Shown here: positions 1 through 54,530 of the stretch, piece by piece | Position numbering within the stretch: position 1 is the first letter of the stretch | How the letters are laid out: every line of letters starts with the position of its first letter | IMG/VR virus record: IMGVR_UViG_3300046530_000360 | Coordinates: 1 to 54,530 of that record | Strand: one strand, 5' to 3' | From: a virus | DNA: 54,530 nucleotides | Position numbers and translations under genes: made by a program | The notes under the pieces: model-generated | Told to the model about the DNA's origin: nothing | Databases searched by the model: none | Seen by the model: the letters and a program-made list of their open reading frames with translations, nothing else

Positions 1-96
1 AAGAAGAAAATGGACAAGGACCGCTTCCGTCAGGGCCTCGGTGATGTCATCGAAGCCTACGAAGAAGTCGCCAACCGTCTGGGCGTACCGCTTTAA
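1..96 (+). CDS. C-terminal fragment of a host gene
   Basis: Open reading frame from the window edge to TAA at 94-96, giving 31 residues ending in RLGVPL. It is host DNA upstream of the tRNA gene used for integration. The fragment is short and charged, with no motif I recognise, so no function is assigned. Confidence 0.6.
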
Positions 97-180
97 TCGA
101 CGCAAGCATCTGATAGCACGGAAAAAAATCGCTAAAGGGGGTTCGCTTCCGGCGATTGTGCTGTTATGATGCGCGCCGTT

Positions 181-270
181 GGAGAGATGCCAGAGTGGCC
201 GAATGGGACGGATTCGAAATCCGTTGTACCTTCACCGGTACCTAGGGTTCGAATCCCTATCTCTCCGCCA
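181..270 (+). tRNA. tRNA-Ser(CGA), 3' part supplied by the prophage
   Basis: A 90-nt class II tRNA. Acceptor strand GGAGAGA (181-187) pairs with TCTCTCC before GCCA. The anticodon loop TTCGAAA sits in a 5-bp stem ACGGA/TCCGT and gives anticodon CGA. A long variable arm (ACCTTCACCGGT) and T-arm AGGGTTCGAATCCCT are present, and CCA is encoded. The first 27 nt are host; everything from 208 lies in the repeat shared with the right end, so the intact gene is rebuilt by integration. Confidence 0.97.
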
Positions 271-272
271 TA
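208..272 (+). repeat. attL core (65-bp direct repeat)
   Basis: Identical to 53937-54001. It covers the anticodon arm to the CCA end of tRNA-Ser plus two further bases. Identity stops at 207/53936 and 273/54002, which defines the crossover region. Use of a tRNA 3' half by a neighbouring tyrosine integrase is the usual arrangement. The prophage unit is 53,729 bp, the offset between the two copies. Confidence 0.96.
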
Positions 273-278
273 TTTAAA

Positions 279-312
279 GGCCCCGAGCGCTTAACCACCT
301 CGGGGCTTTTTT
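279..312 (+). terminator. Phage-borne terminator for tRNA-Ser
   Basis: Stem GCCCCGAG/CTCGGGGC followed by TTTTTT, starting 7 bases after attL. It is phage DNA. It replaces the host terminator now found beyond attR at 54007-54041, so the phage restores both the tRNA and its 3' terminator. Confidence 0.85.
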
Positions 313-315
313 GTA

Positions 316-358
316 TTTGGGGGAAATATGGGGGAATCGGTCCTCGTGCCATTCCCCC
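316..358 (+). promoter_or_regulatory. Candidate integrase arm-type sites, left arm
   Basis: Two direct copies of a GGGGGAA box (TTTGGGGGAAAT 316-327 and TATGGGGGAATC 327-338) and one inverted copy (ATTCCCCC 351-358). The same box recurs in both orientations at 53813-53823 and 53835-53846 just inside attR. Matching short repeats inside both ends, close to int, are what integrase arm-binding sites look like. Binding is inferred. Confidence 0.55.
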
Positions 359-380
359 GGACACGCGTTACTATCCGCCA

Positions 381-1358
381 ATGGCCTATTACGAAAAACG
401 CGGTGACGCCTGGCGCGCCCAGATCCGTCGCAAAGGATATCCGACACTTTCAGCCACCTTCGACACCAAGGCAGAAGCCCAGCGATGGGCGGCCGAGATC
501 GAGGGGGATATGTCGCGCTCGCGATTTGTCGACACCCGGGAAGCTGAGAGCACCACGCTTAACGAAGCCCTGACCCGGTACGTCAACGAGGTGAGCGAGT
601 CGAAGAAGGGGTCGGCACAAGAGAAGGTCCGGGCCAAGAAGTGGCAGAAGTCGGAATACGCCAGCAAATCCTTGGCCGCGATCCGCTCGAGCGACATGGC
701 GGCTTACCGTGATGCCGAGCTGAAGGCCGGCAAGTCCACAGCCACCGTCCGCCTGAATCTTGCGCTGATCAGCCACCTTTATACGGTTGCGGCAAAGGAC
801 TGGGGCATTCAGGGGCTGAAGAACCCTTGCACGGCCATTCGGATGCCGAAGGGCAGTAAGCAGCGGGAGCGTCGCCCGAGCACTGCCGAACTGAAGGCAC
901 TGTACAAGCACGCCGGCGAAGTAAATGCCGAGCTGCCGATCATTATCGAGCTGGCAGTCGAGACGGCAATGCGCCGGTCAGAACTGGTAATGCTCAGGAA
1001 GGATCAAATCAGGGGGAGAGTCGCATTCCTCGAAGACACGAAGAACGGCGAGCGCCGGTCCGTCCCACTATCAACGCGGGCGGCGGAGCTCTTGGAGGGA
1101 TTGCCGACGCCAATCGACGGCGGCAGGTACTTTCATTTGAAGCTCGACAGCGTGAGCAACTATTTCGCGCTGGCGTGTGAGGCGGCGAAGATCAAAGACC
1201 TCCGCCTGCACGATATGCGCCACGAAGCGACCAGCCGCCTGTTCGAGCGCGGCCTGTCCCTTATGGAGGTGGCGAGCATTACAGGGCACAAGACCCTGGC
1301 AATGCTTAAGCGGTACACCCACCTGTGCCCGAACAATCTCGCCGAGAAGCTGGGGTAG
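381..1358 (+). CDS. int: Tyrosine recombinase (phage integrase)
   Basis: 325 aa. It catalyses site-specific recombination between the phage site and the 3' end of tRNA-Ser. An Arm-DNA-binding-like N-terminus (about 1-50) and a SAM-like core-binding domain (about 55-150) precede the catalytic domain. Catalytic residues visible: R198 (TAMRRSEL), K221, H277 and R280 (LHDMRH), H303 (TGHK) and nucleophile Y312 (KRYTH). Start at ATG 381, MAYYEKRG, matches the usual integrase N-terminus; an upstream start in another frame (328) was not used. It is transcribed toward the leftward operon and ends 2 bp from the excisionase-like gene, so int and xis are convergent. Confidence 0.97.
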   Translation: MAYYEKRGDAWRAQIRRKGYPTLSATFDTKAEAQRWAAEIEGDMSRSRFVDTREAESTTLNEALTRYVNEVSESKKGSAQEKVRAKKWQKSEYASKSLAAIRSSDMAAYRDAELKAGKSTATVRLNLALISHLYTVAAKDWGIQGLKNPCTAIRMPKGSKQRERRPSTAELKALYKHAGEVNAELPIIIELAVETAMRRSELVMLRKDQIRGRVAFLEDTKNGERRSVPLSTRAAELLEGLPTPIDGGRYFHLKLDSVSNYFALACEAAKIKDLRLHDMRHEATSRLFERGLSLMEVASITGHKTLAMLKRYTHLCPNNLAEKLG

Positions 1359-1360
1359 CA

Positions 1361-1612
1361 TCACGCCACCCCGCGCAACGTCGGCGGAGGCAACCGCTTC
1401 CGCCCGACCTTCGGCGCCTTGTTCTCGCCGTCACGACACCCCCGCAAAAACTCCCGCACGTCTTCCTTGAGCCAGCAGTGCCTGGTGCCCATCTTGAAAC
1501 TCTTGGGCAGCCAGTCCACGCCCCGGCGAATTCCCTCTCTGACCGATGCTTCGGTTCGGCCAAGCATCTTGCCCAGCCCGTCGACGTAAACAATTTCGGG
1601 CTCATCGCTCAT
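1361..1612 (-). CDS. Excisionase-like small DNA-binding protein
   Basis: 83 aa. The N-terminal half (YVDGLGKMLGRTEASVREGI, then WLP and the WLKEDVREFL segment) has the winged-helix layout of MerR/AlpA/Xis-like proteins: a helix-turn-helix, then a short wing carrying W and K. The C-terminus is basic. Its start overlaps the upstream gene by ATGA (1609-1612), so translation is probably coupled. A position beside int as the last gene of the leftward operon supports a role as recombination directionality factor. The function is inferred. Confidence 0.6.
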   Translation of the reverse strand: MSDEPEIVYVDGLGKMLGRTEASVREGIRRGVDWLPKSFKMGTRHCWLKEDVREFLRGCRDGENKAPKVGRKRLPPPTLRGVA

Positions 1613-1821
1613 AATTTCCTCCAGGTAGCAGCCGACACCCGCGCCCAGCGCTCGGTCGTGACGATGATGAAGTTACGGATGCCGGTCAGGACCGGGTGCA
1701 TCTCGCCGTCGAACTCGACGAATTGACCGGTCTTGCGGTGCTCAGGCTGGCGGTCGATAACATCGAGCAGCTTGCCGACGGCGCCGTCTGGTCTGCGTTC
1801 GTGCACATCAATGCTGGACAT
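1609..1821 (-). CDS. Small phage protein, unknown function
   Basis: 70 aa from ATG 1821, preceded by GAGGCAG; an in-frame TTG at 1836 is the alternative. The sequence (SSIDVHERRPDG, then a segment with GEMHPVLTGI) has no motif I recognise. It overlaps genes on both sides in a tightly packed operon. Confidence 0.55.
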   Translation of the reverse strand: MSSIDVHERRPDGAVGKLLDVIDRQPEHRKTGQFVEFDGEMHPVLTGIRNFIIVTTERWARVSAATWRKL

Positions 1822-2002
1822 GGCGTTCTGCCTCAATTCGTCTTTGGATGCCTGTCCGGTAACTCTCAGGCCGTTCTGCTGCGGTACGCTGGATGTTCGC
1901 GATGACCCGCTCGACGCCGCCGAATATTGGATCTACCAAACGTCCGGCCTCGATCAACTGATCAGCCAGGTTCCAGCCTTCTCTTTCTTCAATGCGAGAC
2001 AT
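1808..2002 (-). CDS. Small phage protein, unknown function
   Basis: 64 aa starting MSRIEEREGW. Helical and charged, with no recognised domain. ATG 2002 is preferred over the longer 106-aa frame, whose extra N-terminus lies over the end of the phosphatase gene and reads as non-coding. Confidence 0.55.
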   Translation of the reverse strand: MSRIEEREGWNLADQLIEAGRLVDPIFGGVERVIANIQRTAAERPESYRTGIQRRIEAERHVQH

Positions 2003-2037
2003 ACGTGCTCCGTTCCGCGCGAGGCGGCAGAGGATGA

Positions 2038-2772
2038 TTAATCCCAGTCGTAACTGAGCGTTGGGTCGATAGGTGGGATGCACTGCAACGTGGAGAGATT
2101 CATGAGAGTGAAGTGCCCGTCCATCCATCCAGCCGTGTCGATGTGGTAGACGTTGCCGAGAATCGCCGGCTGCCGCAGTGGCGTATGGCCGACCACAAGG
2201 GCGCGTAGCCCTTCAACTCCGTCGGTAACACCATCCTGAATCCGCGTTCGCGACCACATGCAGCTGTTCTGCGCCAGCTTCAGCCGTTTTTTGCTCTCGG
2301 GTGACTCCAGTTCGGTGCGTAACTGGTCCCAGGATGGGAACGGGCAGTCAGCATGCACGATGCCGATCAGGCCTTGCGATGTCTCGACCTCGATGGCGAT
2401 GGGTAGCTCGGCGAATTGCACTGCAAATTCGTTCTGCTCGTACAATGACAGCCCTGCGAACCACGACCCACCGTTGTATATCCAGTTCTCGACGTCGCAG
2501 GTGTCGAAGCGGACCACGTAGTCGTCATGGTTTCCGCGCACTGGGTGAAACCATGTCTTGTCCAGCCAGTCGAGCACGTCCCGGCACTCAGGCCCGCGGT
2601 CAACCAAGTCTCCGACGCTGAACAATCGGTCAACAATAGGATCGAACCCGGCCGCATCAAGCGCAGCCTGCAACCGGGTGAAGTGGCCGTGGATGTCGCC
2701 AACCGCAAAATCCCGGCCAGCCGTGTTTGCGGCGAAGCGCTTCACGCGCGACACCTCGATAGTTTCGAGCAT
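2038..2772 (-). CDS. PPP-family metallophosphatase (lambda NinI-like)
   Basis: 244 aa. Probable Mn/Fe-dependent protein phosphatase of the bacteriophage lambda phosphatase/PrpA type. Metal-binding motifs in order: GDIHG (25-29), GDLVDRG (54-60), GNHD (80-83), then VHADCPFPSW and VGHTPL with the late histidines. The length is close to the 221 aa of lambda phosphatase. ATG 2772 (MLETIEVSRV) is chosen because the longer frame adds 29 residues without homology-like character. Lambda carries its phosphatase in the rightward nin region; here it is in the leftward operon near int. The target protein is unknown. Confidence 0.85.
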   Translation of the reverse strand: MLETIEVSRVKRFAANTAGRDFAVGDIHGHFTRLQAALDAAGFDPIVDRLFSVGDLVDRGPECRDVLDWLDKTWFHPVRGNHDDYVVRFDTCDVENWIYNGGSWFAGLSLYEQNEFAVQFAELPIAIEVETSQGLIGIVHADCPFPSWDQLRTELESPESKKRLKLAQNSCMWSRTRIQDGVTDGVEGLRALVVGHTPLRQPAILGNVYHIDTAGWMDGHFTLMNLSTLQCIPPIDPTLSYDWD

Positions 2773-2818
2773 GCGAAGGTCTCCGGCCGCGCGGGGCGGC
2801 AAGCAGGGGGAGGGATGT

Positions 2819-3148
2819 TTAATCCATTTGGTACCAGACGCCGCAATCGACGCCTTCATCCTTTAGGGATTTGTACATGGCCTGCACGCCGGCATAACGC
2901 CGGTTGCCTTGACCGCCGAACGGGGCACTGAGATGAAACGCCCGGGCGTGATAGGTCGTGGCTGCTTGCATCCAGCCCGTAATGCCGGCCTTGTCTATGG
3001 TGGATTCTCGAAGGAGGCCAACACGGATGTAGACGCGATCGAGGTTGGCGCTACCGCCATCATCTGGTGCGGCTTCAGCCGCTGCCTTGCCTGCGTCGAT
3101 TGCTCGCGCGACTGCCGCTGCCAGCGCTGGTAGCTGATCTTTGGTCAT
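2819..3148 (-). CDS. Hypothetical phage protein
   Basis: 109 aa starting MTKDQLPALA. An Ala-rich helical N-terminus precedes a segment with YIRVGLLRES and a polar Gly/Tyr-rich C-terminus. No domain is recognised. Spacing to neighbours fits the leftward operon. Confidence 0.6.
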   Translation of the reverse strand: MTKDQLPALAAAVARAIDAGKAAAEAAPDDGGSANLDRVYIRVGLLRESTIDKAGITGWMQAATTYHARAFHLSAPFGGQGNRRYAGVQAMYKSLKDEGVDCGVWYQMD

Positions 3149-3198
3149 GCGAATTCCTCGCCCGCCGTTCACCGGCAGGCTGGTAGGTGGAAGAGAGG

Positions 3199-3471
3199 TT
3201 AGGGGTAGTTGTCGTAGTTATCGAAGCAGGAACCGCACAATGGGCGCCATCCATCACGAATTGCTTGAGGATGGGCTTTAGGTACCCAGCGCCATTTCGC
3301 CACGAATGAGCCACAGTCACGGCAGCGGATGTGGTGGTCGGCTGCTTTTCGTTTGGCGATTTCGAGATTCTCACGCTCAAGATCCAGGCGATGAGCTTCT
3401 TGCTGCTCCGCGAACCACTGCTTTTCCTGCTCGACGGTCATCTCTGGAAAAATGTCGCTCATCTGCGTCAT
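3199..3471 (-). CDS. Small zinc-finger-like protein
   Basis: 90 aa from ATG 3471, which overlaps the preceding stop as TGATG. An acidic helical N-terminus is followed by CRDC and CGSC pairs about 32 residues apart, which could bind one zinc ion. Function unknown; probably a small regulatory or nucleic-acid-binding protein. Confidence 0.6.
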   Translation of the reverse strand: MTQMSDIFPEMTVEQEKQWFAEQQEAHRLDLERENLEIAKRKAADHHIRCRDCGSFVAKWRWVPKAHPQAIRDGWRPLCGSCFDNYDNYP

Positions 3472-3515
3472 CACCGCGGCTCCTTGTAGCAGTACACGTA
3501 GGCGATGGCGATCAT
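3471..3515 (-). CDS. Possible 14-residue microprotein
   Basis: MIAIAYVYCYKEPR, starting ATGA with the end of the broken gene 3512-3825 and ending TGATG with the next gene. The chained stop/start overlaps suggest it is translated by coupling, but it is too short for any other support. Confidence 0.3.
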   Translation of the reverse strand: MIAIAYVYCYKEPR

Positions 3516-3825
3516 GCTGCCACCTCGCGACGCGCCCACTGCACATAGGGGCCGTCATCAGTATCGAAAATCCCGAGCAGGAACCAGTTGTACTCCGGCG
3601 GCGTTTCCGGCTCCCAACCGAGGCAGTGACAGGCTTCATCATCCCAGTAAGGATCGGCTTCTAAATCGGAATCCATGTGCCACCCGATCACCTTCAGGCC
3701 CTGGGCTCCGAGCCACGCCTTCCACGCTTCGGCGTCTTCATCGAAATCCGGGATGTCGGGGTGATACCAGTCCCGCTTTCGTCACGCACGACTTCGACGG
3801 GGCCAATCAACTTTTCTTCAGGCAT
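3512..3825 (-). pseudogene. Frameshifted acidic Trp-rich phage protein
   Basis: ATG 3825 (MPEEKLIGPVEVVRDESG, with AAGGA upstream) stays in frame for about 18 codons. The coding signal then continues in another frame to TGA at 3512-3514, with peptide YHPDIPDFDEDAEAWKAW near the junction and ending RREVAA. Adding one G in the GGG run near 3772-3774 joins the halves through ESGDWYHPD into one protein of about 104 aa. The downstream half is strongly protein-like and ends with an ATGA overlap. A one-base deletion is the simplest reading; a sequencing error or programmed shift cannot be excluded. Confidence 0.7.
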
Positions 3826-3897
3826 GACTTCGTCCTTGCCGCTATAGCGGCTGACTTTGAAGGGAAGGGAGTTACTGCGGAATTGCGAGAGGGGCGA

Positions 3898-4596
3898 TCA
3901 GCTTGCGCGGGATTGATTCAGCTCATCGGCCTTGCGAAAGCACTCAACCGGGAAGTCAGCGTATTCAGCGCAGGAACAGGCATCTCCGCAGCGTTCGGTG
4001 CGATGCTCAGGCTTCAGCAGGCCATGCTCTACTGCAAGCTCCTGAATCTGTGCCCCGTCGGCGTCGCAGCCTTCAAGCGCGATATCGATCATGGCGTTGG
4101 CGAAATTTCGCAGGTTGACCACCGCTACCGGCGCGGACTGCTCGGCGTAGAGCATGAACTCCCCGCCAGTCCTTCGGCATTCATCAAGCCAACCGGCCTT
4201 CACGAAACTGACTGCATATTCGCCAGCGCCACCCCATAGGCGCTCGGCCTCAAGCTTCATCACCGGCTCCCCGCGCCTACGCTCCAGATCGGCAATGCGC
4301 TGCGCCATCTGTGCGATAGTCGCTTCCATTGCGATATGGTCGCCGTTGGCTGGATGGTCGACTAAGGCCATAGTCGATCCATGTGCTGACGTATTGCAGT
4401 CTTTCAAGATTGAACATTTAACTCCATGGAAGCCGCAAGGGATACACGCCACCGGCTCCGGGCGCTCGACGACTGGGGCGGCGAGAAGGGCGCGCAGCTC
4501 TTCTTCATCTGCGTCGAGTTGAGCCGTGGTGTAGTTAGGGTCAAGCCCGGCCAAGCGCCAGGCTAACAGTCGTGGAATTTCGATCGTATTGCTCAT
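3898..4596 (-). CDS. Hypothetical phage protein with Cys cluster
   Basis: 232 aa starting MSNTIEIPRL. It contains CIPCGFHGVKC and a C-terminal CGDACSC, with a helical middle (IAQMAQRIADLERRRG). A central segment reading VVNLRNFANAMIDIALEG belongs to a modular type often seen in phage proteins of variable N-terminus. The start overlaps the upstream gene by ATGA. No function is assigned. Confidence 0.65.
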   Translation of the reverse strand: MSNTIEIPRLLAWRLAGLDPNYTTAQLDADEEELRALLAAPVVERPEPVACIPCGFHGVKCSILKDCNTSAHGSTMALVDHPANGDHIAMEATIAQMAQRIADLERRRGEPVMKLEAERLWGGAGEYAVSFVKAGWLDECRRTGGEFMLYAEQSAPVAVVNLRNFANAMIDIALEGCDADGAQIQELAVEHGLLKPEHRTERCGDACSCAEYADFPVECFRKADELNQSRAS

Positions 4597-5078
4597 TCGC
4601 TTGCTCCCGATTCGATGGGTTTGGGGTTGAGGACTGCCAGGTCTCGAATGCAATCAGGATGAATCTCAGTGTTTCCCCATTCAGCATGCATCCAAATCGT
4701 AAGCTCTTTAGCCCTCTCAAGTAACTCCGCATTTCGCTGCTCGGCGGCTGTCAGTCTTATCGCCAAGTTGTCACGCTCATTCACATTAGCCGCGATGATC
4801 GAACAGCGATTTCGAAGCTCTGTATAGGCGTCGGCCAGCTCTTCCCGCAACGCAGCCTCGCGGGCCAGTGCGGCGTCGAAGTCTGAGGACATCTTCTGCA
4901 GTTCAGGGATAGCTTTGATCACATCACGAAGCGGAACGCTCCAGGCCTTAACCGTTTCGCCGCCAGCCCATGGTTTACCGCCAGCAATGCGGAAATTGTT
5001 CAAGTAGCAGCAATGCAGGCGACCTTCCCACTTAACCACTTCAAGCTGAAAATGCTTTTCTTTCGTCACATCACCCAT
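4593..5078 (-). CDS. Hypothetical phage protein with coiled coil
   Basis: 161 aa from ATG 5078 (AGGAG 8 bases upstream); an in-frame TTG at 5096 is the alternative. Residues about 60-130 form a predicted coiled coil (ALAREAALREELADAYTEL and following). The N-terminal third is globular with HCCYLNNFRIAGGKPW. Modular phage protein of unknown role. Confidence 0.6.
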   Translation of the reverse strand: MGDVTKEKHFQLEVVKWEGRLHCCYLNNFRIAGGKPWAGGETVKAWSVPLRDVIKAIPELQKMSSDFDAALAREAALREELADAYTELRNRCSIIAANVNERDNLAIRLTAAEQRNAELLERAKELTIWMHAEWGNTEIHPDCIRDLAVLNPKPIESGASE

Positions 5079-5152
5079 CTCAAAATCTCCTGCCAATCTG
5101 CAATCATCGATAGCCCGACAAGGGCGGCGTAGTGTTCTGGTAATGCCCTTGC

Positions 5153-5593
5153 TTATTTCTTCGGCTTAGGACTGGACTTAAGCGGAGTGGTCAATGCCTT
5201 CTCGACACTCCAGCCAAGCCGCAGGCGCATGCTCAGGGTGTTGGCAGTCATGCCAATCTCGACAGCCCAGTCAGCCACGTTCTTCGTGACGCCCTTGTGC
5301 TCAAGCATCACGCAGTGGGTGCGGTTCTTGTTCTGCTCGGCCTGGGTGATCCATCGGCAGTTACCAGGCTCGTATCCCTTGGCGTTCTCGGTGCGATCAA
5401 GGGTCATGGTGCGATCAGGACATTCACCCATGTCCTCGCGGAAGTTCGCGAAGTCGCGCCAGCGCTCGCAGACCTTCACGCCGAGAGCGCCGTAATACTT
5501 GTAGTTGCCACAGGTGGGCGTATTGCAGCGCTGCATCATCGACTTCCAGCGCGCATAGGTCAGCGTGCCGCAACCGCCGTGCTTGATTCGCAT
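5153..5593 (-). CDS. HNH-like homing-endonuclease-type protein
   Basis: 146 aa. The N-terminal half has the pattern RWKSMMQRCNTPTCGNY, then YYGALGV, CERWRDF, MTLDRTENAKGYEPGNCRW and QAEQNKN. This order is typical of a family of HNH/AP2-type phage endonuclease-like proteins. The C-terminal part (KNVADWAVEIGMTANTLSMR) looks like a target-recognition helix-turn-helix. TAGGAG precedes the ATG. The gene begins inside the 3' end of the truncated avd-like gene, so it may be an insertion that replaced the DGR core. No data on activity. Confidence 0.6.
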   Translation of the reverse strand: MRIKHGGCGTLTYARWKSMMQRCNTPTCGNYKYYGALGVKVCERWRDFANFREDMGECPDRTMTLDRTENAKGYEPGNCRWITQAEQNKNRTHCVMLEHKGVTKNVADWAVEIGMTANTLSMRLRLGWSVEKALTTPLKSSPKPKK

Positions 5594-5805
5594 GTCGTTC
5601 TCCTATGCAGCAAAGTCAGGTGTGGGTGCTTGTCCCGGGTCGAGTTAGCCCGGGCAATCAACATCAGCACGTCGATGCACTCATCGATGACGCGCTTCCC
5701 GAGTGACTGCTTGAGATCTCGGGGGATGTTGCGAGTGATGTTTGTGGCCATCTGGAGCAGGCCCAGTGACACCTTGTAGATGCTCAGTTCTGTATGCATT
5801 CCCAT
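5560..5805 (-). CDS. Truncated Avd-like four-helix-bundle protein (DGR accessory)
   Basis: 81 aa. Residues 1-64 (ELSIYKVSLGLLQMATNI, NIPRDLKQSLGKRVIDE, LIARANSTRDK, HPHLTLL) follow the pattern of Avd, the pentameric accessory protein that works with DGR reverse transcriptases. Avd proteins usually have about 110-130 residues. Here the last 17 residues (HRRTTCESSTAVAAR) come from reading out of frame into the next gene, so the C-terminal helices are missing. It lies 58 bp from a variable-repeat gene, the usual place for avd. Probably a remnant; truncated function is possible. Confidence 0.6.
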   Translation of the reverse strand: MGMHTELSIYKVSLGLLQMATNITRNIPRDLKQSLGKRVIDECIDVLMLIARANSTRDKHPHLTLLHRRTTCESSTAVAAR

Positions 5806-5830
5806 TGCAGTGAATCTCCATGAAGAGCAA

Positions 5831-5848
5831 CCGGCCGCAAGCGGCCGG
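5831..5848. promoter_or_regulatory. Perfect hairpin downstream of variable repeat 1
   Basis: Inverted repeat CCGGCCGC-AA-GCGGCCGG, 8-bp stem, 14 bp past the stop of the 5863-6474 gene. No T-run follows on the minus strand, so it is a poor terminator. DGR targets commonly carry a hairpin/cruciform just after the initiation of mutagenic homing site, and this matches in position and stem length. Confidence 0.5.
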
Positions 5849-5862
5849 ATTAAATAAGCAAA

Positions 5863-6474
5863 TTAATCAATCAATTGACTGCGGACGGGGCGGACGAGCG
5901 CGGTGAGGTCCTTGCCGTCGGTGCACTGATAGCCATCATCGAAGTGCATGAGGAATGCGTAGTTGGCAGAGCGCTGCGAAGATGACCAGTACCCGGTGGG
6001 CTTGAAGGCTTCAGTTCCACCAGCTTGGAAGGCGGGCAGCGTGGTCTGAGCCGGTGACTCTTCGGTATGCGGCAGGCCGACAGGCTCGCTGTTCGGGTTG
6101 TCGCCGCTGCGTCCGTATTGCCAGTTCGTTTCGGTGGTCGGCTTTAAGTGACGATACTGCAGCTCTTGCTGATCGCGCGCCGGGATCGCCCAATCATCGT
6201 GTCCGCCAATACGCAGTGCCAGGGCCTGCTGAGCCAGTTCGCTACCAGCGGCGGCCATGGCTTCGGTGTTGGCGCGGCCATTGGTGAAGCTGTCGGCGCC
6301 TTCGATCTTCGCGCCGTACTCGCCCCAAGCGCCTACCAGTTCATGAGCCGCGCCGGCGGTGATATTCAGGTAGCGCTTGCCGGTGTCAGGGTCGCGGGTG
6401 ATACCGGAGAAGAAACCACCACCGAATGGCTGGCCAATTTCCGGGATGGCTACTGCTTGCTGTGCTGCGGACAT
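5863..6474 (-). CDS. DUF1566-like variable protein 1 (DGR-type target)
   Basis: 203 aa from ATG 6474, with GAGGAAAG upstream. The C-terminal half fits a DUF1566/C-type-lectin-like fold: HDDWAIPARDQQELQY, then YWSSSQRSAN and TALVRPVR near the end. Codons at 5905-5964 form a variable segment aligned with those of 6552-7145 and 15094-15672. All differences there fall on the first two bases of codons ending C or T. In known DGRs such folds display adenine-randomised residues for ligand binding. The N-terminus has no signal peptide. Location in the early leftward operon rather than the tail module is unusual. Confidence 0.8.
   Translation of the reverse strand: MSAAQQAVAIPEIGQPFGGGFFSGITRDPDTGKRYLNITAGAAHELVGAWGEYGAKIEGADSFTNGRANTEAMAAAGSELAQQALALRIGGHDDWAIPARDQQELQYRHLKPTTETNWQYGRSGDNPNSEPVGLPHTEESPAQTTLPAFQAGGTEAFKPTGYWSSSQRSANYAFLMHFDDGYQCTDGKDLTALVRPVRSQLID
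5905..5964 (-). repeat. Variable repeat VR1 (DGR-type)
   Basis: Twenty codons, of which 12 vary among the three paralogues, always with the third base kept. The near-constant flanks extend over 5881-5991. The downstream flank (ACCGCGCTCGTCCGC, 5890-5904) is GC-rich and identical in all three copies, like an initiation of mutagenic homing site. Confidence 0.78.
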
Positions 6475-6499
6475 GGTCTTTCCTCTTTGCGAAGGCAAC

Positions 6500-6520
6500 A
6501 AAAAAGGCGCTGCTGCGCCC
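6500..6520 (-). terminator. Intrinsic terminator/hairpin after variable protein 2
   Basis: On the minus strand GGCGC-AGCA-GCGCC is followed by TTTTTT (A-run at 6500-6505 on the plus strand). It lies 32 bp past the stop of the 6552-7145 gene and just before the ribosome site of variable protein 1. It may act as terminator and also as the hairpin expected behind a DGR variable repeat. Confidence 0.65.
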
Positions 6521-6551
6521 GGTGCCGGATCAAGAACGAATTATTGAAGGA

Positions 6552-7145
6552 TCAAATAAAGAATCTGCGGACGGGGCGGACGAGCGCGGTGGTGATCTTG
6601 GCGCTGTAGCCCTGATTGCCATCAGCGAAGTGCATGTCGAATGCGTCGTTGGCAGAGCGCTGCGTTGACGACCAGTACGCGCCCTTGGCGATCAGGTCAT
6701 ACACCCAAGCCTGATGCAGCTGAGCAGCTGCTGGAAGATCGAAGTCAGCGTGCCCCTCTGCGGTATATGCCCGAGCCTCTTCTGCGGCTGGATGCCCCCC
6801 GGCGGCGATCAGCGCATCGGTATTGGCTTTGCCGTCCCACTTGCTGGTTGCAACAGATTCCTCGCCGTAGCGACCCCACTTGTGCTCGCCGAGGTCTTTG
6901 TCGGCGAAGATCAGGTAGTGCTCCGGGATATCACCGCGCGCCGGGACAAAGCCGCCATTAACACCGCCTTGGCCTGGCCAATATTCACCGACCGCCGGGA
7001 TGGGGCAGGGCACAACCGGCTGAACGTTGGCCGTCGGCGGCAATGTCTGGGCGAGCAGGCCAGCCATCAGCACCTGCACCATCCGCTCAGAGGTTCCTTT
7101 GATCTTGAGGCCGTCAGCCTCAATGGAAATCGTGTTGGTCTTCAT
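6552..7145 (-). CDS. DUF1566-like variable protein 2 (DGR-type target)
   Basis: 197 aa, AAGGAAAG before ATG 7145. It has an N-terminal helical region (LKIKGTSERMVQVLMAG), a Pro-rich linker, and a body sharing DKDLGEHKWGRYGEE with protein 3. The C-terminal lectin-like segment (DFDLPAAAQLHQAW, AYWSSTQRSAN, TALVRPVRR) carries variable repeat 2. It is adjacent to protein 1 and probably co-transcribed. The different N-termini of the three paralogues against near-identical C-termini argue for copying of the C-terminal segment, not simple gene duplication. Confidence 0.8.
   Translation of the reverse strand: MKTNTISIEADGLKIKGTSERMVQVLMAGLLAQTLPPTANVQPVVPCPIPAVGEYWPGQGGVNGGFVPARGDIPEHYLIFADKDLGEHKWGRYGEESVATSKWDGKANTDALIAAGGHPAAEEARAYTAEGHADFDLPAAAQLHQAWVYDLIAKGAYWSSTQRSANDAFDMHFADGNQGYSAKITTALVRPVRRFFI
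6591..6650 (-). repeat. Variable repeat VR2 (DGR-type)
   Basis: Aligned codon by codon with VR1 and VR3. Examples of variable codons (VR1/VR2/VR3): TAC/GAC/CTC, CTC/GAC/ACC, GAT/GCT/GGT, TAT/AAT/AGT, TGC/GGC/CTC. Constant codons between them include TTC, ATG, CAG and AAG. Confidence 0.78.
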
Positions 7146-7155
7146 TGTGCTTTCC

Positions 7156-7479
7156 TTACGAGGTGAGGTGCGGTGATTGGCTGGCGCGCTTCATTGAACG
7201 AAGCTCGCCTTGGAATGTTTTACGGTGGAAACCGATATGGCGCTCGACGTCGTGCCAGGTTGATCCTGCGGCGCGCATGTCGAGCGCCATCGTCAGATAT
7301 TCGGGCGTGAGCTGTTTGGGCTTGCCCTTGTTGCCGAGCACGATCCCGGCGGCGTTGAGGTAGCGCACGACGGTTGGGTATGAACAGCCGGCTGCGGCGG
7401 CGATGTAGTCAATCGAATTGCCCTCTGCGTGCATGCTGAAAATCAGCCCGACCGAGTCAGGCGATAACTTGGCTGTCAT
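7156..7479 (-). CDS. Helix-turn-helix phage protein
   Basis: 107 aa. ATG 7479 is chosen over ATG 7485 because AGAGGA lies 7 bases before it. Two helix-turn-helix-like segments are visible (GNSIDYIAAAAGCSYPTVVR and AGSTWHDVERHIGFHRKTF). Probably a small DNA-binding protein; target unknown. It precedes the variable-protein genes in the same transcription direction. Confidence 0.6.
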   Translation of the reverse strand: MTAKLSPDSVGLIFSMHAEGNSIDYIAAAAGCSYPTVVRYLNAAGIVLGNKGKPKQLTPEYLTMALDMRAAGSTWHDVERHIGFHRKTFQGELRSMKRASQSPHLTS

Positions 7480-7495
7480 GCTCATTCCTCTATGG

Positions 7496-7735
7496 TCACT
7501 GGACAGATGCCCTTGGGGCTGGAAGCTCTTTGGTGGACTCGATGAACCCCGTGGTTTCTACGTCGCCATCCATCGCGTTGATGAACAGCACCTCGACTTT
7601 CGCCGAATCAACCAACACCTTCGCAACCTCTGCAATCGCCTTGGCGCGCTCGATCTCCATTGGCTTGTCAGGGTCTTGAAGCGCTTCAAGCGTGGCGAAC
7701 AGGTGGTTCCTTAGGTCAGTCATCTTGTTTTTCAT
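7496..7735 (-). CDS. Small helical phage protein
   Basis: 79 aa, GAGG 7 bases before ATG 7735. The central part (MEIERAKAIAEVAKVLVDSA, then KVEVLFI) resembles small proteins often encoded next to phage HNH or DNA-binding genes. The start overlaps the end of the HNH gene by 20 bp. Function unknown. Confidence 0.55.
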   Translation of the reverse strand: MKNKMTDLRNHLFATLEALQDPDKPMEIERAKAIAEVAKVLVDSAKVEVLFINAMDGDVETTGFIESTKELPAPRASVQ

Positions 7736-8447
7736 TGGATGCCTCGCTGATCGCTTTCTTGAGCTTGCCGAGTTGGCGAATAGTGGATTTGAGTTCTGAC
7801 GGGTAGCGATGGATCGTATTGCGACGCATGTTCTCGGCGCGGGTGATCAGTTCAAGATTGTCGATATCGATATGCGCTGTGTTCTTGTCGCGGAAGACGA
7901 CGATGTGTCCAGGGGGCACCGTGCCGTTGAATTCCTCCCAGAGGATCATGTGCACCGACTTCCATCGGCGCTGCGGCGGCCCGTCATCGCGAATCTTGCG
8001 CTGCCGGATACCGTCTTTCGTGACTCGCTCTGTGCCAATTGGCTGCAGCAGGAGGGCGGCTTTGCCGTTCACTGTCCCCACCTTAAAGCGCGTTTCCGCT
8101 GAGCGCCCGCCGGCGGTGTAGCTCAGGCCCTTGTTCCAGGAGGTCTGGCCTTTCTGGAATCGTGTGCCGGTACCAGGATTGTTTTCTCGGCGCAGCCTGC
8201 ACGCATGCTCGCTAGCCAGGTAGGCTTCGCTGCGCTTCAATCCGAGCAGGTACGCCTTGTTGTAGATCGACCAGTACGGGCGCTGGAAGGCTTGGATGAG
8301 CTCAGGCATTGGCGTGTCCGGGTACAAAGCGCAGAGGCGGGATTCGTCATCTGGCGACCATGGCTTACGGTCTTTGGTGCGCCGCTTGGGCTCACGACTA
8401 AGACGGGCCAGCGCGCTATCAAAAGCTTGTTGAGCAATTGGATTCAT
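7716..8447 (-). CDS. HNH endonuclease
   Basis: 243 aa from ATG 8447 (MNPIAQQAFD). N-terminal helices with a Myb/HTH-like region (KPWSPDDESRLCALYPDT) are followed by the C-terminal HNH fold: VHMILWEEFNG, PPGHIVVFRDKN, IDIDNLELIT and ENMRRN. These are the H, N and H/N positions of the HNH_3 type. A longer frame starting at 9011 is open but its N-terminal 188 residues overlap another coding gene and are rejected. Likely a free-standing phage nicking/homing endonuclease. Confidence 0.8.
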   Translation of the reverse strand: MNPIAQQAFDSALARLSREPKRRTKDRKPWSPDDESRLCALYPDTPMPELIQAFQRPYWSIYNKAYLLGLKRSEAYLASEHACRLRRENNPGTGTRFQKGQTSWNKGLSYTAGGRSAETRFKVGTVNGKAALLLQPIGTERVTKDGIRQRKIRDDGPPQRRWKSVHMILWEEFNGTVPPGHIVVFRDKNTAHIDIDNLELITRAENMRRNTIHRYPSELKSTIRQLGKLKKAISEASNEKQDD

Positions 8448-8494
8448 GGCTTCGCCTCGTCGCTGGCGTGATTCGTTGAAGTCGGAAGCGGTGG

Positions 8495-8806
8495 TTATTC
8501 GTCGTTGCAGATGCGCAGCGATTCGCGCTGATAGGCGATAGCCAGTTTTGCCGACACGTTTTCGGGTATCTCGTAGGCGTGTCGCGGGGGAGAAAGCAGC
8601 GGCGCGGACTTTTGAGGCCCTAACGCATGAAGATGGTGAATCATCAGCGTGATGGCCTCGCCCTGTTCCTCGATGCCGCTCCAGGCCATAAGGTCTGTCA
8701 GTGCCTGGCGTGTGCCGGCCATGCAGTGCAGTCTGATCTCTTCCTCGCCGCGAGTCTTTCGCCTCGCCGCAGTCTTGGCTGAGCGCGCTTTCGGTTCGGC
8801 TGCCAT
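8495..8806 (-). CDS. Hypothetical phage protein
   Basis: 103 aa. A basic N-terminus (KARSAKTAARRKTRGEEEIR) is followed by an RHH-like helical segment (TRQALTDLMAWSGIEEQGEA). A small DNA-binding role is possible but not shown. It sits between the HNH gene and another helix-turn-helix-like gene. Confidence 0.55.
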   Translation of the reverse strand: MAAEPKARSAKTAARRKTRGEEEIRLHCMAGTRQALTDLMAWSGIEEQGEAITLMIHHLHALGPQKSAPLLSPPRHAYEIPENVSAKLAIAYQRESLRICNDE

Positions 8807-8808
8807 GG

Positions 8809-9459
8809 TTACTCCTGCTGCTTAGGCGCCCTAGGGAAGAAGGCCGGTCTTGCGTTGGATTTTGGATAGTCGATGTCGAAATTTTCGAGGATGCGAGTGA
8901 AAGCGCGATATGAAATGCCAGCCTTCTCGCGTGCTTGGTTGCGAGTAAGGCCAAGTTCCTTGAATGCCTTGATGCGTTCAGCGTCTTTGGCATCTTTCTC
9001 TTCATCAACATTGCAGCGCAGGTTAGCTTGGCTTTTGAATGCGGCCCGCTGAAACTTGAAGCCGTTGGCTTTGGCCATATTGGTCAGTGTTCGGCGCGAC
9101 AGACCAGTGCTCATGATCGCTTGCGCGTAGGTCATGGTTTCGGCGAGCTTTCTGATGCGCTTGATCAGTTCCAGCTTTTCCCGAGATCGCTCTATGGCCC
9201 GTTCCTCGCGTTCAATATCGCGCTGTGCAAGTTTATCGCGCCATGCTGGCGTTTCTGGCTTTGTTACCGGCTTGGCTTTGGCTGCCTTCTTCTTCGGTGG
9301 CGGCTCATGCCTCACTGGCGGCGGCACAAAGCTCGGTCCCTGCAATACCTCAATAGTCCCTCCTTTGTTCAAGAAGGCCTCCTGAAGCAGGGCAAGTTCG
9401 TGGCGTTGAGGGTCGAGTATCTGGATCATGGAAAGCTCTGTGCTGACGTATGCGTTCAT
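8809..9459 (-). CDS. Phage protein with coiled coil and helix-turn-helix segments
   Basis: 216 aa. Pro/Lys-rich linker (PPPKKKAAKAKPVTKPE), coiled coil (about 75-105), then two HTH-like stretches (TMTYAQAIMSTGLSRRTL and LTRNQAREKAGISYRAF). The start overlaps the exonuclease stop by ATGA (9456-9459), suggesting coupled translation with the recombination genes. Function unknown; DNA binding is inferred. Confidence 0.6.
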   Translation of the reverse strand: MNAYVSTELSMIQILDPQRHELALLQEAFLNKGGTIEVLQGPSFVPPPVRHEPPPKKKAAKAKPVTKPETPAWRDKLAQRDIEREERAIERSREKLELIKRIRKLAETMTYAQAIMSTGLSRRTLTNMAKANGFKFQRAAFKSQANLRCNVDEEKDAKDAERIKAFKELGLTRNQAREKAGISYRAFTRILENFDIDYPKSNARPAFFPRAPKQQE

Positions 9460-10085
9460 GCTGCACCTCTCATTCGGCCTCGCATTTCCTGTTCAAGTTC
9501 GGCCAGCTCTTCTAGGAAGGCCTTGATCTCGGCTTCCATCTCGCGACCGCGCTTGAAGTCGAAGTCGTAGCGGAAGCAGACGTATTGCAGCTCTTCAGGC
9601 AAGCGGTCGTCGTAACTCACGAAGTCCGCCCAATGGCGACCTGTGCAAGCCATCTGGGCCAGCATCTGCCATTCGTACTGCGGGTCGTGGCGGCGTGACT
9701 GCATGGTTGCGATGTGCGTGGCAGTGTTCGGGCACTTGATCTCCAGCACTCCGTCATCGCCGGCGAGCCCGTCAGGCGACGCCCCGAAGCATTCAATCTT
9801 CGGGTGCATTACCAGCCCGGTTTCGACGACCATCAGGCCTTTGTCGGCCTCGTAGGCCATGCAGGCAAATGGCTCAAGCTCAACGCCTCGTTGCACAGCG
9901 GCATTACGGGACAGATCCATGCCGCCTTGCTGGCCGGTCAGTCGTTCGCACAGCAACTCCATCATGTAGTTTTTGCGAGTGGCAGAAGGCGCGCCACCGC
10001 GCCCGCTGGCCATCACATCCTTAACGCGGCTGGCCGTGACGTTACCTAGGCGTGCCGCAAACCACTCTTCGCTACGCTGCTCCAT
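9456..10085 (-). CDS. YqaJ/lambda-exonuclease-family nuclease
   Basis: 209 aa. A 5'-3' double-strand exonuclease that makes 3' tails for the annealing protein. Features of the PD-(D/E)xK fold: EEWFAARLGNVTAS near the N-terminus, E71 in RGVELEPFA, D105 in SPDGL, and E115-x-K117 in LEIKCP. Length is close to lambda Exo (226 aa). It overlaps recT by 14 bp, the standard exonuclease/annealase pair. Confidence 0.9.
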   Translation of the reverse strand: MEQRSEEWFAARLGNVTASRVKDVMASGRGGAPSATRKNYMMELLCERLTGQQGGMDLSRNAAVQRGVELEPFACMAYEADKGLMVVETGLVMHPKIECFGASPDGLAGDDGVLEIKCPNTATHIATMQSRRHDPQYEWQMLAQMACTGRHWADFVSYDDRLPEELQYVCFRYDFDFKRGREMEAEIKAFLEELAELEQEMRGRMRGAA

Positions 10086-11016
10086 CTAACACCTCCTCGG
10101 CTTGGCCTTCGATAGGCGCAGTCTCTGCTTTGATGGCCTCGCCGCGCCTAGTCACTTCCGCCTTGAAGCGAGCGTGACCTGCGGCGTCTTTGGCTTGCTT
10201 CATGGCTGCCGTACCCTGGTGATAAACCTCGGTCAGTGCTTCCAGACTTCCAGCCTTCATCGCAAGGTCGATCCAGCTGTTGACCAATTCGGGATCAGTC
10301 GGTGCCGAACCGGGCATTCCGACCAAACCTTCTCCGCCATCCGTGTTCAGGTGGTGGATGGCCTGCTCAAGCCGGTCTGTCTTCGGCCAGAACTTGTAAC
10401 CTCGCTTCACCACCGTCTTTTTCGCCATCTCGCCCGGGTCTGTCACCCAAGGGCAAGACTTCTTCTTATCGACCCATGCCCTCCAGGCGCTCGACCGGTC
10501 TCGAATGGCGTTGACGTCGTCAATGCCCATCGTCTCAGTTAGGTAGTCGCCGTCGGCGGTCTTGACCACCACGTATACGCCAACCGCCTCGCCGCGATCT
10601 TTGGCGAACGGTTTGTAGGTATGGGTGGGAGGCTTGTCGAAGCCGTTCAGTGCGAAGACGTCAGCTTCATGGACAAGTTCAGCCTGGGCCCAGCGTATGG
10701 CGCCGGTGGCCATGGCCAGATCCATCAGTCCGATATAGCTGATGTCGAGGCATATCTTGCCGTCGCGCGGGACCAGATAAGCCTGTTTCTTAGCTGGATT
10801 CAGGCTGATACCGATAGCCGCGATGTTCGTGATTGCGTTAACCACCGACTGCCGGTTTTGCAATGCGATCTTGGTGGCATATTCACCGGCAGTGATAATT
10901 TGGATGGCGAACTCTGCCTCTCGATCAAAGTTGATCGAACGGTCGGTTAGGACATTGGCGAACTGGTTGCGGGCGCCGTAGATGTCCTGAGTAATCGTTG
11001 CGATTGCTTGACTCAT
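10072..11016 (-). CDS. recT: RecT-family single-strand annealing protein
   Basis: 314 aa. Anneals complementary ssDNA during phage recombination and replication. The RecT core is clear: NAITNIAAIGISLNPAKKQA, YLVPRDGKICLDISYIGLMD, then VYVVVKTADG and WVTDPGEMAKKTVVKRG. The C-terminal tail is acidic and variable. It lies directly upstream of the nuclease gene and downstream of a coiled-coil gene often paired with recT in phages. Confidence 0.93.
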   Translation of the reverse strand: MSQAIATITQDIYGARNQFANVLTDRSINFDREAEFAIQIITAGEYATKIALQNRQSVVNAITNIAAIGISLNPAKKQAYLVPRDGKICLDISYIGLMDLAMATGAIRWAQAELVHEADVFALNGFDKPPTHTYKPFAKDRGEAVGVYVVVKTADGDYLTETMGIDDVNAIRDRSSAWRAWVDKKKSCPWVTDPGEMAKKTVVKRGYKFWPKTDRLEQAIHHLNTDGGEGLVGMPGSAPTDPELVNSWIDLAMKAGSLEALTEVYHQGTAAMKQAKDAAGHARFKAEVTRRGEAIKAETAPIEGQAEEVLDGAA

Positions 11017-11023
11017 GACAACC

Positions 11024-12181
11024 TCAGTATGTAATTGCGATGGCTGGGATCTTGCGCTGAGCGATCAGAGTGATCGCCTGCTTGGCGCATTCCTCGGTCA
11101 TACCGCCGGCGACAAATGCTTCCAGAGCCGTGCGATTGATCTTCTTCTTGTGCTCAAGATCGGCTTCGCGGGCTTGGGCCTGCTCCAGTTCAAAGGCCGC
11201 TGCTGCGGCTTGGCGGGCCAGTTCGTTCTGGCGCGCTTGCTCGACGGCCTGCTCTTGGCGCTGCACAGCAGCGATGCGGTCTTGCTCGGCGCGCTGCTCA
11301 GCTGCCAACTGGTCGGCCTTGGCCTGTGCTGCTTGGCGCTCGGCTTGCTCGGCCTGGAGTTGCAATTGCAGGCGCTGACGTTCTGCGGCTGCTTCTGCGT
11401 CCCGTGCAGCTTGCTCTGTGGCGCGCTGTGCGGCGGCAGCCTGGTCGAGCAGTTCCTGTTCGCGTCGTGCAGCAGCATCGCGTTCGGCCTGAGCGCGTTG
11501 CTCAGCTTCGATGCGAGCCTGTTCGGCTGCGGCACTGGCAATCGCTACCTCGCGATCACGCTGGGCCTGTGCTTCGGCCTCAGCGCGCAAACGGACCAGT
11601 TCGGCCTGCTCAGCTTCGTATTGCTGGCGAGTGGAGAGGGCGGCGCGCAACTTGGTCAGCGTCGATTCCTTGGCGCGGGCGGCTTCGGTTTCGAATTCCT
11701 CCCAGTGCTCGCCCATCTGCACGCTTTCAACCGACGTGATGGATTCCAGCAGGACGGCGGCATTGACGTCGGCCAGGTCCGTGCAGAAATCGTGAATAGC
11801 TTGAACCGCATCCACATGCTTGTCCTTGCGAGCAGTCTCGGCAGCTTCCCAATCAGTCAGCGGCTTGCGAGTTTCGTCGCGCAGCGCATCCATGGCGTCG
11901 ACGAACTCGCGAAGTTCAGCCTCCACGACCCTGGGCATTTCCTTGAGGCGCTTCAGGTATTCGCGGCCAGGCTTCTCGACGGCCACCTTCGACTTGCTGA
12001 CCTTGGCGGCGAGCGAAGCGATGCGGTCGCGGCCTTTGGCGGTGGACAGGTCCGGCACCTGGGAGCTGACTTCCTCCTTCACGGCGTGCAGGAATGGCTT
12101 CAGGCCGTCCTTCACGTAGATGGCCGGGGCATTGGCTTCGCTGATGTCGTCGATGGTTACGGCAATTTGATTCGCAGACAT
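11024..12181 (-). CDS. Long coiled-coil phage protein linked to RecT/Exo
   Basis: 385 aa. N-terminal about 150 residues form a helical domain (PDLSTAKGRDRIASLAAKVS, RPLTDWEAAE); about 170-340 is an almost uninterrupted Ala/Glu/Gln/Arg coiled coil; the C-terminus (KKINRTALEAFVAGGMTEEC) is a small helical end. Proteins of this layout are common beside recT genes in temperate phages, but the role is not known. The large antisense frame at 11015-12229 is a by-product of the repetitive codon use. Confidence 0.75.
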   Translation of the reverse strand: MSANQIAVTIDDISEANAPAIYVKDGLKPFLHAVKEEVSSQVPDLSTAKGRDRIASLAAKVSKSKVAVEKPGREYLKRLKEMPRVVEAELREFVDAMDALRDETRKPLTDWEAAETARKDKHVDAVQAIHDFCTDLADVNAAVLLESITSVESVQMGEHWEEFETEAARAKESTLTKLRAALSTRQQYEAEQAELVRLRAEAEAQAQRDREVAIASAAAEQARIEAEQRAQAERDAAARREQELLDQAAAAQRATEQAARDAEAAAERQRLQLQLQAEQAERQAAQAKADQLAAEQRAEQDRIAAVQRQEQAVEQARQNELARQAAAAAFELEQAQAREADLEHKKKINRTALEAFVAGGMTEECAKQAITLIAQRKIPAIAITY

Positions 12182-12410
12182 GGGGAGCTCCTTCCGCCAT
12201 GCAGGCGGCGTATGAGTTCGAGTTATTGAGTGAGGATGGGATATCAGGTCACAAACGGTCTGGGTTAGCCCGCTTGGCTAGGTCTCCACAGACAGCCTTG
12301 CAGGTGAAGGACCAGCTCCTATTCGCCCTGATTGGCGGTGATGTCTTATCGCGCTCTTGCCGCCTTGCGCGTCTGGGCCATCCAGTTAAGGCCCTCCCAG
12401 CGAGGGTGAA
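12182..12410. other. Non-coding stretch in the leftward operon
   Basis: No convincing gene on either strand. The minus strand holds GGAAGGAG just before the ATG at 12181, which sets that start. The rest shows only an 11-codon frame (MAQTRKAARAR) with no support. Confidence 0.5.
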
Positions 12411-12527
12411 TTACTGCGTGAGCTGACTGACGTAGGAGCTGGCCAGCATGACGAAGGTGGTGCCGAGGAGGACAACAGCTGAGCCGCGCCACACGTACAG
12501 TCGGCGGGCCTTTTGGAATGCGGTCAT
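12411..12527 (-). CDS. 38-aa single-span membrane protein
   Basis: Basic N-terminus (MTAFQKARRLYVWRG) followed by one membrane span (SAVVLLGTTFVMLASSYV), N-in by the positive-inside rule. The ATG overlaps the stop of the upstream gene as ATGA. Function unknown; one of a run of very small proteins. Confidence 0.55.
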   Translation of the reverse strand: MTAFQKARRLYVWRGSAVVLLGTTFVMLASSYVSQLTQ

Positions 12528-12766
12528 CCGATCACCTCGCTATAGAAAGGCTTGTCCGCAGGCAGTTCGTCGTTATCCATGACTGCACATTCGTGATCGC
12601 GTAGACCGTCAAATTCAGGCTTGCGCCAAGCGCGAATATCGATCCAGTCGCCGAAGTCGCCAGGGTAATTGTTGATACCGACCAACTTCGCTCGAGTTAT
12701 GGTTTCGGCGAAGACCATTTGACAGCCATATGCTGGCTCGCCGTCGTGAACCATCCAGCACTTCAT
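12524..12766 (-). CDS. Hypothetical phage protein
   Basis: 80 aa starting MKCWMVHDGEPAYG. Compact globular look with many aromatic residues; no domain recognised. ATGA overlap with the gene upstream and the gene downstream shows translational coupling. Confidence 0.6.
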   Translation of the reverse strand: MKCWMVHDGEPAYGCQMVFAETITRAKLVGINNYPGDFGDWIDIRAWRKPEFDGLRDHECAVMDNDELPADKPFYSEVIG

Positions 12767-12882
12767 TTCGCTACCGCCACAGGAAGGCTGATCTGCCGCG
12801 GCTCGCCGTTCTCTTTGAACAGGCTGTACTGCATGAGCAGGATGGTCAGGCCGAAAGCGAGGATCCAGTAGAAGGTTTTCAT
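12763..12882 (-). CDS. 39-aa single-span membrane protein
   Basis: MKTFYWILAFGLTILLMQYS is one membrane span, followed by a short polar tail (KENGEPRQISLPVAVAK). The preferred start is ATG 12882; the longer open frame to 13137 overlaps other small genes. The end overlaps the next gene as ATGA. Confidence 0.55.
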   Translation of the reverse strand: MKTFYWILAFGLTILLMQYSLFKENGEPRQISLPVAVAK

Positions 12883-12884
12883 GG

Positions 12885-13016
12885 CTATTTCCCCTTGTAC
12901 CGAACCGGCACGAACGTGTACTGCTCCTGCCCGTGGTGATGGACAGACCAGAACTCCATGTCGATGCGGCTCATCAGTTCCTGGAAGGTGTAGATGCGGG
13001 TGGCGAGGCGTTTCAT
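12885..13016 (-). CDS. 43-aa hypothetical protein
   Basis: MKRLATRIYTFQELMSRIDM, then EFWSVHHHGQEQYTF and a basic end. ATG 13016 has GGAG nearby upstream. Not related to anything I recognise. Confidence 0.5.
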   Translation of the reverse strand: MKRLATRIYTFQELMSRIDMEFWSVHHHGQEQYTFVPVRYKGK

Positions 13017-13018
13017 GG

Positions 13019-13255
13019 CTAAAGCTCCTGTGGCTGGTCAGGCAGCGGTATCCAGTGCGTTGGCGTCCATACGGCTTCTCGCCCGCTCGACTCCTGCCAA
13101 TGAGGGACATGGTTTTTCGCGTAGGCGTTGGTGCCAAATGTCAGCTCGCCGACGTACCCTGGCTTTCCGGCAATTACGCGGACGCGCTGTGCGTATTTCG
13201 GGGCGGTCATGTCTATTTCTGGGAGCCTGTCACTGCATGCGATCCAGCTGCTCAC
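13019..13255 (-). CDS. DUF551-like protein
   Basis: 78 aa starting at GTG 13255, which overlaps the upstream stop as GTGA. The opening SSWIACSDRLPE and closing WTPTHWIPLPDQP are the hallmark ends of DUF551, small proteins common in phages and of unknown function. A diverged relative lies at 14304-14504. Confidence 0.75.
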   Translation of the reverse strand: MSSWIACSDRLPEIDMTAPKYAQRVRVIAGKPGYVGELTFGTNAYAKNHVPHWQESSGREAVWTPTHWIPLPDQPQEL

Positions 13256-13386
13256 GTCAGCCTCACAACCAGCATGCCGCGCCGGGTCTGAACCTTGATG
13301 CGCTGAGGCAGATCAGCGACCAGAAAAAAGCCTCGCGATTGCAAGGCTTGGGTCAACGCTGCGTGGGTTCTCGCGATGATGGTCAT
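13252..13386 (-). CDS. 44-aa hypothetical protein
   Basis: MTIIARTHAALTQALQSRGF followed by a short strand-rich end (MLVVRLT). GCAAGGAG lies upstream of the ATG, and the stop overlaps the next start. Function unknown. Confidence 0.5.
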   Translation of the reverse strand: MTIIARTHAALTQALQSRGFFLVADLPQRIKVQTRRGMLVVRLT

Positions 13387-13592
13387 ATCGCATCTCCTTG
13401 CCTGGTGCGCACAGCAATGCGCCGGACGCGCTCGCAGTAGTGGTTGAACTCTTCAGGGTCGATGGCATTGATCGAGAAGTAGGCGATCACAAGGGTTTCC
13501 GCTCTGGCCTCATCAACATCGCCGGCGCCCGGGAGCAGCATGGTGTCGATTGCCGAATCGATGGCGTTTACCGCGATTTCATGATGATTCAC
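13383..13592 (-). CDS. Hypothetical phage protein
   Basis: 69 aa from GTG 13592, which overlaps the previous stop as GTGA. Helical and acidic (AIDSAIDTMLLPGAGDVDEA), ending FNHYCERVRR plus a basic tail. The longer frame to 13691 is rejected because it reads as Arg-rich shadow sequence. Confidence 0.5.
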   Translation of the reverse strand: MNHHEIAVNAIDSAIDTMLLPGAGDVDEARAETLVIAYFSINAIDPEEFNHYCERVRRIAVRTRQGDAI

Positions 13593-14026
13593 AGTTCGCC
13601 ACCTACGTCGTCTTCTGCGGCTTCGCGCTGGGCGGCTACGGCGTCGGTCGCGTGGTCGCGCAGGAATTCGGCGGCGATCTCTTCCAGGCACTGGCGTGGA
13701 CGGTCGTTGCCGAGCAGATACTTCGCGTGAGTGACTGCTTCGCTTTGGCTGCCGACGATCACGCTCAAGACCAGCTTGGCGAACGAGTCTCGGTCGTCCA
13801 GCCCGTCGATCTGGCGCTCATTCAGGTAGAGCTGCAGGTAGGTCGCGTACTGGGCTGCAGTCACCTTCTGCGGAGTACCACGGCGGCGCTTCCAAGTGAC
13901 ATCGCAACCGCGCACCAGCTGCTCAGCCGAATGCTCCAACCATTCCCGCTCTTCTTCCGTCTCGCTGACTTCAGGAGGCAACTGCGCATCGTGCCAAGCC
14001 TGACAAATCTTCAATACTGCGTTCAT
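13589..14026 (-). CDS. Hypothetical phage protein
   Basis: 145 aa. Helical with an acidic start (PPEVSETEEEREWLEH) and Lys/Arg-rich loop (TWKRRRGTPQKVTAAQYATY). No domain assigned. Stop/start overlaps on both sides. Confidence 0.55.
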   Translation of the reverse strand: MNAVLKICQAWHDAQLPPEVSETEEEREWLEHSAEQLVRGCDVTWKRRRGTPQKVTAAQYATYLQLYLNERQIDGLDDRDSFAKLVLSVIVGSQSEAVTHAKYLLGNDRPRQCLEEIAAEFLRDHATDAVAAQREAAEDDVGGEL

Positions 14027-14283
14027 GGCTGAGCCCTCTGGTTCTGCGCTCGGTAGTGGCGCACAAAGCCGTCAGTGAGACGCTTGATGATTCGCGGGTA
14101 TCGCTCGGGATCATGAAGGCGACAGGGCAGCTCTTCGCGCCCCCACATCTCGTGGTCGCAGTAGTCGCACTCACAGTGCTTGTTCAGCAGGGCGCGAGCT
14201 TCAGCTTTGCAAGCAGCTCGCAACGTGAACCATCGGCGGCCACCGCCACGGAAGACGGCAGCATGCTCAGTCGTGACGTTCAT
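14023..14283 (-). CDS. Small Cys/His-rich protein
   Basis: 86 aa with NKHCECDYCDHEMWG, a cluster that could bind zinc, followed by CRLHDPERYPRIIKR. The basic character suggests nucleic-acid contact. ATGA overlap with the next gene. Confidence 0.55.
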   Translation of the reverse strand: MNVTTEHAAVFRGGGRRWFTLRAACKAEARALLNKHCECDYCDHEMWGREELPCRLHDPERYPRIIKRLTDGFVRHYRAQNQRAQP

Positions 14284-14303
14284 GGTCGCCTCCGATCAGC
14301 GGG

Positions 14304-14504
14304 TTATTCGGTTGGTGGTACCGGTGTGTCAAACCAGCGAACAGGGCGACTGGCATATTGGTGTTTGCATTTTTGGTAGCTGGCAAGAAGCCATGTGCCC
14401 ATATGGTTCAAGCGCCCAACACGTTGCGAGCCGTCTTCGAGTTGAATCGGTACATCCCTATATCGCTCGGGCAGCTCATCGCTGCACTTGATCCATCCGC
14501 TCAT
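14304..14504 (-). CDS. DUF551-like protein, diverged
   Basis: 66 aa from ATG 14504: SGWIKCSDELPERYRDVPI, then RPVRWFDTPVPPTE at the end. Same start and end motifs as the protein at 13019-13255, so the operon has two relatives. Confidence 0.65.
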   Translation of the reverse strand: MSGWIKCSDELPERYRDVPIQLEDGSQRVGRLNHMGTWLLASYQKCKHQYASRPVRWFDTPVPPTE

Positions 14505-14516
14505 CTCAATCTCCAA

Positions 14517-14639
14517 TCAGGCGATATACCCGCCCGGCATTGTGGTAACGACCTTCCGAGGTGCGTCATGCATCCGACCTTTGGCGCAGTCGTGGACGTC
14601 GGGGCGGGGTTTTCGGGGTGCGAGGGCTGTGCGTTTCAT
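14517..14639 (-). CDS. 40-aa basic protein
   Basis: MKRTALAPRKPRPDVHDCAK, then HDAPRKVVTTMPGGYIA. Strongly basic, overlapping the previous stop as ATGA. A small nucleic-acid-binding peptide is possible but not shown. Confidence 0.45.
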   Translation of the reverse strand: MKRTALAPRKPRPDVHDCAKGRMHDAPRKVVTTMPGGYIA

Positions 14640-14866
14640 GATTGGCTCCGAGCTACAAGCATTGCGTCGGCCATTGCGTAGGCAAGCTTCGCCCTTCCAG
14701 CCGCGTCAGGCTCTGTGAAAAAAGTAGATCCGATATCGGTGTAAACAGGCTCCAATAATGCCGGTAAAGCCTTGGCCGCGAAGTAATCGCGAAGGGTCAT
14801 GCCTGCGTTGTGACCAAGCATTTCGCTGCTGGTCGGGAAAGCTGGTTCTACGAATTCTTTGCTCAT
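14636..14866 (-). CDS. Hypothetical phage protein of the YAMADAML type
   Basis: 76 aa from ATG 14866. FVEPAFPTSSEMLGHNAGMT, TLRDYFAAKALPALL and LAYAMADAMLVARS form a pattern seen widely in small phage proteins of unknown function. A terminator lies 23 bp upstream (14889-14915), so it heads a sub-operon or relies on antitermination. Confidence 0.7.
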   Translation of the reverse strand: MSKEFVEPAFPTSSEMLGHNAGMTLRDYFAAKALPALLEPVYTDIGSTFFTEPDAAGRAKLAYAMADAMLVARSQS

Positions 14867-14888
14867 CACACTCACCTCCAATCGTCCA

Positions 14889-14915
14889 ATAAAAAGCCCG
14901 GACTAGCCGGGCTTT
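14889..14915 (-). terminator. Terminator inside the leftward operon
   Basis: Minus-strand stem AAAGCCCGG-CTAGT-CCGGGCTTT followed by TTATT. It separates variable protein 3 from the small-gene cluster. Readthrough would need antitermination from the boxA leader. Confidence 0.75.
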
Positions 14916-15093
14916 ACCACCTTACGTAACGACCGGGCGCATGAGGCGTCGGATCGTGGCTGTCTGTTACATGGCTGCAAATCCTCCGCGTTGAGATGCT
15001 GCAGGTGGCCGGCACTGCCCGGCACGTATCAGGCCTGACCTCTCGTACCTGAGAAGCCCCGCGATTCACCCGCAAAGAGCAATTAATGAAGAA
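14916..15093. other. Non-coding gap behind variable protein 3
   Basis: 178 bp with no gene. It holds a GGCCGG/CCGGCAC-type imperfect repeat (about 15008-15026) but no strong hairpin directly after the stop, unlike the other two variable genes. Confidence 0.4.
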
Positions 15094-15672
15094 TTAAATA
15101 GGCAATCTGCGGACGAGGCGGACGAGCGCGGTGAGGTTCTTGACGTAGTTGAGCTGACTGCCATCACCGAAGTTCATGGTGAATGCGAGGTAGGCAGAGC
15201 GCTGCGAACTCGACCAGTACCAGGTCTTCTCGAAGTGCTCAGCGATGGTCTGCCAGGCGTGATTCAGCTCACCGATGCTGGGCAGGTAGAAGTCGTGGTG
15301 GCCGTCGACGGAGTGATTGCCGGCTGCCTCTGCTGCCGGGAACGATCCATCAGCCTCAAGCAGGGTCGTGGTATTCAGGATGCCGTTGACCTTGCTGGTG
15401 GCGGCTGTTTCGGTTCCGTACTCGCCCCACTTGTGTTCGCCAATGTCTTTGTCGGCGAAGATCAGGTGGTAAAGCTCGCCATCCTCACCTTGCCGGATAC
15501 CGGCGTAGATGCCGCCTTGCCCCGCCCAGTAAGTGCCGATCGCCGGAACATCGCTGTTCGCCGCCGGCGCCTTGGCTTGCTCGCCACCAAGAACCATGTT
15601 CGCAAACATCAGCACCAGCGCCTTGTCGGGGCTGCTGATCGTTGATTCGCCGCAAGTGATATGAGTCATCAT
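15094..15672 (-). CDS. DUF1566-like variable protein 3 (DGR-type target)
   Basis: 192 aa, AAGGAG 8 bases before ATG 15672. It shares IGTYWAGQGGIYAG and DKDIGEHKWGEYG with protein 2. The C-terminal lectin-like part (HHDFYLPSIGELNHAW, WYWSSSQRSAY, TALVRLVRR) carries variable repeat 3. It lies 8 kb from the other two targets in the same orientation. One base in the otherwise constant flank differs (CTC for CCC, giving L in place of P). Confidence 0.8.
   Translation of the reverse strand: MMTHITCGESTISSPDKALVLMFANMVLGGEQAKAPAANSDVPAIGTYWAGQGGIYAGIRQGEDGELYHLIFADKDIGEHKWGEYGTETAATSKVNGILNTTTLLEADGSFPAAEAAGNHSVDGHHDFYLPSIGELNHAWQTIAEHFEKTWYWSSSQRSAYLAFTMNFGDGSQLNYVKNLTALVRLVRRLPI
15133..15192 (-). 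repeat. Variable repeat VR3 (DGR-type)
   Basis: Third copy of the 20-codon variable segment; constant flanks extend over about 15109-15219. Every difference from VR1 and VR2 within the segment is at codon position 1 or 2 of NNC or NNT codons. Confidence 0.78.
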
Positions 15673-15699
15673 GTTCTGTGCTCCTTGTCTGGTCGGCGC

Positions 15700-15837
15700 T
15701 CAGATAGCGCTGGATGCTTGAGTGTTGAGCTGTTCTTGCTCGGCTTCGGTCGGATAGCGTTTGGGGCCGGCCAGCATTCTCACCAGCCATAGCAACAGGA
15801 CGTTCCGGGTGAAGCTGATTCGGGATTTCTCAGCCAT
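15700..15837 (-). CDS. 45-aa membrane-associated peptide
   Basis: MAEKSRISFTRNVLLLWLVR, a short hydrophobic stretch, then KRYPTEAEQEQLNTQA. GGAG precedes the ATG. The longer frame to 16134 crosses other small genes and is rejected. Confidence 0.45.
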   Translation of the reverse strand: MAEKSRISFTRNVLLLWLVRMLAGPKRYPTEAEQEQLNTQASSAI

Positions 15838-15851
15838 GGCTGCGTTACTCC

Positions 15852-15941
15852 TTAGTAATCGCAAATGTGGTGGTAGATAGGTTCGGGCTTGGCCGACTTG
15901 GTTTCGGTGGTCATGAGGTAAAGCATGAACAGGGCAAACAT
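15852..15941 (-). CDS. 29-aa peptide
   Basis: MFALFMLYLMTTETKSAKPE, then PIYHHICDY. GAGGAGC is 8-10 bases before ATG 15941, a good ribosome site for so small a frame. Function unknown. Confidence 0.4.
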   Translation of the reverse strand: MFALFMLYLMTTETKSAKPEPIYHHICDY

Positions 15942-16043
15942 TTCGTCTTGCTCCTCTGTGTGGCTTTCGAATGCCTCCCGGGGTTTGAGAGGCAGTCGTA
16001 AAGCCAGATGGCCAGCCTGAAACAGCAGGAAGCCATCTGATAT

Positions 16044-16074
16044 CCGGTCGCTCTCTACTGGAGGCAGCGACCGG
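16044..16074. repeat. 9-bp-stem hairpin
   Basis: CCGGTCGCT (16044-16052) pairs with AGCGACCGG (16066-16074). No T-run on either side, so not an obvious terminator. It lies between the tRNA-like element and the 29-aa peptide in the leftward transcript, and may be an RNA processing or regulatory structure. Confidence 0.5.
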
Positions 16075-16129
16075 GTGTTTCGTCAGTGGTGTTGATGCAG
16101 GGGGCCGCGTTGCGCGGTGTGGACTCTTC

Positions 16130-16273
16130 CGCATCGGGGTGTGATCTGCCCGGGAATCGAACCCGGAAGACTTACGCGCTTGGCTACTGGGCGCCCATCA
16201 CCTTGCGCTGCATATCTGTGGCGATACCGGCCTTCATACCGTCGAACCGATCCGCAGATCACACCCCGATGCG
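16130..16273 (-). ncRNA. tRNA-like element within a 20-bp perfect inverted repeat
   Basis: The arms 16130-16149 and 16254-16273 are perfect inverted complements. On the minus strand the 3' arm is preceded directly by a complete T-arm: CCGGG, loop TTCGATT, CCCGG (about 16150-16166). Thus T-arm plus an acceptor-like stem GATCTGC/GCAGATC form a tRNA top half with an elongated stem. The 5' part reads GGTTCGACGG, which recalls the tmRNA 5' domain. No normal anticodon arm is visible and the 3' end is not CCA, so it is not a standard tRNA. A short frame starting MKAGIATDMQ lies in the loop. Function unknown. Confidence 0.45.
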
Positions 16274-16357
16274 CTCTCATAGAGAGGATCGGGCAGTTAA
16301 CGACAGGCTGTCGTGGCGCTGGTTGTTCAGTTGTCATCTAGCGGTTTACAACTCGAT

Positions 16358-16651
16358 TCATCCAGGCTGGCGCGGGGTGTATTTGAATCGGTGCCAGCTA
16401 TCAGTCAGCTCGATTGGCTCATAACTGCTGCGGCGCTCGGCGAATCCGAGCTCTACAGCCAAGGCATGAAGCTCATGGCGCCGTTTGATATTCTCCATCC
16501 CGATCCAATCTGCGTCTGCGTTTCTCTGCTGTGCCTTTTTCGGTGTGAGGTCCATGTAACTGACTGAGCTCAACTTACTGAGCTTCTTGAAGTCCGCCTT
16601 CATGTTCCGCAGCAAAGCGATCATCGCGTCGATGCGCTTTTCGTTTTCCAT
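16358..16651 (-). CDS. First sizeable gene of the leftward operon, unknown function
   Basis: 97 aa starting MENEKRIDAMIALLRNMKAD. Helical and basic with KKLSKLSSVSYMDLTPKKAQ in the middle. Its place just behind PL and a boxA leader is where lambda has N, but it is not recognisably N-like. Upstream sequence suggests it may once have started earlier (see the A-run at 16704-16708). Confidence 0.6.
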   Translation of the reverse strand: MENEKRIDAMIALLRNMKADFKKLSKLSSVSYMDLTPKKAQQRNADADWIGMENIKRRHELHALAVELGFAERRSSYEPIELTDSWHRFKYTPRQPG

Positions 16652-16979
16652 CGTCTTGCCCTCGGTCGTTTTCCCAATGCACCCGTCACCAGGTGCATCA
16701 GTGAAAAATTCCGTTCTCCACCACGCGCATCGCCCGATTCATATCTCTAATCCGCGTCACACATTTCGTGTTCGGTGTTCTTCGCAGACCGGCTTGCGTG
16801 GTTTCGCGTACTCACATCTGGTGAGCACGGCCAGTTCCAGAGCTGGCATGGCATCGACTATTTGTTGCTCGCACTTACCGGCTGAAACCCGGGGTAGTCG
16901 ATGGCGAGGATCCTGAGCTGTTAAAGAGCGGCGGGTCCTTTCAGGCCCTGGCGCCTTCTTGTTCGTTGGCGTTGAACAA
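16652..16979 (-). promoter_or_regulatory. Leader of the leftward operon with boxA
   Basis: 328-nt leader between PL and the gene at 16651. It carries CGCTCTTTAACA (plus-strand 16919-16930), a close match to the boxA of ribosomal and lambdoid nut antitermination sites, about 50 nt after PL. No clear boxB hairpin was found. It also holds short frames: 30 codons at 16757-16849 (MPALELAVLTRCEYAKPRKP), 14 codons at 16698-16742, and a basic 25-codon frame with GKRPRARRWKTK overlapping the next start. Confidence 0.55.
16757..16849 (-). CDS. Possible 30-aa basic peptide in the PL leader
   Basis: MPALELAVLTRCEYAKPRKP followed by VCEEHRTRNV. The composition (two Cys, many basic residues) looks protein-like, but no good ribosome site is seen. 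The longer open frame through to 17221 crosses PL and is rejected. Confidence 0.35.
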   Translation of the reverse strand: MPALELAVLTRCEYAKPRKPVCEEHRTRNV

Positions 16980-17008
16980 ACAATACCAATGGCATTATTT
17001 GTCGTCAA
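16980..17008 (-). promoter_or_regulatory. PL, early leftward promoter
   Basis: Minus-strand -35 TTGACG (plus 17003-17008), 17-bp spacer, -10 TATTGT (plus 16980-16985). One operator copy covers the spacer and -10 and another lies over and upstream of the -35. Controls all genes down to 1361. Confidence 0.8.
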
Positions 17009-17024
17009 TACCAATGGCAATATT
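16982..17024. promoter_or_regulatory. OL: two CI/Cro operator copies
   Basis: AATACCAATGGCATTATT (16982-16999) and AATACCAATGGCAATATT (17007-17024), 25 bp apart, so on the same DNA face within about half a turn. They share the core ACCNATGGCAT with the two copies at 18516-18559 in inverted orientation. Confidence 0.8.
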
Positions 17025-17121
17025 ATTTTGCATGAGGCAATAAATTTTGTGTCGATGTCTGGATTGGCTTGGTGGGAGGTGTGGGAAAGATTTGGCGCGC
17101 GGGGCGTTCGTAGGTAGGTGA

Positions 17122-17130
17122 TGCTAGAAT
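17122..17130 (+). promoter_or_regulatory. Extended -10 promoter of the lipoprotein gene
   Basis: TGCTAGAAT is an extended -10 (TGN-TAGAAT) 27 bp before the start codon. The -35 region is weak. It is independent of the operators, consistent with expression from the prophage. Confidence 0.5.
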
Positions 17131-17157
17131 GCCAGTCTATTTTCCTGGAGGGATGCC

Positions 17158-17646
17158 ATGAAACTGAAAGTCTTGGGGTTGGTTGTTCTTGGTGCGCTGA
17201 TGGTGGGCTGTACGACTTCACGCCCCGTTGACCGTGTACCTTTCAATGATGCCGAATATGCTCGACTGCCTGAGTCGGGTGCCGGCGTTATTACGGGACA
17301 GGTCTTTATGAAGACAGTAGGTGGGGACGTTAAGTACGGGGCAGGTAGCCCGGTCAACCTTTTCCCTGTCACAAGCTATAGCGAGCAGTGGTACGACGTC
17401 ATGTTTGTCCAACACAAGCAATTGGCAGAGCCAAACCCGAAAGCAAACAAATACTTCAGGACCGTCCAGGCCGACGGAAATGGTAATTTCCAGTTTTCAG
17501 ACATTCCTCCTGGTGACTACTTCATAAGCTCTGTGGTTCAGTGGCAGGCCCCCACGCAGTTTGGGCTTTCCAATCAGGGCGGAATGCTGGCCAATCGAAT
17601 TAAGGTTGAGAATGGTAAAACCACCCGCGTTATGATTACCCGCTAA
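17158..17646 (+). CDS. Lipoprotein moron in the immunity region
   Basis: 162 aa. Lipoprotein signal MKLKVLGLVVLGALMVGC with acylated Cys18; T19 at +2 predicts outer-membrane sorting. The mature part has a beta-rich, carboxypeptidase-regulatory-like look (ITGQVFMKTVGGDVKYG, FSDIPPGDYFISSV, VENGKTTRVMI). CTGGAGGGA precedes the ATG. It has its own promoter and terminator, runs opposite to cI, and lies between OL and cI, a position used by lysogenic conversion genes. A surface or superinfection role is inference only. Confidence 0.7.
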   Translation: MKLKVLGLVVLGALMVGCTTSRPVDRVPFNDAEYARLPESGAGVITGQVFMKTVGGDVKYGAGSPVNLFPVTSYSEQWYDVMFVQHKQLAEPNPKANKYFRTVQADGNGNFQFSDIPPGDYFISSVVQWQAPTQFGLSNQGGMLANRIKVENGKTTRVMITR

Positions 17647-17660
17647 ATAACAGCTCAATA

Positions 17661-17689
17661 AAAAGCCCGCTATATGAGCGGGCTTTTTT
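17661..17689. terminator. Bidirectional terminator between lipoprotein and cI genes
   Basis: AAAAGCCCGC-TATATGA-GCGGGCTTTTTT. T-runs on both strands serve the two converging transcripts. Confidence 0.9.
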
Positions 17690-17704
17690 GTATCTGCGTG
17701 AAGG

Positions 17705-18481
17705 CTACCAGAGCACTGATGACCAGAATACGCGGCCAATAACCACGATCTCATGTTCCTGCATGTCCTGGATGGTGTACTCCTCGTCCGGGTGCTCATC
17801 GCGGTTGAAGCTGCGCAGTCGAATGCCGCCACCTGGAAGGCGGTAGAGGGTCTTCACCCGGAGCTGGCCGCCATGATCCAAGGCGTACATCTTGCCGTCC
17901 GTAACGGTGGTGGTCCCTTGATCGACGCCAACGGTGCAGCCATCCGGAAGCACCGGCTCCATGCTATTCCCGCTGACAGTCACGCACACGGCGTCGGATG
18001 GCTGCACGCCCTGGCGGCGCATGGTCATCTTTCCAAGGCGAAGTTTTTGTTTGTGCGAGGGTTGAACAGTCGTGCGGCCTTGTCCTGCAGACAACTCTAC
18101 TTCCTTGAGGAACGGCACATAAACCTCATCATCATCGAGCGGTGTCTCATCGTCCCATACCTCTATATGGCCGAGGAACTGCGCGTTCGACAAATCTCGG
18201 CGCGGAGCAATGCCGCCCGTCGTCATCTTCGCGATCTCTTCCGAAAGCCGCTCGCTGAACTCCGATACCTCAATGCCAAGGATTTTGGCAAAGGCTGCGG
18301 CCACAGGGGCGTTAAGCGGATTTATGCCATTCAGGTAGTGACTCACGGAGCTCTGATTCATATCGAGCGCGTGTGCCAGCTTTTCTTGGGTCAAGCCCAG
18401 GTCCGACTTCCGTGAGTTAAAGATCGCCTTCAGTCGAAGGCATTCCTCTTTTTTGTCGGGGGGTAAAGGTTTTTTGCTCAT
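17705..18481 (-). CDS. cI: CI-type repressor, LexA/S24 family
   Basis: 258 aa. N-terminal HTH (about 28-52: LGLTQEKLAHALDMNQSSVS) for operator binding; C-terminal S24 self-cleavage domain with Ser173 in GNSMEP and Lys210 in LRVKTLY. The probable cleavage site is A132-G133 (ELSAGQG), so induction by RecA during the SOS response is expected. It keeps PL and PR off by binding the four operators. The start ATG 18481 lies about 7 nt after a possible -10 (TAACAT), so the maintenance transcript may be almost leaderless as for lambda PRM. Confidence 0.95.
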   Translation of the reverse strand: MSKKPLPPDKKEECLRLKAIFNSRKSDLGLTQEKLAHALDMNQSSVSHYLNGINPLNAPVAAAFAKILGIEVSEFSERLSEEIAKMTTGGIAPRRDLSNAQFLGHIEVWDDETPLDDDEVYVPFLKEVELSAGQGRTTVQPSHKQKLRLGKMTMRRQGVQPSDAVCVTVSGNSMEPVLPDGCTVGVDQGTTTVTDGKMYALDHGGQLRVKTLYRLPGGGIRLRSFNRDEHPDEEYTIQDMQEHEIVVIGRVFWSSVLW

Positions 18482-18515
18482 CCTGCAATGTTATTCCTTC
18501 CGGTAATAATGCCAC

Positions 18516-18559
18516 AAATGCCATAGGTATTTACATTCATAAATGCCATAGGTAATATT
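18516..18559. promoter_or_regulatory. OR: two CI/Cro operator copies
   Basis: AAATGCCATAGGTATTT (18516-18532) and AAATGCCATAGGTAATATT (18541-18559), 25 bp apart as at OL but inverted in orientation. A weaker partial match (GGTAATAATGCC, from 18502) may be a third site near the cI promoter. Confidence 0.8.
18530..18558 (+). promoter_or_regulatory. PR, early rightward promoter
   Basis: -35 TTTACA (18530-18535), 17-bp spacer, -10 TAATAT (18553-18558). The second operator copy fills the spacer and -10, and the first touches the -35. Confidence 0.82.
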
Positions 18560-18588
18560 CGAGGCATGAACAACCATGGAGGCACCCC

Positions 18589-18795
18589 ATGACCCGCATA
18601 CACATCAAGCAATTTGCGATCGACAAGGGGCAGGCTGAAGCAGCCCGCCTGCTCGGAATAACCCAGGGCGGCCTCAGCAAAGCCATTCTCGTAGGTCGCG
18701 ACATCTTCGTTACTCAACACCCTGACGGCAGTTATACCGCCGAAGAAGTGCGGCCCTTTCCCTCGCAAGCGCCCGCCAAAAAAGCAGCAGCCTAA
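18589..18795 (+). CDS. Cro-like repressor
   Basis: 68 aa. MTRIHIKQFAIDKGQAEAAR and LLGITQGGLSKAILVGR form a short HTH of the Cro/YdaS type, with a basic Ala-rich tail (PAKKAAA). First gene of the rightward operon, divergent from cI over the OR operators. It probably represses cI and early transcription. Confidence 0.85.
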   Translation: MTRIHIKQFAIDKGQAEAARLLGITQGGLSKAILVGRDIFVTQHPDGSYTAEEVRPFPSQAPAKKAAA

Positions 18796-18823
18796 CTAAT
18801 TACCCACCGCAAGGATTCCACCT

Positions 18824-19018
18824 ATGTCCTATGACAACCCCCGTCACACCAAGGACCGAGAAATAAAGTCTCGTTATGACGATGAGACATACGAAGCGCT
18901 GAAAGCGCTGGCCAGGCTCCACAAACTGCAACTCGCCGTGTTCGTACGAATGTGCGTCGAAGAGAAGCTGGAAAGCATCGTTGAACGGGATGTTACCTCT
19001 CATCGCACATCGGCCTGA
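18824..19018 (+). CDS. Ribbon-helix-helix-like protein
   Basis: 64 aa. KSRYDDETYEALKALARLHK, then LAVFVRMCVEEKLES matches the strand-helix-helix pattern of small RHH repressors, often seen beside phage cro genes. CAAGGA lies upstream. The target is unknown; the position of lambda cII makes a regulatory role likely. Confidence 0.6.
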   Translation: MSYDNPRHTKDREIKSRYDDETYEALKALARLHKLQLAVFVRMCVEEKLESIVERDVTSHRTSA

Positions 19019-19038
19019 AGGCCCTAAAGGAGGCCTTT

Positions 19039-19287
19039 GTGCCTGAAACCACGATATGCCATGGCATTGATGGGGATCTTTACGAAAAGCTTGAGCGGCT
19101 GGCAAAACAGGAAGGAATAACGCCAGAGGAATACGCGGCGGCGCTCGGTAAAGAATCGCTCATTGAAAAGTCCAGGCCAAAAGGAGCCCGAAAGATTCGG
19201 CTTCTTCCAGTAGTGAAACGAGACCCAAACGTGGACTCAAGAGGCCCTCAAAAGGGCAGGCGAGGGACTGATGAAGACCCCAAGTAA
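19039..19287 (+). CDS. Small regulatory-like protein
   Basis: 82 aa from GTG 19039 with AAAGGAGG upstream. An RHH/Arc-like start (GDLYEKLERLAKQEGITPEE) precedes a basic tail (KSRPKGARKIRLLPVVKR). Probably a second small DNA-binding protein in the early right operon. Confidence 0.5.
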   Translation: MPETTICHGIDGDLYEKLERLAKQEGITPEEYAAALGKESLIEKSRPKGARKIRLLPVVKRDPNVDSRGPQKGRRGTDEDPK

Positions 19288-19314
19288 ATCAACCACCAAA
19301 TCGCACGCACAAAA

Positions 19315-19340
19315 AAGCCGGGATTGCGCCCCGGCTTCTT
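19315..19340 (+). terminator. tR1-like terminator
   Basis: Stem AAGCCGGG-ATTGCGC-CCCGGCTT with a short CTT tail, between the regulatory genes and the replication genes. The weak T-run suggests partial termination. Confidence 0.6.
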
Positions 19341-19374
19341 GCATTGCGTGCTGCTTAACGTTCTGGAGCGAATG

Positions 19375-19569
19375 ATGGCCGACCTACATCACCACGTCAA
19401 CCCCCCTGCATTCGTATCGCACGCCCTGAGCTTTCACCAGGCTGCAGCCATGTATGCAGCAAACATGATCCGCTTCCAATACACCAAAGAATCCAAAGCC
19501 AAATGCCGTCGTGAATGCCTGGAGCATCTGAAGGCTTCCCTTGCCCATAAAAAAGAGGGCTCGGCATGA
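19375..19569 (+). CDS. Small phage protein before the replication genes
   Basis: 64 aa (MADLHHHVNPPAFVSHALSF, then AAAMYAANMIRFQYTK). The ATG at 19375 (or 19372) with CTGGAG upstream is chosen because the longer frame from 19324 starts inside the terminator hairpin. The stop overlaps the start of the O-like gene. Function unknown. Confidence 0.55.
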   Translation: MADLHHHVNPPAFVSHALSFHQAAAMYAANMIRFQYTKESKAKCRRECLEHLKASLAHKKEGSA

Positions 19570-20363
19570 GCAACGTCTTTCAACTCAATGCAAGAAGTCC
19601 CGGGGGATTTACCCGGATGGACAACGACCTATATGAGGCCCTAATACGGGCAGACTTGTCCGGGCGTGAACTTCGTGTCGCCCTGGCAATTCACCGGCAG
19701 ACAGCCGGCTACAACCTCGACACCGCCCGCATCGCCGCCTCCTACATCGCCGAGATGGCGAACATCCACAGGGAAGATGTTTCCCGCATCATCGGTGAAC
19801 TACTGCGGCAGCGAGTGATTTATCGCGATGGCGGAAGCAAGGCGCCGATCGGTATTTCGCCTGTTAACGAATGGCGGATCGATGCGAAAAACGTGCGAAA
19901 AACCACCGCCAAAAAAGAGCCACAGTGTGGCGTTTCCACCACGTCCTTAGTGGCGTTTCCACCACACAATAAAGACACAAATACAACTACTACCTCTGAC
20001 GAGGTAGTCGTCGACGCCGAGCGTCAACCGGAAGCCGATCCGGAGAAAGTCTCACGGCCCAAAGCGGATGCTTGTCCACACCGGGCCATTGTCGACCTGT
20101 ATCACGAAATACTTCCCGAACTGCCAGCCGTAACCCTGATCAACAAAACCCGTCAGCAGCACCTGCAGGGTCGGTGGCGCGAACACGAAGCCCACCGTGA
20201 CCTGGGGTTCTGGCGTGAATACTTCGAGTCGGTGAAGTCCTCGAACTTCCTGATGGGCAAGGTCGAGGGACGATTCGGCACCAAGCCCTTCCGCGCCTCC
20301 TTCGACTGGTTGATCGCCCCACGCAACTTCGTGAAGGTTGTGGAGGGTAATTACAATGCGTGA
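19566..20363 (+). CDS. Replication initiator, lambda O-like
   Basis: 265 aa. The N-terminal phage replisome-organiser winged helix is visible (GGFTRMDNDLYEALIRADLS, REDVSRIIGELLRQRVIYRD); the C-terminal part (FWREYFESVKSSNFLMGK, FRASFDWLIAPRNF) is the common partner-binding end. The sequence between, about residues 115-150, is low-complexity and its DNA carries two 16-bp iterons and an AT-rich run, as in lambda O. It should load the helicase encoded next, whose start it overlaps. Confidence 0.85.
   Translation: MSNVFQLNARSPGGFTRMDNDLYEALIRADLSGRELRVALAIHRQTAGYNLDTARIAASYIAEMANIHREDVSRIIGELLRQRVIYRDGGSKAPIGISPVNEWRIDAKNVRKTTAKKEPQCGVSTTSLVAFPPHNKDTNTTTTSDEVVVDAERQPEADPEKVSRPKADACPHRAIVDLYHEILPELPAVTLINKTRQQHLQGRWREHEAHRDLGFWREYFESVKSSNFLMGKVEGRFGTKPFRASFDWLIAPRNFVKVVEGNYNA
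19927..19995. other. Putative replication origin inside the O-like gene
   Basis: Two identical copies of GTGGCGTTTCCACCAC (19927-19942 and 19950-19965), centres 23 bp apart, each with GTGG/CCAC dyad ends. They are followed directly by an AT-rich stretch (19966-19995). Iterons plus an unwinding region within the initiator gene is the lambda ori layout. Confidence 0.6.
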
Positions 20364-21735
20364 TCCCTACAGCATCGAGGCCGAGCACGGCCTGCTGGGC
20401 GCGATGATGCAGCGCCCAGAGTTGATTGACACCCTGAGCGATGACCTGTCGGCAGAGTCGTTCTACTTCCCGGAGAACGCAGAGGTTTACCGAGGGATCA
20501 TGGCCGTGCGATCTGCTGGTCGGGCGGTGGATTTTCTTACCGTTGCCGAGCACATCGGTGTCATGCCTAACGGTGACCGAGCCATTGGCTATTGCGGTGA
20601 GATCGTCAACAACACCCCGAGCGTAGCCAGCGCTTCGACCTATGCCTCAATTGTCCGTGAACGCGCTATCGACAGGGCGCTGTACGACTTGGGCAGCCAG
20701 GCCATGGATATCTCTCAGGGAGACGAGGATACCCAAACCAAGATTGCAGCCATTCAGGCGGCAGCCATGGCAATAGACAGTGGCTCAGGCGCCGATGAAG
20801 TTGTGAAAGCCTCAGACGTGCTGATCGACCAGCTTGAGGTTTGGCAGGAGCGGCATGATCGCCACGAAAGCGGTCAAACGCTGATCGGCCTTTCAACTGG
20901 CCTGGACGACCTGGACGAGAAGCTGGGCGGCCTGCAGCCGGAACAACTGATCATCGTCGCCGGGCGTCCCGCTATGGGGAAAACAACCCTGGCCATGGGG
21001 TTTGTGATCGATGCCGCAGTTCGGCAGGGCAAGTCCGGCCTGGTGGTGAGCTTGGAAATGAGCAAAGGCCAGCTCCTGGATCGCGCTGTCGCCTCAGAAG
21101 GAAGAATCCCGCTCAACCTGATCAAGAACGGCACCGCCTGCCAAAGTCATGGCGAGCACCTTGGCGTGGCGGTGGCGAAGATCAATAAGGCCAAGCTGTT
21201 CATCGCCGACCGCGCTGGCGCCACCGTTGGCCGAATCCGTTCACTGGCCCGTCGCCACAAGATGCGCTATGGCCTGGACATCCTGATGGTCGACTACCTC
21301 CAGCTTATGGAAGGTGAGGGCGGCAACAGGACAGAGGAAGTCAGCAGTATCAGCCGCGGCTGCAAGCTGTTAGCCCGCGAATTGGGAATCCCTGTCGTTC
21401 TGCTCAGCCAATTGTCGCGCAAGTGCGAAGAGCGTCCGAACAAGCGCCCTGTTCCTTCCGATCTGCGCGAGTCCGGTGCCATCGAGCAGGACGCTGACGT
21501 GATTCTCTTCGTGTACCGAGACGAGGTTTACCACGAGAACAGCGAATACAAGGGCATAGCCGAAATCATCATCGGCAAGGGCCGTGACGTTGAGACCGGA
21601 ACCGTCCGCGCTGCATTCCTGGGTCAGTACAACCGTTTTGAAAATCTTGCCGCCGGCTGGAAAGCCGAGCCAGTAGAGGCCATGTCAAAGGTGACGCCTC
21701 TCTCCAGCCGCTACGCCAAAAAGGAGCATTTCTAA
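20356..21735 (+). CDS. DnaB-like replicative helicase
   Basis: 459 aa from ATG 20356 (MRDPYSIEAE). N-terminal primase-binding domain (HGLLGAMMQRPELIDTL, VYRGIMAVRSAGRAVD), linker, then the RecA-like ATPase: Walker A GRPAMGKTT (203-211), Walker B ILMVDYLQLM (about 312), and the SRKCEERPNKRP and LRESGAIEQDADVI segments. Length is typical of DnaB. The phage encodes its own helicase, as P22 does, instead of a lambda P-type loader. It overlaps the O-like gene by 8 bp. Confidence 0.95.
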   Translation: MRDPYSIEAEHGLLGAMMQRPELIDTLSDDLSAESFYFPENAEVYRGIMAVRSAGRAVDFLTVAEHIGVMPNGDRAIGYCGEIVNNTPSVASASTYASIVRERAIDRALYDLGSQAMDISQGDEDTQTKIAAIQAAAMAIDSGSGADEVVKASDVLIDQLEVWQERHDRHESGQTLIGLSTGLDDLDEKLGGLQPEQLIIVAGRPAMGKTTLAMGFVIDAAVRQGKSGLVVSLEMSKGQLLDRAVASEGRIPLNLIKNGTACQSHGEHLGVAVAKINKAKLFIADRAGATVGRIRSLARRHKMRYGLDILMVDYLQLMEGEGGNRTEEVSSISRGCKLLARELGIPVVLLSQLSRKCEERPNKRPVPSDLRESGAIEQDADVILFVYRDEVYHENSEYKGIAEIIIGKGRDVETGTVRAAFLGQYNRFENLAAGWKAEPVEAMSKVTPLSSRYAKKEHF

Positions 21736-21953
21736 TGGCTGACATCTGCGACGTAGCCGACGAGGCAATCGAAGAATCCCTGAATCGGTCCATCGCCCAG
21801 ATCCCCCGTTACACCGGCATCAGCGCCACTGAATGCGAAGAGTGCGGTGACGACATCCCGGAAGGCCGTCGTGTGGCTATTCCGGGGGTGAAGCTGTGCG
21901 CTGCGTGCCAGAACCTGGACGACCTGAAATCGAAGGGGGTGCGCCGTGGCTGA
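21735..21953 (+). CDS. TraR/DksA-type zinc-finger protein
   Basis: 72 aa. CEECGDDIPEGRR and KLCAACQNLDD give the C4 zinc finger (CxxC-17-CxxC) of TraR/DksA C-terminal domains. These short proteins can bind in the RNA polymerase secondary channel and alter promoter use. The helical N-terminus is short as in TraR. Confidence 0.85.
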   Translation: MADICDVADEAIEESLNRSIAQIPRYTGISATECEECGDDIPEGRRVAIPGVKLCAACQNLDDLKSKGVRRG

Positions 21954-22386
21954 CCTCATGCTCCGCAATGAATCCGACCGTACTCGCCTGATCGGTTACC
22001 TGACCGCGCTGGACCTGGCCAAGCCTCGCAAGCTGACCATCGTCGAGATCCGCAGCAAGCGCAGTGATGCGCAGAACAAGCTGCTGTGGATGTGGAACGG
22101 CCTGATCCAAACGCATCTGCGCGAATCCTTCGGCCAGCTCGCCAGTTCCGAAGAGTGGCACGAGATCCTGGTATCGAAGCTGTGGCCGGCCGAGGTTCAT
22201 CCGGTCCAACTTCCGGATGGCACCAAGTACCGTGTCGGCCGGGCCAAGACCCGCAAGTTCACCATTGCCGAGATGACCCAGTATTTGGAGCTGCTGGACG
22301 CCTACTGCGCCGAGCATCTGCAACTGCTGCTCCCGCATCCAGATGACCTGATGTACGCCATCTACGGCGAGAGGAGGGCGGCATGA
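21946..22386 (+). CDS. ninB: NinB-like recombination protein
   Basis: 146 aa from GTG 21946, overlapping the previous gene. RSKRSDAQNKLLWMWNGLI and KLWPAEVHPVQLPDG fit NinB (lambda Orf), a ssDNA- and SSB-binding recombination mediator. It precedes ninG, the usual order, and belongs with the Exo/RecT functions encoded on the other arm. Confidence 0.9.
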   Translation: MADLMLRNESDRTRLIGYLTALDLAKPRKLTIVEIRSKRSDAQNKLLWMWNGLIQTHLRESFGQLASSEEWHEILVSKLWPAEVHPVQLPDGTKYRVGRAKTRKFTIAEMTQYLELLDAYCAEHLQLLLPHPDDLMYAIYGERRAA

Positions 22387-22967
22387 GTCTCTCAGCCAAG
22401 AAGCCACGCCCGAAAAAATGCCGTGTCGAAACGTGCAGGGCCTCATTCGTCCCTGCGCGCCTGGGCCAAGCAGTGTGCAGTCCGGCCTGCGCGATCCTCG
22501 ATGCACCAAAGAACCAGGAGAAGGCGCGCAAGGCTCTTGCCGATGTAGGGCGCAAGGAGCTGCAGGCGGCCAAGGAGCGCATTAAGCCGAAGAGCCAATA
22601 CATGCGTGAGGCTCAGGCTGCGTTCAATGCTTATGTTCGCGCCAGAGACGCCGGGCAGCCATGCATCTCCTGTGGCACGACGGCTAATGTCCAGTACTGC
22701 GCCGGGCATTACAGAACTGTCGGCTCCTGCCCTGAGCTTCGATTCGAGCCCCATAACGTACATCTCCAGTGCAACAAGAACTGCAACCTGGAGAAGTCCG
22801 GGAACATCGTTGCTTACCGCCCACGCCTGCTGGAAAAGATCGGGGCCGAAATGCTGGCCTGGATCGAAGGCCCTCACGAGCCCAAGCGCTACACCATCGA
22901 AGACCTGAAAGCCATCACCGCCGAATACCGCGCCAAGACCCGGGAACTCAAGAGGAAATCAGCATGA
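22383..22967 (+). CDS. ninG: NinG-like recombination nuclease (Rap)
   Basis: 194 aa. Two Cys clusters at the N-terminus (CRVETC, CSPACAIL), a helical middle, and the NinG core: PCISCGTTANVQYCAGHYRT, LRFEPHNVHLQCNKNCNLEK. In lambda, Rap is a Holliday-junction/branched-DNA endonuclease. ATGA overlaps at both ends show coupling with ninB and the following membrane peptide. Confidence 0.92.
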   Translation: MSLSAKKPRPKKCRVETCRASFVPARLGQAVCSPACAILDAPKNQEKARKALADVGRKELQAAKERIKPKSQYMREAQAAFNAYVRARDAGQPCISCGTTANVQYCAGHYRTVGSCPELRFEPHNVHLQCNKNCNLEKSGNIVAYRPRLLEKIGAEMLAWIEGPHEPKRYTIEDLKAITAEYRAKTRELKRKSA

Positions 22968-23095
22968 TCACTTTCGTAAGCGAGAACCTGATCCATTTCT
23001 ACCTTGCCGGGATGCTGGTGATCGGCGGCGGCTGCATTGAGGGGATTCGCCGGCTGATTCGCCGGGACCGGATTGCGCGGGGTGTGCGCTCATGA
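22964..23095 (+). CDS. 43-aa membrane protein
   Basis: One membrane span (LIHFYLAGMLVIGGGCIEGI) followed by a basic tail (RRLIRRDRIARGVRS). Starts ATGA with the ninG stop. Function unknown. Confidence 0.6.
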   Translation: MITFVSENLIHFYLAGMLVIGGGCIEGIRRLIRRDRIARGVRS

Positions 23096-23334
23096 ACTGG
23101 CTCGCCATCACCTTCGGCGTCTGCTTCCTGATCTGCGTCGTCTGGTTCTTCCTGGAAGGCCACATCGTCACCTGGTGGCGGATTCGCAAGGAAGACCAAG
23201 TCAATTTCGACATGGAACGGATGGTTGAGGCCCTGAATAGCCCTCGGCACCAACTTCCGGCCGGGTTGAGCAAGGAGGGCATTCGCGCTCATTTACTGGG
23301 GCATGCCAAGAAGATTCGGGAGAGCCGGCCATGA
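23092..23334 (+). CDS. 80-aa membrane protein
   Basis: N-terminal span (WLAITFGVCFLICVVWFFL) then a cytoplasm-like polar region (KEDQVNFDMERMVEALN). ATGA overlaps at both ends. Unknown role. Confidence 0.6.
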   Translation: MNWLAITFGVCFLICVVWFFLEGHIVTWWRIRKEDQVNFDMERMVEALNSPRHQLPAGLSKEGIRAHLLGHAKKIRESRP

Positions 23335-23525
23335 ACTGGAAAGCCATCAGCAGGCACTGCATGTCCAGCGACGAGGGCTACCTGCTCAGCAAGTACAAGC
23401 TGGAATTCGGCGCGGCCTATGTCGCCCGGACGCCTGCAGGGAAGATCCTGCACTCGGGCAAGGATCTGGACAAGGCAAAGGCGGCATGTGCCGAGCACCT
23501 GAACTCCAAGAAGGTGGCGGCATGA
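23331..23525 (+). CDS. 64-aa hypothetical protein
   Basis: Soluble, mixed alpha/beta (YKLEFGAAYVARTPAGKILH, KDLDKAKAACAEHLN). ATGA overlap with both neighbours. No family recognised. Confidence 0.55.
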   Translation: MNWKAISRHCMSSDEGYLLSKYKLEFGAAYVARTPAGKILHSGKDLDKAKAACAEHLNSKKVAA

Positions 23526-23815
23526 GCCCAGAACTCCAGTACCCGATCGTCTTCATCTCTGCGTTCTTCCAGGTGTTCCTGCTTGGACTGAACAGCAAGC
23601 TGCTACGCGACGACAAGATCGTCGCCGGCTTCTTCGTGAGCTGGATGATCACCCTGGCGCAGTTCGCCTACATCTGGGCTGTCGCGCATTCAAGCATCTC
23701 GACCGGCGTCTTCCTGATCGTTTCCGGCTTCGGCGGATCGATTGGCATCACCGCCGCGCAATTCTTCTACCGCTGGTACGACTCGAAATTTCATCGCAAA
23801 GGGGCAGCAGCATGA
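23522..23815 (+). CDS. Small polytopic membrane protein
   Basis: 97 aa with three or four spans (YPIVFISAFFQVFLLGL, FVSWMITLAQFAYIWAV, GVFLIVSGFGGSIGITAA). ATG 23522 overlaps the previous stop; the longer frame from 23303 shares sequence with two other genes. It could be holin-like, but its early-operon position argues against that. Confidence 0.6.
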   Translation: MSPELQYPIVFISAFFQVFLLGLNSKLLRDDKIVAGFFVSWMITLAQFAYIWAVAHSSISTGVFLIVSGFGGSIGITAAQFFYRWYDSKFHRKGAAA

Positions 23816-24246
23816 CCGAACTCAAGCCAACGAATCCAAAGGATCTGATCGGAAGTGGAAAGCTGCCTCTGCACCTGTGGCCAGTCACCGCCAGCGCACT
23901 GGGAAGCCTGGGTCTGCTCGACGGGATGCTGAAGTACGGCAGGTCGAACTTCCGCGCCGTGGGTGTTCGGGCGTCGATCTACTTCGATGCCGCCAATAGG
24001 CACCTGAACGCGTGGTTTGAAGGGGAAGAGGCTGATCCGGATAGCGGGTTGCCACACCTGGCTCATGCGCTGGCCTGCCTGGCGATCATTGTTGATGCCC
24101 AGGCCGCCGGAAAGCTCAACGACGACCGTATGCATCCAGGCGGTTATCGTGCGTTGATCAATAGCCTCACGCCTCACGTGGCACGCCTCAAGGAAGCTCA
24201 CGCGGACAAGAGCCCACAGCACTACACCATCGAAGGGGCTCAGTAA
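23812..24246 (+). CDS. DUF5664 dATP/dGTP diphosphohydrolase-like protein
   Basis: 144 aa. NPKDLIGSGKLPLHLWPVTA, GMLKYGRSNFRAVGV, FDAANRHLNAWFEGEEADPD and SGLPHLAHALACLAII are the conserved blocks of DUF5664, a MazG-related all-alpha family. The acidic and His residues could coordinate metal for nucleotide pyrophosphate hydrolysis. A role in shaping the nucleotide pool during phage replication is inferred. Confidence 0.7.
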   Translation: MTELKPTNPKDLIGSGKLPLHLWPVTASALGSLGLLDGMLKYGRSNFRAVGVRASIYFDAANRHLNAWFEGEEADPDSGLPHLAHALACLAIIVDAQAAGKLNDDRMHPGGYRALINSLTPHVARLKEAHADKSPQHYTIEGAQ

Positions 24247-25385
24247 TGGCCGAGCGTAAAGTCACGGACGAGCAGATCATCGAGGCGCTCAAGACCATGG
24301 GCGTAGCGAAGGCTGCTGAACACCTTGGGCTCAATGTCCGCAGCCTGCAGAAACGCAAGGCGCGCATGGTCCGCAAGGGCTGGAGTCCCGAACACGACAT
24401 GACGCACATCGTGCCGGATGGGTTTCACCTGAAGGGCACGTCGAGCCTGTACAAAGAGGGCGTCAAGGCACCAGTGCTTCAGTGGGTGAAAAGCTCAATT
24501 GATCACGAACGGCAAAAGGAGTTGATGCAGGCTGCCATCGAGGCGATGGGCGAAGACCTGCCCCGCATGGTGTTCGCACCGGCGCCCGCTGCATGCAATA
24601 CCGACCTCCTGAACTGCTACGTCGTAACCGACTACCACCTCGGGCTTCTGTCCTGGCACGAGGAAACCGGCGCCGACTACGACCTGAACATCGCTGAGCA
24701 ACAACTGGTCGCATGGTTCGCTACGGCAATCCACATGGCGCCAGATGCGGAGATCGGCGTGTTCGCGCAGCTCGGGGACTACCTGCACTGGGACGGCCTC
24801 GACGCTGTGACGCCAGCAAGTAAGCACTTGCTCGACGCAGACACCCGGTTCCAGAAGCTGGTGCGTGTGGCAATCCGGGTAACCCGCCGCGTCGTCGACA
24901 TGCTGCTCACCAAACACCAACGCGTTCATGTCCTGATGGCGGAGGGTAACCACGATACCGCCAGCTCAATCTGGCTGCGCGAATGGTTCTCAGCCATCTA
25001 CGAGAACGAGCCGCGTATCACCGTCGACCGCAGCCCTGATCCGTACTACTGCGTCGAGCATGGTCAGACCAGCCTGTTCTTCCACCATGGACACAAGAAG
25101 AAGCCGGCAAACGTTTCTGATGTGTTCGTGGCCAAGTTCCGAGACGTCTTCGGTCGCACCCAGCACAGCTACGCGCACCTGGGCCACCTGCACCACGTCG
25201 ACGTCAAGGAAAACAACCTGATGATCGTCGAGCAGCACCGCACCCTGGCCGCGCCCGACGCATATGCAAGCCGTGGAGGGTGGATCAGTGGGCGTGACGC
25301 CAAGGTCATCACCTACCACAAGGCATACGGCGAGGTAGGGCGCCTGACGATCAACTCGGACATGTTGAAGGCGGGGGCAGCATGA
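24246..25385 (+). CDS. Metallophosphoesterase with N-terminal helix-turn-helix
   Basis: 379 aa. Residues about 5-45 are a HTH (DEQIIEALKTMGVAKAAEHL, NVRSLQKRK). The calcineurin-like domain follows: VVTDYHLGLLSWH, FAQLGDYLHWDG, MAEGNHDTASS, FFHHGHKKK and LGHLHHVDV, a full set of metal ligands. This fusion is found in phages as a DNA repair exonuclease-like protein. A DNA substrate is likely but not shown. It is distinct from the PPP-type phosphatase at 2038-2772. Confidence 0.8.
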   Translation: MAERKVTDEQIIEALKTMGVAKAAEHLGLNVRSLQKRKARMVRKGWSPEHDMTHIVPDGFHLKGTSSLYKEGVKAPVLQWVKSSIDHERQKELMQAAIEAMGEDLPRMVFAPAPAACNTDLLNCYVVTDYHLGLLSWHEETGADYDLNIAEQQLVAWFATAIHMAPDAEIGVFAQLGDYLHWDGLDAVTPASKHLLDADTRFQKLVRVAIRVTRRVVDMLLTKHQRVHVLMAEGNHDTASSIWLREWFSAIYENEPRITVDRSPDPYYCVEHGQTSLFFHHGHKKKPANVSDVFVAKFRDVFGRTQHSYAHLGHLHHVDVKENNLMIVEQHRTLAAPDAYASRGGWISGRDAKVITYHKAYGEVGRLTINSDMLKAGAA

Positions 25386-25450
25386 AGCTGATCGTTAAAA
25401 GCGGGACTGATAAGGGCCTCTTTTTCGCACTCTTGGGGAGATTGAACTGA
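25382..25450 (+). CDS. Possible 22-aa leader peptide before the Q-position gene
   Basis: MKLIVKSGTDKGLFFALLGR plus LN, starting ATGA with the phosphoesterase stop and ending TGATG with the next gene. The tight overlaps on both sides suggest translation, perhaps only to couple the flanking genes. Confidence 0.4.
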   Translation: MKLIVKSGTDKGLFFALLGRLN

Positions 25451-26115
25451 TGACCTACAGAAACGTCGTGTCCGCAGTCGTGCGCGCTCTTGCCGCCGAA
25501 ACCATCAACTCGGCCGGGGGCTGTGACTTTGAACCGAAGGTGCAGTGCGCCAAGCAGAAGGGGGAGATCGTCGGGAAGGAGGCTGCGCTGCTTCAGGACT
25601 GCATCGTCCACAAGCTGCTGCACCAGGTCCTGAGTCAGCGTCATTGGTTCGCCCTGACCGCCAAGTTCAGCACGCACAACGGGCGCAAGATCGAGGCGAC
25701 CGGGCGACTGGTGGCGATCGTGACCAGTCCGGCACCGGCGCTGTTCACGCGCAAGGCCGTGACCGCATGGGCTATCCCCCAAATCAAAGGTGTTCGCCGG
25801 GAGCCTGTGAAGGTCAAGGCGCCCGAGCTCGACGAAGACGTGCCAGTGTGGCGGGTCGAGGCAGCAAAGGCCGCCATCGAGCGTGCGAACGCATCAGCAG
25901 CCAAGCGCGGTACCTGTCAGCGTGATGGCGCGATCATCCTCGCCGACTCGAACTACGACATGAACACCTGGGACAACCAAGGCATGACCGAACGGACCTA
26001 TCAGCTCTGGAACAAGGCCATCAAGAAGGCGCTGGAAAGCCTTGTGGACGAGGCACTGGTCGAGGCTCAGATCATCCTCGAAGCGGCAGGAGTATTGGGG
26101 GAAGAGGCTGCATAA
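25450..26115 (+). CDS. Q-position protein, putative late antiterminator
   Basis: 221 aa. A distinctive opening (RNVVSAVVRALAAETINSAG, CAKQKGEIVGKEAALLQDCI, QRHWFALTAKFSTHNG) and a helical C-terminus. I do not recognise a defined domain. It is called from context: last gene of the early right operon, 20 bp before a strong promoter that faces three terminators ahead of the late genes. That is the lambda Q-PR'-tR' arrangement. Other DNA-binding roles remain possible. Confidence 0.5.
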   Translation: MTYRNVVSAVVRALAAETINSAGGCDFEPKVQCAKQKGEIVGKEAALLQDCIVHKLLHQVLSQRHWFALTAKFSTHNGRKIEATGRLVAIVTSPAPALFTRKAVTAWAIPQIKGVRREPVKVKAPELDEDVPVWRVEAAKAAIERANASAAKRGTCQRDGAIILADSNYDMNTWDNQGMTERTYQLWNKAIKKALESLVDEALVEAQIILEAAGVLGEEAA

Positions 26116-26135
26116 TGAAATGGCATAGAAAGTGC

Positions 26136-26164
26136 TTGCATTTCTTTTCGCCACTTCGTAATAT
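26136..26164 (+). promoter_or_regulatory. Late promoter (PR'-like)
   Basis: -35 TTGCAT (26136-26141), exactly 17-bp spacer, -10 TAATAT (26159-26164). Near-consensus sigma-70 promoter. It reads into terminators at 26209, 26352 and 26413, so productive late transcription would need antitermination. Confidence 0.82.
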
Positions 26165-26208
26165 TTACCCATCCTGTCGTACTTGCGCATGTAGGTGATG
26201 CAGGAAAG

Positions 26209-26236
26209 AAAGCCCGGCCATTGCGTCGGGCTTTTT
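26209..26236 (+). terminator. Late-leader terminator 1
   Basis: AAAGCCCG-hairpin-CGGGCTTTTT about 40 nt after the predicted late transcript start, as expected for a tR' terminator. Confidence 0.85.
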
Positions 26237-26351
26237 GCTTTGTGGATGAATGCACCGGTAGGCGCCAGTGGCCCAGGCGGGGGATCGGGACCTGCCATTC
26301 GCACCCTATTCAAGTCCGGCAAGCCTCTCGACGATGCTCAAATAGCCCGGC

Positions 26352-26384
26352 AAGCCCAGCCATAAACCAGCTGGGCTTTTTATT
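26352..26384 (+). terminator. Late-leader terminator 2
   Basis: AAGCCCAGC-CATAAACCA-GCTGGGCTTTTT. Second in the series before the first late gene. The stretch between terminators 1 and 2 (26237-26351) holds no gene that I can support. Confidence 0.85.
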
Positions 26385-26412
26385 TCCCAATCCACCGCTC
26401 CCCAGCGGTTTT

Positions 26413-26437
26413 GGCCGCCCACACTGCGGCCTTTTTT
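26413..26437 (+). terminator. Late-leader terminator 3
   Basis: GGCCGC-CCACACT-GCGGCC-TTTTTT, ending 18 bp before the first late start codon. Confidence 0.85.
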
Positions 26438-26455
26438 ATTCCTTGGAGTTACGCC

Positions 26456-26770
26456 ATGGCCGAACCCGCGAGCACCACTGCCGCCGGCGTCTTGCTCGCC
26501 AAGTACGGCATTATCATTGCCGGCTTTGCTGGAGCAATCCTCTCGCTGACGTTCTTGCAGGGCCTGACCCGCAAGCAAGCAGCCTGGGCCTTCTTCACCG
26601 GGTTCAGCTCAGCAATCTTCTGCACGCCCCTCGCGGTTGGATTCTTCAAGCTTGAGCCGGGCGGCGAAACTCAGTACGGCGTTGCCTTCCTGATCGGCCT
26701 GCTGGCCATGAACATCATCCCGGGGCTGAAGGCTCTGGCAGGAAAGTTCGGCGCCACAGGAGGTGCGTGA
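26456..26770 (+). CDS. Three-span membrane protein, holin-like
   Basis: 104 aa from ATG 26456 (CTTGGAG upstream). Three membrane spans (GIIIAGFAGAILSLTFL, AAWAFFTGFSSAIFCTPLAV, YGVAFLIGLLAMNIIPG) with short ends fits a class I holin. First gene of the late operon and far from the endolysin (52750), which is common in Pseudomonas phages. Holin function is inferred. Confidence 0.65.
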   Translation: MAEPASTTAAGVLLAKYGIIIAGFAGAILSLTFLQGLTRKQAAWAFFTGFSSAIFCTPLAVGFFKLEPGGETQYGVAFLIGLLAMNIIPGLKALAGKFGATGGA

Positions 26771-27039
26771 TGCATACCATCCTTCAGGTCGTCGACGCAT
26801 TCCTCTGCGTGCTGGTGGTGATCGCTGCCGCTGAGTACCTGCGTCGAGTACGTCCCATGGACGAGCCGCTGCTCAGTATCTCGTTCTACCTGGTCGCCAT
26901 CGCTGCGTTCGGCAGCTTCATCTTCAACATCAAGGGCCATCCGGTCGGTCCGTTCACGATGACCCTGCATGCCGCAGTGATCCTGTATGCGATCGCCCGG
27001 CGCGGTCACATCTGCAAGATCCCGGAGGCGTCACAATGA
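26770..27039 (+). CDS. Second small membrane protein (holin/antiholin-like)
   Basis: 89 aa from ATG 26770 (TGATG overlap); GTG 26767 also possible. Three spans (ILQVVDAFLCVLVVIAAAEY, SISFYLVAIAAFGSFIF, MTLHAAVILYAIA). Paired with the preceding membrane gene; may modulate it. Confidence 0.6.
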   Translation: MHTILQVVDAFLCVLVVIAAAEYLRRVRPMDEPLLSISFYLVAIAAFGSFIFNIKGHPVGPFTMTLHAAVILYAIARRGHICKIPEASQ

Positions 27040-27299
27040 CTCCAGAACAGTTCGCCTACTGGCTCCAGGGTTACACCGAGCTCACGGCTGGCCAGTAGCC
27101 AACGCCTGAGCAGTGGAAGTCGATCACCGAGCACTTGAAGACGGTGTTCGTGAAGGTCACGCCTGAATTCCAGATCAAGCCGAGTATCAATTTCCCGCCA
27201 GCGTCAAACCCGCGGGATATTGCCGACGCTATCGGGAAGGCCTGTCGTGATGCGCAGCGCGACCCTCTCTTCAGGCAGCCGATTCAAATTACCTGTTAA
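27036..27299 (+). pseudogene. Small phage gene interrupted by an amber codon
   Basis: ATG 27036 (ATGA overlap) reads 20 codons (MTPEQFAYWLQGYTELTAGQ), meets TAG at 27096-27098, and continues in the same frame for 66 protein-like codons (PTPEQWKSITEHLKTVF, VTPEFQIKPSI) to TAA at 27297-27299. One CAG-to-TAG change restores an 87-residue protein. Either the gene is broken or the amber is read through. The intact protein type is common at this place in phage late operons, but its function is unknown. Confidence 0.8.
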
Positions 27300-27355
27300 A
27301 CCAAAGGGTGCCTGGCTTCGTGCGGGCGCCACTCTATACAGCCCATGGTGACGAT

Positions 27356-27532
27356 ATGGCCCGGAAAGTCTTCCTGCTCGCCTATCACCCATGGTGGTTC
27401 CGCTTCTACGTGGTGGCGGTCAACACCTTCGCCTATATGGCTGGCCTCGAAGTCGACACCGAAAAGCTTGAGGCCCAGGGGCGTAAGGCGACCCGGTACC
27501 GCGAGATCGATCAGCCCAGCGATCAACAGTAA
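27356..27532 (+). CDS. 58-aa hypothetical protein
   Basis: MARKVFLLAYHPWWFRFYVV, then VNTFAYMAGLEVDTEKLEAQ. One short hydrophobic segment. ATG 27356 is chosen over 27308, where the extra residues have no protein-like character. Confidence 0.5.
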   Translation: MARKVFLLAYHPWWFRFYVVAVNTFAYMAGLEVDTEKLEAQGRKATRYREIDQPSDQQ

Positions 27533-27552
27533 GTGCCAGAAGGTGAAACCTA

Positions 27553-27963
27553 ATGACGACTGCCAAGCATAAGGTTGTCTGGCTCGACAGGGGCTGGCAG
27601 CCGGTCTTCATCGGGTTCTGCCCAAGCGAGAAAGCCTGGAATCGCGAGATGAAGCGGATGAACGTGTCCGAGCCATATCCTGAGTCAGCTGGGTGCACTA
27701 CTCGCTTTGATACTGGCGATGGAAGGGAATGCATCATCGTTTGCATCCATGAGCGAATGAAGGCCGATAGCTGCCGTCACGGAATCATTGGGCTGATCGT
27801 CCATGAGTGCACTCATGCTTGGCGCTTCATCCTGAACAGTATTGGCGAAGACGTGCCGAGCAGTGAGTTCGAAGCCTACTCAATGCAGGCGATCACTCAG
27901 CAGGTGACGACGGCCTTCTGCGATACCCGGTTCAACCTCTTCAGCAAGAAAGCGAAGCAGTAG
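27553..27963 (+). CDS. Zincin-like protein with HExxH motif
   Basis: 136 aa. LIVHECTHAWRF gives H84, E85, H88, and SSEFEAYSMQ supplies a possible third ligand (E105 or E107) in the E-x-x-AY pattern of gluzincin-like proteases. Two upstream Cys pairs may aid folding. It lies just before the terminase. Such genes recur in this position in related phages, but the substrate is unknown. Confidence 0.7.
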   Translation: MTTAKHKVVWLDRGWQPVFIGFCPSEKAWNREMKRMNVSEPYPESAGCTTRFDTGDGRECIIVCIHERMKADSCRHGIIGLIVHECTHAWRFILNSIGEDVPSSEFEAYSMQAITQQVTTAFCDTRFNLFSKKAKQ

Positions 27964-27975
27964 AAGGAATTCAAC

Positions 27976-28500
27976 ATGGCGGCAAAGCAACCCGACTGGG
28001 AGGCCATCGAACGAGCCTACCGGGCTGGTGCGCTTTCCCTGCGTGGAATCGCTGACAAGTACGACACCAACGAAGGCACGATACGCAGCCGAGCCAAGAA
28101 GAACGGCTGGCAGCGTGACCTTACTGCTCAGGTGCGCACAGCGACCAAGGAAAAGCTTTCACGCAATACTTCACGCACTGACGTCACGCAGCGTGAAGTG
28201 CGTGACGATGCGCAAATCGTTGATGAGGCTTCCGATGAGGCTGCTTCGATTGTGCTGGCTCACAGAGCTGATCTCGGCCAATGGCGAGACATCTCCAGTA
28301 AGCTCCGACTGGCGCTGAGTGACATGGAAGTGACTGAGGACAACCTTGGCGACTTTTCTCGCGCACTGAACGCCGGAGTTGATGCTCAGCTCAAGGTCAT
28401 CAAGGGTGAGCGCCAGGCCTACAACATGGATGCCGACACTGGTGGAAGCGATTCCGACGACCTCTCCAAGCTGATGGACGATCTATCGAAGGAAGCCTGA
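27976..28500 (+). CDS. terS: Terminase small subunit
   Basis: 174 aa. N-terminal HTH (DWEAIERAYRAGALSLRGIA, DTNEGTIRSRAKKNGW) for packaging-site recognition; helical oligomerisation middle; acidic C-terminus (DTGGSDSDDLSKLMDDLS) for contact with the large subunit. It is 1 bp from terL. Confidence 0.85.
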   Translation: MAAKQPDWEAIERAYRAGALSLRGIADKYDTNEGTIRSRAKKNGWQRDLTAQVRTATKEKLSRNTSRTDVTQREVRDDAQIVDEASDEAASIVLAHRADLGQWRDISSKLRLALSDMEVTEDNLGDFSRALNAGVDAQLKVIKGERQAYNMDADTGGSDSDDLSKLMDDLSKEA

Positions 28501-28501
28501 C

Positions 28502-29986
28502 ATGAAGCCCGAGCACTTGAAGCTGCTCCGGGATAAGCGTTGGAGGCTGAACAATCTCTACTTCATCACGGACAAGCAGGGCAAGAAGGTCCGCTTCCGG
28601 ATGACGAACGAGCAGGTCGAGTACTTCGACGGGCTGCACACCCGCAACATCATCCTCAAGGCTCGGCAGCTCGGCTTCACCACTGAGTGCTGCATCATCC
28701 AGCTGGACGCCGCGCTGTTCGAGTCTGCCAAGTGTGCGCTGATTGCTCACACCCTGAACGACGCCAAGCGCCTGTTCCGGGAGAAGGTGAAGTACGCCTA
28801 CGACAACCTGCCGGTCGAGATCCGCAAGGCCAACCCGGCGCGCAATGACGCGTCCGGTGAGTTGGTGTTCAGCAAAGGCGGCTCGATCTACGTGTCCACG
28901 TCCTTCCGGGGCGGCACGCTGCGCTACCTGCACGTGTCCGAGTTCGGGAAGATCTGCGCCAAGTTCCCGCACAAGGCCCGTGAGATCGTCACTGGCGCCT
29001 TTGAGGCGGTGGCCACCGACTGCTTTGTCACGATCGAATCGACGGCAGAGGGACGGGCGGGTTACTTCTTCGACTACTCGCAGAGTGCCGAAAAGCAACA
29101 GCTATCCGGCGTGCCCCTTGGCTTGCTGGACTGGAAGTTCTTCTTCTTCAGTTGGTGGAAGAACAAAGAATACTGGCTTGACCCTGCCAATGTGGTCATC
29201 CCGCAGCGCCTGACCGACTACTTCAATGAGCTGCACGCCAAGCACGGTATCGTCACCAACGACGGCCAGCGCGCCTGGTACGCCGCCAAGGAGAAATCCC
29301 TCGGCGACGACATGAAGCGGGAATACCCGTCGATCCCGGCGGAAGCGTTCCAGCAGTCGGTCGAGGGCGCCTACTACGCCAAGCAGTTCGCCAAGCTCTA
29401 TGCCAACAAGCGCATAGGGGTTGTGCCGGACAACAGCCATTTGCCTGTGATGACCTTCTGGGACATTGGCGTCGGCGACTCCACGGCCATCTGGTTCGTG
29501 CGTCAGGTCGGCACCGAATACCACGTCATCGACTACTACGAGAACTCCGGCGAAGGTCTGCGGCATTACATGAAGGTGCTCAAGGACAAGGGTTACACCT
29601 ACTCCGAGCACTGGGGGCCGCACGACATCGAGAACCGCGAGTTCGGCAGTGATGCCAAGAGCCGCAAAGACATCGCCAAAGAGGGCTATGTGATCGATGG
29701 CGATAAGTACTCCATCCGGTTCCAGGTCGTGCCCAAGACAGCCGTTGATACCGGCATTGAAGCGGCGCGGGAGATCCTGCCGCTCTGCGTGTTCGATGAG
29801 TCCAAGTGCGAGGAAGGCATAGGGCACCTCGAGAACTACCGCAAGGAGTGGGACGAGAACCGCGGCTGCTGGAAGGACAAGCCACTCCACGACCGCACCT
29901 CTCACGGCTCCGACGCCTTCAGATACTTCGCCGTAGCGAAGACCAAGCGTGTACGCACCGCATCCACCGCACCTCTGAGAATCTGA
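28502..29986 (+). CDS. terL: Terminase large subunit
   Basis: 494 aa. ATP-driven DNA packaging motor and nuclease. ATPase domain: adenine-binding/Walker A-like region around NIILKARQLGFTTECC, Walker B around YLHVSEFGKIC, coupling TIESTAEGR. Nuclease domain: TFWDIGVGDSTAIWF, HWGPHDIENREFG and DKPLHDRTSHGSDAFRY with conserved Asp/Glu/His. Matches the Terminase_6 layout and normal length. Confidence 0.95.
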   Translation: MKPEHLKLLRDKRWRLNNLYFITDKQGKKVRFRMTNEQVEYFDGLHTRNIILKARQLGFTTECCIIQLDAALFESAKCALIAHTLNDAKRLFREKVKYAYDNLPVEIRKANPARNDASGELVFSKGGSIYVSTSFRGGTLRYLHVSEFGKICAKFPHKAREIVTGAFEAVATDCFVTIESTAEGRAGYFFDYSQSAEKQQLSGVPLGLLDWKFFFFSWWKNKEYWLDPANVVIPQRLTDYFNELHAKHGIVTNDGQRAWYAAKEKSLGDDMKREYPSIPAEAFQQSVEGAYYAKQFAKLYANKRIGVVPDNSHLPVMTFWDIGVGDSTAIWFVRQVGTEYHVIDYYENSGEGLRHYMKVLKDKGYTYSEHWGPHDIENREFGSDAKSRKDIAKEGYVIDGDKYSIRFQVVPKTAVDTGIEAAREILPLCVFDESKCEEGIGHLENYRKEWDENRGCWKDKPLHDRTSHGSDAFRYFAVAKTKRVRTASTAPLRI

Positions 29987-29988
29987 CT

Positions 29989-31383
29989 ATGTCTGACGAC
30001 CCAAGCAAAACGCTGCCGGCAGTGGACGCCATGCGCGAAGACTGGGCCATCGTCGATCCTTTGATGGGCGGCACCCGGGCGATGCGCGAGGCGGGTGAGG
30101 CGCTGCTGCCGAAGTGGCCGAAGGAAGAAGACTGCGATTACCGCAATCGCAAGAACCTCTCAACTCTGCTACCTGCCTACAGCGAGACGGTCAAGAACAT
30201 GACCGGCCGCGTGTTCGCCGAGCCAATCGTGCTGGGTGAGGACGTGCCAAAGCCGATTGAGGCTTACACCGAGAACTTCGACCGCCAGGGCAACAACCTG
30301 CAGGTCTGGACTCAGTCGTTCTTCACTCAGGCGCTGTCGCATGGCCTGTGCCACGTTCTGGTTGAGTACCCGAAGACGACCGACGCCGAAGGCAATCCGA
30401 CAATTGTCACCAAGGCTGACGAGCAGGCCGCCAGGGTTCGCCCGTACGTGGTCATGATTCGCCCGCAGCAGGTGATTGGCTGGCGTTCCAGTTCCGCCGA
30501 TGGTGAGCACGTTCTGACCCAATTTCGCTACATGGAGTCGGTCGAAGAGGACGACGGCGCCTTCGGTATCAAGTGCGTCGACCAGATCCGCGTGCTCGAG
30601 CCCGGCAAATGGTCGGTTTACCGGAAGAAGGAAGCCGCAAACAAGCAGACCGAGTGGATGCTGCACGACGAGGGTGTTAATTCCCTCCAGCACATCCCGC
30701 TGTCGACCCTGTACACCGGCCGCACGGGTTACATGACCGCGAAGCCGCCGCTGCTCGAACTGGCCCACCTCAACGTCAAGCACTGGCAGTCGCAGAGCGA
30801 TCAGGACAACATCCTGCACGTTGCCCGGGTGCCGATGCTCGCCATCATCGGCATTGATGACGACAGCTGGGAGCTGAAGGTCGGTACCGCGTCCGCCACC
30901 AAGCTGCCGAAAGACGGCGACATGAAGTGGGTGGAGCACACTGGTAAGTCCATCGAAGCTGGCCAGGCTTCACTGACCGACCTTGAAGACCAGATGCGGA
31001 TCGCCGGCGCCAAGCTGCTCCAGAAGGAGAAGCAGGCGGTGAAGACCGCGACCCAGGCTGAGGATGAGGCTGCTCAGGAGCTGAGCCCGCTCCAGACCAT
31101 GGCCGGCCAACTCGAAGACACCATCGACCAGGTGCTCCAGTTCTTCGCCGAGTTCACCGGCGAGAAGGAGGGCGGCCACATCCAGATCAATGGCAACTTC
31201 GACTCGGACTTCATCCCGGAAACGACGCTGCCGCTGCTGCTCAACCTTGCCACACAGGGAAAGATCTCCGACGAGACCTTGTTCTCCGAGCTCCAGCGTC
31301 GAAACGTGGTGTCGCAGGACATCGAATGGGCAGAGGAACAGGCCCGAATCGCAACGCAAGGCCCAGCCCTCGGGACAATCTAA
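29989..31383 (+). CDS. Portal protein, DUF4055 type
   Basis: 464 aa from ATG 29989. YRNRKNLSTLLPAYSETVKN, FFTQALSHGLCHVLVEYPKT, and the C-terminal helical segment (AGAKLLQKEKQAVKTATQAE) match DUF4055 portal proteins, which form the dodecameric DNA gate at the head vertex. It lies directly after terL, before the head-morphogenesis gene. The earlier in-frame start at 29806 overlaps terL and is rejected. Confidence 0.88.
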   Translation: MSDDPSKTLPAVDAMREDWAIVDPLMGGTRAMREAGEALLPKWPKEEDCDYRNRKNLSTLLPAYSETVKNMTGRVFAEPIVLGEDVPKPIEAYTENFDRQGNNLQVWTQSFFTQALSHGLCHVLVEYPKTTDAEGNPTIVTKADEQAARVRPYVVMIRPQQVIGWRSSSADGEHVLTQFRYMESVEEDDGAFGIKCVDQIRVLEPGKWSVYRKKEAANKQTEWMLHDEGVNSLQHIPLSTLYTGRTGYMTAKPPLLELAHLNVKHWQSQSDQDNILHVARVPMLAIIGIDDDSWELKVGTASATKLPKDGDMKWVEHTGKSIEAGQASLTDLEDQMRIAGAKLLQKEKQAVKTATQAEDEAAQELSPLQTMAGQLEDTIDQVLQFFAEFTGEKEGGHIQINGNFDSDFIPETTLPLLLNLATQGKISDETLFSELQRRNVVSQDIEWAEEQARIATQGPALGTI

Positions 31384-32499
31384 ATGCCAACCGTCAACCA
31401 AGTCCTCGAAGACGAGCAGATCGCGCACGCGGTCGATCTCGAAAAGTACAAGGTTGGCGTGGTCCGGCGGATCATTGCGCTGCTGAACCGGTCGGATGCC
31501 GATCTTTCGGCGGCCTTGGCTGCTGCACTGGAGCGCTTGCCGGCTGAGTCCTTCACCGTCGAGCGCCTGGAGCTGCTGCTGGATCAGGTCCGGCTGATCA
31601 ACAGTCAGGCCTATGCCTCTGTGGCCCAAGCGCTACAGGATGACCTGAAGGAGTTGGCAGGCTACGAGGTGAGCTGGCAGCAGGCGCTGTTCGAGAAGGC
31701 CATTCCCGAGCCGGTGCTGGTCCGCTTCCCGATTGCCAGTGTCAGCGCCGATCAGGCCTATGCAGCGGCGCTTTCCCGCCCATTCCAAGGCCGCTTGCTG
31801 CGCAACTGGGGTGAAGAGATCGCCGCCGACCGGATGGTCAAGGTCCGCAACGCCATCCGCACCGGCTACCTAGAAGGCAAGACAACCGACCAGATCATCC
31901 GCAGCATTCGTGGCTCTCGGGCTACGGGATACGCTGATGGGTTCCTTGAGCGTCCCCGCAAAGACCTTGCGGCGGTCGTCAGGACGGCTGTGAGCCATAC
32001 TGCGGCGACTGCGCGGGATGAGTTCAACAAGGCCAACGACGAGATCCTCAAGGCCGAGCGCTGGGTGTCCACGCTCGACAACAAGACATCGCCGATGTGC
32101 CGCATCCGCGACCAGCTTCAGTACACCGTCAATACGCATAAGCCGATCGGTCACAAGGTGCCTTGGCTGCAAGGACCGGGCAAGATCCACTGGTGCTGCC
32201 GGTCGACGTCGGCGGCGGTAACCAAGAGTTGGAAAGAGTTGGGCATGAACATCAACGAGATGACCCCAGCCCAGCGCGCCAGCATGGACGGCCAGGTCCC
32301 GGCGAACACCACCTACAGCGAATGGCTCAACCGCCAGTCGGACGCCCGCAAGATCGAGGTGCTCGGCCCGGCGCGCTATCAGCTGCTGAAGGATGGCAAG
32401 CTGGACCTGGAGGACTTCTATTCGCCTACGGGGGAATGGCTTACGTTAGACGCCATGAAGCAGCGTGATGCAGCAGCATTTGCTAAGATCGCAGCATGA
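31384..32499 (+). CDS. Head morphogenesis protein (Mu F/SPP1 gp7-like)
   Basis: 371 aa. The conserved C-terminal minor-head motif is present: VVRTAVSHTAATARDEFNKA, RWVSTLDNKTSPMCRIRD, then PGKIHWCCRST. The Cys and His residues of this block may bind metal. It follows the portal gene with no gap and would be a minor capsid or ejected protein. Confidence 0.88.
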   Translation: MPTVNQVLEDEQIAHAVDLEKYKVGVVRRIIALLNRSDADLSAALAAALERLPAESFTVERLELLLDQVRLINSQAYASVAQALQDDLKELAGYEVSWQQALFEKAIPEPVLVRFPIASVSADQAYAAALSRPFQGRLLRNWGEEIAADRMVKVRNAIRTGYLEGKTTDQIIRSIRGSRATGYADGFLERPRKDLAAVVRTAVSHTAATARDEFNKANDEILKAERWVSTLDNKTSPMCRIRDQLQYTVNTHKPIGHKVPWLQGPGKIHWCCRSTSAAVTKSWKELGMNINEMTPAQRASMDGQVPANTTYSEWLNRQSDARKIEVLGPARYQLLKDGKLDLEDFYSPTGEWLTLDAMKQRDAAAFAKIAA

Positions 32500-32744
32500 C
32501 CGACAAGCCCCGCTTCCACGTAATCGACGGCACCGCTCCACCGGATACCCCGGCCGAGCAGGTGCGCCGTCGTGTGCGTGCCATGCCGAAGCCTGAGGCA
32601 ATGGCTCAGTGCCATCGCTGCGGCGGGCGCGAGGTCATTGAAAGCAAGATCGGCGTCCTGATGAAGAACGGCAAGCCAACTGGCGGGACGAAGGTTCTGC
32701 TTTGCGTTGGGTGCCTACTCAAAGGCGAGCGCGTCACGCTGTAG
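32496..32744 (+). CDS. Small zinc-ribbon protein
   Basis: 82 aa with CHRCGGREVIESKIG and LLCVGCLLKGE, a CxxC pair set typical of a zinc ribbon. Starts ATGA with the previous stop. Two terminators follow, so it closes a transcription unit or allows only partial readthrough. Function unknown. Confidence 0.7.
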   Translation: MTDKPRFHVIDGTAPPDTPAEQVRRRVRAMPKPEAMAQCHRCGGREVIESKIGVLMKNGKPTGGTKVLLCVGCLLKGERVTL

Positions 32745-32765
32745 CGTCACGAAACGAATTCAAAC

Positions 32766-32792
32766 AGCCCTGGCATCCGCTGGGGCTTTTTT
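32766..32792 (+). terminator. Terminator before the scaffold/coat unit (1)
   Basis: AGCCC-TGGCATCCGCTG-GGGCTTTTTT. Confidence 0.75.
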
Positions 32793-32811
32793 ATGCCCGC
32801 GATTCACACAG

Positions 32812-32835
32812 GCCTCGTCAATGACGGGGCTTTTT
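32812..32835 (+). terminator. Terminator before the scaffold/coat unit (2)
   Basis: GCCTCGTC-AAT-GACGGGGC-TTTTT. Tandem with the preceding one; an antiterminated polymerase is expected to pass both. Confidence 0.75.
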
Positions 32836-32874
32836 ATTGCCGCCAGGCGGCCAACAGACCCTAGGGGTTAGCAG

Positions 32875-33642
32875 ATGTTTATTTTCGGCAAGTGGTATCC
32901 GCTGATGGCGGAAGAAGGCGGCAGTGAAGGCGGCAACGGCGGTGGTGGCGGTCAAGCACCGGAGATCACTCCAGAGCTTCAGGCAATCATCGACGCTCGC
33001 GTTGGTGAAGCTGTAAACGGTCTGAAGACCAAGAACTCCGAACTGCTGGGCAAGCTGAAAACCGCCGGCGACCAACTCAAGACCTTTGACGGCATCGATC
33101 CAGAAGCTGTCCGAGGGATCCTGTCGAAGTTCGCCAATGACGAAGAAGCTGGCCTGATCGCTGCCGGGAAACTGGACGAAGTGCTGGACAAGCGCACCAC
33201 GCGCATGAAGGCAGGCTTCGAGCAGGAAACCGCCAAAGAACGTGCCGCACGCGAAGCTGCCGAGACCCGGGCTGACAAGTTCAGTCGCCGAGTCCTTGAA
33301 AACGGCATTCGTGCAGAAGCTACCGCTGCTGGCCTCCACCAGTACGCAATCGATGACGCGCTGCTCCGTGCCAGTGCGACCTTCAAGCTCGACGACGAGG
33401 GCAACCCTGTCGCCGTAGAAGACGCATTCGGCAAGGACGGCAAGCCGCTGACGCTCAAGGAGTGGTTCAGCGACATGAAAGAAAAGGCTCCGCACTGGTT
33501 CCCAGCCAACGCCAATGGCGGTGGTGCGCAACACAGCAACACGAACCCCGGCGCCAAGACCATGAAACGAACCCAATACGAAGCCTTGAGCCCCCTCGAT
33601 CAGCGAGCGGCGATCCAGGCAAAAATCAAGATTGTCGATTAA
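32875..33642 (+). CDS. Head scaffolding protein
   Basis: 255 aa. A Gly-rich start (GGSEGGNGGGGGQAPEITPE), long charged helices (LKTKNSELLGKLKTAGDQLK, QETAKERAAREAAETRADKF) and a C-terminal region ending DQRAAIQAKIKIVD. Acidic helical proteins directly before the coat gene are capsid scaffolds. ATG 32875 is used; ATG 32905 (MAEEGG) is an alternative. Confidence 0.75.
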   Translation: MFIFGKWYPLMAEEGGSEGGNGGGGGQAPEITPELQAIIDARVGEAVNGLKTKNSELLGKLKTAGDQLKTFDGIDPEAVRGILSKFANDEEAGLIAAGKLDEVLDKRTTRMKAGFEQETAKERAAREAAETRADKFSRRVLENGIRAEATAAGLHQYAIDDALLRASATFKLDDEGNPVAVEDAFGKDGKPLTLKEWFSDMKEKAPHWFPANANGGGAQHSNTNPGAKTMKRTQYEALSPLDQRAAIQAKIKIVD

Positions 33643-33655
33643 GAGGTAGTACCGC

Positions 33656-34828
33656 ATGGGCACTTTGACCCTTACCAGTCTGATCCCTTCCATTCAGGAA
33701 GCGATGGACGTTGTATCCCGCGAGCTGGTCGGCTTCATCCCGGCCGTATCCCGCGACTCGACTGCAGAGCGTGCAGCTGTCGGCCAAGCCGTCGTTTCGC
33801 CAGTGGTTGGCGCAATGGCTGCTGAAGACCTGGTTCCTGCGGCTTACGCTGCCGATACCCCGAACCAGACCATCGGCAACGTGCAGATGACCATCAGCAA
33901 GGCGCGGTCGGTTCCGTTCGGCATCACTGGTGAGGAGACTCTGGGCCTGCGTAACGCCGGCACCCTGGGTGACATCAACGCCCAGCGTATTGCCCAGGCC
34001 ATCCGCACGCTGACCAACGAAGTCGAAGGCGACCTCGCTGCGCTACACATCAACACCTCGCGTGCCTATGGCACCGCCGGCACCACTCCGTTCGGCACCG
34101 CTGGCGACCTGACCGACTTCTCCCTGGCTCGCAAGATCCTGGACGACAACGGTGCTCCGCAGAGCGATATGCACATGGTCCTCGGCGGCGCAGCTGTTGC
34201 GAACATCCGCGGCAAGATGTCCACCCTGTTCCAGACCAACACCGGCGGCGCTCAGTCCGAAGCCCTGTTGCGTCAGGGTGCTCTGGGTGAATACCAGGGC
34301 ATGCTGCTGCACAACTCGGCGCAGGTGCGTGAAGGCGTTGCTGTGGGTACTGGCGCTTCTGCCACCACCAACGCTGCCGGTTACGCCGTTGGCGCGACCG
34401 TCATCACTTTGGCCTCGGCAGGTACTGGCACCATCATCGCTGGCGACATCATCACCTTCGCGGGCGACACCAACAAGTACGTGGTCGCCTCTGGTGACAC
34501 CGACGTCTCCAACGGAGGCACCATCACCATTGCCGAGCCTGGCCTGCGCGTTGCAATGAGCGCTGCCGCCAAGGCGATCACCGTGGTTGCTGCCGCCACC
34601 CGCAACATGTTCTTCCACCGCTCGGCCATCCAGCTGGCAACCCGCGCTCCTGCGATGCCAGACGGCGGCGACGCTGCAGACGACGTGATGTTGGTGACCG
34701 ACCCTGTGTCGGGCCTGACCTACGAGTTCGCGATCTACAAGCAGAAACGCCAAGTGCGCTACGAGATCAACCTGGCTTGGGGCGTGAAAATGATCGCTCC
34801 TCGCCACTCGGGCATCCTGCTGGGCTAA
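33656..34828 (+). CDS. Major capsid protein, P22 gene 5-like
   Basis: 390 aa. SIQEAMDVVSRELVGFIPAV, VPAAYAADTPNQTIGNVQM and DMHMVLGGAAVANIRGKMST are typical of P22-type coat proteins (HK97 fold with an inserted I domain). The Thr/Ala/Gly-rich segment about residues 225-300 is the probable I-domain insertion. The C-terminus (VRYEINLAWGVKMIAPRHSG) fits the P-domain end. No N-terminal prohead protease target is evident, as expected when a scaffold is used. Confidence 0.88.
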   Translation: MGTLTLTSLIPSIQEAMDVVSRELVGFIPAVSRDSTAERAAVGQAVVSPVVGAMAAEDLVPAAYAADTPNQTIGNVQMTISKARSVPFGITGEETLGLRNAGTLGDINAQRIAQAIRTLTNEVEGDLAALHINTSRAYGTAGTTPFGTAGDLTDFSLARKILDDNGAPQSDMHMVLGGAAVANIRGKMSTLFQTNTGGAQSEALLRQGALGEYQGMLLHNSAQVREGVAVGTGASATTNAAGYAVGATVITLASAGTGTIIAGDIITFAGDTNKYVVASGDTDVSNGGTITIAEPGLRVAMSAAAKAITVVAAATRNMFFHRSAIQLATRAPAMPDGGDAADDVMLVTDPVSGLTYEFAIYKQKRQVRYEINLAWGVKMIAPRHSGILLG

Positions 34829-34835
34829 TCGGAAA

Positions 34836-34857
34836 GCCCGGGGCTTCGGCTCCGGGC
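34836..34857 (+). terminator. Hairpin after the coat gene
   Basis: GCCCGGG-GCTTCGGC-TCCGGGC with only a weak T tract. It may stabilise the 3' end of the abundant coat mRNA or reduce downstream expression. Confidence 0.55.
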
Positions 34858-34874
34858 CTTCAGTGGAGAAAGAC

Positions 34875-35213
34875 ATGCCGATCATTCAAGTACAGCCTTG
34901 GGGCAAAGACCAAGGTGATTTCGTCGAGATCAACGATTTCGACTTCGACCCTGAGATCCATAAGTTGCTGACGGATGATTCGTCTGACGGCAAGGCCAAG
35001 CTGACCGCAGCTGAACTCAAGGCCAAGCTGACCGAGCTGAACATCGAATTCAAAGGCAATGCATCGAGAGACGCATTGCAGGCGCAGCTGGATGCTCATG
35101 ATGCCGCCGAAGCTGTTTTGGCACTCAAGGCCGCATTGACCGAGAAGGGCATCACCTTCGAAGACGGTGCGACTCAGGAAGAACTGCAAGCACTGCTCGA
35201 CGCAGCGGAGTAA
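34875..35213 (+). CDS. Small head protein with HeH/SAP-like motif
   Basis: 112 aa from ATG 34875 (GTGGAGAA upstream). Acidic N-terminus; then two copies of a helix-extended-loop-helix pattern (TAAELKAKLTELNIEFKGNA and LKAALTEKGITFEDGATQEE). In other phages such proteins sit between coat and connector genes, often as decoration or DNA-binding components. Role uncertain. Confidence 0.6.
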   Translation: MPIIQVQPWGKDQGDFVEINDFDFDPEIHKLLTDDSSDGKAKLTAAELKAKLTELNIEFKGNASRDALQAQLDAHDAAEAVLALKAALTEKGITFEDGATQEELQALLDAAE

Positions 35214-35216
35214 CCC

Positions 35217-35714
35217 ATGGCTCTCGTCATCGAAACCGGTTTGATCGTTCCAGGTGCCGAGAGTTTTGCCACGGCTGCCGAACTGGTCGCCTATGCCACG
35301 AACTTCAGTCGGGTGATTCCGGCTGATACGCCTTCGCAGGAAGCCTTGCTGCGCCGCGCCGCGCTTGAGATGAGCGCGAAGCCATGGAAGGGTCACACGG
35401 TGAGCCCGATCCAGACGCTGGCGTGGCCTCGGTATGAAGTCAGCCTGAACAAGTGGCTGCTGCCGTCCAATGCGATTCCGGCGCAGATTAAAGCCGGGCA
35501 GATGGCCTTGGCCACCGAGATCCATGCTGATGATCTGGCGCCGCCTGAGCTGAAGAAGGGCGCCGTCGTCAAGGACGTGGTAGTGGGTGCGGTAGAGCGC
35601 CAATACGCGACCGCAGCGCCGAATATCGCCAAGGCCGCCGCGATTCGCCAGTCCTACGCCCAGTTCGCCGGGCTCCTTGAATCGTCCAGCCAGATCAGCT
35701 TGCGGAGGTCCTAA
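35217..35714 (+). CDS. Head-tail connector protein, DnaT-like/gp6-like
   Basis: 165 aa. GAESFATAAELVAYATNFSR, EALLRRAALEMSAKPWKGH, PIQTLAWPRYEV and IPAQIKAGQMALATEIH fit the family named DnaT-like ssDNA-binding protein in phages, which are adaptor proteins at the portal. The DnaT name is historical. Confidence 0.8.
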   Translation: MALVIETGLIVPGAESFATAAELVAYATNFSRVIPADTPSQEALLRRAALEMSAKPWKGHTVSPIQTLAWPRYEVSLNKWLLPSNAIPAQIKAGQMALATEIHADDLAPPELKKGAVVKDVVVGAVERQYATAAPNIAKAAAIRQSYAQFAGLLESSSQISLRRS

Positions 35715-36115
35715 TGGCCTTTTACAACGAAATGGCAGATATGGCGCTGGAGATGATCGAGGAGTTCGGTCAGCCAGCTGTGCTGAGGTCCGCCGCCGAT
35801 GATGCCTACGATCCCGATACCGGATCCACGACTCCGGGCACGGTCACCGAACAGATTGCCAGCTGCATCGTGAGCGACTTCACGGGGCAGGAGTTCCAGA
35901 ACAACAGCCTGATCAAGCAGGGCGACAAAAAGGTCAAGATCCCAGCTCAAGGGCTGGTCGCGCCTGCACTGCTAAGCAAAGTCATCTGTGAAATTGAAGC
36001 GCCCAACATCTACGACTACTTCACCAGGCCGTATTCGACGCTGACCGTGATGAACGTCAAGGAAGTGAGCCCGGCTGGCATTCCGATCATCTACGAAATT
36101 CAAGGGAGGCGCTGA
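35714..36115 (+). CDS. Head-tail joining protein
   Basis: 133 aa. Small beta-rich protein (TEQIASCIVSDFTGQEFQ, KKVKIPAQGLVAPALLSK, YSTLTVMNVKEVSPAG). Position between the connector and tail completion genes suggests a head-closure/stopper protein. ATGA-type overlaps on both sides. Confidence 0.7.
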   Translation: MAFYNEMADMALEMIEEFGQPAVLRSAADDAYDPDTGSTTPGTVTEQIASCIVSDFTGQEFQNNSLIKQGDKKVKIPAQGLVAPALLSKVICEIEAPNIYDYFTRPYSTLTVMNVKEVSPAGIPIIYEIQGRR

Positions 36116-36543
36116 TGAGTGCTCCAACGATCGCGCCTCTTCCAGCTCCGCCGGCCCGAGCAGAAGCTCCGGCGGACTTTACGTCGAAAATGGATGCATT
36201 TGTCGCAGCGTTGCCTGACTTCGCAGTCGAGGCAAATGCCGTGGCGCAGTTCGTTGCGGGCAATGCGACTTCCAACCTGTCGGCCTGGGCCTATACGCAA
36301 GCTTTCCGAGCCGTGACGGTCACTCGTGACGCGAACGGCGCGATTGTCACGGCCGATATCGTTTGGCCTGACGGAACTGCTGGCGTGTTCACGACCGACG
36401 TCGCCAGCACCGCCTTCCCCGGCGCCATTGACGCATGGCACGCCACCTATGCCAGCACCCCCGCCAAGCTCATCACGCAGCCAGCGGTAACCCGCGATGC
36501 AAGCGGCGCCGTCATCGCTCAGCCAGCCATCACAATCGTATAG
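36115..36543 (+). CDS. Small protein with tail-fibre-type segments
   Basis: 142 aa. ADFTSKMDAFVAALPDFAVE resembles N-terminal segments of phage fibre proteins; the second half (AVTVTRDANGAIVTADIVWP, VTRDASGAVIAQPAITIV) is a small beta module. It immediately precedes the tailspike and may anchor or partner it. It was probably acquired together with the spike. Confidence 0.5.
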   Translation: MSAPTIAPLPAPPARAEAPADFTSKMDAFVAALPDFAVEANAVAQFVAGNATSNLSAWAYTQAFRAVTVTRDANGAIVTADIVWPDGTAGVFTTDVASTAFPGAIDAWHATYASTPAKLITQPAVTRDASGAVIAQPAITIV

Positions 36544-36551
36544 GGTGACCC

Positions 36552-38315
36552 ATGAGTATTCTTGATGCGCCCGGGCTGAGCAAAATCTTTGCTGATGGGC
36601 TCTACGCGCAACAAAACGATCTGCCTGGCGCCAATGCGGTGCGGGCTGGCATCGACCCGACGGGGGCAGTGGATTGCACTACGGCGCTGATCAACCTGCT
36701 GACCATCACCGGCAACGTATATCTTCCGCCGGGTCGCTATAAGGTCAACCCGTCGACTGGGTTCAAGCCACCCAAGCGCTGCCGGCTGCACGGCGTGCGC
36801 CCTGAGTTCGTCATGGATGGTTCGGGCGGCGGTACGTTCACCGGCGGCAGCGTGATCAATGGCTTGCTCGATTGTGGTGGTGGCGAGTCGCTGATGGTCG
36901 AGGACATCGGGGTAAACAACCCGACCGGGAACGCCGTGCAGTCTATCGGCCCGAGCATGAATGGAATCATCCTGCGCAACCTGGTGACTAATGCCGGAAA
37001 CCACAACTACCTGTTCGAGCAATACAACTCGGACAATATGGGAGCCACTGGCGGCAACGTCTGGATTGATCGCCCTGAAATGCATGGCGGCCCAAACGGG
37101 GTGGCGATCAAGTGCAAAAACGTCTGGGTGACCAACGCGATCGCCCACGACATATCGGTTCAGGCCTACGTCGCGGTTTCCGACAACATCGAAAGCGCCT
37201 CGATCTACAACCGGGCACAGAACGTCACCTTCTTCAACTGCGTCCTGGGCCAGCGTTGCACCCAATACGGCGGGCGAGTGTACAGCCGCGACGGCTGGAG
37301 CACGACGAACGCCAACAACGTGCAGCCGGCGAAAAACATCCGCTTCATCGGCGGGGACTTTAGCGGCGCCGGGCGCCACAGCATCATGGTCGGTGACGAA
37401 GTGTCGCTGGAAACCCTGCCGCTGGCAGGATCGGCTGCCGCAGGGCAGACGCGCATCCTGTCTGAGGCCATAGCAATCGAAACCAGATTTGCTGACAGCG
37501 GCTGGAACGGTCTACGGATCGCCAGCGGTAAAGGCGTTAGAGTTAGGGGTTCTACCGGTGGAAACGGTACGGCGGGCACGGTCAACGGAACCCTGTATAC
37601 CAACTTCAACATCACCGCCGACATCGTCGGAAGCCTGCAGCAGGGCGGTCTTGCGGTCCAAGACTTCGAGATCTCGTCCGAGCTGGTGGTGTACGGCACC
37701 GCTGTCGGGCTGGAAACTGGGATCGCTACCATCCTGCAAACCGCGTCCACGTTCAGCATTGCCGGACGCGCGAAAGTCTATAAGACGGTCAACACCGATG
37801 CCCGCTTTATCACGGGTGTGACTGGCGGCAGCGTCGGTCAGGAATTTACCGTCTGGCTGGCCGAGAACTTCTCGATCGTCAGCATCTCCGGCGGCACAGA
37901 GTTTCGCGGTGCTGGTCAGTTCATCAAGTACCGGGTAATCGATAGCTCGGGAACCCTGCAACTGATGGGGGTGACGGAGGCTTCAGCACCCAATGAAGTG
38001 CCGAGGACATTTGCCGCCTCATTCAATGCCAACTACTCGGGTGGGCTTAGGGCAATATCCGTCCCAATGACTGGCGACATGACGGCTATCGGTATTTTTC
38101 CGCCGGCATCAACACTGCCGAGGGACGGGTATTCGTTGCGGCTCCAGGCTGGCGCATCCCCTCGGGCTCTATCCGGGTGGACGTCCGTGTTCAAGTGGCC
38201 GACAGCGCAATTCCCAAGTGGCGCGCCGACGTCGGTCGCAGCCAATACGACGTTGCTCGTCACGTTCTTCTGGGATGGCGCCTACATGGTGGCGAAAGGA
38301 AGCTTTGTGTATTGA
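36552..38315 (+). CDS. Tailspike with pectate-lyase-like beta-helix
   Basis: 587 aa. GIDPTGAVDCTTALINLLTI and NVYLPPGRYKV form the classic start of a right-handed parallel beta-helix (pectate lyase 3 type), followed by repeated strand turns and a C-terminal beta domain with an aromatic end (WDGAYMVAKGSFVY). Such proteins bind or cut surface polysaccharide. It stands between head-closure and tail-completion genes, far from J, so it is likely an inserted adhesin or depolymerase. Catalytic residues were not identified. Confidence 0.78.
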   Translation: MSILDAPGLSKIFADGLYAQQNDLPGANAVRAGIDPTGAVDCTTALINLLTITGNVYLPPGRYKVNPSTGFKPPKRCRLHGVRPEFVMDGSGGGTFTGGSVINGLLDCGGGESLMVEDIGVNNPTGNAVQSIGPSMNGIILRNLVTNAGNHNYLFEQYNSDNMGATGGNVWIDRPEMHGGPNGVAIKCKNVWVTNAIAHDISVQAYVAVSDNIESASIYNRAQNVTFFNCVLGQRCTQYGGRVYSRDGWSTTNANNVQPAKNIRFIGGDFSGAGRHSIMVGDEVSLETLPLAGSAAAGQTRILSEAIAIETRFADSGWNGLRIASGKGVRVRGSTGGNGTAGTVNGTLYTNFNITADIVGSLQQGGLAVQDFEISSELVVYGTAVGLETGIATILQTASTFSIAGRAKVYKTVNTDARFITGVTGGSVGQEFTVWLAENFSIVSISGGTEFRGAGQFIKYRVIDSSGTLQLMGVTEASAPNEVPRTFAASFNANYSGGLRAISVPMTGDMTAIGIFPPASTLPRDGYSLRLQAGASPRALSGWTSVFKWPTAQFPSGAPTSVAANTTLLVTFFWDGAYMVAKGSFVY

Positions 38316-38366
38316 CGAGGCTGATTCGCCCTGTCTTCCAAATGACACAACCCAAAAGGCCAGCAA

Positions 38367-38942
38367 ATGAGCTTCTCCCTGGACCTGAAGGCGTTCGCGG
38401 CGAAGGCCGAAGCCAATGCTGAGACCGTCATCAAGAAGGTCGCGATCGATCTGCTGGGCGCTGTGGTGGATCGATCCCCGGTTGGCAACCCTGAGCTATG
38501 GGCGGCCAACGCAACGGCGACCCAGTACAACAATGAAGTGTCCCGGCTGAATGCCGAGCTGCGCAACGATCCGACGAACCTCACCAAGAATGGACGGATG
38601 AAGCCCGGGCGACTGATCAAGGACGGCATGGACTTGGTCGCCGGCGGCGATTACGTCGGCGGGCGCTTCCGGGGCAACTGGCAAGTGTCGTTTGACGTGG
38701 CCAAGACTGGCACGCTCGAGCGCATAGACCCGACCGGGCGCGAATCAAAAGGGGAGGCCTTGGGTGTTATTCAGGGCTTCACCAGTGAAGTCGGCTCAAT
38801 CTGGATGATGAACAATCTTCCATACGGACACCGGTTGGAATACGAAAGCTGGTCAAGCCAAGCCCCGGCGGGAATGGTCCGGGTGTCCGTGGTTGAGTTC
38901 CAGACCTTCGTCGATAAAGCAGTCTCGGAGCTTCCATCATGA
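38367..38942 (+). CDS. Tail completion protein, HK97 gp10-like
   Basis: 191 aa. FAAKAEANAETVIKKVAIDL, VVDRSPVGNPELW, FRGNWQVSFD and MMNNLPYGHRLEYESWSSQA match neck proteins of the gp10 group. Order relative to the following tail terminator supports this. Confidence 0.8.
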   Translation: MSFSLDLKAFAAKAEANAETVIKKVAIDLLGAVVDRSPVGNPELWAANATATQYNNEVSRLNAELRNDPTNLTKNGRMKPGRLIKDGMDLVAGGDYVGGRFRGNWQVSFDVAKTGTLERIDPTGRESKGEALGVIQGFTSEVGSIWMMNNLPYGHRLEYESWSSQAPAGMVRVSVVEFQTFVDKAVSELPS

Positions 38943-39361
38943 GTGACCGAATCATCCGCAGCCTGTTTGAAGGCCGCCTGAAGACGTGGGCCACAGCCAG
39001 GGTGCCGGCATTACCGATTGCCTATGAAGACGTCGCCTTCACACCGCCAACGGACGGCTCGCCCTATCTGCGCGCCTTCCTGCTGCCGGCCAACACGACC
39101 AGCGAAGACCTTGAAGGCAAGCACACGGCTTACCGTGGCGTCTTTCAGGTCAGTGTCGTGACCAAGGCCGGGATCGGCCGAGGCGCCGCTGAGTCGATCG
39201 CCGACGAGATCGCCGCACTGTTCCCGAACAACCTGGCCATGACCAAAACGACTTTCACCGTCTACGTCCGCTCGCCGATGGCAACCGCCTCGGCCCAGCA
39301 GAGCGACACGACCACCACGCTGCCGCTGTCCTTCACGTACAGAGCCGACACCACTTCCTAA
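38939..39361 (+). CDS. Tail terminator protein
   Basis: 140 aa. IIRSLFEGRLKTWATARVPA, then YRGVFQVSVVTKAGIGRGAA and IADEIAALFPNNL fit DUF4128/lambda U-like proteins that cap the tail tube. ATGA overlap with the previous gene. Confidence 0.8.
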   Translation: MSDRIIRSLFEGRLKTWATARVPALPIAYEDVAFTPPTDGSPYLRAFLLPANTTSEDLEGKHTAYRGVFQVSVVTKAGIGRGAAESIADEIAALFPNNLAMTKTTFTVYVRSPMATASAQQSDTTTTLPLSFTYRADTTS

Positions 39362-39384
39362 TCCGCCCATTGGGCAAACCCAGA

Positions 39385-39405
39385 ACCCGCCATCGAGCGG
39401 GTTTT
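39385..39405 (+). terminator. Terminator before the tail-tube gene
   Basis: ACCCGC-CATCGA-GCGGGTTTT. May set expression levels of tail terminator against tail tube. Confidence 0.7.
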
Positions 39406-39430
39406 GTCATTTCTGCATAGAGGAATACCC

Positions 39431-40078
39431 ATGGCCGTAAAATTGCCAAACGGTGCGACGTTCGAACACGCTGCCACCTACGCCGCACCACTCGCGTTCT
39501 CGGCGATCTCCAACGCCTCTGAAGCCATCTGCACCGTGACCGGCGCCACGCTGGCGGTGGGCGATATCCTGCTGGTAGCGTCCGGCTGGACCGCGCTGAA
39601 CAACAAGGTCGCCCGCGTCAAGGCGGCAACTGCCACCGCGATCACCCTGGAAGCGATCGATACCACAGATACTACCGTGTACCCGGCTGGCTCTGGTGTT
39701 GGCAGCCTGAAGAAGGTGCTGACCTGGGTGCAGATCCCGCAAATCACCGACTTCGCGTCGGCCGGCGGCGAACAGAACTACGCAGATGTCGCCTTCCTCG
39801 AAGCGCAGCAAGGCTTCCAGATTCCGACCGACAAGTCTGCCGCCAGCATGACCATCACCGTTGCGGATGACCCGGCCCTGCCATATGTACCGGTCGTCAC
39901 TGCGGCCGACACGGCCAGGACTATCCAGGCCGCACGCATGAACCTGCCAGGCACCGACAAGCTGTACTACGGCGTCTTCACCTCGTTCTCGCAGCAGCCT
40001 TCGATCTCCCGTAACAACGTGATGACCAAGGTTGTTTCCATGGCGCTGCAAGCCACCGCCACTCGCTACACGTCGTAA
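39431..40078 (+). CDS. Major tail tube protein
   Basis: 215 aa from ATG 39431 with AGAGGAA upstream. An N-terminal strand-rich repeat (FSAISNASEAICTVTGATLA, GDILLVASGWTALNNKVARV) and the tube core (VLTWVQIPQITDFASAGGEQ, YYGVFTSFSQQPSISRNNVM) match phage tail tube proteins of siphoviruses. It precedes the frameshifted chaperone pair, as V precedes G in lambda. Confidence 0.85.
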   Translation: MAVKLPNGATFEHAATYAAPLAFSAISNASEAICTVTGATLAVGDILLVASGWTALNNKVARVKAATATAITLEAIDTTDTTVYPAGSGVGSLKKVLTWVQIPQITDFASAGGEQNYADVAFLEAQQGFQIPTDKSAASMTITVADDPALPYVPVVTAADTARTIQAARMNLPGTDKLYYGVFTSFSQQPSISRNNVMTKVVSMALQATATRYTS

Positions 40079-40087
40079 GGAAGCCCC

Positions 40088-40471
40088 ATGGCCAGTTTCA
40101 AGATTGCCCAGAACGCCACGTTCAAGGCTGAAGTCGAGATTCCGCGTGTCGGCCTCGACCCGGTCAAGGTCGAATTCGAGTTCAAGTACCGCGACCGCAA
40201 GGAGCTGTCGAAGTACTACGACAAGTGGAACGCTGAGCGCGATGCCTTGATCCAGGAGTCGATCAAGGATGGCGCAACGTGGGAGGACGCAACCGCAGGT
40301 CAGATCGCTCTGGAAGTGGGGCAACTCAAGGAAGTCGTTGTCGGCTGGAGCTTCGAAGATGCCTTCACCGAAGAGGCGATCACCGAGTTGGTTACCACTT
40401 GCGTCGGCGCTCCGGCTGCTGTTCTGGATGCCTATCAGGCTGCCTACGCGGTAGCCCGCCGGGGAAACTGA
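40088..40471 (+). CDS. Tail assembly chaperone (lambda G-like)
   Basis: 127 aa. Mixed fold with VKVEFEFKYRDRKELSKYYD and a helical end (LVTTCVGAPAAVLDAYQAAY). Just before its stop lies the slippery heptamer GGGAAAC (40462-40468), in the right register (G GGA AAC TGA). A -1 shift extends it into the next frame, giving a GT-type fusion that recruits the tape measure. Confidence 0.85.
   Translation: MASFKIAQNATFKAEVEIPRVGLDPVKVEFEFKYRDRKELSKYYDKWNAERDALIQESIKDGATWEDATAGQIALEVGQLKEVVVGWSFEDAFTEEAITELVTTCVGAPAAVLDAYQAAYAVARRGN
40462..40468 (+). promoter_or_regulatory. Programmed -1 ribosomal frameshift site
   Basis: GGGAAAC heptamer fitting X XXY YYZ, three bases before TGA 40469-40471. Lambda uses GGGAAAG at the same place in G/GT. 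Confidence 0.88.
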
Positions 40472-40779
40472 TTGCCGCGGCACGCGCGATGTATGAGCCG
40501 CGTGCCACCGCCGAGGACATGGCAAAGCTGGGCCTTACGCTGGCCGACATTGAAGAGGATGACGTGGAGATCTGGCCAGACAACTGGCCAGTCTTCCGCC
40601 TGTTCAATGCGCTGGGCACTCAGTGGCGCACCGGTGCCGGCGGCGCGACCGGGCTCGACTACACGTCTATTCGTGACGTAGCCAGTTACATCGGCATCAA
40701 GAAGCGGCGAATCCCCGAACTATTTCCTGACCTTCAAGTAATGGAGGCCGAAGCGCTCGCTGTCATGGCTGAGGCGTAG
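40468..40779 (+). CDS. C-terminal frameshift domain of the tail chaperone (lambda T-like)
   Basis: About 103 residues read in the -1 frame after the slippery site: LIAAARAMYEPRATAEDMAK, then GLDYTSIRDVASYIGIKKRR. This is the DUF1799 type found as the T part of GT fusions. There is no good independent ribosome site; an internal ATG at 40489 is the only alternative. Confidence 0.82.
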   Translation: MIAAARAMYEPRATAEDMAKLGLTLADIEEDDVEIWPDNWPVFRLFNALGTQWRTGAGGATGLDYTSIRDVASYIGIKKRRIPELFPDLQVMEAEALAVMAEA

Positions 40780-40803
40780 TGAATTTATTGTCAGGAGAGT
40801 GGC

Positions 40804-43599
40804 ATGACACAAGACATCGCCAGCCTTGGGATCAAGGTAGAGACCGGTGACGTAGCTAAGGCCTCCACCGAACTGGATGGTCTGGCTCAGGCTGGCGCGA
40901 AGGCTGAAAAAGCCACGGAAGGCCTGACCGGGCAGAGCAAGCAGGCTGGCACGTCAATCAAGGCGATGGCGGCAGAGACGAAGGCGGCTGAAGCTGCCAC
41001 CTCGAAGCTGTACAAGCAGACCGAAGCGGCCGGCATCTCCGCCAAGCAAACAGCTGCTGCCTTGCGCGGTGTTCCCGCTCAGGTCACTGACATCGTGACC
41101 AGCCTTCAAGGTGGGCAATCCCCACTTCAAGTGCTCTTGCAGCAAGGCGGACAACTCAAGGACATGTTCGGCGGGGTTGGTCCTGCTGCGCGGGCATTGG
41201 GCGGCTATGTCGCCGGGCTGGTCAATCCATTCACCGCGGCTGCGGCTGCGGCTGCGTTATTGGGTGTTGCCTATTACAAGGGCGCTCAGGAAACCACGGC
41301 CTACAACAATTCGCTGATCCTCACTGGCAATGCGGCCGGAACCAGTGCTGATCAGCTGGCAACTCTGGCCGGCCAAGTCAGTGCGACAGTTGGCACCACC
41401 GGTGCTGCTGCCGAGGTTCTGGCCAAGCTGGCGGGCAATAGCAAGATTGCTGGCGAAAGCTTTGGCGAGATCGCAACGGCTGCGCTGGAGATGGAGAAAA
41501 CCACCGGCAAGGCGATTGACGAAACCATTGCTGAGTTCGCGAAGATCGCCAAGGACCCGGTTGCAGCCGCGAAGGAACTCAACGACCAGTACGGCTTCCT
41601 GACGGCAGCTGTCTACTCGCAGATCGTTGCGCTGAAGGAGCAGGGCGACACCATCGGCGCTGCCAGGCTGCTGACCGACACCTATGCATCGACCATCAAC
41701 TCCAGAACTGGTGAGATCACCCAGAATCTGGGCCTGATCGAAAGCGCTTGGAAAGGAATCAAATCTGCCGCGGCTGGCGCGCTGGATGCCACGCTCAATG
41801 TCGGCCGGACCCAGACACTGGAGCAGCAGGCGGAAGAAATTCGTCAGCGCCTGAAATCGAATCAAGGCCGTGGCGGGCGCGCCATGGCATTGGGGCTGGA
41901 TACCCGCAGTACCGAGCAGGATAAAAAGGATCTCGACTACCTTGAACTTCAGATAGAAGCTGAGAAGTCGAGGACCAAGTTCATCGGTAATCGGGTTCAG
42001 GTCCAGCAGGAAGGGATTGAGGCGGCTGGCAAACTCAAGGCGCTTAGTGACGCCAACCTAAGCAATGAGGAAAAGCGTAACAAGCTGATCAAGGAATACC
42101 AGCGTGACGTCGAGAAGCTTCGCGCGGCCAACCCTGACGACCCATTGGTTCAGGCTGCCGTTGTCGCGAAGAACATCCAGAACATCAAGGACAAGAACAA
42201 GGACCCGGCCGGGAAAGCCAATCAGCTCAACCTGACCGGTTACAACGATGCCCAGAACGCGATCAAGGAGCTGCAGGCCACCTACTCGAACTCCGAGAAA
42301 GAGCTTGAAGCTCAGCAGAAGGCTGGTCTGATCACGCAGCAGGTCTATCTCGACCAGCGTACTGCGCTGATCAGGGCCGAGCGTGAAGAGGTCACCGGCG
42401 CCTACCAGGCTGAGATTGCGGCGCTGGAAGCCGTCAAGGGCAAGGCCGGCACAACTGGCCAGCAGCGCATCGAGCTGGACCAGAAGATCGCCGACGCCCG
42501 CACCAACATGGTTAAGGCGCAGAAGGATGCCGACAGCCAGCTTGAAGTCCTCGCCACCAACGAGGAAGGCCGGCTGAAGAAGCAGGCTCTGGCGATCAAG
42601 ACCTACACCGATGCCTTGCAGCAGCAGGTCGTCACTCTGCGCAACCAGGGCCAGCGAGACGCAGCAGGACTCGGCCAGGGTGATCGGCAGAAAGCGCTGT
42701 CCGGGCAATTCAACAGCATCGACGACAAGGCCAATGCTCAGCGCATCGACCTGGCCAACCAGTACGGTGACGGCTCGCGCGGCATGAGCCTCGACGAGTA
42801 CAACGCCAAGCTCAAGGCCGTCGCACAGAGTCAGCAGGAGCTGCGCAACGTGGTGGTCGCCAACTATGACGACATGACCTCGGCACAAGGCAGCTGGAGC
42901 GCTGGCGCATCGTCAGCCTGGGAGAACTACCTGGAGTCGACGCGCGACGTGGCTGGGCAGACGAAAAGCCTGTTCACCAACGCGTTCAGCTCGGCTGAGG
43001 ACGCCTTTACGCGATTCGTCACGACCGGCAAGGCTTCGTTCTCAGACTTGGCCAAGTCGATTCTGGCTGATATGGCGCGGATTGCTGCTCGGCAGGCCAG
43101 CTCCTCTGCACTGAGTGGCCTGTTCGGCCTGGCTGCCAATGTGGCTGGCACCTACTTCGGTGGCGGCAATGGTCTTGCCTCTGGCTCTGCCGGGGCGACC
43201 TCGTCGAACGTTGGCGCATCACAGGCCGGCTACTCGTCGACCTACTTCCCGCAGGCGAAGGGCGGAGCCTGGTCCGGCGGCGTACAGCTGTTCGCCAATG
43301 GCGGGGCGTTCTCCGACAGTGTGGTCAGTACACCGACTGCTTTCGGTATGGCCAACGGCAAAACCGGGGTAATGGGTGAGGCTGGCCCGGAGGCGATTGT
43401 GCCTCTGGCTCGCGACTCACAAGGCCGTCTCGGCGTTCGCGGCGGGGCCAACTCCAGCACGGTCAATGTCAGCGTGACAGTGGATGCCTCCGAAGGTGGT
43501 GGCGCTTCACCTGATCCAGCGCGCCTGGCCGAAGCGATCAAGGTGGTTTGCCGTCAGGAAATCGCACTCGCGCGCCGTAACGGCGGGCAACTCACCTAA
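40804..43599 (+). CDS. Tail tape measure protein
   Basis: 931 aa, the longest helical protein in the tail module; a tape measure sets tail length. N-terminal coiled coil (VETGDVAKASTELDGLAQAG), a lambda-like segment (GVPAQVTDIVTSLQGGQSPL, VLLQQGGQLKDMFGG), a hydrophobic stretch (about 145-160), long coiled coils (400-640), and the C-terminal lambda_tail block (KASFSDLAKSILADMARIAA, then FANGGAFSD and VMGEAGPEAIVPL). AGGAG lies upstream of the ATG. Confidence 0.93.
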   Translation: MTQDIASLGIKVETGDVAKASTELDGLAQAGAKAEKATEGLTGQSKQAGTSIKAMAAETKAAEAATSKLYKQTEAAGISAKQTAAALRGVPAQVTDIVTSLQGGQSPLQVLLQQGGQLKDMFGGVGPAARALGGYVAGLVNPFTAAAAAAALLGVAYYKGAQETTAYNNSLILTGNAAGTSADQLATLAGQVSATVGTTGAAAEVLAKLAGNSKIAGESFGEIATAALEMEKTTGKAIDETIAEFAKIAKDPVAAAKELNDQYGFLTAAVYSQIVALKEQGDTIGAARLLTDTYASTINSRTGEITQNLGLIESAWKGIKSAAAGALDATLNVGRTQTLEQQAEEIRQRLKSNQGRGGRAMALGLDTRSTEQDKKDLDYLELQIEAEKSRTKFIGNRVQVQQEGIEAAGKLKALSDANLSNEEKRNKLIKEYQRDVEKLRAANPDDPLVQAAVVAKNIQNIKDKNKDPAGKANQLNLTGYNDAQNAIKELQATYSNSEKELEAQQKAGLITQQVYLDQRTALIRAEREEVTGAYQAEIAALEAVKGKAGTTGQQRIELDQKIADARTNMVKAQKDADSQLEVLATNEEGRLKKQALAIKTYTDALQQQVVTLRNQGQRDAAGLGQGDRQKALSGQFNSIDDKANAQRIDLANQYGDGSRGMSLDEYNAKLKAVAQSQQELRNVVVANYDDMTSAQGSWSAGASSAWENYLESTRDVAGQTKSLFTNAFSSAEDAFTRFVTTGKASFSDLAKSILADMARIAARQASSSALSGLFGLAANVAGTYFGGGNGLASGSAGATSSNVGASQAGYSSTYFPQAKGGAWSGGVQLFANGGAFSDSVVSTPTAFGMANGKTGVMGEAGPEAIVPLARDSQGRLGVRGGANSSTVNVSVTVDASEGGGASPDPARLAEAIKVVCRQEIALARRNGGQLT

Positions 43600-43608
43600 G
43601 GAGGCAGC

Positions 43609-43938
43609 ATGCTGGCATTCACATGGGTTCCAACATACGACGCCTCCCGAGTGATCACCCCGACGGTCAAGGCGATCAAGTTCGGTGATGGGTATGAGCA
43701 GCGGCAGGGAACCGGGATCAACCGGCAGCCGCGCAAGTACTCGCTGACGTTCAAGCGTACTAAGGCGGAGATTGATCTGATCGATGCCTTTCTCGCAGCC
43801 AGAGGTGCCATCGAGGCCTTCAACTACACGCACCCCGGTCAAACAATCGGGGTGTTCGTTTGCCGTGAGTGGACCAGAACCGACATAGCGCGTGGCGTGG
43901 ATGGTCTATCTGCGACCTTTGAGGAGGTGTTCGAATGA
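43609..43938 (+). CDS. Minor tail protein, lambda M-like
   Basis: 109 aa. FTWVPTYDASRVITPTVKAI, KFGDGYEQRQGTGIN and YTHPGQTIGVFVCREW match gpM-type distal tail proteins. ATGA overlap with L. Confidence 0.88.
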   Translation: MLAFTWVPTYDASRVITPTVKAIKFGDGYEQRQGTGINRQPRKYSLTFKRTKAEIDLIDAFLAARGAIEAFNYTHPGQTIGVFVCREWTRTDIARGVDGLSATFEEVFE

Positions 43939-44627
43939 GTGAGCTGCAAGGTCAACTCGCGCTCGCCAACGGCATGTCGATCTGGGAGGGCTTTGAACTG
44001 GTCCTGTCCGACCAGACAATCCGCTTTCATTCCGGCATCAATGAAAATCTAGGCTCAGTCGTCTGGCAGGGCAACACTTACACGCCTTGGCCGATCAATG
44101 CCATCGAGTTCGCCACGCCAAGCCAAGGATCTCCGGCCCGACCAAAGCTGCAGGTCGGTAACTTCGGCGGCACCATCTCGGCGCTGTGCCGACAGTACGA
44201 AGATTTACTCGCTGCGAAGCTGAAACGCCGACGGACGCTGGTCAAGTACCTGGACGCAGTGAACTTTACTGCTGGGAATCCAACAGCCAACCCATCCGAG
44301 GAATACCCAGTTGAAACGTGGATCATCACGCGCAAGGCCAACGAAACGCCGGCCGCAATCGAGTTTGAACTTGGCTCTCCGCTCGACCTTCAAGGCGTCA
44401 AGCTACCCCGCCGCCAAGTAGTTGCTGGCACATGCCTGTGGGCTTACCGTTCAGGCGAGTGCGGCTATGCCGGCGGGCCAGTGGCTGACTATGCCAATAA
44501 CCCAACGAGCGATCCGGCAAGGGATCAGTGCAGCCGAACCTTGAGGGGCTGCAAGTTGCGTTTCGGTGAGTTTGGCGAACTGCCCTTTGGCGGCTTCCCA
44601 GGCATTGCCCGCGTTCCGAGACTCTGA
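43935..44627 (+). CDS. Minor tail protein, lambda L-like, Fe-S type
   Basis: 230 aa. The C-terminal cysteines C167, C176, C199 and C206 have spacings of 9, 23 and 7, the same as the four cluster ligands of lambda gpL, so a [4Fe-4S] cluster is expected. The N-terminal domain is strand-rich (SVVWQGNTYTPWPINAIEFA). Confidence 0.9.
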   Translation: MSELQGQLALANGMSIWEGFELVLSDQTIRFHSGINENLGSVVWQGNTYTPWPINAIEFATPSQGSPARPKLQVGNFGGTISALCRQYEDLLAAKLKRRRTLVKYLDAVNFTAGNPTANPSEEYPVETWIITRKANETPAAIEFELGSPLDLQGVKLPRRQVVAGTCLWAYRSGECGYAGGPVADYANNPTSDPARDQCSRTLRGCKLRFGEFGELPFGGFPGIARVPRL

Positions 44628-44629
44628 CT

Positions 44630-45337
44630 ATGAGCATACTACTCAACAAGTGCCGGACTGACGCTGAGGCGCACGCCAAGGCTGACTATCCTCGCGAATC
44701 CGTCGGTCTGGTCGTCAGCGTGCGCGGCAAGCCTGTCTATGTCCCGTGCCGCAATCAGTCTGAAGAGCCTGACCATTTCATACTACATCCAGAGGACTAC
44801 GCCGCTGCAGAGGACATGGGCGACATCGTCGTGGTGGTGCATTCACACCCTGACGCCGGACCGGAGCCAAGCCTGCACGATATCGCCAGCCACGCCGCCA
44901 GTCGCATGACATGGTGGATTGTCGGTTTGAAGGATGGCGCTGCAACCTGGCACGAAATGCCGGCCGCCGGTGAGCTACCGCTGGAAGGCCGCGTGTTCGT
45001 CCACGGTGTCATCGACTGCTACACCCTGGTGCGTGATTACTACCGGCAGGAACTCAGCATCACCTTGCCGGACTTCCACCGCAAGGATGACTGGTGGCAT
45101 AACGGCGAGAACCTGTACGTCGATAACTTCGCCAAGACTGGATTCGTCCCGGTCGATACGCCCGAGCAGGGCGACTTGATCGTCATGGCGATCGGTAGTC
45201 CGACGCCGTGCCACGGCGCTATCTGGCTGGAGGGCGATGTCCTGCTGCACCATCTCTATGGGCGCCTGAGCTGCCGCGAGGTCTACGGTCGCGCGTACCG
45301 TGAATGCACGACGCACATCATGCGATACACGCGATAG
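44630..45337 (+). CDS. Tail tip peptidase, lambda K-like (JAB/MPN + NlpC/P60)
   Basis: 235 aa with two enzyme domains. The JAMM motif is complete: E23 (PRESVG), H71 and H73 (HSHPDAGPEP), S81, D84. The NlpC/P60 domain has Cys130 (VIDCYTLVRDYY) and His195 (CHGAIWLEG). Probably involved in tail tip maturation or cell-wall penetration. Confidence 0.92.
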   Translation: MSILLNKCRTDAEAHAKADYPRESVGLVVSVRGKPVYVPCRNQSEEPDHFILHPEDYAAAEDMGDIVVVVHSHPDAGPEPSLHDIASHAASRMTWWIVGLKDGAATWHEMPAAGELPLEGRVFVHGVIDCYTLVRDYYRQELSITLPDFHRKDDWWHNGENLYVDNFAKTGFVPVDTPEQGDLIVMAIGSPTPCHGAIWLEGDVLLHHLYGRLSCREVYGRAYRECTTHIMRYTR

Positions 45338-45395
45338 GCCCTGTATTCATGCGCACCTTCCTTGGTAGAGTCAGCAAAATCCTTGGAGAATCACT

Positions 45396-45818
45396 ATGCG
45401 CGCAGCTCTCACCGTCCTCGCCGCGGTCGCACTGGCGGGGTGCGCAACTTCGCCAGTTCCTTCAGCGCAAGCTAAAAAAGCACCGGCCGATCGCGTGCTT
45501 GCTTATCAAGTTGCACTGGAGGGCTCAGGGGTGCTGACAGTTATCCGAGATAGCGGCTTTATGGGCAGTGGCTGCTACGCCACCATCTTCCTCAATGGTG
45601 AGCGGGCGGCGAAGCTCGCCCCTGAGGAAAAGGCGACTTTTATACTTCCTCCAGGGGAATGGGTTGTAGGCGCCGCGCTAGAGGGAGGAGGCCTTTGCGG
45701 GCCTTTGAATGAGAAACGTACCGAGGCAGAGACGGTACTGAAGCGAGGCCAAGAGAAATACTTCCGCGTCTTCTCGGCCCCCGAAGCAGGGTTAGACGTC
45801 CGGCCAACCAGCCTATAG
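45396..45818 (+). CDS. Lipoprotein inserted in the tail operon
   Basis: 140 aa. Signal MRAALTVLAAVALAGC with Cys16. The mature part (FMGSGCYATIFLNGERAAKL, ILPPGEWVVGAALEGGG) is a small beta-sandwich-like domain with two further Cys. TTGGAGAA precedes the ATG and a terminator follows. It interrupts the K-I gene order of lambda, so it is a moron. Similar small lipoproteins are exported by some phages to block receptors, but that role is not shown here. Confidence 0.65.
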   Translation: MRAALTVLAAVALAGCATSPVPSAQAKKAPADRVLAYQVALEGSGVLTVIRDSGFMGSGCYATIFLNGERAAKLAPEEKATFILPPGEWVVGAALEGGGLCGPLNEKRTEAETVLKRGQEKYFRVFSAPEAGLDVRPTSL

Positions 45819-45838
45819 CAAATAACAGATCACCAGAG

Positions 45839-45858
45839 CCGCCTACGGGCGGTTTTTT
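45839..45858 (+). terminator. Terminator behind the tail-operon lipoprotein
   Basis: CCGCC-TACG-GGCGG-TTTTTT between the lipoprotein and the I-like gene. Confidence 0.85.
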
Positions 45859-45875
45859 ATTGTCCGGAGAAAAGT

Positions 45876-46469
45876 ATGAGCGCCGTTACCGACAATGGCA
45901 TGACCAGAATTCTACTCTCTGGAAGTCTCGCGAAGGCATGCGGCCGGGAGCACTTCAAGAAGCTCGAAACAGGCACGGCCAAAGAAGCTTTCGGCGCGCT
46001 CAAGCATACCGTCCCTGGGTTCGAAGGCTTCATCCGCGACTCGGCTCGGAAAGGCCAGCGATATGCCATTTTCCGCAACCGTGAAAATGTCGGCGAAGAC
46101 AGGTTCACCATGAGCGGGACGACCGAGATCCGTATCGTCCCGGTCATATCCGGCAGCAAGAACAGCGGCCTATTTCAAACCATCTTGGGCGTCGTACTGA
46201 TCGTTGCCTCATTCATTCCTGGCTTCCAGGCGCTGATGCCAGTCGGTATCGCCATGACTCTCGGCGGCGTCGTGCAGATGCTATCGCCTGTGCCCAAAGC
46301 AGCTAGCCAGCAAGAGCAGGCAAGCAGCGAGAACAAGCCCAGCTACCTATTCAATGGCGCGTTCAACTCGACGCAACAAGGCCTCCCAGTGCCTGTTGTT
46401 TATGGGCGGATGCTGGTTGGCTCCAGCGTTGTAGCCGTCGGCACATGGGCAGAGGCGATCCCCGCATGA
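45876..46469 (+). CDS. Tail assembly protein, lambda I-like
   Basis: 197 aa. LAKACGREHFKKLETGTAKE, then two hydrophobic stretches (FQTILGVVLIVASFIPGF, LMPVGIAMTLGGVVQML) and YLFNGAFNSTQQGLPVPVVY GRM, all typical of gpI. ATGA overlap with J. Confidence 0.9.
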   Translation: MSAVTDNGMTRILLSGSLAKACGREHFKKLETGTAKEAFGALKHTVPGFEGFIRDSARKGQRYAIFRNRENVGEDRFTMSGTTEIRIVPVISGSKNSGLFQTILGVVLIVASFIPGFQALMPVGIAMTLGGVVQMLSPVPKAASQQEQASSENKPSYLFNGAFNSTQQGLPVPVVYGRMLVGSSVVAVGTWAEAIPA

Positions 46470-49400
46470 GCGAAATAATTGTTGGTCGAAAGGGTGGCGG
46501 AAAGGGTGGCGGCAGTGGTGGCAGCTCCGCGCGCACTCCAGTGGAGGCGCCTGACAGCCTGCGCTCGCGTCAACATGTAAAGGTGATGCATGCGATATCG
46601 GAAGGGGAGATCGATGGAATCGAGGGGCTTTTCCAAGGGGTCTTCTTCGATGATGTGCCCCTCCAGAACCCAGACGGCACCATCAACTTCCCCGGGTTCG
46701 AGTTCGACTGGCGTCCAGGCACTCAATGGCAGTCGTACATGCCGATCACCAGCTTGGAGGCTGAGCAGTCCGTTGGCGTGGAGATGCGTTCGCTGATTGC
46801 GATCGAGCGCGCGATCACTGATACCGATGTTGATGCTGTGCGTATCACCGTCAGCACACCGCAGTTGTCTGAGCAAAACCTATCGAACGGCGACACCACT
46901 GGGTCCACCGCGAGCTTCCGAATCGAAGGGAAGCTCGGTACTGGTGGCTGGTATCAGCTGTGCGGTGACCTGACGATCACCGGCAAGACCATGAGCCGCA
47001 CCCAGTTCTCGTATTATGTGCGGCTGCCGGTCTCCGGCGGCCTTCCTCGATATGTCAGGCTCACCCGGTTATCACCTGACTCGGGCAGTTCGGCCATTCA
47101 AAATAGGACCTTCTTCGACAGCGTGACCTTGCTGTGGGATGAAAAACTTCGTTATCCGAATACCGCAATCGCGGCCATCTCGATCGATGCGCAGCAGTTT
47201 TCCAGCATCCCACGCGCTGCGTTTCTGATCCGCGGCATCAAGGTTCTGGTCCCGAGCAACTACAACGCAGCTACCAGGGCCTATGCCGGCTCATGGAATG
47301 GCACATTCATCCGCGCCTGGACAGACAACCCAGCGTGGATCTGGTACGACATGCTCACCAATACCCGCTATGGGTTGGGGGGCTTGCTTGACTCGACGCT
47401 GGTCGACAAGTACGCGCTTTATAGCATCGCCCAGTTTTGCGATGCCTTTGTTCCCGACGGCTACGGTGGGTACGAGCCGCGCTTTACCTGCAACCTGGCG
47501 CTGACTACCCAGCAGGATGCCTGGAAGCTGGTCAATGACATGGTGTCGGTGTTCAGGGCGATCTGTTTCTGGGCCGGCGGTACGTTGACGGCAGTACAGG
47601 ATGCTCCTCGGTCAAGTCGCTACCTGTTCAACAACTCAAACATCGTTGGGGGGGATTTCAACTACCAGTCGGTCGCCTCTGATCAGCGCTTCAATGTTGC
47701 CTCGGTGACCTGGAACGACCCACTGCAGCAGTACAAGCAGACGGTCGAGATCGTCGAACGTCCGGAGCTTATCGCGAAGTGGGGGAGGATTCAGCAGAGC
47801 GACGTTGTAGCCGTAGGGTGTGCCTCCCGAGGCCAGGCTCGTCGTCTGGGGCGCTGGCTCCTCTATGCAGAAAGCGAGGCGGTGACGTTTGCCGTGGGTG
47901 CCGACGGCGCTATTCCGCATCCTGGCGATATCATCGACATTGCCGACGCCAATCGGGCCGGTGCTAGAAACGGGGGGCGACTGCTGGCTGGCAGCACAGC
48001 CTCTTCGCTGCTCTTGGACGCACCAATAGGCCTGGCCGGCAGTGGAGTGGTGGGCGTGGTGATGGCGGACGGTTCCTATGCGACTGCGACTGTCACCGTG
48101 GGGGCTGGTGCGACATCGATCACAGTGTCTCCGCCACTGGCTTCCGCTCCGTTGGCCTCGGCGCCGTGGTCGTTCTCGACCGCAGCACTGGAGACGCAGA
48201 AGTTCCGCGTGGTCGGTATCAGCGAAGGCGACGATGGAACTTATGCCATCAATGCTGTGGCGTTTGATCCTGACAAGTTCAATGAAGTCGAGTTTGGCAC
48301 GCCAGACGTCGACAATCCGATCAGCGCCATCAACCTCGGCAAGCCTGACACCGTTGGGCAGATGATCTTCCTCGAGTCGCTATATGACACAGGGACCGGG
48401 TTGGCTGCGGCGCGCCTGTCGGTCAGCTGGACGCAACCGGCTCGCGCCATGCGCTACCAGGTTGAAGTCATGAAGCCTGGTGGGAACTGGGAATACGTGG
48501 CGGAGATTTCGACGCCAACGATCGATTTCGATTCGGCATCCTCAGGTCTTTGGTCTGTTCGGGTTACGCCGAAATCGGTGCTCGGGCTGGCGGGGCCTTC
48601 AACCATACAGATCTACAACGCGCAGGCACTCCTGGCGCCACCTTCGGCATTGATCGGATTGCGACTCGATGTGATCAGCAGCGTGGCGACACTGGCATGG
48701 GACTCAGTCCCTGAGCTGGACGTGAAGCTGGGGGGCAGTATCAATGTCCGGCACGCGCGCAACACTTCTGCGGCCTGGGATGCGGCATTGCCATTGACCG
48801 AAGTGGCTGGCCGGTCAACGTCGGCCGTTGTGGCGCTATTGCCTGGTAAGTACCTGGCCCGTGCTGTTGACTCCTCCGGTATCGGCGGCCCGATCACCGA
48901 AGTCTGGTCGGATGCGCAGGTTCCACTACCGGCTAATGTGTTGGTGACACTTGCCGAGTCGCCATCCTTCACGGGTGTCGCAGTTAATGCGGCAGCGTCA
49001 GGCGGAGTCTTGAAGATGACCGGCGCCGGCTACATAGATGATGTACCAGACATCGATGCACTTCTTGGAGAGATCGACAAGTTCGGCGGGTCAATGCTTT
49101 CGGCGACGTACAGTTTTTCCGCGCCAACCGATCTCGGATACATCTATGACTGCACGCTGACTGCTGATGTTGAGGCTTTGCTTTATGACGATGGAACCTA
49201 CATCGACACGATTGCAGACTTCGATTCGGTCATCAGTATTGATGGTGATCCGCCCAATGGTGCATCGCTGTCGCTGTGGGTTCGAACCTCGGACGTATCG
49301 CCTGCGGTTTGGTCGGCATGGAAGCCGTTTGTCGTCGGTGACTACCGAGCTCGTCAGTTCGACTTCCAGTTGCGCGGCTCCGTACAGCTGACTACGAACT

Positions 49401-49675
49401 GGATCGACGTCACGAAGCTGGAAGTCATGATCGACATGCCAGATCGCATCGAGAGCGGTAACGATATTGCGGTGCCGATTGGCGGCCTGACCATCACCTA
49501 TACACCTCCGTTCAATGCCTCTCCTGCGGTCAGCCTGACCGCGCAAAGCCTTTCGCCTGGCGATTACTTCGATGTGTCCGGCAAGACCGCCGCGGGTTTC
49601 ACGGTTTTCATTCGCAACTCCAGCGGGACTGCTAAGTCAGGCTGTTCGATTGACTACATTTCAAAGGGATACTGA
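46466..49675 (+). CDS. J: Central tail fibre/host-specificity protein, lambda J-like
   Basis: 1069 aa from ATG 46466. Gly-rich start (RKGGGKGGGSGGSS), then the conserved J body (AISEGEIDGIEGLFQGVFFD, NTRYGLGGLLDSTLVDKYAL, FRAICFWAGGTLTAVQDAPR), fibronectin III-like segments (about 650-850) and a receptor-binding C-terminus that is variable between phages. Determines adsorption to the cell surface. Confidence 0.93.
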   Translation: MSEIIVGRKGGGKGGGSGGSSARTPVEAPDSLRSRQHVKVMHAISEGEIDGIEGLFQGVFFDDVPLQNPDGTINFPGFEFDWRPGTQWQSYMPITSLEAEQSVGVEMRSLIAIERAITDTDVDAVRITVSTPQLSEQNLSNGDTTGSTASFRIEGKLGTGGWYQLCGDLTITGKTMSRTQFSYYVRLPVSGGLPRYVRLTRLSPDSGSSAIQNRTFFDSVTLLWDEKLRYPNTAIAAISIDAQQFSSIPRAAFLIRGIKVLVPSNYNAATRAYAGSWNGTFIRAWTDNPAWIWYDMLTNTRYGLGGLLDSTLVDKYALYSIAQFCDAFVPDGYGGYEPRFTCNLALTTQQDAWKLVNDMVSVFRAICFWAGGTLTAVQDAPRSSRYLFNNSNIVGGDFNYQSVASDQRFNVASVTWNDPLQQYKQTVEIVERPELIAKWGRIQQSDVVAVGCASRGQARRLGRWLLYAESEAVTFAVGADGAIPHPGDIIDIADANRAGARNGGRLLAGSTASSLLLDAPIGLAGSGVVGVVMADGSYATATVTVGAGATSITVSPPLASAPLASAPWSFSTAALETQKFRVVGISEGDDGTYAINAVAFDPDKFNEVEFGTPDVDNPISAINLGKPDTVGQMIFLESLYDTGTGLAAARLSVSWTQPARAMRYQVEVMKPGGNWEYVAEISTPTIDFDSASSGLWSVRVTPKSVLGLAGPSTIQIYNAQALLAPPSALIGLRLDVISSVATLAWDSVPELDVKLGGSINVRHARNTSAAWDAALPLTEVAGRSTSAVVALLPGKYLARAVDSSGIGGPITEVWSDAQVPLPANVLVTLAESPSFTGVAVNAAASGGVLKMTGAGYIDDVPDIDALLGEIDKFGGSMLSATYSFSAPTDLGYIYDCTLTADVEALLYDDGTYIDTIADFDSVISIDGDPPNGASLSLWVRTSDVSPAVWSAWKPFVVGDYRARQFDFQLRGSVQLTTNWIDVTKLEVMIDMPDRIESGNDIAVPIGGLTITYTPPFNASPAVSLTAQSLSPGDYFDVSGKTAAGFTVFIRNSSGTAKSGCSIDYISKGY

Positions 49676-49678
49676 CTT

Positions 49679-50836
49679 ATGTCGCAACATGATATGACGC
49701 TGGATAATGCATCCGGCCTGGGGTTCAGGAATGATGCGAACTCTGCTCTTCAGGCGTTGGCTTCGCAGAGCAGCGGAGCCTCGGCGCCAAGCCCTACCTT
49801 TCCGTGCCAGGTGTGGGGCGATACTGGCACCGGACGCCTAAAGCAGCGCAATAGCGCAAACTCGGCATGGTTGGATATGGGTCCACTGGATGCACCTCTT
49901 CGTGACGCTGCGAGTCAGGGCGAGTTCGTCGCCGACACTGGGACGGCGAATGCCTACGTGTGCAATTTTGTTCCGGCCATAACCGCCCGAAGTGAGGCTA
50001 CGCCGATCCGCTTCAAGGCTTCCAATGCTAATACGGGCGCCTGCACCATCAATGATGGCGTAGGTGTTGTTGCGTTGGTTGGTGTCTCTCATGCTGCTCT
50101 ACAGGGAGGGGAGATTGTCGCCAACGGTATTGCCTGGATTCAGTGGAACAGCTCAGTTGGTGGTGGATCCTACGTGCTGCTGTTTTGTACTGGAGCCGCT
50201 GTCCTTAGAGTGCTTTCTAGATTTACGTCCAGCGGAAGTTTTACCGCGCCTGCCACAGGAACTTACTACCTCAGCGGGGTGGCGCCTGGTGGGGGTGGTG
50301 GTGCAGGGTCTAGCGGATCTTCCGGTTGCGCGTCAGGTGGTAGCGGCGGCGGAGCAGGGCAGTCTGTGATCCGTGTTCCCGTAAGTCTTACGGTTGGTCA
50401 GGTTATTTCAATCACCATGGGTTCAGCTGGGGCAGGTGGCGCTACCAGTCAAGGCTCTGGCGGATCTGGCGGCAGTCTTCAGGTCGGCTCTTCCGGCTCA
50501 ATTCTCAATCTTGCTGGTGGGACTGGAGGTGCGGGAGGCACTAACATCAACGGCACCTCACCTGGTGCATTTGGCGGCGCAGGTTATCCAAATGGCGGAG
50601 ATGCCAATGATGTTGCCAATAACGTTGCTGGTGGCGGCGGAGGTAGCGGCGCTAGTGGACCGTTCGGTGGAGGCGGTCCATCCGGGAGAAATGGAACAAC
50701 TGCTGGTCATGTTGGTTCGGCTGCGTATGGATTCGGAGCAGGAGGTGGCGGGGGTGGCGGTTACTACACAGCTGGATCCGGGACGTTTGGTGCAGGTGGT
50801 GCCGGGGCTCCCGGCTTTCTAACTATTGAAAGGTGA
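49679..50836 (+). CDS. Glycine-rich tail tip adhesin-like protein
   Basis: 385 aa. The N-terminal half is a small fibre module (LDNASGLGFRNDANSALQAL); from about 205 on it is dominated by Gly-rich loops (GGGGGAGSSGSSG, GGTGGAGGTNING, GAGGGGGGGYY) ending in FLTIER. Polyglycine-rich layers of this kind build T-even gp38-type adhesin tips. The Gly motifs are where specificity is expected to reside. Confidence 0.72.
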   Translation: MSQHDMTLDNASGLGFRNDANSALQALASQSSGASAPSPTFPCQVWGDTGTGRLKQRNSANSAWLDMGPLDAPLRDAASQGEFVADTGTANAYVCNFVPAITARSEATPIRFKASNANTGACTINDGVGVVALVGVSHAALQGGEIVANGIAWIQWNSSVGGGSYVLLFCTGAAVLRVLSRFTSSGSFTAPATGTYYLSGVAPGGGGGAGSSGSSGCASGGSGGGAGQSVIRVPVSLTVGQVISITMGSAGAGGATSQGSGGSGGSLQVGSSGSILNLAGGTGGAGGTNINGTSPGAFGGAGYPNGGDANDVANNVAGGGGGSGASGPFGGGGPSGRNGTTAGHVGSAAYGFGAGGGGGGGYYTAGSGTFGAGGAGAPGFLTIER

Positions 50837-50841
50837 CCGAT

Positions 50842-51246
50842 ATGGGTACTTATGCTGTTGTTGACCTTGCGACAAACGTTGTCATCAACATGATTGATTG
50901 GGACGGTAATCCGGGATGGGCGCCGGAAGAAGGGCAAATCGTCATCGAGTCTTACACTGCGACAATGGGCTGGCTGTATGTAGACGGCCAGCTCGTCGCC
51001 CCTCCGCCGCCACCGGTAATTCCGCCGACTCCGGAAGAGATAGCCGCCACCAATACTGCATATCAGAATGTCCTAATCTATCAGGCGTCACAAGCCATGG
51101 CGCCAGTTCTGGTGTCGCTTCAGCTTGGCGATGCCACTGATGATGAAACAGTAGTTGCCAGGGCTTGGCAAAGTTACTACCGGGCGCTGAAAAGCGTCGA
51201 TGTTACCGTAATTAACCCAGACTGGCCGCTACCGCCAACACAGTAA
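50842..51246 (+). CDS. Tail fibre assembly/chaperone-like protein
   Basis: 134 aa. N-terminal YAVVDLATNVVINMIDWDGN and WLYVDGQLVAPPPPP followed by a helical end with WQSYYRALKSV and INPDWPLPP. This layout (small beta domain, proline linker, four-helix tail) is common in fibre assembly proteins. ATG 50842 with AAAGGTG upstream is preferred; GTG 50833 is also in frame. Confidence 0.72.
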   Translation: MGTYAVVDLATNVVINMIDWDGNPGWAPEEGQIVIESYTATMGWLYVDGQLVAPPPPPVIPPTPEEIAATNTAYQNVLIYQASQAMAPVLVSLQLGDATDDETVVARAWQSYYRALKSVDVTVINPDWPLPPTQ

Positions 51247-51287
51247 TAAAACAAAATTCGTATGGCTTTTCGTGCAGAGATATTTGG

Positions 51288-51321
51288 CACAATGGCGTAA
51301 ATAAGCATGTACGCTATTGTG
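51288..51321. terminator. Hairpin between convergent genes
   Basis: CACAATGGCGT (51288-51298) pairs with ACGCTATTGTG (51311-51321) through one G-U. It separates the fibre-assembly gene from the oppositely oriented glycosyltransferase gene, so it may end both transcripts; T tracts are weak. Confidence 0.5.
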
Positions 51322-51322
51322 T

Positions 51323-52678
51323 CTATTTGTTCCTGGATAGAACCAAAATGCTGTCACACATAGCATGGATAGTGAATTTTCTTTCTGGCATGAAATACTC
51401 GCCTCGCACAGCGGTTAGGTTTCTTGATGATGAAAAAATTACATCTGCGTCGTGAGGGATGTTGTAGAATTTTGTTTTTTCGGTATCAGTGAATATTAGG
51501 TTAACGTCAGCATTATTGAAAACATATGCTGGCGCAATTTCTGAAGCTCTCGCTTTAAGGCATTCGAAGATTTTATCCCTGTTTGCAAGTATGCGAATTT
51601 GTTCTGACTTTTGATAAATGAAGTCGCTTATCAATGGTGCTTGCAGATAAGCGTTTGAGGCGATGCAAATTAATATAACGCACTCGATATGTTTTGTTTT
51701 TCCATCTTCCGCAACTTTCCCTGCTAGGGAAATAACAATCGGTATGATTGGAAACCAGTACCAGCCGTAGCCGTTATCATTCATCGAGTTCATGGCGAGA
51801 AAGGCTGCTGCCGTTGCTGAAAATAACAATGCTTGTCGCCAGCTGGATATGAGCAGATAAACAAAAAACAAACATAATGGAATAAACTTTAGGCTGAAGT
51901 TGAGTATTCCTCCAGAGTAAGCAATATCCCATTCCCAGCGATCAAGAAACAGGGTTTTGTTAATTGCGTCGGCAAGCGGCACGCCCACAGGATTTGCGGA
52001 CAAGCTGGACATAGTCTTAAGAGCTTGAATTATTGGGGGGTAGGCGATGAATACTGCCGCAATAAATGCCGCAGATATAGGCAGGATCGATCTAATTTTT
52101 TGCTCCGTGCTGAGATTGCTTGAAAAGGCGAACGTTAGCGCGAAAAAAACCAGTGCTGGCAGAGCTGTGATTTTGATTCCGACAGCCAGGCCTAGCGCTA
52201 TCGCTGCACCTACGAGGCGCTTGCGGTCATAGAGATATAGCGCTACCGCTACAAGGAACATTGCTGGTATTTCTGGAGCTACCAGCTTTCCGCCCCACCA
52301 TGCAGCCGGCATGGTAAGCCAAAGACAAAACGCAATAGACTTATGCGTATGGCTCTTTATTGTTTTGATTGCCAAGTATGGCGTTGCGAGAAACATTGCT
52401 AGCGTGAACAGCCTTGCTATAAATGCTCCTCCACTCAGCTTAAGCAGAATCCAATATAGCGATCCGTATAGCTGAGATGTTGGCTCTGTTATAAAGCTCC
52501 AGTAGCTTGTAAGCCTAGCTACTGCGAGGAATATTTGCTCGTCCGTGACTAGCGAGTCGGAATGAAGGAAAATATAGGAAGTATAAATAGCCCAAGCCAA
52601 GAATAAAGATGTAGCCGGTTTTGATATTGCTGTTGTCAGTTCGCGCTTCGCTGATGTGCATATATTTGAGTAGAGCAT
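51323..52678 (-). CDS. GT-C-type membrane glycosyltransferase (conversion gene)
   Basis: 451 aa from ATG 52678 (AAAGGA upstream). About ten membrane spans; the first outer loop carries D46-E47 (SDSLVTDEQIF), the acidic motif of GT-C enzymes that use lipid-linked sugars. Further marks include PAAWWGGKLVAPEIPAM, NPVGVPLADAINKT and a soluble C-terminus. The gene is visibly AT-richer than its neighbours and runs against the late operon, between fibre assembly and endolysin. This fits a serotype-converting moron acting on O-antigen. The sugar is unknown. Confidence 0.7.
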   Translation of the reverse strand: MLYSNICTSAKRELTTAISKPATSLFLAWAIYTSYIFLHSDSLVTDEQIFLAVARLTSYWSFITEPTSQLYGSLYWILLKLSGGAFIARLFTLAMFLATPYLAIKTIKSHTHKSIAFCLWLTMPAAWWGGKLVAPEIPAMFLVAVALYLYDRKRLVGAAIALGLAVGIKITALPALVFFALTFAFSSNLSTEQKIRSILPISAAFIAAVFIAYPPIIQALKTMSSLSANPVGVPLADAINKTLFLDRWEWDIAYSGGILNFSLKFIPLCLFFVYLLISSWRQALLFSATAAAFLAMNSMNDNGYGWYWFPIIPIVISLAGKVAEDGKTKHIECVILICIASNAYLQAPLISDFIYQKSEQIRILANRDKIFECLKARASEIAPAYVFNNADVNLIFTDTEKTKFYNIPHDADVIFSSSRNLTAVRGEYFMPERKFTIHAMCDSILVLSRNK

Positions 52679-52749
52679 TATAAGTCCTTTTTGAGGACGG
52701 CGATGATGCCAATATTTGTTTATGATGTCACGCAACCCTGGAGATTCAC

Positions 52750-53301
52750 ATGACAATCACCGCGCAGCAGCTGCTGCAGATCCTCCCGAACGCCGGCAAA
52801 CAAGCCGGCGTTTTTGCGTCTGCGTTGAATTTGGCGATGGACCGCTACCAGATCAACACCCGGTTGCGGATGGCAGCGTTTATTGCCCAGGTCGGGCATG
52901 AGTCTGGCCAGTTCAACTGGGTGAAGGAGCTCGGCGGTGACCAGTACCTGAGCAAGTACGACACCGGCACACTGGCCAAGCGCCTGGGCAATACGCCTGA
53001 GGCTGACGGCGACGGGCAGAAGTACCGCGGACGCGGCCTGATTCAGATCACCGGGCATGACAACTACTTGGCGTGCAGCAAGGCGCTATTCGGTGACGAT
53101 CGACTGCTGCGTACGCCTGAGCTGCTCGAGCAGGCCGAGTGGGCGGCGAAGTCGGCGGCGTGGTACTGGAACTCGCGAAACATCAACGCGCCGGCCGATG
53201 TCGGGGATTTCGAACTGGTCACCCGGCGCATCAATGGCGGCCTGAATGGCCTGGCTGAGCGCAAGGCCTTCTACGAAACCGCGCTGAAGGTGCTGGCATG
53301 A
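52750..53301 (+). CDS. Endolysin, GH19 chitinase-like muramidase
   Basis: 183 aa. GH19 signatures: FIAQVGHESGQFNWVKELGG with probable catalytic Glu51 and Glu60, then YRGRGLIQITGHDNY and VTRRINGGLNGLAER. It degrades peptidoglycan at lysis. No signal peptide, so export depends on a holin. The only lytic enzyme seen; followed at once by Rz. Confidence 0.93.
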   Translation: MTITAQQLLQILPNAGKQAGVFASALNLAMDRYQINTRLRMAAFIAQVGHESGQFNWVKELGGDQYLSKYDTGTLAKRLGNTPEADGDGQKYRGRGLIQITGHDNYLACSKALFGDDRLLRTPELLEQAEWAAKSAAWYWNSRNINAPADVGDFELVTRRINGGLNGLAERKAFYETALKVLA

Positions 53302-53813
53302 CTTCCATCTGGCTGCGGATCCTTCCTTATATAGCCGCGCTGGCGTTGGTGGTTGGCGCGCTGTTCGGCGCCTATCACCATGGCGTGACGGTCACAGATG
53401 CCAAATGGCAGGGCGACTGGAATGCCCGAGATACCCGAGACGCAGAGGCAAAGGCGCTGAATGAGGCCGCCGAGCGTGCCAAAGAGCAAACCCGTCAACT
53501 CTCCATCAACAAGGCGATTCAAGATGGCCAACAGATCATTGACCAAGCAACTGCTGATGCTGCAGCTGCTCGCGCTTCTGCTGACAGCCTGCGCGGGGCA
53601 GCCGACGCCCTTGCCGCTCGCCTCGCAGCCAGTCAAGCCAGCGGCAATTCCTGCACTGCCGCCGCAAGCCAGGCAGCTACCCGCACCGCAATGGTGCTTG
53701 CCGACGTGCTCAAGCGCGCTGACCAGCGAGCGGGCGAATTGGCTGAAGTTGCTGACCAAGCCAGAGCCCGGGGAGTGACCTGCGAGCAGGCGTATGATGG
53801 GCTCGGTAAGTGA
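53298..53813 (+). CDS. Rz: Rz-like inner-membrane spanin
   Basis: 171 aa. One N-terminal membrane anchor (ILPYIAALALVVGALFGAYH) and a periplasmic coiled coil (ARDTRDAEAKALNEAAERAK) of the DUF2514 type. ATGA overlap with the endolysin. Partner of the nested Rz1. Confidence 0.88.
   Translation: MTSIWLRILPYIAALALVVGALFGAYHHGVTVTDAKWQGDWNARDTRDAEAKALNEAAERAKEQTRQLSINKAIQDGQQIIDQATADAAAARASADSLRGAADALAARLAASQASGNSCTAAASQAATRTAMVLADVLKRADQRAGELAEVADQARARGVTCEQAYDGLGK
53524..53778 (+). CDS. Rz1: Rz1-like outer-membrane spanin, nested in Rz
   Basis: 84 aa wholly inside Rz in the +1 frame. Lipoprotein signal MANRSLTKQLLMLQLLALLL with lipobox LTAC and Cys23, then a Pro-rich mature part (GQPTPLPLASQPVKPAAIPA). 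The C-terminus has LTSERANWLKLLTKPEPGE, like longer Pseudomonas Rz1 proteins. An earlier in-frame ATG (53461) adds no signal and is rejected. Confidence 0.85.
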   Translation: MANRSLTKQLLMLQLLALLLTACAGQPTPLPLASQPVKPAAIPALPPQARQLPAPQWCLPTCSSALTSERANWLKLLTKPEPGE

Positions 53814-53846
53814 TGGGGGAAATTTGGTGCAACGATTCCCCCAAAT
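53813..53846. promoter_or_regulatory. Candidate integrase arm-type sites, right arm
   Basis: ATGGGGGAAAT (53813-53823) and inverted ATTCCCCCAAAT (53835-53846), matching the boxes near attL. The remaining 53847-53936 holds no gene. Confidence 0.55.
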
Positions 53847-53936
53847 GATGTGGAGTGACGATGTGTCGGTATGCGTCGAAAGTGAGGGTCTGAAGGGGGT
53901 CGCTGGAAGTGCTGCCAATGATCATTGAGGGCGAAA

Positions 53937-54001
53937 ACGGATTCGAAATCCGTTGTACCTTCACCGGTACCTAGGGTTCGAATCCCTATCTCTCCGCCAT
54001 A
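53937..54001 (+). repeat. attR core (65-bp direct repeat)
   Basis: Identical to 208-272. Here the 3' half of tRNA-Ser is not joined to a 5' half, so it is a silent fragment that marks the host end of the original gene. Confidence 0.96.
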
Positions 54002-54006
54002 CATAG

Positions 54007-54041
54007 AAAAGCCCCGTAGATGAAAATCTACGGGGCTTTTT
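54007..54041 (+). terminator. Original host terminator of tRNA-Ser
   Basis: AAAGCCCCGTAGA/TCTACGGGGCTTT followed by TT. Displaced from its tRNA by the prophage. The following 54042-54338 shows no gene and no clear promoter. Confidence 0.85.
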
Positions 54042-54338
54042 CGTTTGCGCAGTTTTTTTCATCGGGCCACTTTCGCGTCCGTCCCGCTTTTTCCCCAAGT
54101 TTTTGGTGTCGGAAAAATCAGCACAACAGCGTAAGAAAGATATGTCCCCCCACAGGAAAAGTTACTCCGCCCAGTCGTTCTAATTACCGTCCCCCGTATT
54201 CATTGATCGTTTCGGCAATCAAGGTTTTTCCTTCGAAATATCCCCTGACATTGAAAGACGTTGCCGCAAAAATTCCTCATCTACTCTGGTTTCGCAGGTC
54301 TCTGATCTGTCGTAATCAGCCATCGCAAGGAGCGATCA

Positions 54339-54530
54339 ATGTACTTTGAGATTTACAGGCAAACCCGTGGCACCTCACAGACCGGCAAGGGCCAATGGCG
54401 CTGGCGTTTGCGGGCGGGGAATCATGAAACGATTGCCAGTGGGGAGGCTTACGTCAATAAGTCTGATTGCGTGCATGCCATTGGTTTGATCAAAGGGACT
54501 CAAGAGCAGACGCCGGTCAGGGAGATATAG
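54339..54530 (+). CDS. YegP-like DUF1508 protein (host)
   Basis: 63 aa. MYFEIYRQTRG, GQWRWRLRAGNHETIASGEA and a TPVREI end are the single DUF1508 repeat of YegP-like proteins, small conserved proteins of unknown function. AAGGAGCG lies 7-12 bases before the ATG. The first host gene beyond the prophage. Confidence 0.85.
   Translation: MYFEIYRQTRGTSQTGKGQWRWRLRAGNHETIASGEAYVNKSDCVHAIGLIKGTQEQTPVREI

Follow-up and report, generated by a model that had tools for sequence, protein, structure and literature searches.

HNH endonuclease genes at the site of the diversity-generating retroelement core in a Pseudomonas-type prophage and related phages

Three targets of a diversity-generating retroelement (DGR) are present in a Pseudomonas-type prophage in which neither a reverse transcriptase (RT) nor a template repeat (TR) was found, and an HNH endonuclease gene occupies the place where related phages carry this DGR core. 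The whole prophage lies within one virus record (IMGVR_UViG_3300046530_000360), which was analysed at its full length of 54,530 bases and is called the window here. We consider it likely that homing-type HNH genes have replaced the DGR core repeatedly and recently, which would have left freshly orphaned targets behind.

The window prophage and its targets

The main features of the window are listed in Table 1. Since the element is bounded by the att repeats, the tRNA-Ser gene and the integrase gene, the missing core is no product of a cut contig, and contig truncation was ruled out as its cause. Two RNA matches were also obtained in the window: an abiF RNA (RF03085) at 26316-26351, with a score barely over the gathering threshold, and a Proteo-phage-1 RNA (RF03044) at 12330-12406, which the related phage L043 has at the corresponding place.

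Table 1. Coordinates of features in the window
Feature	Position	Strand	Evidence or remark
tRNA-Ser	181-270		Beside left att repeat
Left att repeat	208-272	+	65-bp exact repeat, at tRNA-Ser
Integrase	381-1358	+	Pfam Phage_integrase
Right junction: last RT codons (P-K-K-stop, common to HNH ORF) and DNA past the RT gene	5063-5164	-	96% identity over 102 nt to RT-positive L043
HNH endonuclease ORF, 146 aa, at the place of the avd 3' part, RT-15 RNA, TR and RT	5153-5593	-	PHROG 3377 'HNH endonuclease', E=2.4e-49
avd stub: initial ~66 codons of the gene encoding the DGR accessory protein, frame lost thereafter	5608-5805	-	79% to avd residues 1-63
Target 1 (T1), Lcl_C/DUF1566-like, C-terminal variable repeat (VR) ~5881-5976	5863-6501	-	T1 orthologue in RT-positive phages
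Target 2 (T2), same kind as T1, VR ~6567-6662	6552-7145	-	VR pattern
YqaJ exonuclease and RecT annealing protein	9456-11016	-	Pfam YqaJ and RecT
Target 3 (T3), remote third target, VR ~15109-15204	15094-15672	-	VR pattern
Right att repeat	53937-54001	+	Partner of the 65-bp exact repeat 208-272

The three targets are genuine DGR targets. Each has a VR in the 3' end of the gene, and, against a template inferred from relatives and from the constant sites of the VRs themselves, T1, T2 and T3 have 13, 11 and 12 changes, respectively, among 30 template-A sites, vs 0, 0 and 1 among 60 other sites (36/90 vs 1/180 when pooled); the single constant-site change, in T3, is C-to-T. A TR matching these VRs is expected to have the constant sites ACCGCGCTCGTC. 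The VR constants are identical, with one exception, among the three paralogues, the bodies of which are about half identical or less. As an earlier note on this DNA had claimed, the constant motif is confined to the targets: the 14-mer GGCAGAGCGCTGCG has exactly three exact matches (5965, 6651 and 15193), all inside them, and its 8 further matches with 2-3 mismatches are not above chance. A wider VR pattern gave 3 matches in the window, vs 0 expected in shuffles.

The T1 body is 95% identical to that of L040, and the RT-positive L043 encodes, in a remote position corresponding to that of T3, a protein with 91% identity. With regard to a C-type lectin fold, the Lcl_C match of T1 is slightly below the curated cut-off. 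An AlphaFold model of T2 is of low confidence (pLDDT 68, and below 50 in the VR region) and gave no PDB fold match at E<=0.001; PDB sequence searches returned HbP1 only, or CsoS2B chains only without a passing stretch. Because Lcl_C/DUF1566 proteins occur also without a DGR, the three genes might be ordinary diverged paralogues and no DGR targets at all, but this is hardly credible in view of the intact TRs carried by relatives and of the concentration of changes at template-A sites, by which ordinary paralogy was rejected.

No RVT_1 match was obtained across the 54,530-base record, and the same search was positive in the relatives G001 and G002. Only the three VRs matched in pattern searches for a TR, and the sole match of a template-like AAY pattern in the window was target 2, with 3 mismatches. 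The RT-15 RNA of Rfam, which is found beside the TR in RT-positive relatives, was not detected in the window, and only the first ~66 codons of avd are left, with no complete accessory protein. A core concealed elsewhere in the record was rejected by pattern, RVT_1 profile and homology comparisons of the window. Exact and loose patterns, the RT profile and Rfam agree with the earlier note, which had reported neither RT nor template in the prophage; this absence is absence from the virus record, the host genome being outside the compared material.

The DGR core in related phages and its scar in the window

The intact DGR of this family has the order target, target, avd, RT-15 RNA with TR, and RT, frequently with a remote third target. 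The full order T2, T1, avd, TR, RT is found in L001 and L002, with an additional remote third VR in the L001 record, and in all four RT-positive loci scanned (Cruim01, L144, L043 and L001) the RT-15 RNA immediately precedes the TR. Intact TRs of the relatives have AAC or AAT at ten codons and GAT, GAT and GAC at three further variable codons; the earlier prediction of AAC or AAT at all 12 variable codons held for the ten and failed for the three. In relatives with a complete DGR, changes were found at 2,154 of 4,516 A sites and at 37 of 8,984 other sites of 150 unique VR/TR pairs, 12 of the 37 coming from one VR (L035) that is apparently frameshifted. These pairs were taken, duplicates being dropped, from the 104 of 135 loci with exactly one TR; the 31 dropped loci mostly lack a VR of this pattern or are truncated.

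Thirty-eight loci have a T1 of at least 67% identity; 3 of them end before the core, and the other 35 have an RT in 34 cases and an HNH gene in one (L045). Among 398 Pseudomonas genomes, the VR pattern was found in 19, a target homologue in 15 of those, and a DGR RT in 13 of the 15. The genomes G003 and G328 have a solitary T3-type target; no DGR RT was found in them, and no HNH gene of the types called HNHa, HNHb and HNHw below was found in the 18-19 kb examined. The records of two distant homologues, L078 and L081, contain no RT.

Some DGR-positive loci deviate in template or RT. Both DGR-positive prophage loci of G228 (L131 and L132, on two contigs) have the unusual template GGC TAT CAG vs GGC AAT CAG, as if templates had been exchanged or shared. 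The TR of another RT-positive locus (L061 11426, contig of L171) begins its variable codons with TAC TAC vs AAC AAC, i.e., the template itself is changed. The open frame that holds the DGR RT at G400:C28:25887-26963 has 680 codons vs the usual 386-396.

DNA homology of the window to the RT-positive L002, L040, L041 and L043 extends over T2, T1 and ~66 avd codons and ends at 5608; avd, where intact, is recognised by the Pfam model bAvd and the NCBIfam model DivGenRetAVD. Homology to L043 resumes from 5164 rightward, and ~1.5 kb of L043 (10,874-12,392) stand against ~0.44 kb at the same place in the window. The HNH ORF, which has no Pfam match at E<=0.01, ends with the final codons and the stop of the lost RT gene, and no RT stub was found in the window past these last few codons. 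Its site is uninterrupted in relatives, as seen from L043 vs the window and from Cruim01 and L144 vs Aurca01. Judging from these junctions, the core of the window is not simply absent and has been replaced by the HNH gene, between avd codon ~66 and the last codons of the RT. The description of 5153-5805 as the missing core was correct as to the loss, but the interval is not empty and contains the truncated avd and the HNH ORF.

HNH genes in place of the DGR core were found in 16 records and are of at least three types (7 HNHa, 3 HNHb and 6 HNHw); since 12 of the 16 records came from HNH queries, the 16/16 association is biased, and the set free of this bias is 4/4 (window, L045, Aurca01 and Medea1). 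In Aurca01 (PP179334) and Medea1 (MW862109), HNHa (NUMOD4 + HNH_3) lies directly after T1 and is followed by an RT C-terminal stub, and no avd remnant, TR or intact RT was detected. HNHa is present in five more records, in every case at DGR targets. Records L119-L121 are close copies of each other, and in their target adjoining HNHa, T2 and T1 are fused through the VRs with loss of the T1 body, i.e., a deletion between variable repeats.

HNHb has the same locus position in L045, L125 and L126, and HNHw is the type of the window, L082, L083, L084, L085 and L086. HNHw has 37 relatives in viral contigs; the five closest (65-90% identity) all lie in DGR loci, vs 0 of the remaining 32 at E<=1e-3. 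An RT C-terminal stub follows the HNH gene in L082-L085, Aurca01, Medea1, L119-L123, L125 and L126, and none was found in L045. A half-way state is seen in L082, which has the whole avd and RT-15 RNA, a TR cut after 50 nt, the HNH gene and the RT stub. L086 has both an HNHb-like gene (4824-5309) and an HNHw gene (5958-6416) in one DGR locus; its HNHw gene ends in LTKTYR, resembling the RT C-terminus.

The left junctions vary among these swaps (after T1, inside avd or inside TR), and the junctions of the three HNH types at this one locus are all in the same terminal part of the RT. HNHa moves between backbones, being identical (0/495) in Aurca01 and Medea1, the T1 bodies of which are 31/498 apart; for the window HNH gene, only a 90% relative with a different left junction, L082, was found. 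Comparison of these loci shows that the core has been replaced by HNH genes repeatedly and near one end of the RT gene.

The window thus combines likenesses to two kinds of phage locus. It is like the Cruim01/L144-type DGR in its targets, their order, the VR constant type and the homologous start of avd, and differs in having the HNH gene where Cruim01 and L144 have TR and RT. It is like Aurca01 and Medea1 in that an HNH gene comes after two VR targets and an intact RT is lacking; these two differ from it by the other HNH type and a longer RT C-terminal stub, and no avd remnant was detected in them.

Age and possible causes of the loss

On a target-gene tree, the RT-less state has at least five origins, each of them near RT-positive relatives. 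A T1-body tree needs 5 changes of the RT-less label, each forced by well-supported branches; in this tree the short T1 bodies L192 and L193 were omitted and identical bodies were merged, by which the RT-positive L144 was hidden under L006. A second T1-body tree, with L144 apart from Aurca01 and rows of unknown RT status left out, needs 6 changes. Each RT-less tip is 0-0.094 substitutions per site from the nearest RT-positive tip, the value for the window being 0.064. The RT-positive L144 and the RT-less Aurca01 show no difference in 1,093 nt (T2 body 0/501, spacer 0/91, T1 body 0/501), and their VRs differ at 18/96 and 17/93 sites. Aurca01 (L280) and the RT-positive Cruim01 (L281), which are placed in different genera and both come from apricot soil, with P. 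syringae CC1557 as the isolation host, have 12,880 bp in common at 99.95%, ending at the HNH/RT junction. From these two comparisons, it follows that the exchange of RT-positive and HNH alleles was recent and had its boundary at this spot.

Free-standing HNH homing endonucleases are found in phages, e.g., the seg- and mob-type genes of T4, and repair of a break at the homologous locus from an endonuclease-bearing phage is homing in the classical sense. The window HNH gene is like the T4 genes in being a small endonuclease ORF that overwrites the homologous locus in relatives, and differs from them in that the overwritten locus is a DGR core and homing is putative. Under the replacement by homing-type genes that we favour, the HNH enzymes would be homing endonucleases that cut DGR RT genes at the 3' end; the break would be repaired from an HNH-bearing relative by phage recombination (RecT/YqaJ or ERF), and this repair would copy the HNH gene over the DGR core. 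The YqaJ and RecT genes of the window could be a conceivable driver of such repair-coupled exchange. The targets would stay intact and no longer be rewritten by their own machine, and would become variable again only via recombination with DGR-positive phages or via a DGR core made available within that cell. Since the left junctions differ between cases, a single mechanism for all of them is not required. Counting against this explanation are also the failure to find an RT stub in L045, or one past the last few codons in the window, and the solitary targets of G003 and G328.

A similar picture would result from a deletion by recombination in which an HNH gene was picked up by chance. That plain deletion or recombination took the core, with the HNH gene as a passenger having no causal role, seems unlikely to us: the varying left junctions agree with it, phages commonly carry HNH genes as passengers, and recombination is promoted by VR/TR repeats, the T2/T1 fusion of L119-L121 being an example, but three HNH types share one locus and the same terminal RT part, the closest HNHw relatives are in DGR loci when the others are not, and one HNHa sequence is common to diverged backbones. 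An old frozen relic, with an ancient loss of the core and VRs that are mere fossils, would fit a record without RT or TR and the C-to-T change in T3. It is nevertheless very unlikely, because the VR constants are still identical with one exception in spite of the divergence of the paralogue bodies, the nearest RT-positive relative is close to the window in the tree, and the core is at the same place in the closest RT-positive phages. The earlier note had left a choice between targets served in trans and frozen relics; it was right that the VRs are real and the core is gone, but it overlooked the recent HNH replacement and the closest relatives that keep the core.

Service in trans, in which TR RNA, Avd and RT of a co-resident or co-infecting DGR-positive phage would still rewrite the targets of an RT-less prophage, is in our estimate unlikely. 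RT-less VRs are as clean as RT-positive ones, with non-A changes of 4/1,080 vs 37/8,984, the former count excluding L083-L086, which have another VR type, and L120/L121, which have the VR of L119, and being lowered by references for the window, L125 and L126 that were inferred from their own VRs. The VRs of the RT-less Medea1 and L122 differ at 13/30 template-A sites and 0/63 others within close, collinear flanks (T1 body 99.2%, tail 0/43, HNH gene 8/495), and those of the RT-less Aurca01 and L123 at 13/30 A sites, with 0/150 nt different left of the VR, 0/43 in the tail and 4/495 in the HNH gene. Change of the VR after core loss would explain the Medea1/L122 difference more simply, which counts against our preferred explanation. 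By contrast, orphan targets of lytic jumbo phages look frozen (Deifobo vs Paride, VR 0/114, body 18/375). However, the RT-positive L144 has the target alleles of Aurca01, so VR diversity can predate the loss and be inherited from an RT-positive ancestor; with identical target bodies in L144, trans service as a necessary conclusion, drawn from Aurca01/Medea1 and then from Medea1/L122, lost its force. The lone targets of G003 and G328, with no RT found in either genome, also speak against it, as do the 0/6 isolate genome ids with RT-less prophages among 61 consensus-TR contigs (exact pattern, viral contigs only) and a search of viral contigs in which no VR or TR had the ACCGCGCTC signature that is private to the window. 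A plasmid search gave 3 distant matches. In metagenome 3300046515, the RT-less L082 and the RT-positive L055 were found together, a co-occurrence that permits trans service. We regard borrowed mutagenesis as possible, though none of the results demands a helper. Equally doubtful to us as trans service is the wider proposal that a guild of HNH homing endonucleases specialised on DGR RT genes repeatedly turns DGR-positive phages into DGR-less ones, the targets still being rewritten in trans by DGR-positive phages and the mutator thus being a public good with cheaters.

Orphan DGR-type targets were also observed in ~288-kb lytic jumbo phages (MIJ3, Deifobo, 30-2, 30-3, PA5oct, Callisto, Paride, Cassandra and Ettore) and D3-like phages (PMG1 and phi_D3), comprising L282-L292. 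Their VRs are frozen between some close relatives and different between clades; phages 30-3 and Callisto differ at 1/114 in the VR and 14/375 in the body. The RT-positive relatives Haboob and phPA-G have a TR of matching type, and no RT was found in MIJ3 and PMG1, the two phages scanned.

Precedents and significance

The closest precedent for trans use is Thiohalocapsa PB-PSB1, the degenerate DGR loci of which are argued to be diversified in trans (PMC10907252). As in the window, its targets have their own RT/TR missing or broken; matching complete DGRs lie elsewhere on its chromosome, whereas none was found for the window, where the core is replaced by an HNH gene. The trans activity argued there also speaks for trans service in general, and trans use of a DGR core, which the earlier note would have seen as a new arrangement for a temperate phage, is not without precedent. 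Term searches for 'reverse transcriptase' and 'diversity-generating' gave no match in the main text of PMC11256456 (Aurca01/Cruim01) and PMC10175458 (Medea1). In the literature covered, in which subscription journals are thinly represented, we found no account of a DGR core giving way to an HNH gene.

In E. coli, bRT, Avd and TR are each needed for diversification, as reported in PMC12875486, and therefore the window prophage should be unable to diversify itself. Targets that lie apart from their RT escape surveys anchored on the RT (Roux et al.), and orphaned targets are a blind spot akin to such RT-distant targets. Repeated erasure of DGR cores by HNH genes at one site would, if real, give DGR loss a specific, testable agent. 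The natural near-isogenic set of Aurca01, Cruim01 and L144 would then let the gain from diversifying Lcl_C-like proteins be asked, and with it the service of targets in trans.

Follow-up and report, generated by a model that had tools for sequence, protein, structure and literature searches.

The window analysed here, i.e. the whole 54,530-nucleotide IMG/VR record IMGVR_UViG_3300046530_000360, carries three variable repeats (VRs) of a diversity-generating retroelement (DGR) the engine of which was probably removed when an HNH endonuclease gene displaced it. Judging by sequence comparison, this displacement is likely to have recurred in related phages and to have left the VRs stranded. In the scenario that we propose, a Bordetella-phage-type DGR would have diversified three lectin-like phage proteins from one adenine-rich template. 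A free-standing HNH homing endonuclease gene would then have displaced the 3' half of avd, the template repeat (TR) and the reverse transcriptase (RT) gene while the three target genes stayed intact, and the same would have happened in related Pseudomonas phages by way of several HNH groups.

It is strongly supported by the comparison with these relatives that the three repeats are genuine DGR variable repeats of the Bordetella-phage type. A recount of the 29 aligned codons agreed with the initial annotation: 12 are variable and 17 identical among the three genes, and the third base is constant in all 12 variable codons (C ten times, T twice). The 20 variable bases of these codons are thus distributed as 10/10/0 over codon positions 1/2/3, and the probability that 20 randomly placed changes spare every third position is about 6e-5. 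The VR motif is present in three copies in the window, versus 0.01 expected in shuffles. An AAC/AAT template origin had been proposed for the variable codons, which holds for ten of them, whereas the remaining two come from GAT and GAC template codons; hence GAT/GCT/GGT and GGC/GCC/GTC keep their G, as predicted by the TR of sibling phages. The gene bodies do diverge more than the VR ends: the protein identity is about 40-46%, and each 96-nt VR has 81-83 bases of the reconstructed template. The suggested membership in a DUF1566/lectin-like family was confirmed in part, i.e. all three proteins match Lcl_C, but under the Pfam curated cut-off. The AlphaFold model of a VR protein, in which the VR part is of low confidence, gave no significant match in the PDB.

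The closest siblings of the window are L119 (a 55.8-kb record) and L123/L013 (a 53.1-kb record). Both carry, on one strand, a distal VR, two proximal VRs, avd, a TR and an RT gene with an intact 388-aa frame, and the distal VR gene is at the place that matches the 15.1-kb gene of the window. The sibling RT matches PF00078 and is 32% identical to brt of BPP-1; the sibling Avd matches PF22296 and is homologous to bAvd. The TR of L123 reads CAG CGC TCT GCC AAC AAC GCA TTC AAC ATG AAC TTC GAT GAT GGC AAT CAG AAC AAC AAC GAC AAG AAC AAC ACC GCG CGC GTC CGC CCC GTC CGC. The VRs are in the 3' part of the target genes, and a template A underlies 20 of the 21 bases that vary among them (hypergeometric P=2.6e-12; Table 1 gives the differences of each VR from this TR).

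IMG/VR was also scanned with the invariant VR bases, which yielded at least 119 stretches. Among the matches listed, VRs mostly contain 0-3 AAC/AAT codons and TRs mostly 10-12. Where VR and TR share a locus, the order among the matches listed is VR, VR, TR, RT on the same strand, and avd separates the last VR from the TR. Template-A sites are changed in about 48% of the cases and other sites in about 0.4% (187 distinct VRs and 27 TRs, again among the matches listed). Sibling phages with near-identical TRs, and with Avd and RT genes next to these, thus bear out the DGR origin proposed in the initial annotation; far from being absent from related genomes, adenine-rich templates are abundant there.

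What had escaped the earlier interpretation is that the engine is absent from the prophage. No TR was found in the whole 54,530-nt record, no PF00078 match was seen in it at E<=10, and Avd is represented by its residues 1-66 only. Truncation of the record can be rejected as the cause, as each end has a perfect att repeat and, beyond it, a short stretch of flanking DNA. Since these repeats bracket a whole Pseudomonas-type prophage, the missing TR and RT represent a loss, and there is no template past the record edge. The alignment with L119 stops at window position 5608 and restarts at 5164; the L119 segment replaced (L119:8720-10238) contains avd from codon 67, the TR and the RT gene. Past residue 66, the truncated avd continues in frame with unrelated residues and runs into the HNH gene. 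No relative with this exact avd/HNH junction was found in viral_contigs or genome_contigs.

Table 1. Features of the window. VR differences are counted against the TR of the sibling L123.
Feature	Position	Strand	Description
attL	208..272	+	65-bp perfect repeat, within and just past tRNA-Ser(CGA) 181-270
Integrase gene	381-1358		after attL
HNH endonuclease gene, type A	5153..5593	-	146 aa; phrog_3377 HNH endonuclease, E=2.4e-49
Replacement segment	5165..5607	-	443 bp in place of 1,519 bp of L119
Truncated avd	5560..5805	-	phrog_3206 'Avd protein of DGR'; 66 N-terminal residues 98% identical to sibling Avd
Proximal VR gene 2	5863..6474	-	203-aa Lcl_C (DUF1566) protein, phrog_4245
VR of proximal gene 2	5881..5976	-	96 nt; 13 template-A changes, 1 at another base (G79T)
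Proximal VR gene 1	6552..7145	-	197-aa Lcl_C (DUF1566) protein, phrog_4245
VR of proximal gene 1	6567..6662	-	96 nt; 11 template-A changes, 1 at another base (G79T)
Distal VR gene, about 8 kb upstream	15094..15672	-	192-aa Lcl_C (DUF1566) protein, phrog_4245
VR of distal gene	15109..15204	-	96 nt; 12 template-A changes, 2 at other bases (G79T, C88T)
attR	53937..54001	+	perfect copy of attL

The last codons of the HNH gene (CCGAAGAAATAA) are the end of the sibling RT gene; the terminal codons of the RT gene that coincide with those of the HNH gene are CCGAAGAAATAAGC. The assignment of this type A protein is based on PHROGs and on conserved residues. Pfam did not recognise it, and its model (pLDDT 84.6) retrieved nothing significant from the PDB in a structure search. 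The nuclease domain is identified by phrog_3377 in the window and by Pfam HNH_3 and NUMOD4 in the types C and D described below. Only two homologues of type A were found at comparable loci, with 90% and 66% protein identity.

An HNH replacement at the DGR locus was found in at least 13 other phages and involves at least four HNH groups, usually with a 3' stub of the RT gene left behind. In L125/L178 the 90%-identical homologue of type A splits the TR after ...AACTTCGATGA; an RT stub comes next, and the record has no full RT. In L126 the 66%-identical homologue has an avd fragment on one side and an RT stub on the other. Five records (L182-L186) have type B at this place, each with an RT stub after it that begins at about codon 344; the TR of L174/L182 and L175/L183 breaks off after about 20 bases, and the avd match of L186 stops at residue 100. 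Type C (HNH_3) directly follows the second VR gene in L176, L056 and L193, and then comes an RT stub or what is left of it, the final RT codons. The isolates Aurca01 and Medea1 have a NUMOD4-HNH gene directly after the second VR gene, plus an RT stub. In Pseudomonas aeruginosa phage vB_PaeS-D14O there are an Lcl_C gene whose end resembles a VR, Avd, an HNH gene (47% identity to type B) and an RT stub. The full-length RT is kept in Cruim01 and SC_8_H2H8_2017. Note that Aurca01 (displaced) and Cruim01 (RT intact) have the same recorded host strain, P. syringae CC1557.

None of 35 VR-bearing records combines a strong HNH match (E<1e-40) with a full-length RT. In terms of numbers, at least about 80 VR-bearing records have a full RT, at least six have an HNH replacement and at least two a plain deletion, in a sample that is biased in that it covers the matches listed. 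Near the VR of the single-VR records that have no RT (L170-L173, L057, L077 and L101), none of the four HNH types and no RT stub was found, and the plasmid records showed just a short VR-sized match, with no RT stub.

The type B nuclease also shows mobility independent of its flanks. The identity between L183 and L185 is mostly 50-65% in the VR/avd region and 98-100% over most of the HNH gene; past this gene it remains over 90% into the RT stub, beyond which it drops to about 42%. An identity so far above that of the flanks indicates that the cassette moved between divergent DGR loci. The simplest route to the arrangements seen would be endonuclease-promoted recombination at the DGR locus. In this scenario the HNH nuclease would cleave the RT locus, and homing may have caused the loss of RT and TR.

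It is also conceivable, if rather unlikely, that an ordinary deletion removed the RT first and that the HNH genes landed later in the resulting non-essential DNA, without being causal. HNH genes are indeed common phage insertions, and L177 and L102 have lost the RT with no HNH gene at the site. Moreover, the left junctions vary between the phages, which would allow for deletion and insertion as two distinct events. The right junctions argue against this order of events. In type A (L178) and type B the RT stub starts with the N-S-Y-F-G codons; in types C and D it starts with the K-D-R codons. The HNH genes, of at least four distant groups, thus end in the RT 3' region at just two narrow places, and such a convergence would not be predicted for a neutral scar. 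The fact that two narrow junction zones are common to different nuclease groups suggests the 3' end of the RT as the target.

Some information about the time of the loss can be drawn from the VRs themselves. The change G79T (CGC to CTC) is common to all three window VRs, which are up to 9 kb apart, and is in neither sibling TR. As this is a shared non-adenine change, a single TR, since lost, appears to have been the template of all three VRs. On the simplest reading of these sequences, CTC was present in that TR and was passed to the three VRs when they were rewritten from it, prior to its loss. No TR with the CTC signature that could be the donor was found in viral_contigs or genome_contigs. 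There is a single further non-adenine change in the window VRs, C88T in the distal one, which suggests that the loss was recent on that scale or that the VRs were refreshed in trans. In the proposed scenario the VRs would be frozen after the loss unless a co-resident DGR acts on them, and their diversification has presumably stopped.

If a second prophage of the same cell supplied TR, Avd and RT, the VRs would still be diversified in trans and the phage would be a DGR satellite. We consider this improbable, even though several observations are in line with it. Among the matches listed, template-A sites are as saturated with changes in the phages lacking RT (292/612) as elsewhere (2404/5039), and the other sites show almost no drift, with 6/1308 changed in the VRs of phages lacking RT versus 42/10993 elsewhere. 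Moreover, between L183 and L184, both without RT, 20 of the 31 template-A sites of VR1 are different, but there is only 1 difference in the 500 bp upstream and there are 2 in the 100 bp downstream. On the other hand, all three window VRs carry CTC, for which the contig collections named above hold no template, and a very recent RT loss after normal diversification fits these observations too, given that L183 and L184 hardly differ in their HNH cassettes either. For this pair we prefer a very recent gain of the nuclease, as it needs nothing that has not been observed. Finally, ordinary divergence of paralogues, or positive selection with gene conversion, can practically be dismissed as the source of the codon pattern: the changes in the window are non-synonymous and probably lie in a ligand-binding surface, but they are confined to template-A sites, in relatives even where they are synonymous (GCA>GCG/GCT), and the siblings carry a TR and an RT.

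If, as we suggest, nucleases have removed the engine of DGRs time and again, then the loss of a DGR has a specific cause and is not simple decay. On balance we lean towards a broader view, namely that DGR RT genes are a recurrent homing target, where distant HNH groups independently delete RT and TR and so provide an off-switch that locks the variable proteins and hides their genes from RT-anchored surveys. Surveys of DGRs such as that of Roux et al. 2021 begin from the RT gene (PMC8144416), so phages without RT that keep variable genes made by a DGR are invisible to them. If this is true, stranded VRs may also serve as a clock, in which non-adenine change dates the loss of the engine. We found no report of homing endonucleases displacing DGRs in the open-access full texts searched, and the Medea1 paper contains no mention of a retroelement, RT or homing.

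With respect to known systems, the window and its siblings resemble the BPP-1 DGR (mtd / avd / TR / brt) in the adenine-specific change in the C-terminal VR of the target gene and in the Avd-family gene, the TR and the brt-homologous RT gene, all of which are present in the sibling phages. Unlike in BPP-1, there are three target genes, one of them distal and located beside recombination genes, and the TR, the RT and half of avd are missing from the window. Cruim01, SC_8_H2H8_2017, Aurca01, Medea1 and vB_PaeS-D14O have DUF1566/Lcl_C target genes at the same locus as the window; the nuclease sequences and junctions of the latter three are unlike those of the window. The free-standing homing endonucleases of T4-like phages adjoin or enter conserved genes and co-convert the flanks (PMC2988022). 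The genes described here are like the mob genes of those phages, i.e. small intronless HNH genes that move laterally and are conserved above their flanks. They differ from them in that most of the RT gene, and often the TR and avd, is gone and not merely split, and in that cleavage is presumed here.

The template adenines of CAG and AAG codons are nearly always unaltered in the variable repeats (VRs), as seen from the window VRs and the template repeats of the family, which suggests selection or context-dependent mutagenesis; the ATG codon was held constant by the search pattern, so its adenine carries no information on change.

A second HNH gene lies directly upstream of the two proximal VR genes, and its place is taken by a DNA methyltransferase gene in L119, a sibling phage with an intact retroelement. 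At the displaced loci of two public records, the genes annotated as 'phage protein' and 'RecB' are HNH endonucleases, followed by reverse transcriptase (RT) stubs. The RT was also deleted at sites that carry no HNH gene, namely in the related phages L177, where avd ends at residue 38, and L102, where the RT ends after ~80 residues.

Coordinates of the loci compared
Feature	Record	Position	Strand	Domain
Second HNH gene	window	7716-9011	-	HNH_3, PF13392, E=6.6e-14
DNA methyltransferase	L119	5579-6643		
HNH endonuclease	BK061588.1	40518-41232		
HNH endonuclease	PP179334.1	32203-32694		
Locus that lost the RT	L177	5388-5519		
Locus that lost the RT	L102	2847-3092		

No nearby RT, RT stub or known HNH was found for the one VR-bearing Lcl_C gene in each of L170, L171, L173, L077, L057 and L101, and these single VRs are possibly further stranded or remote VRs.

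By comparison with the annotated Pseudomonas phages Aurca01 and Medea1, genes neighbouring the VR genes (5863-15672) appear to be RecT-like, YqaJ-like exonuclease and TolA-like. These adjoining genes look like early recombination genes, not tail genes, and the variable proteins may therefore be other than receptor-binding proteins.
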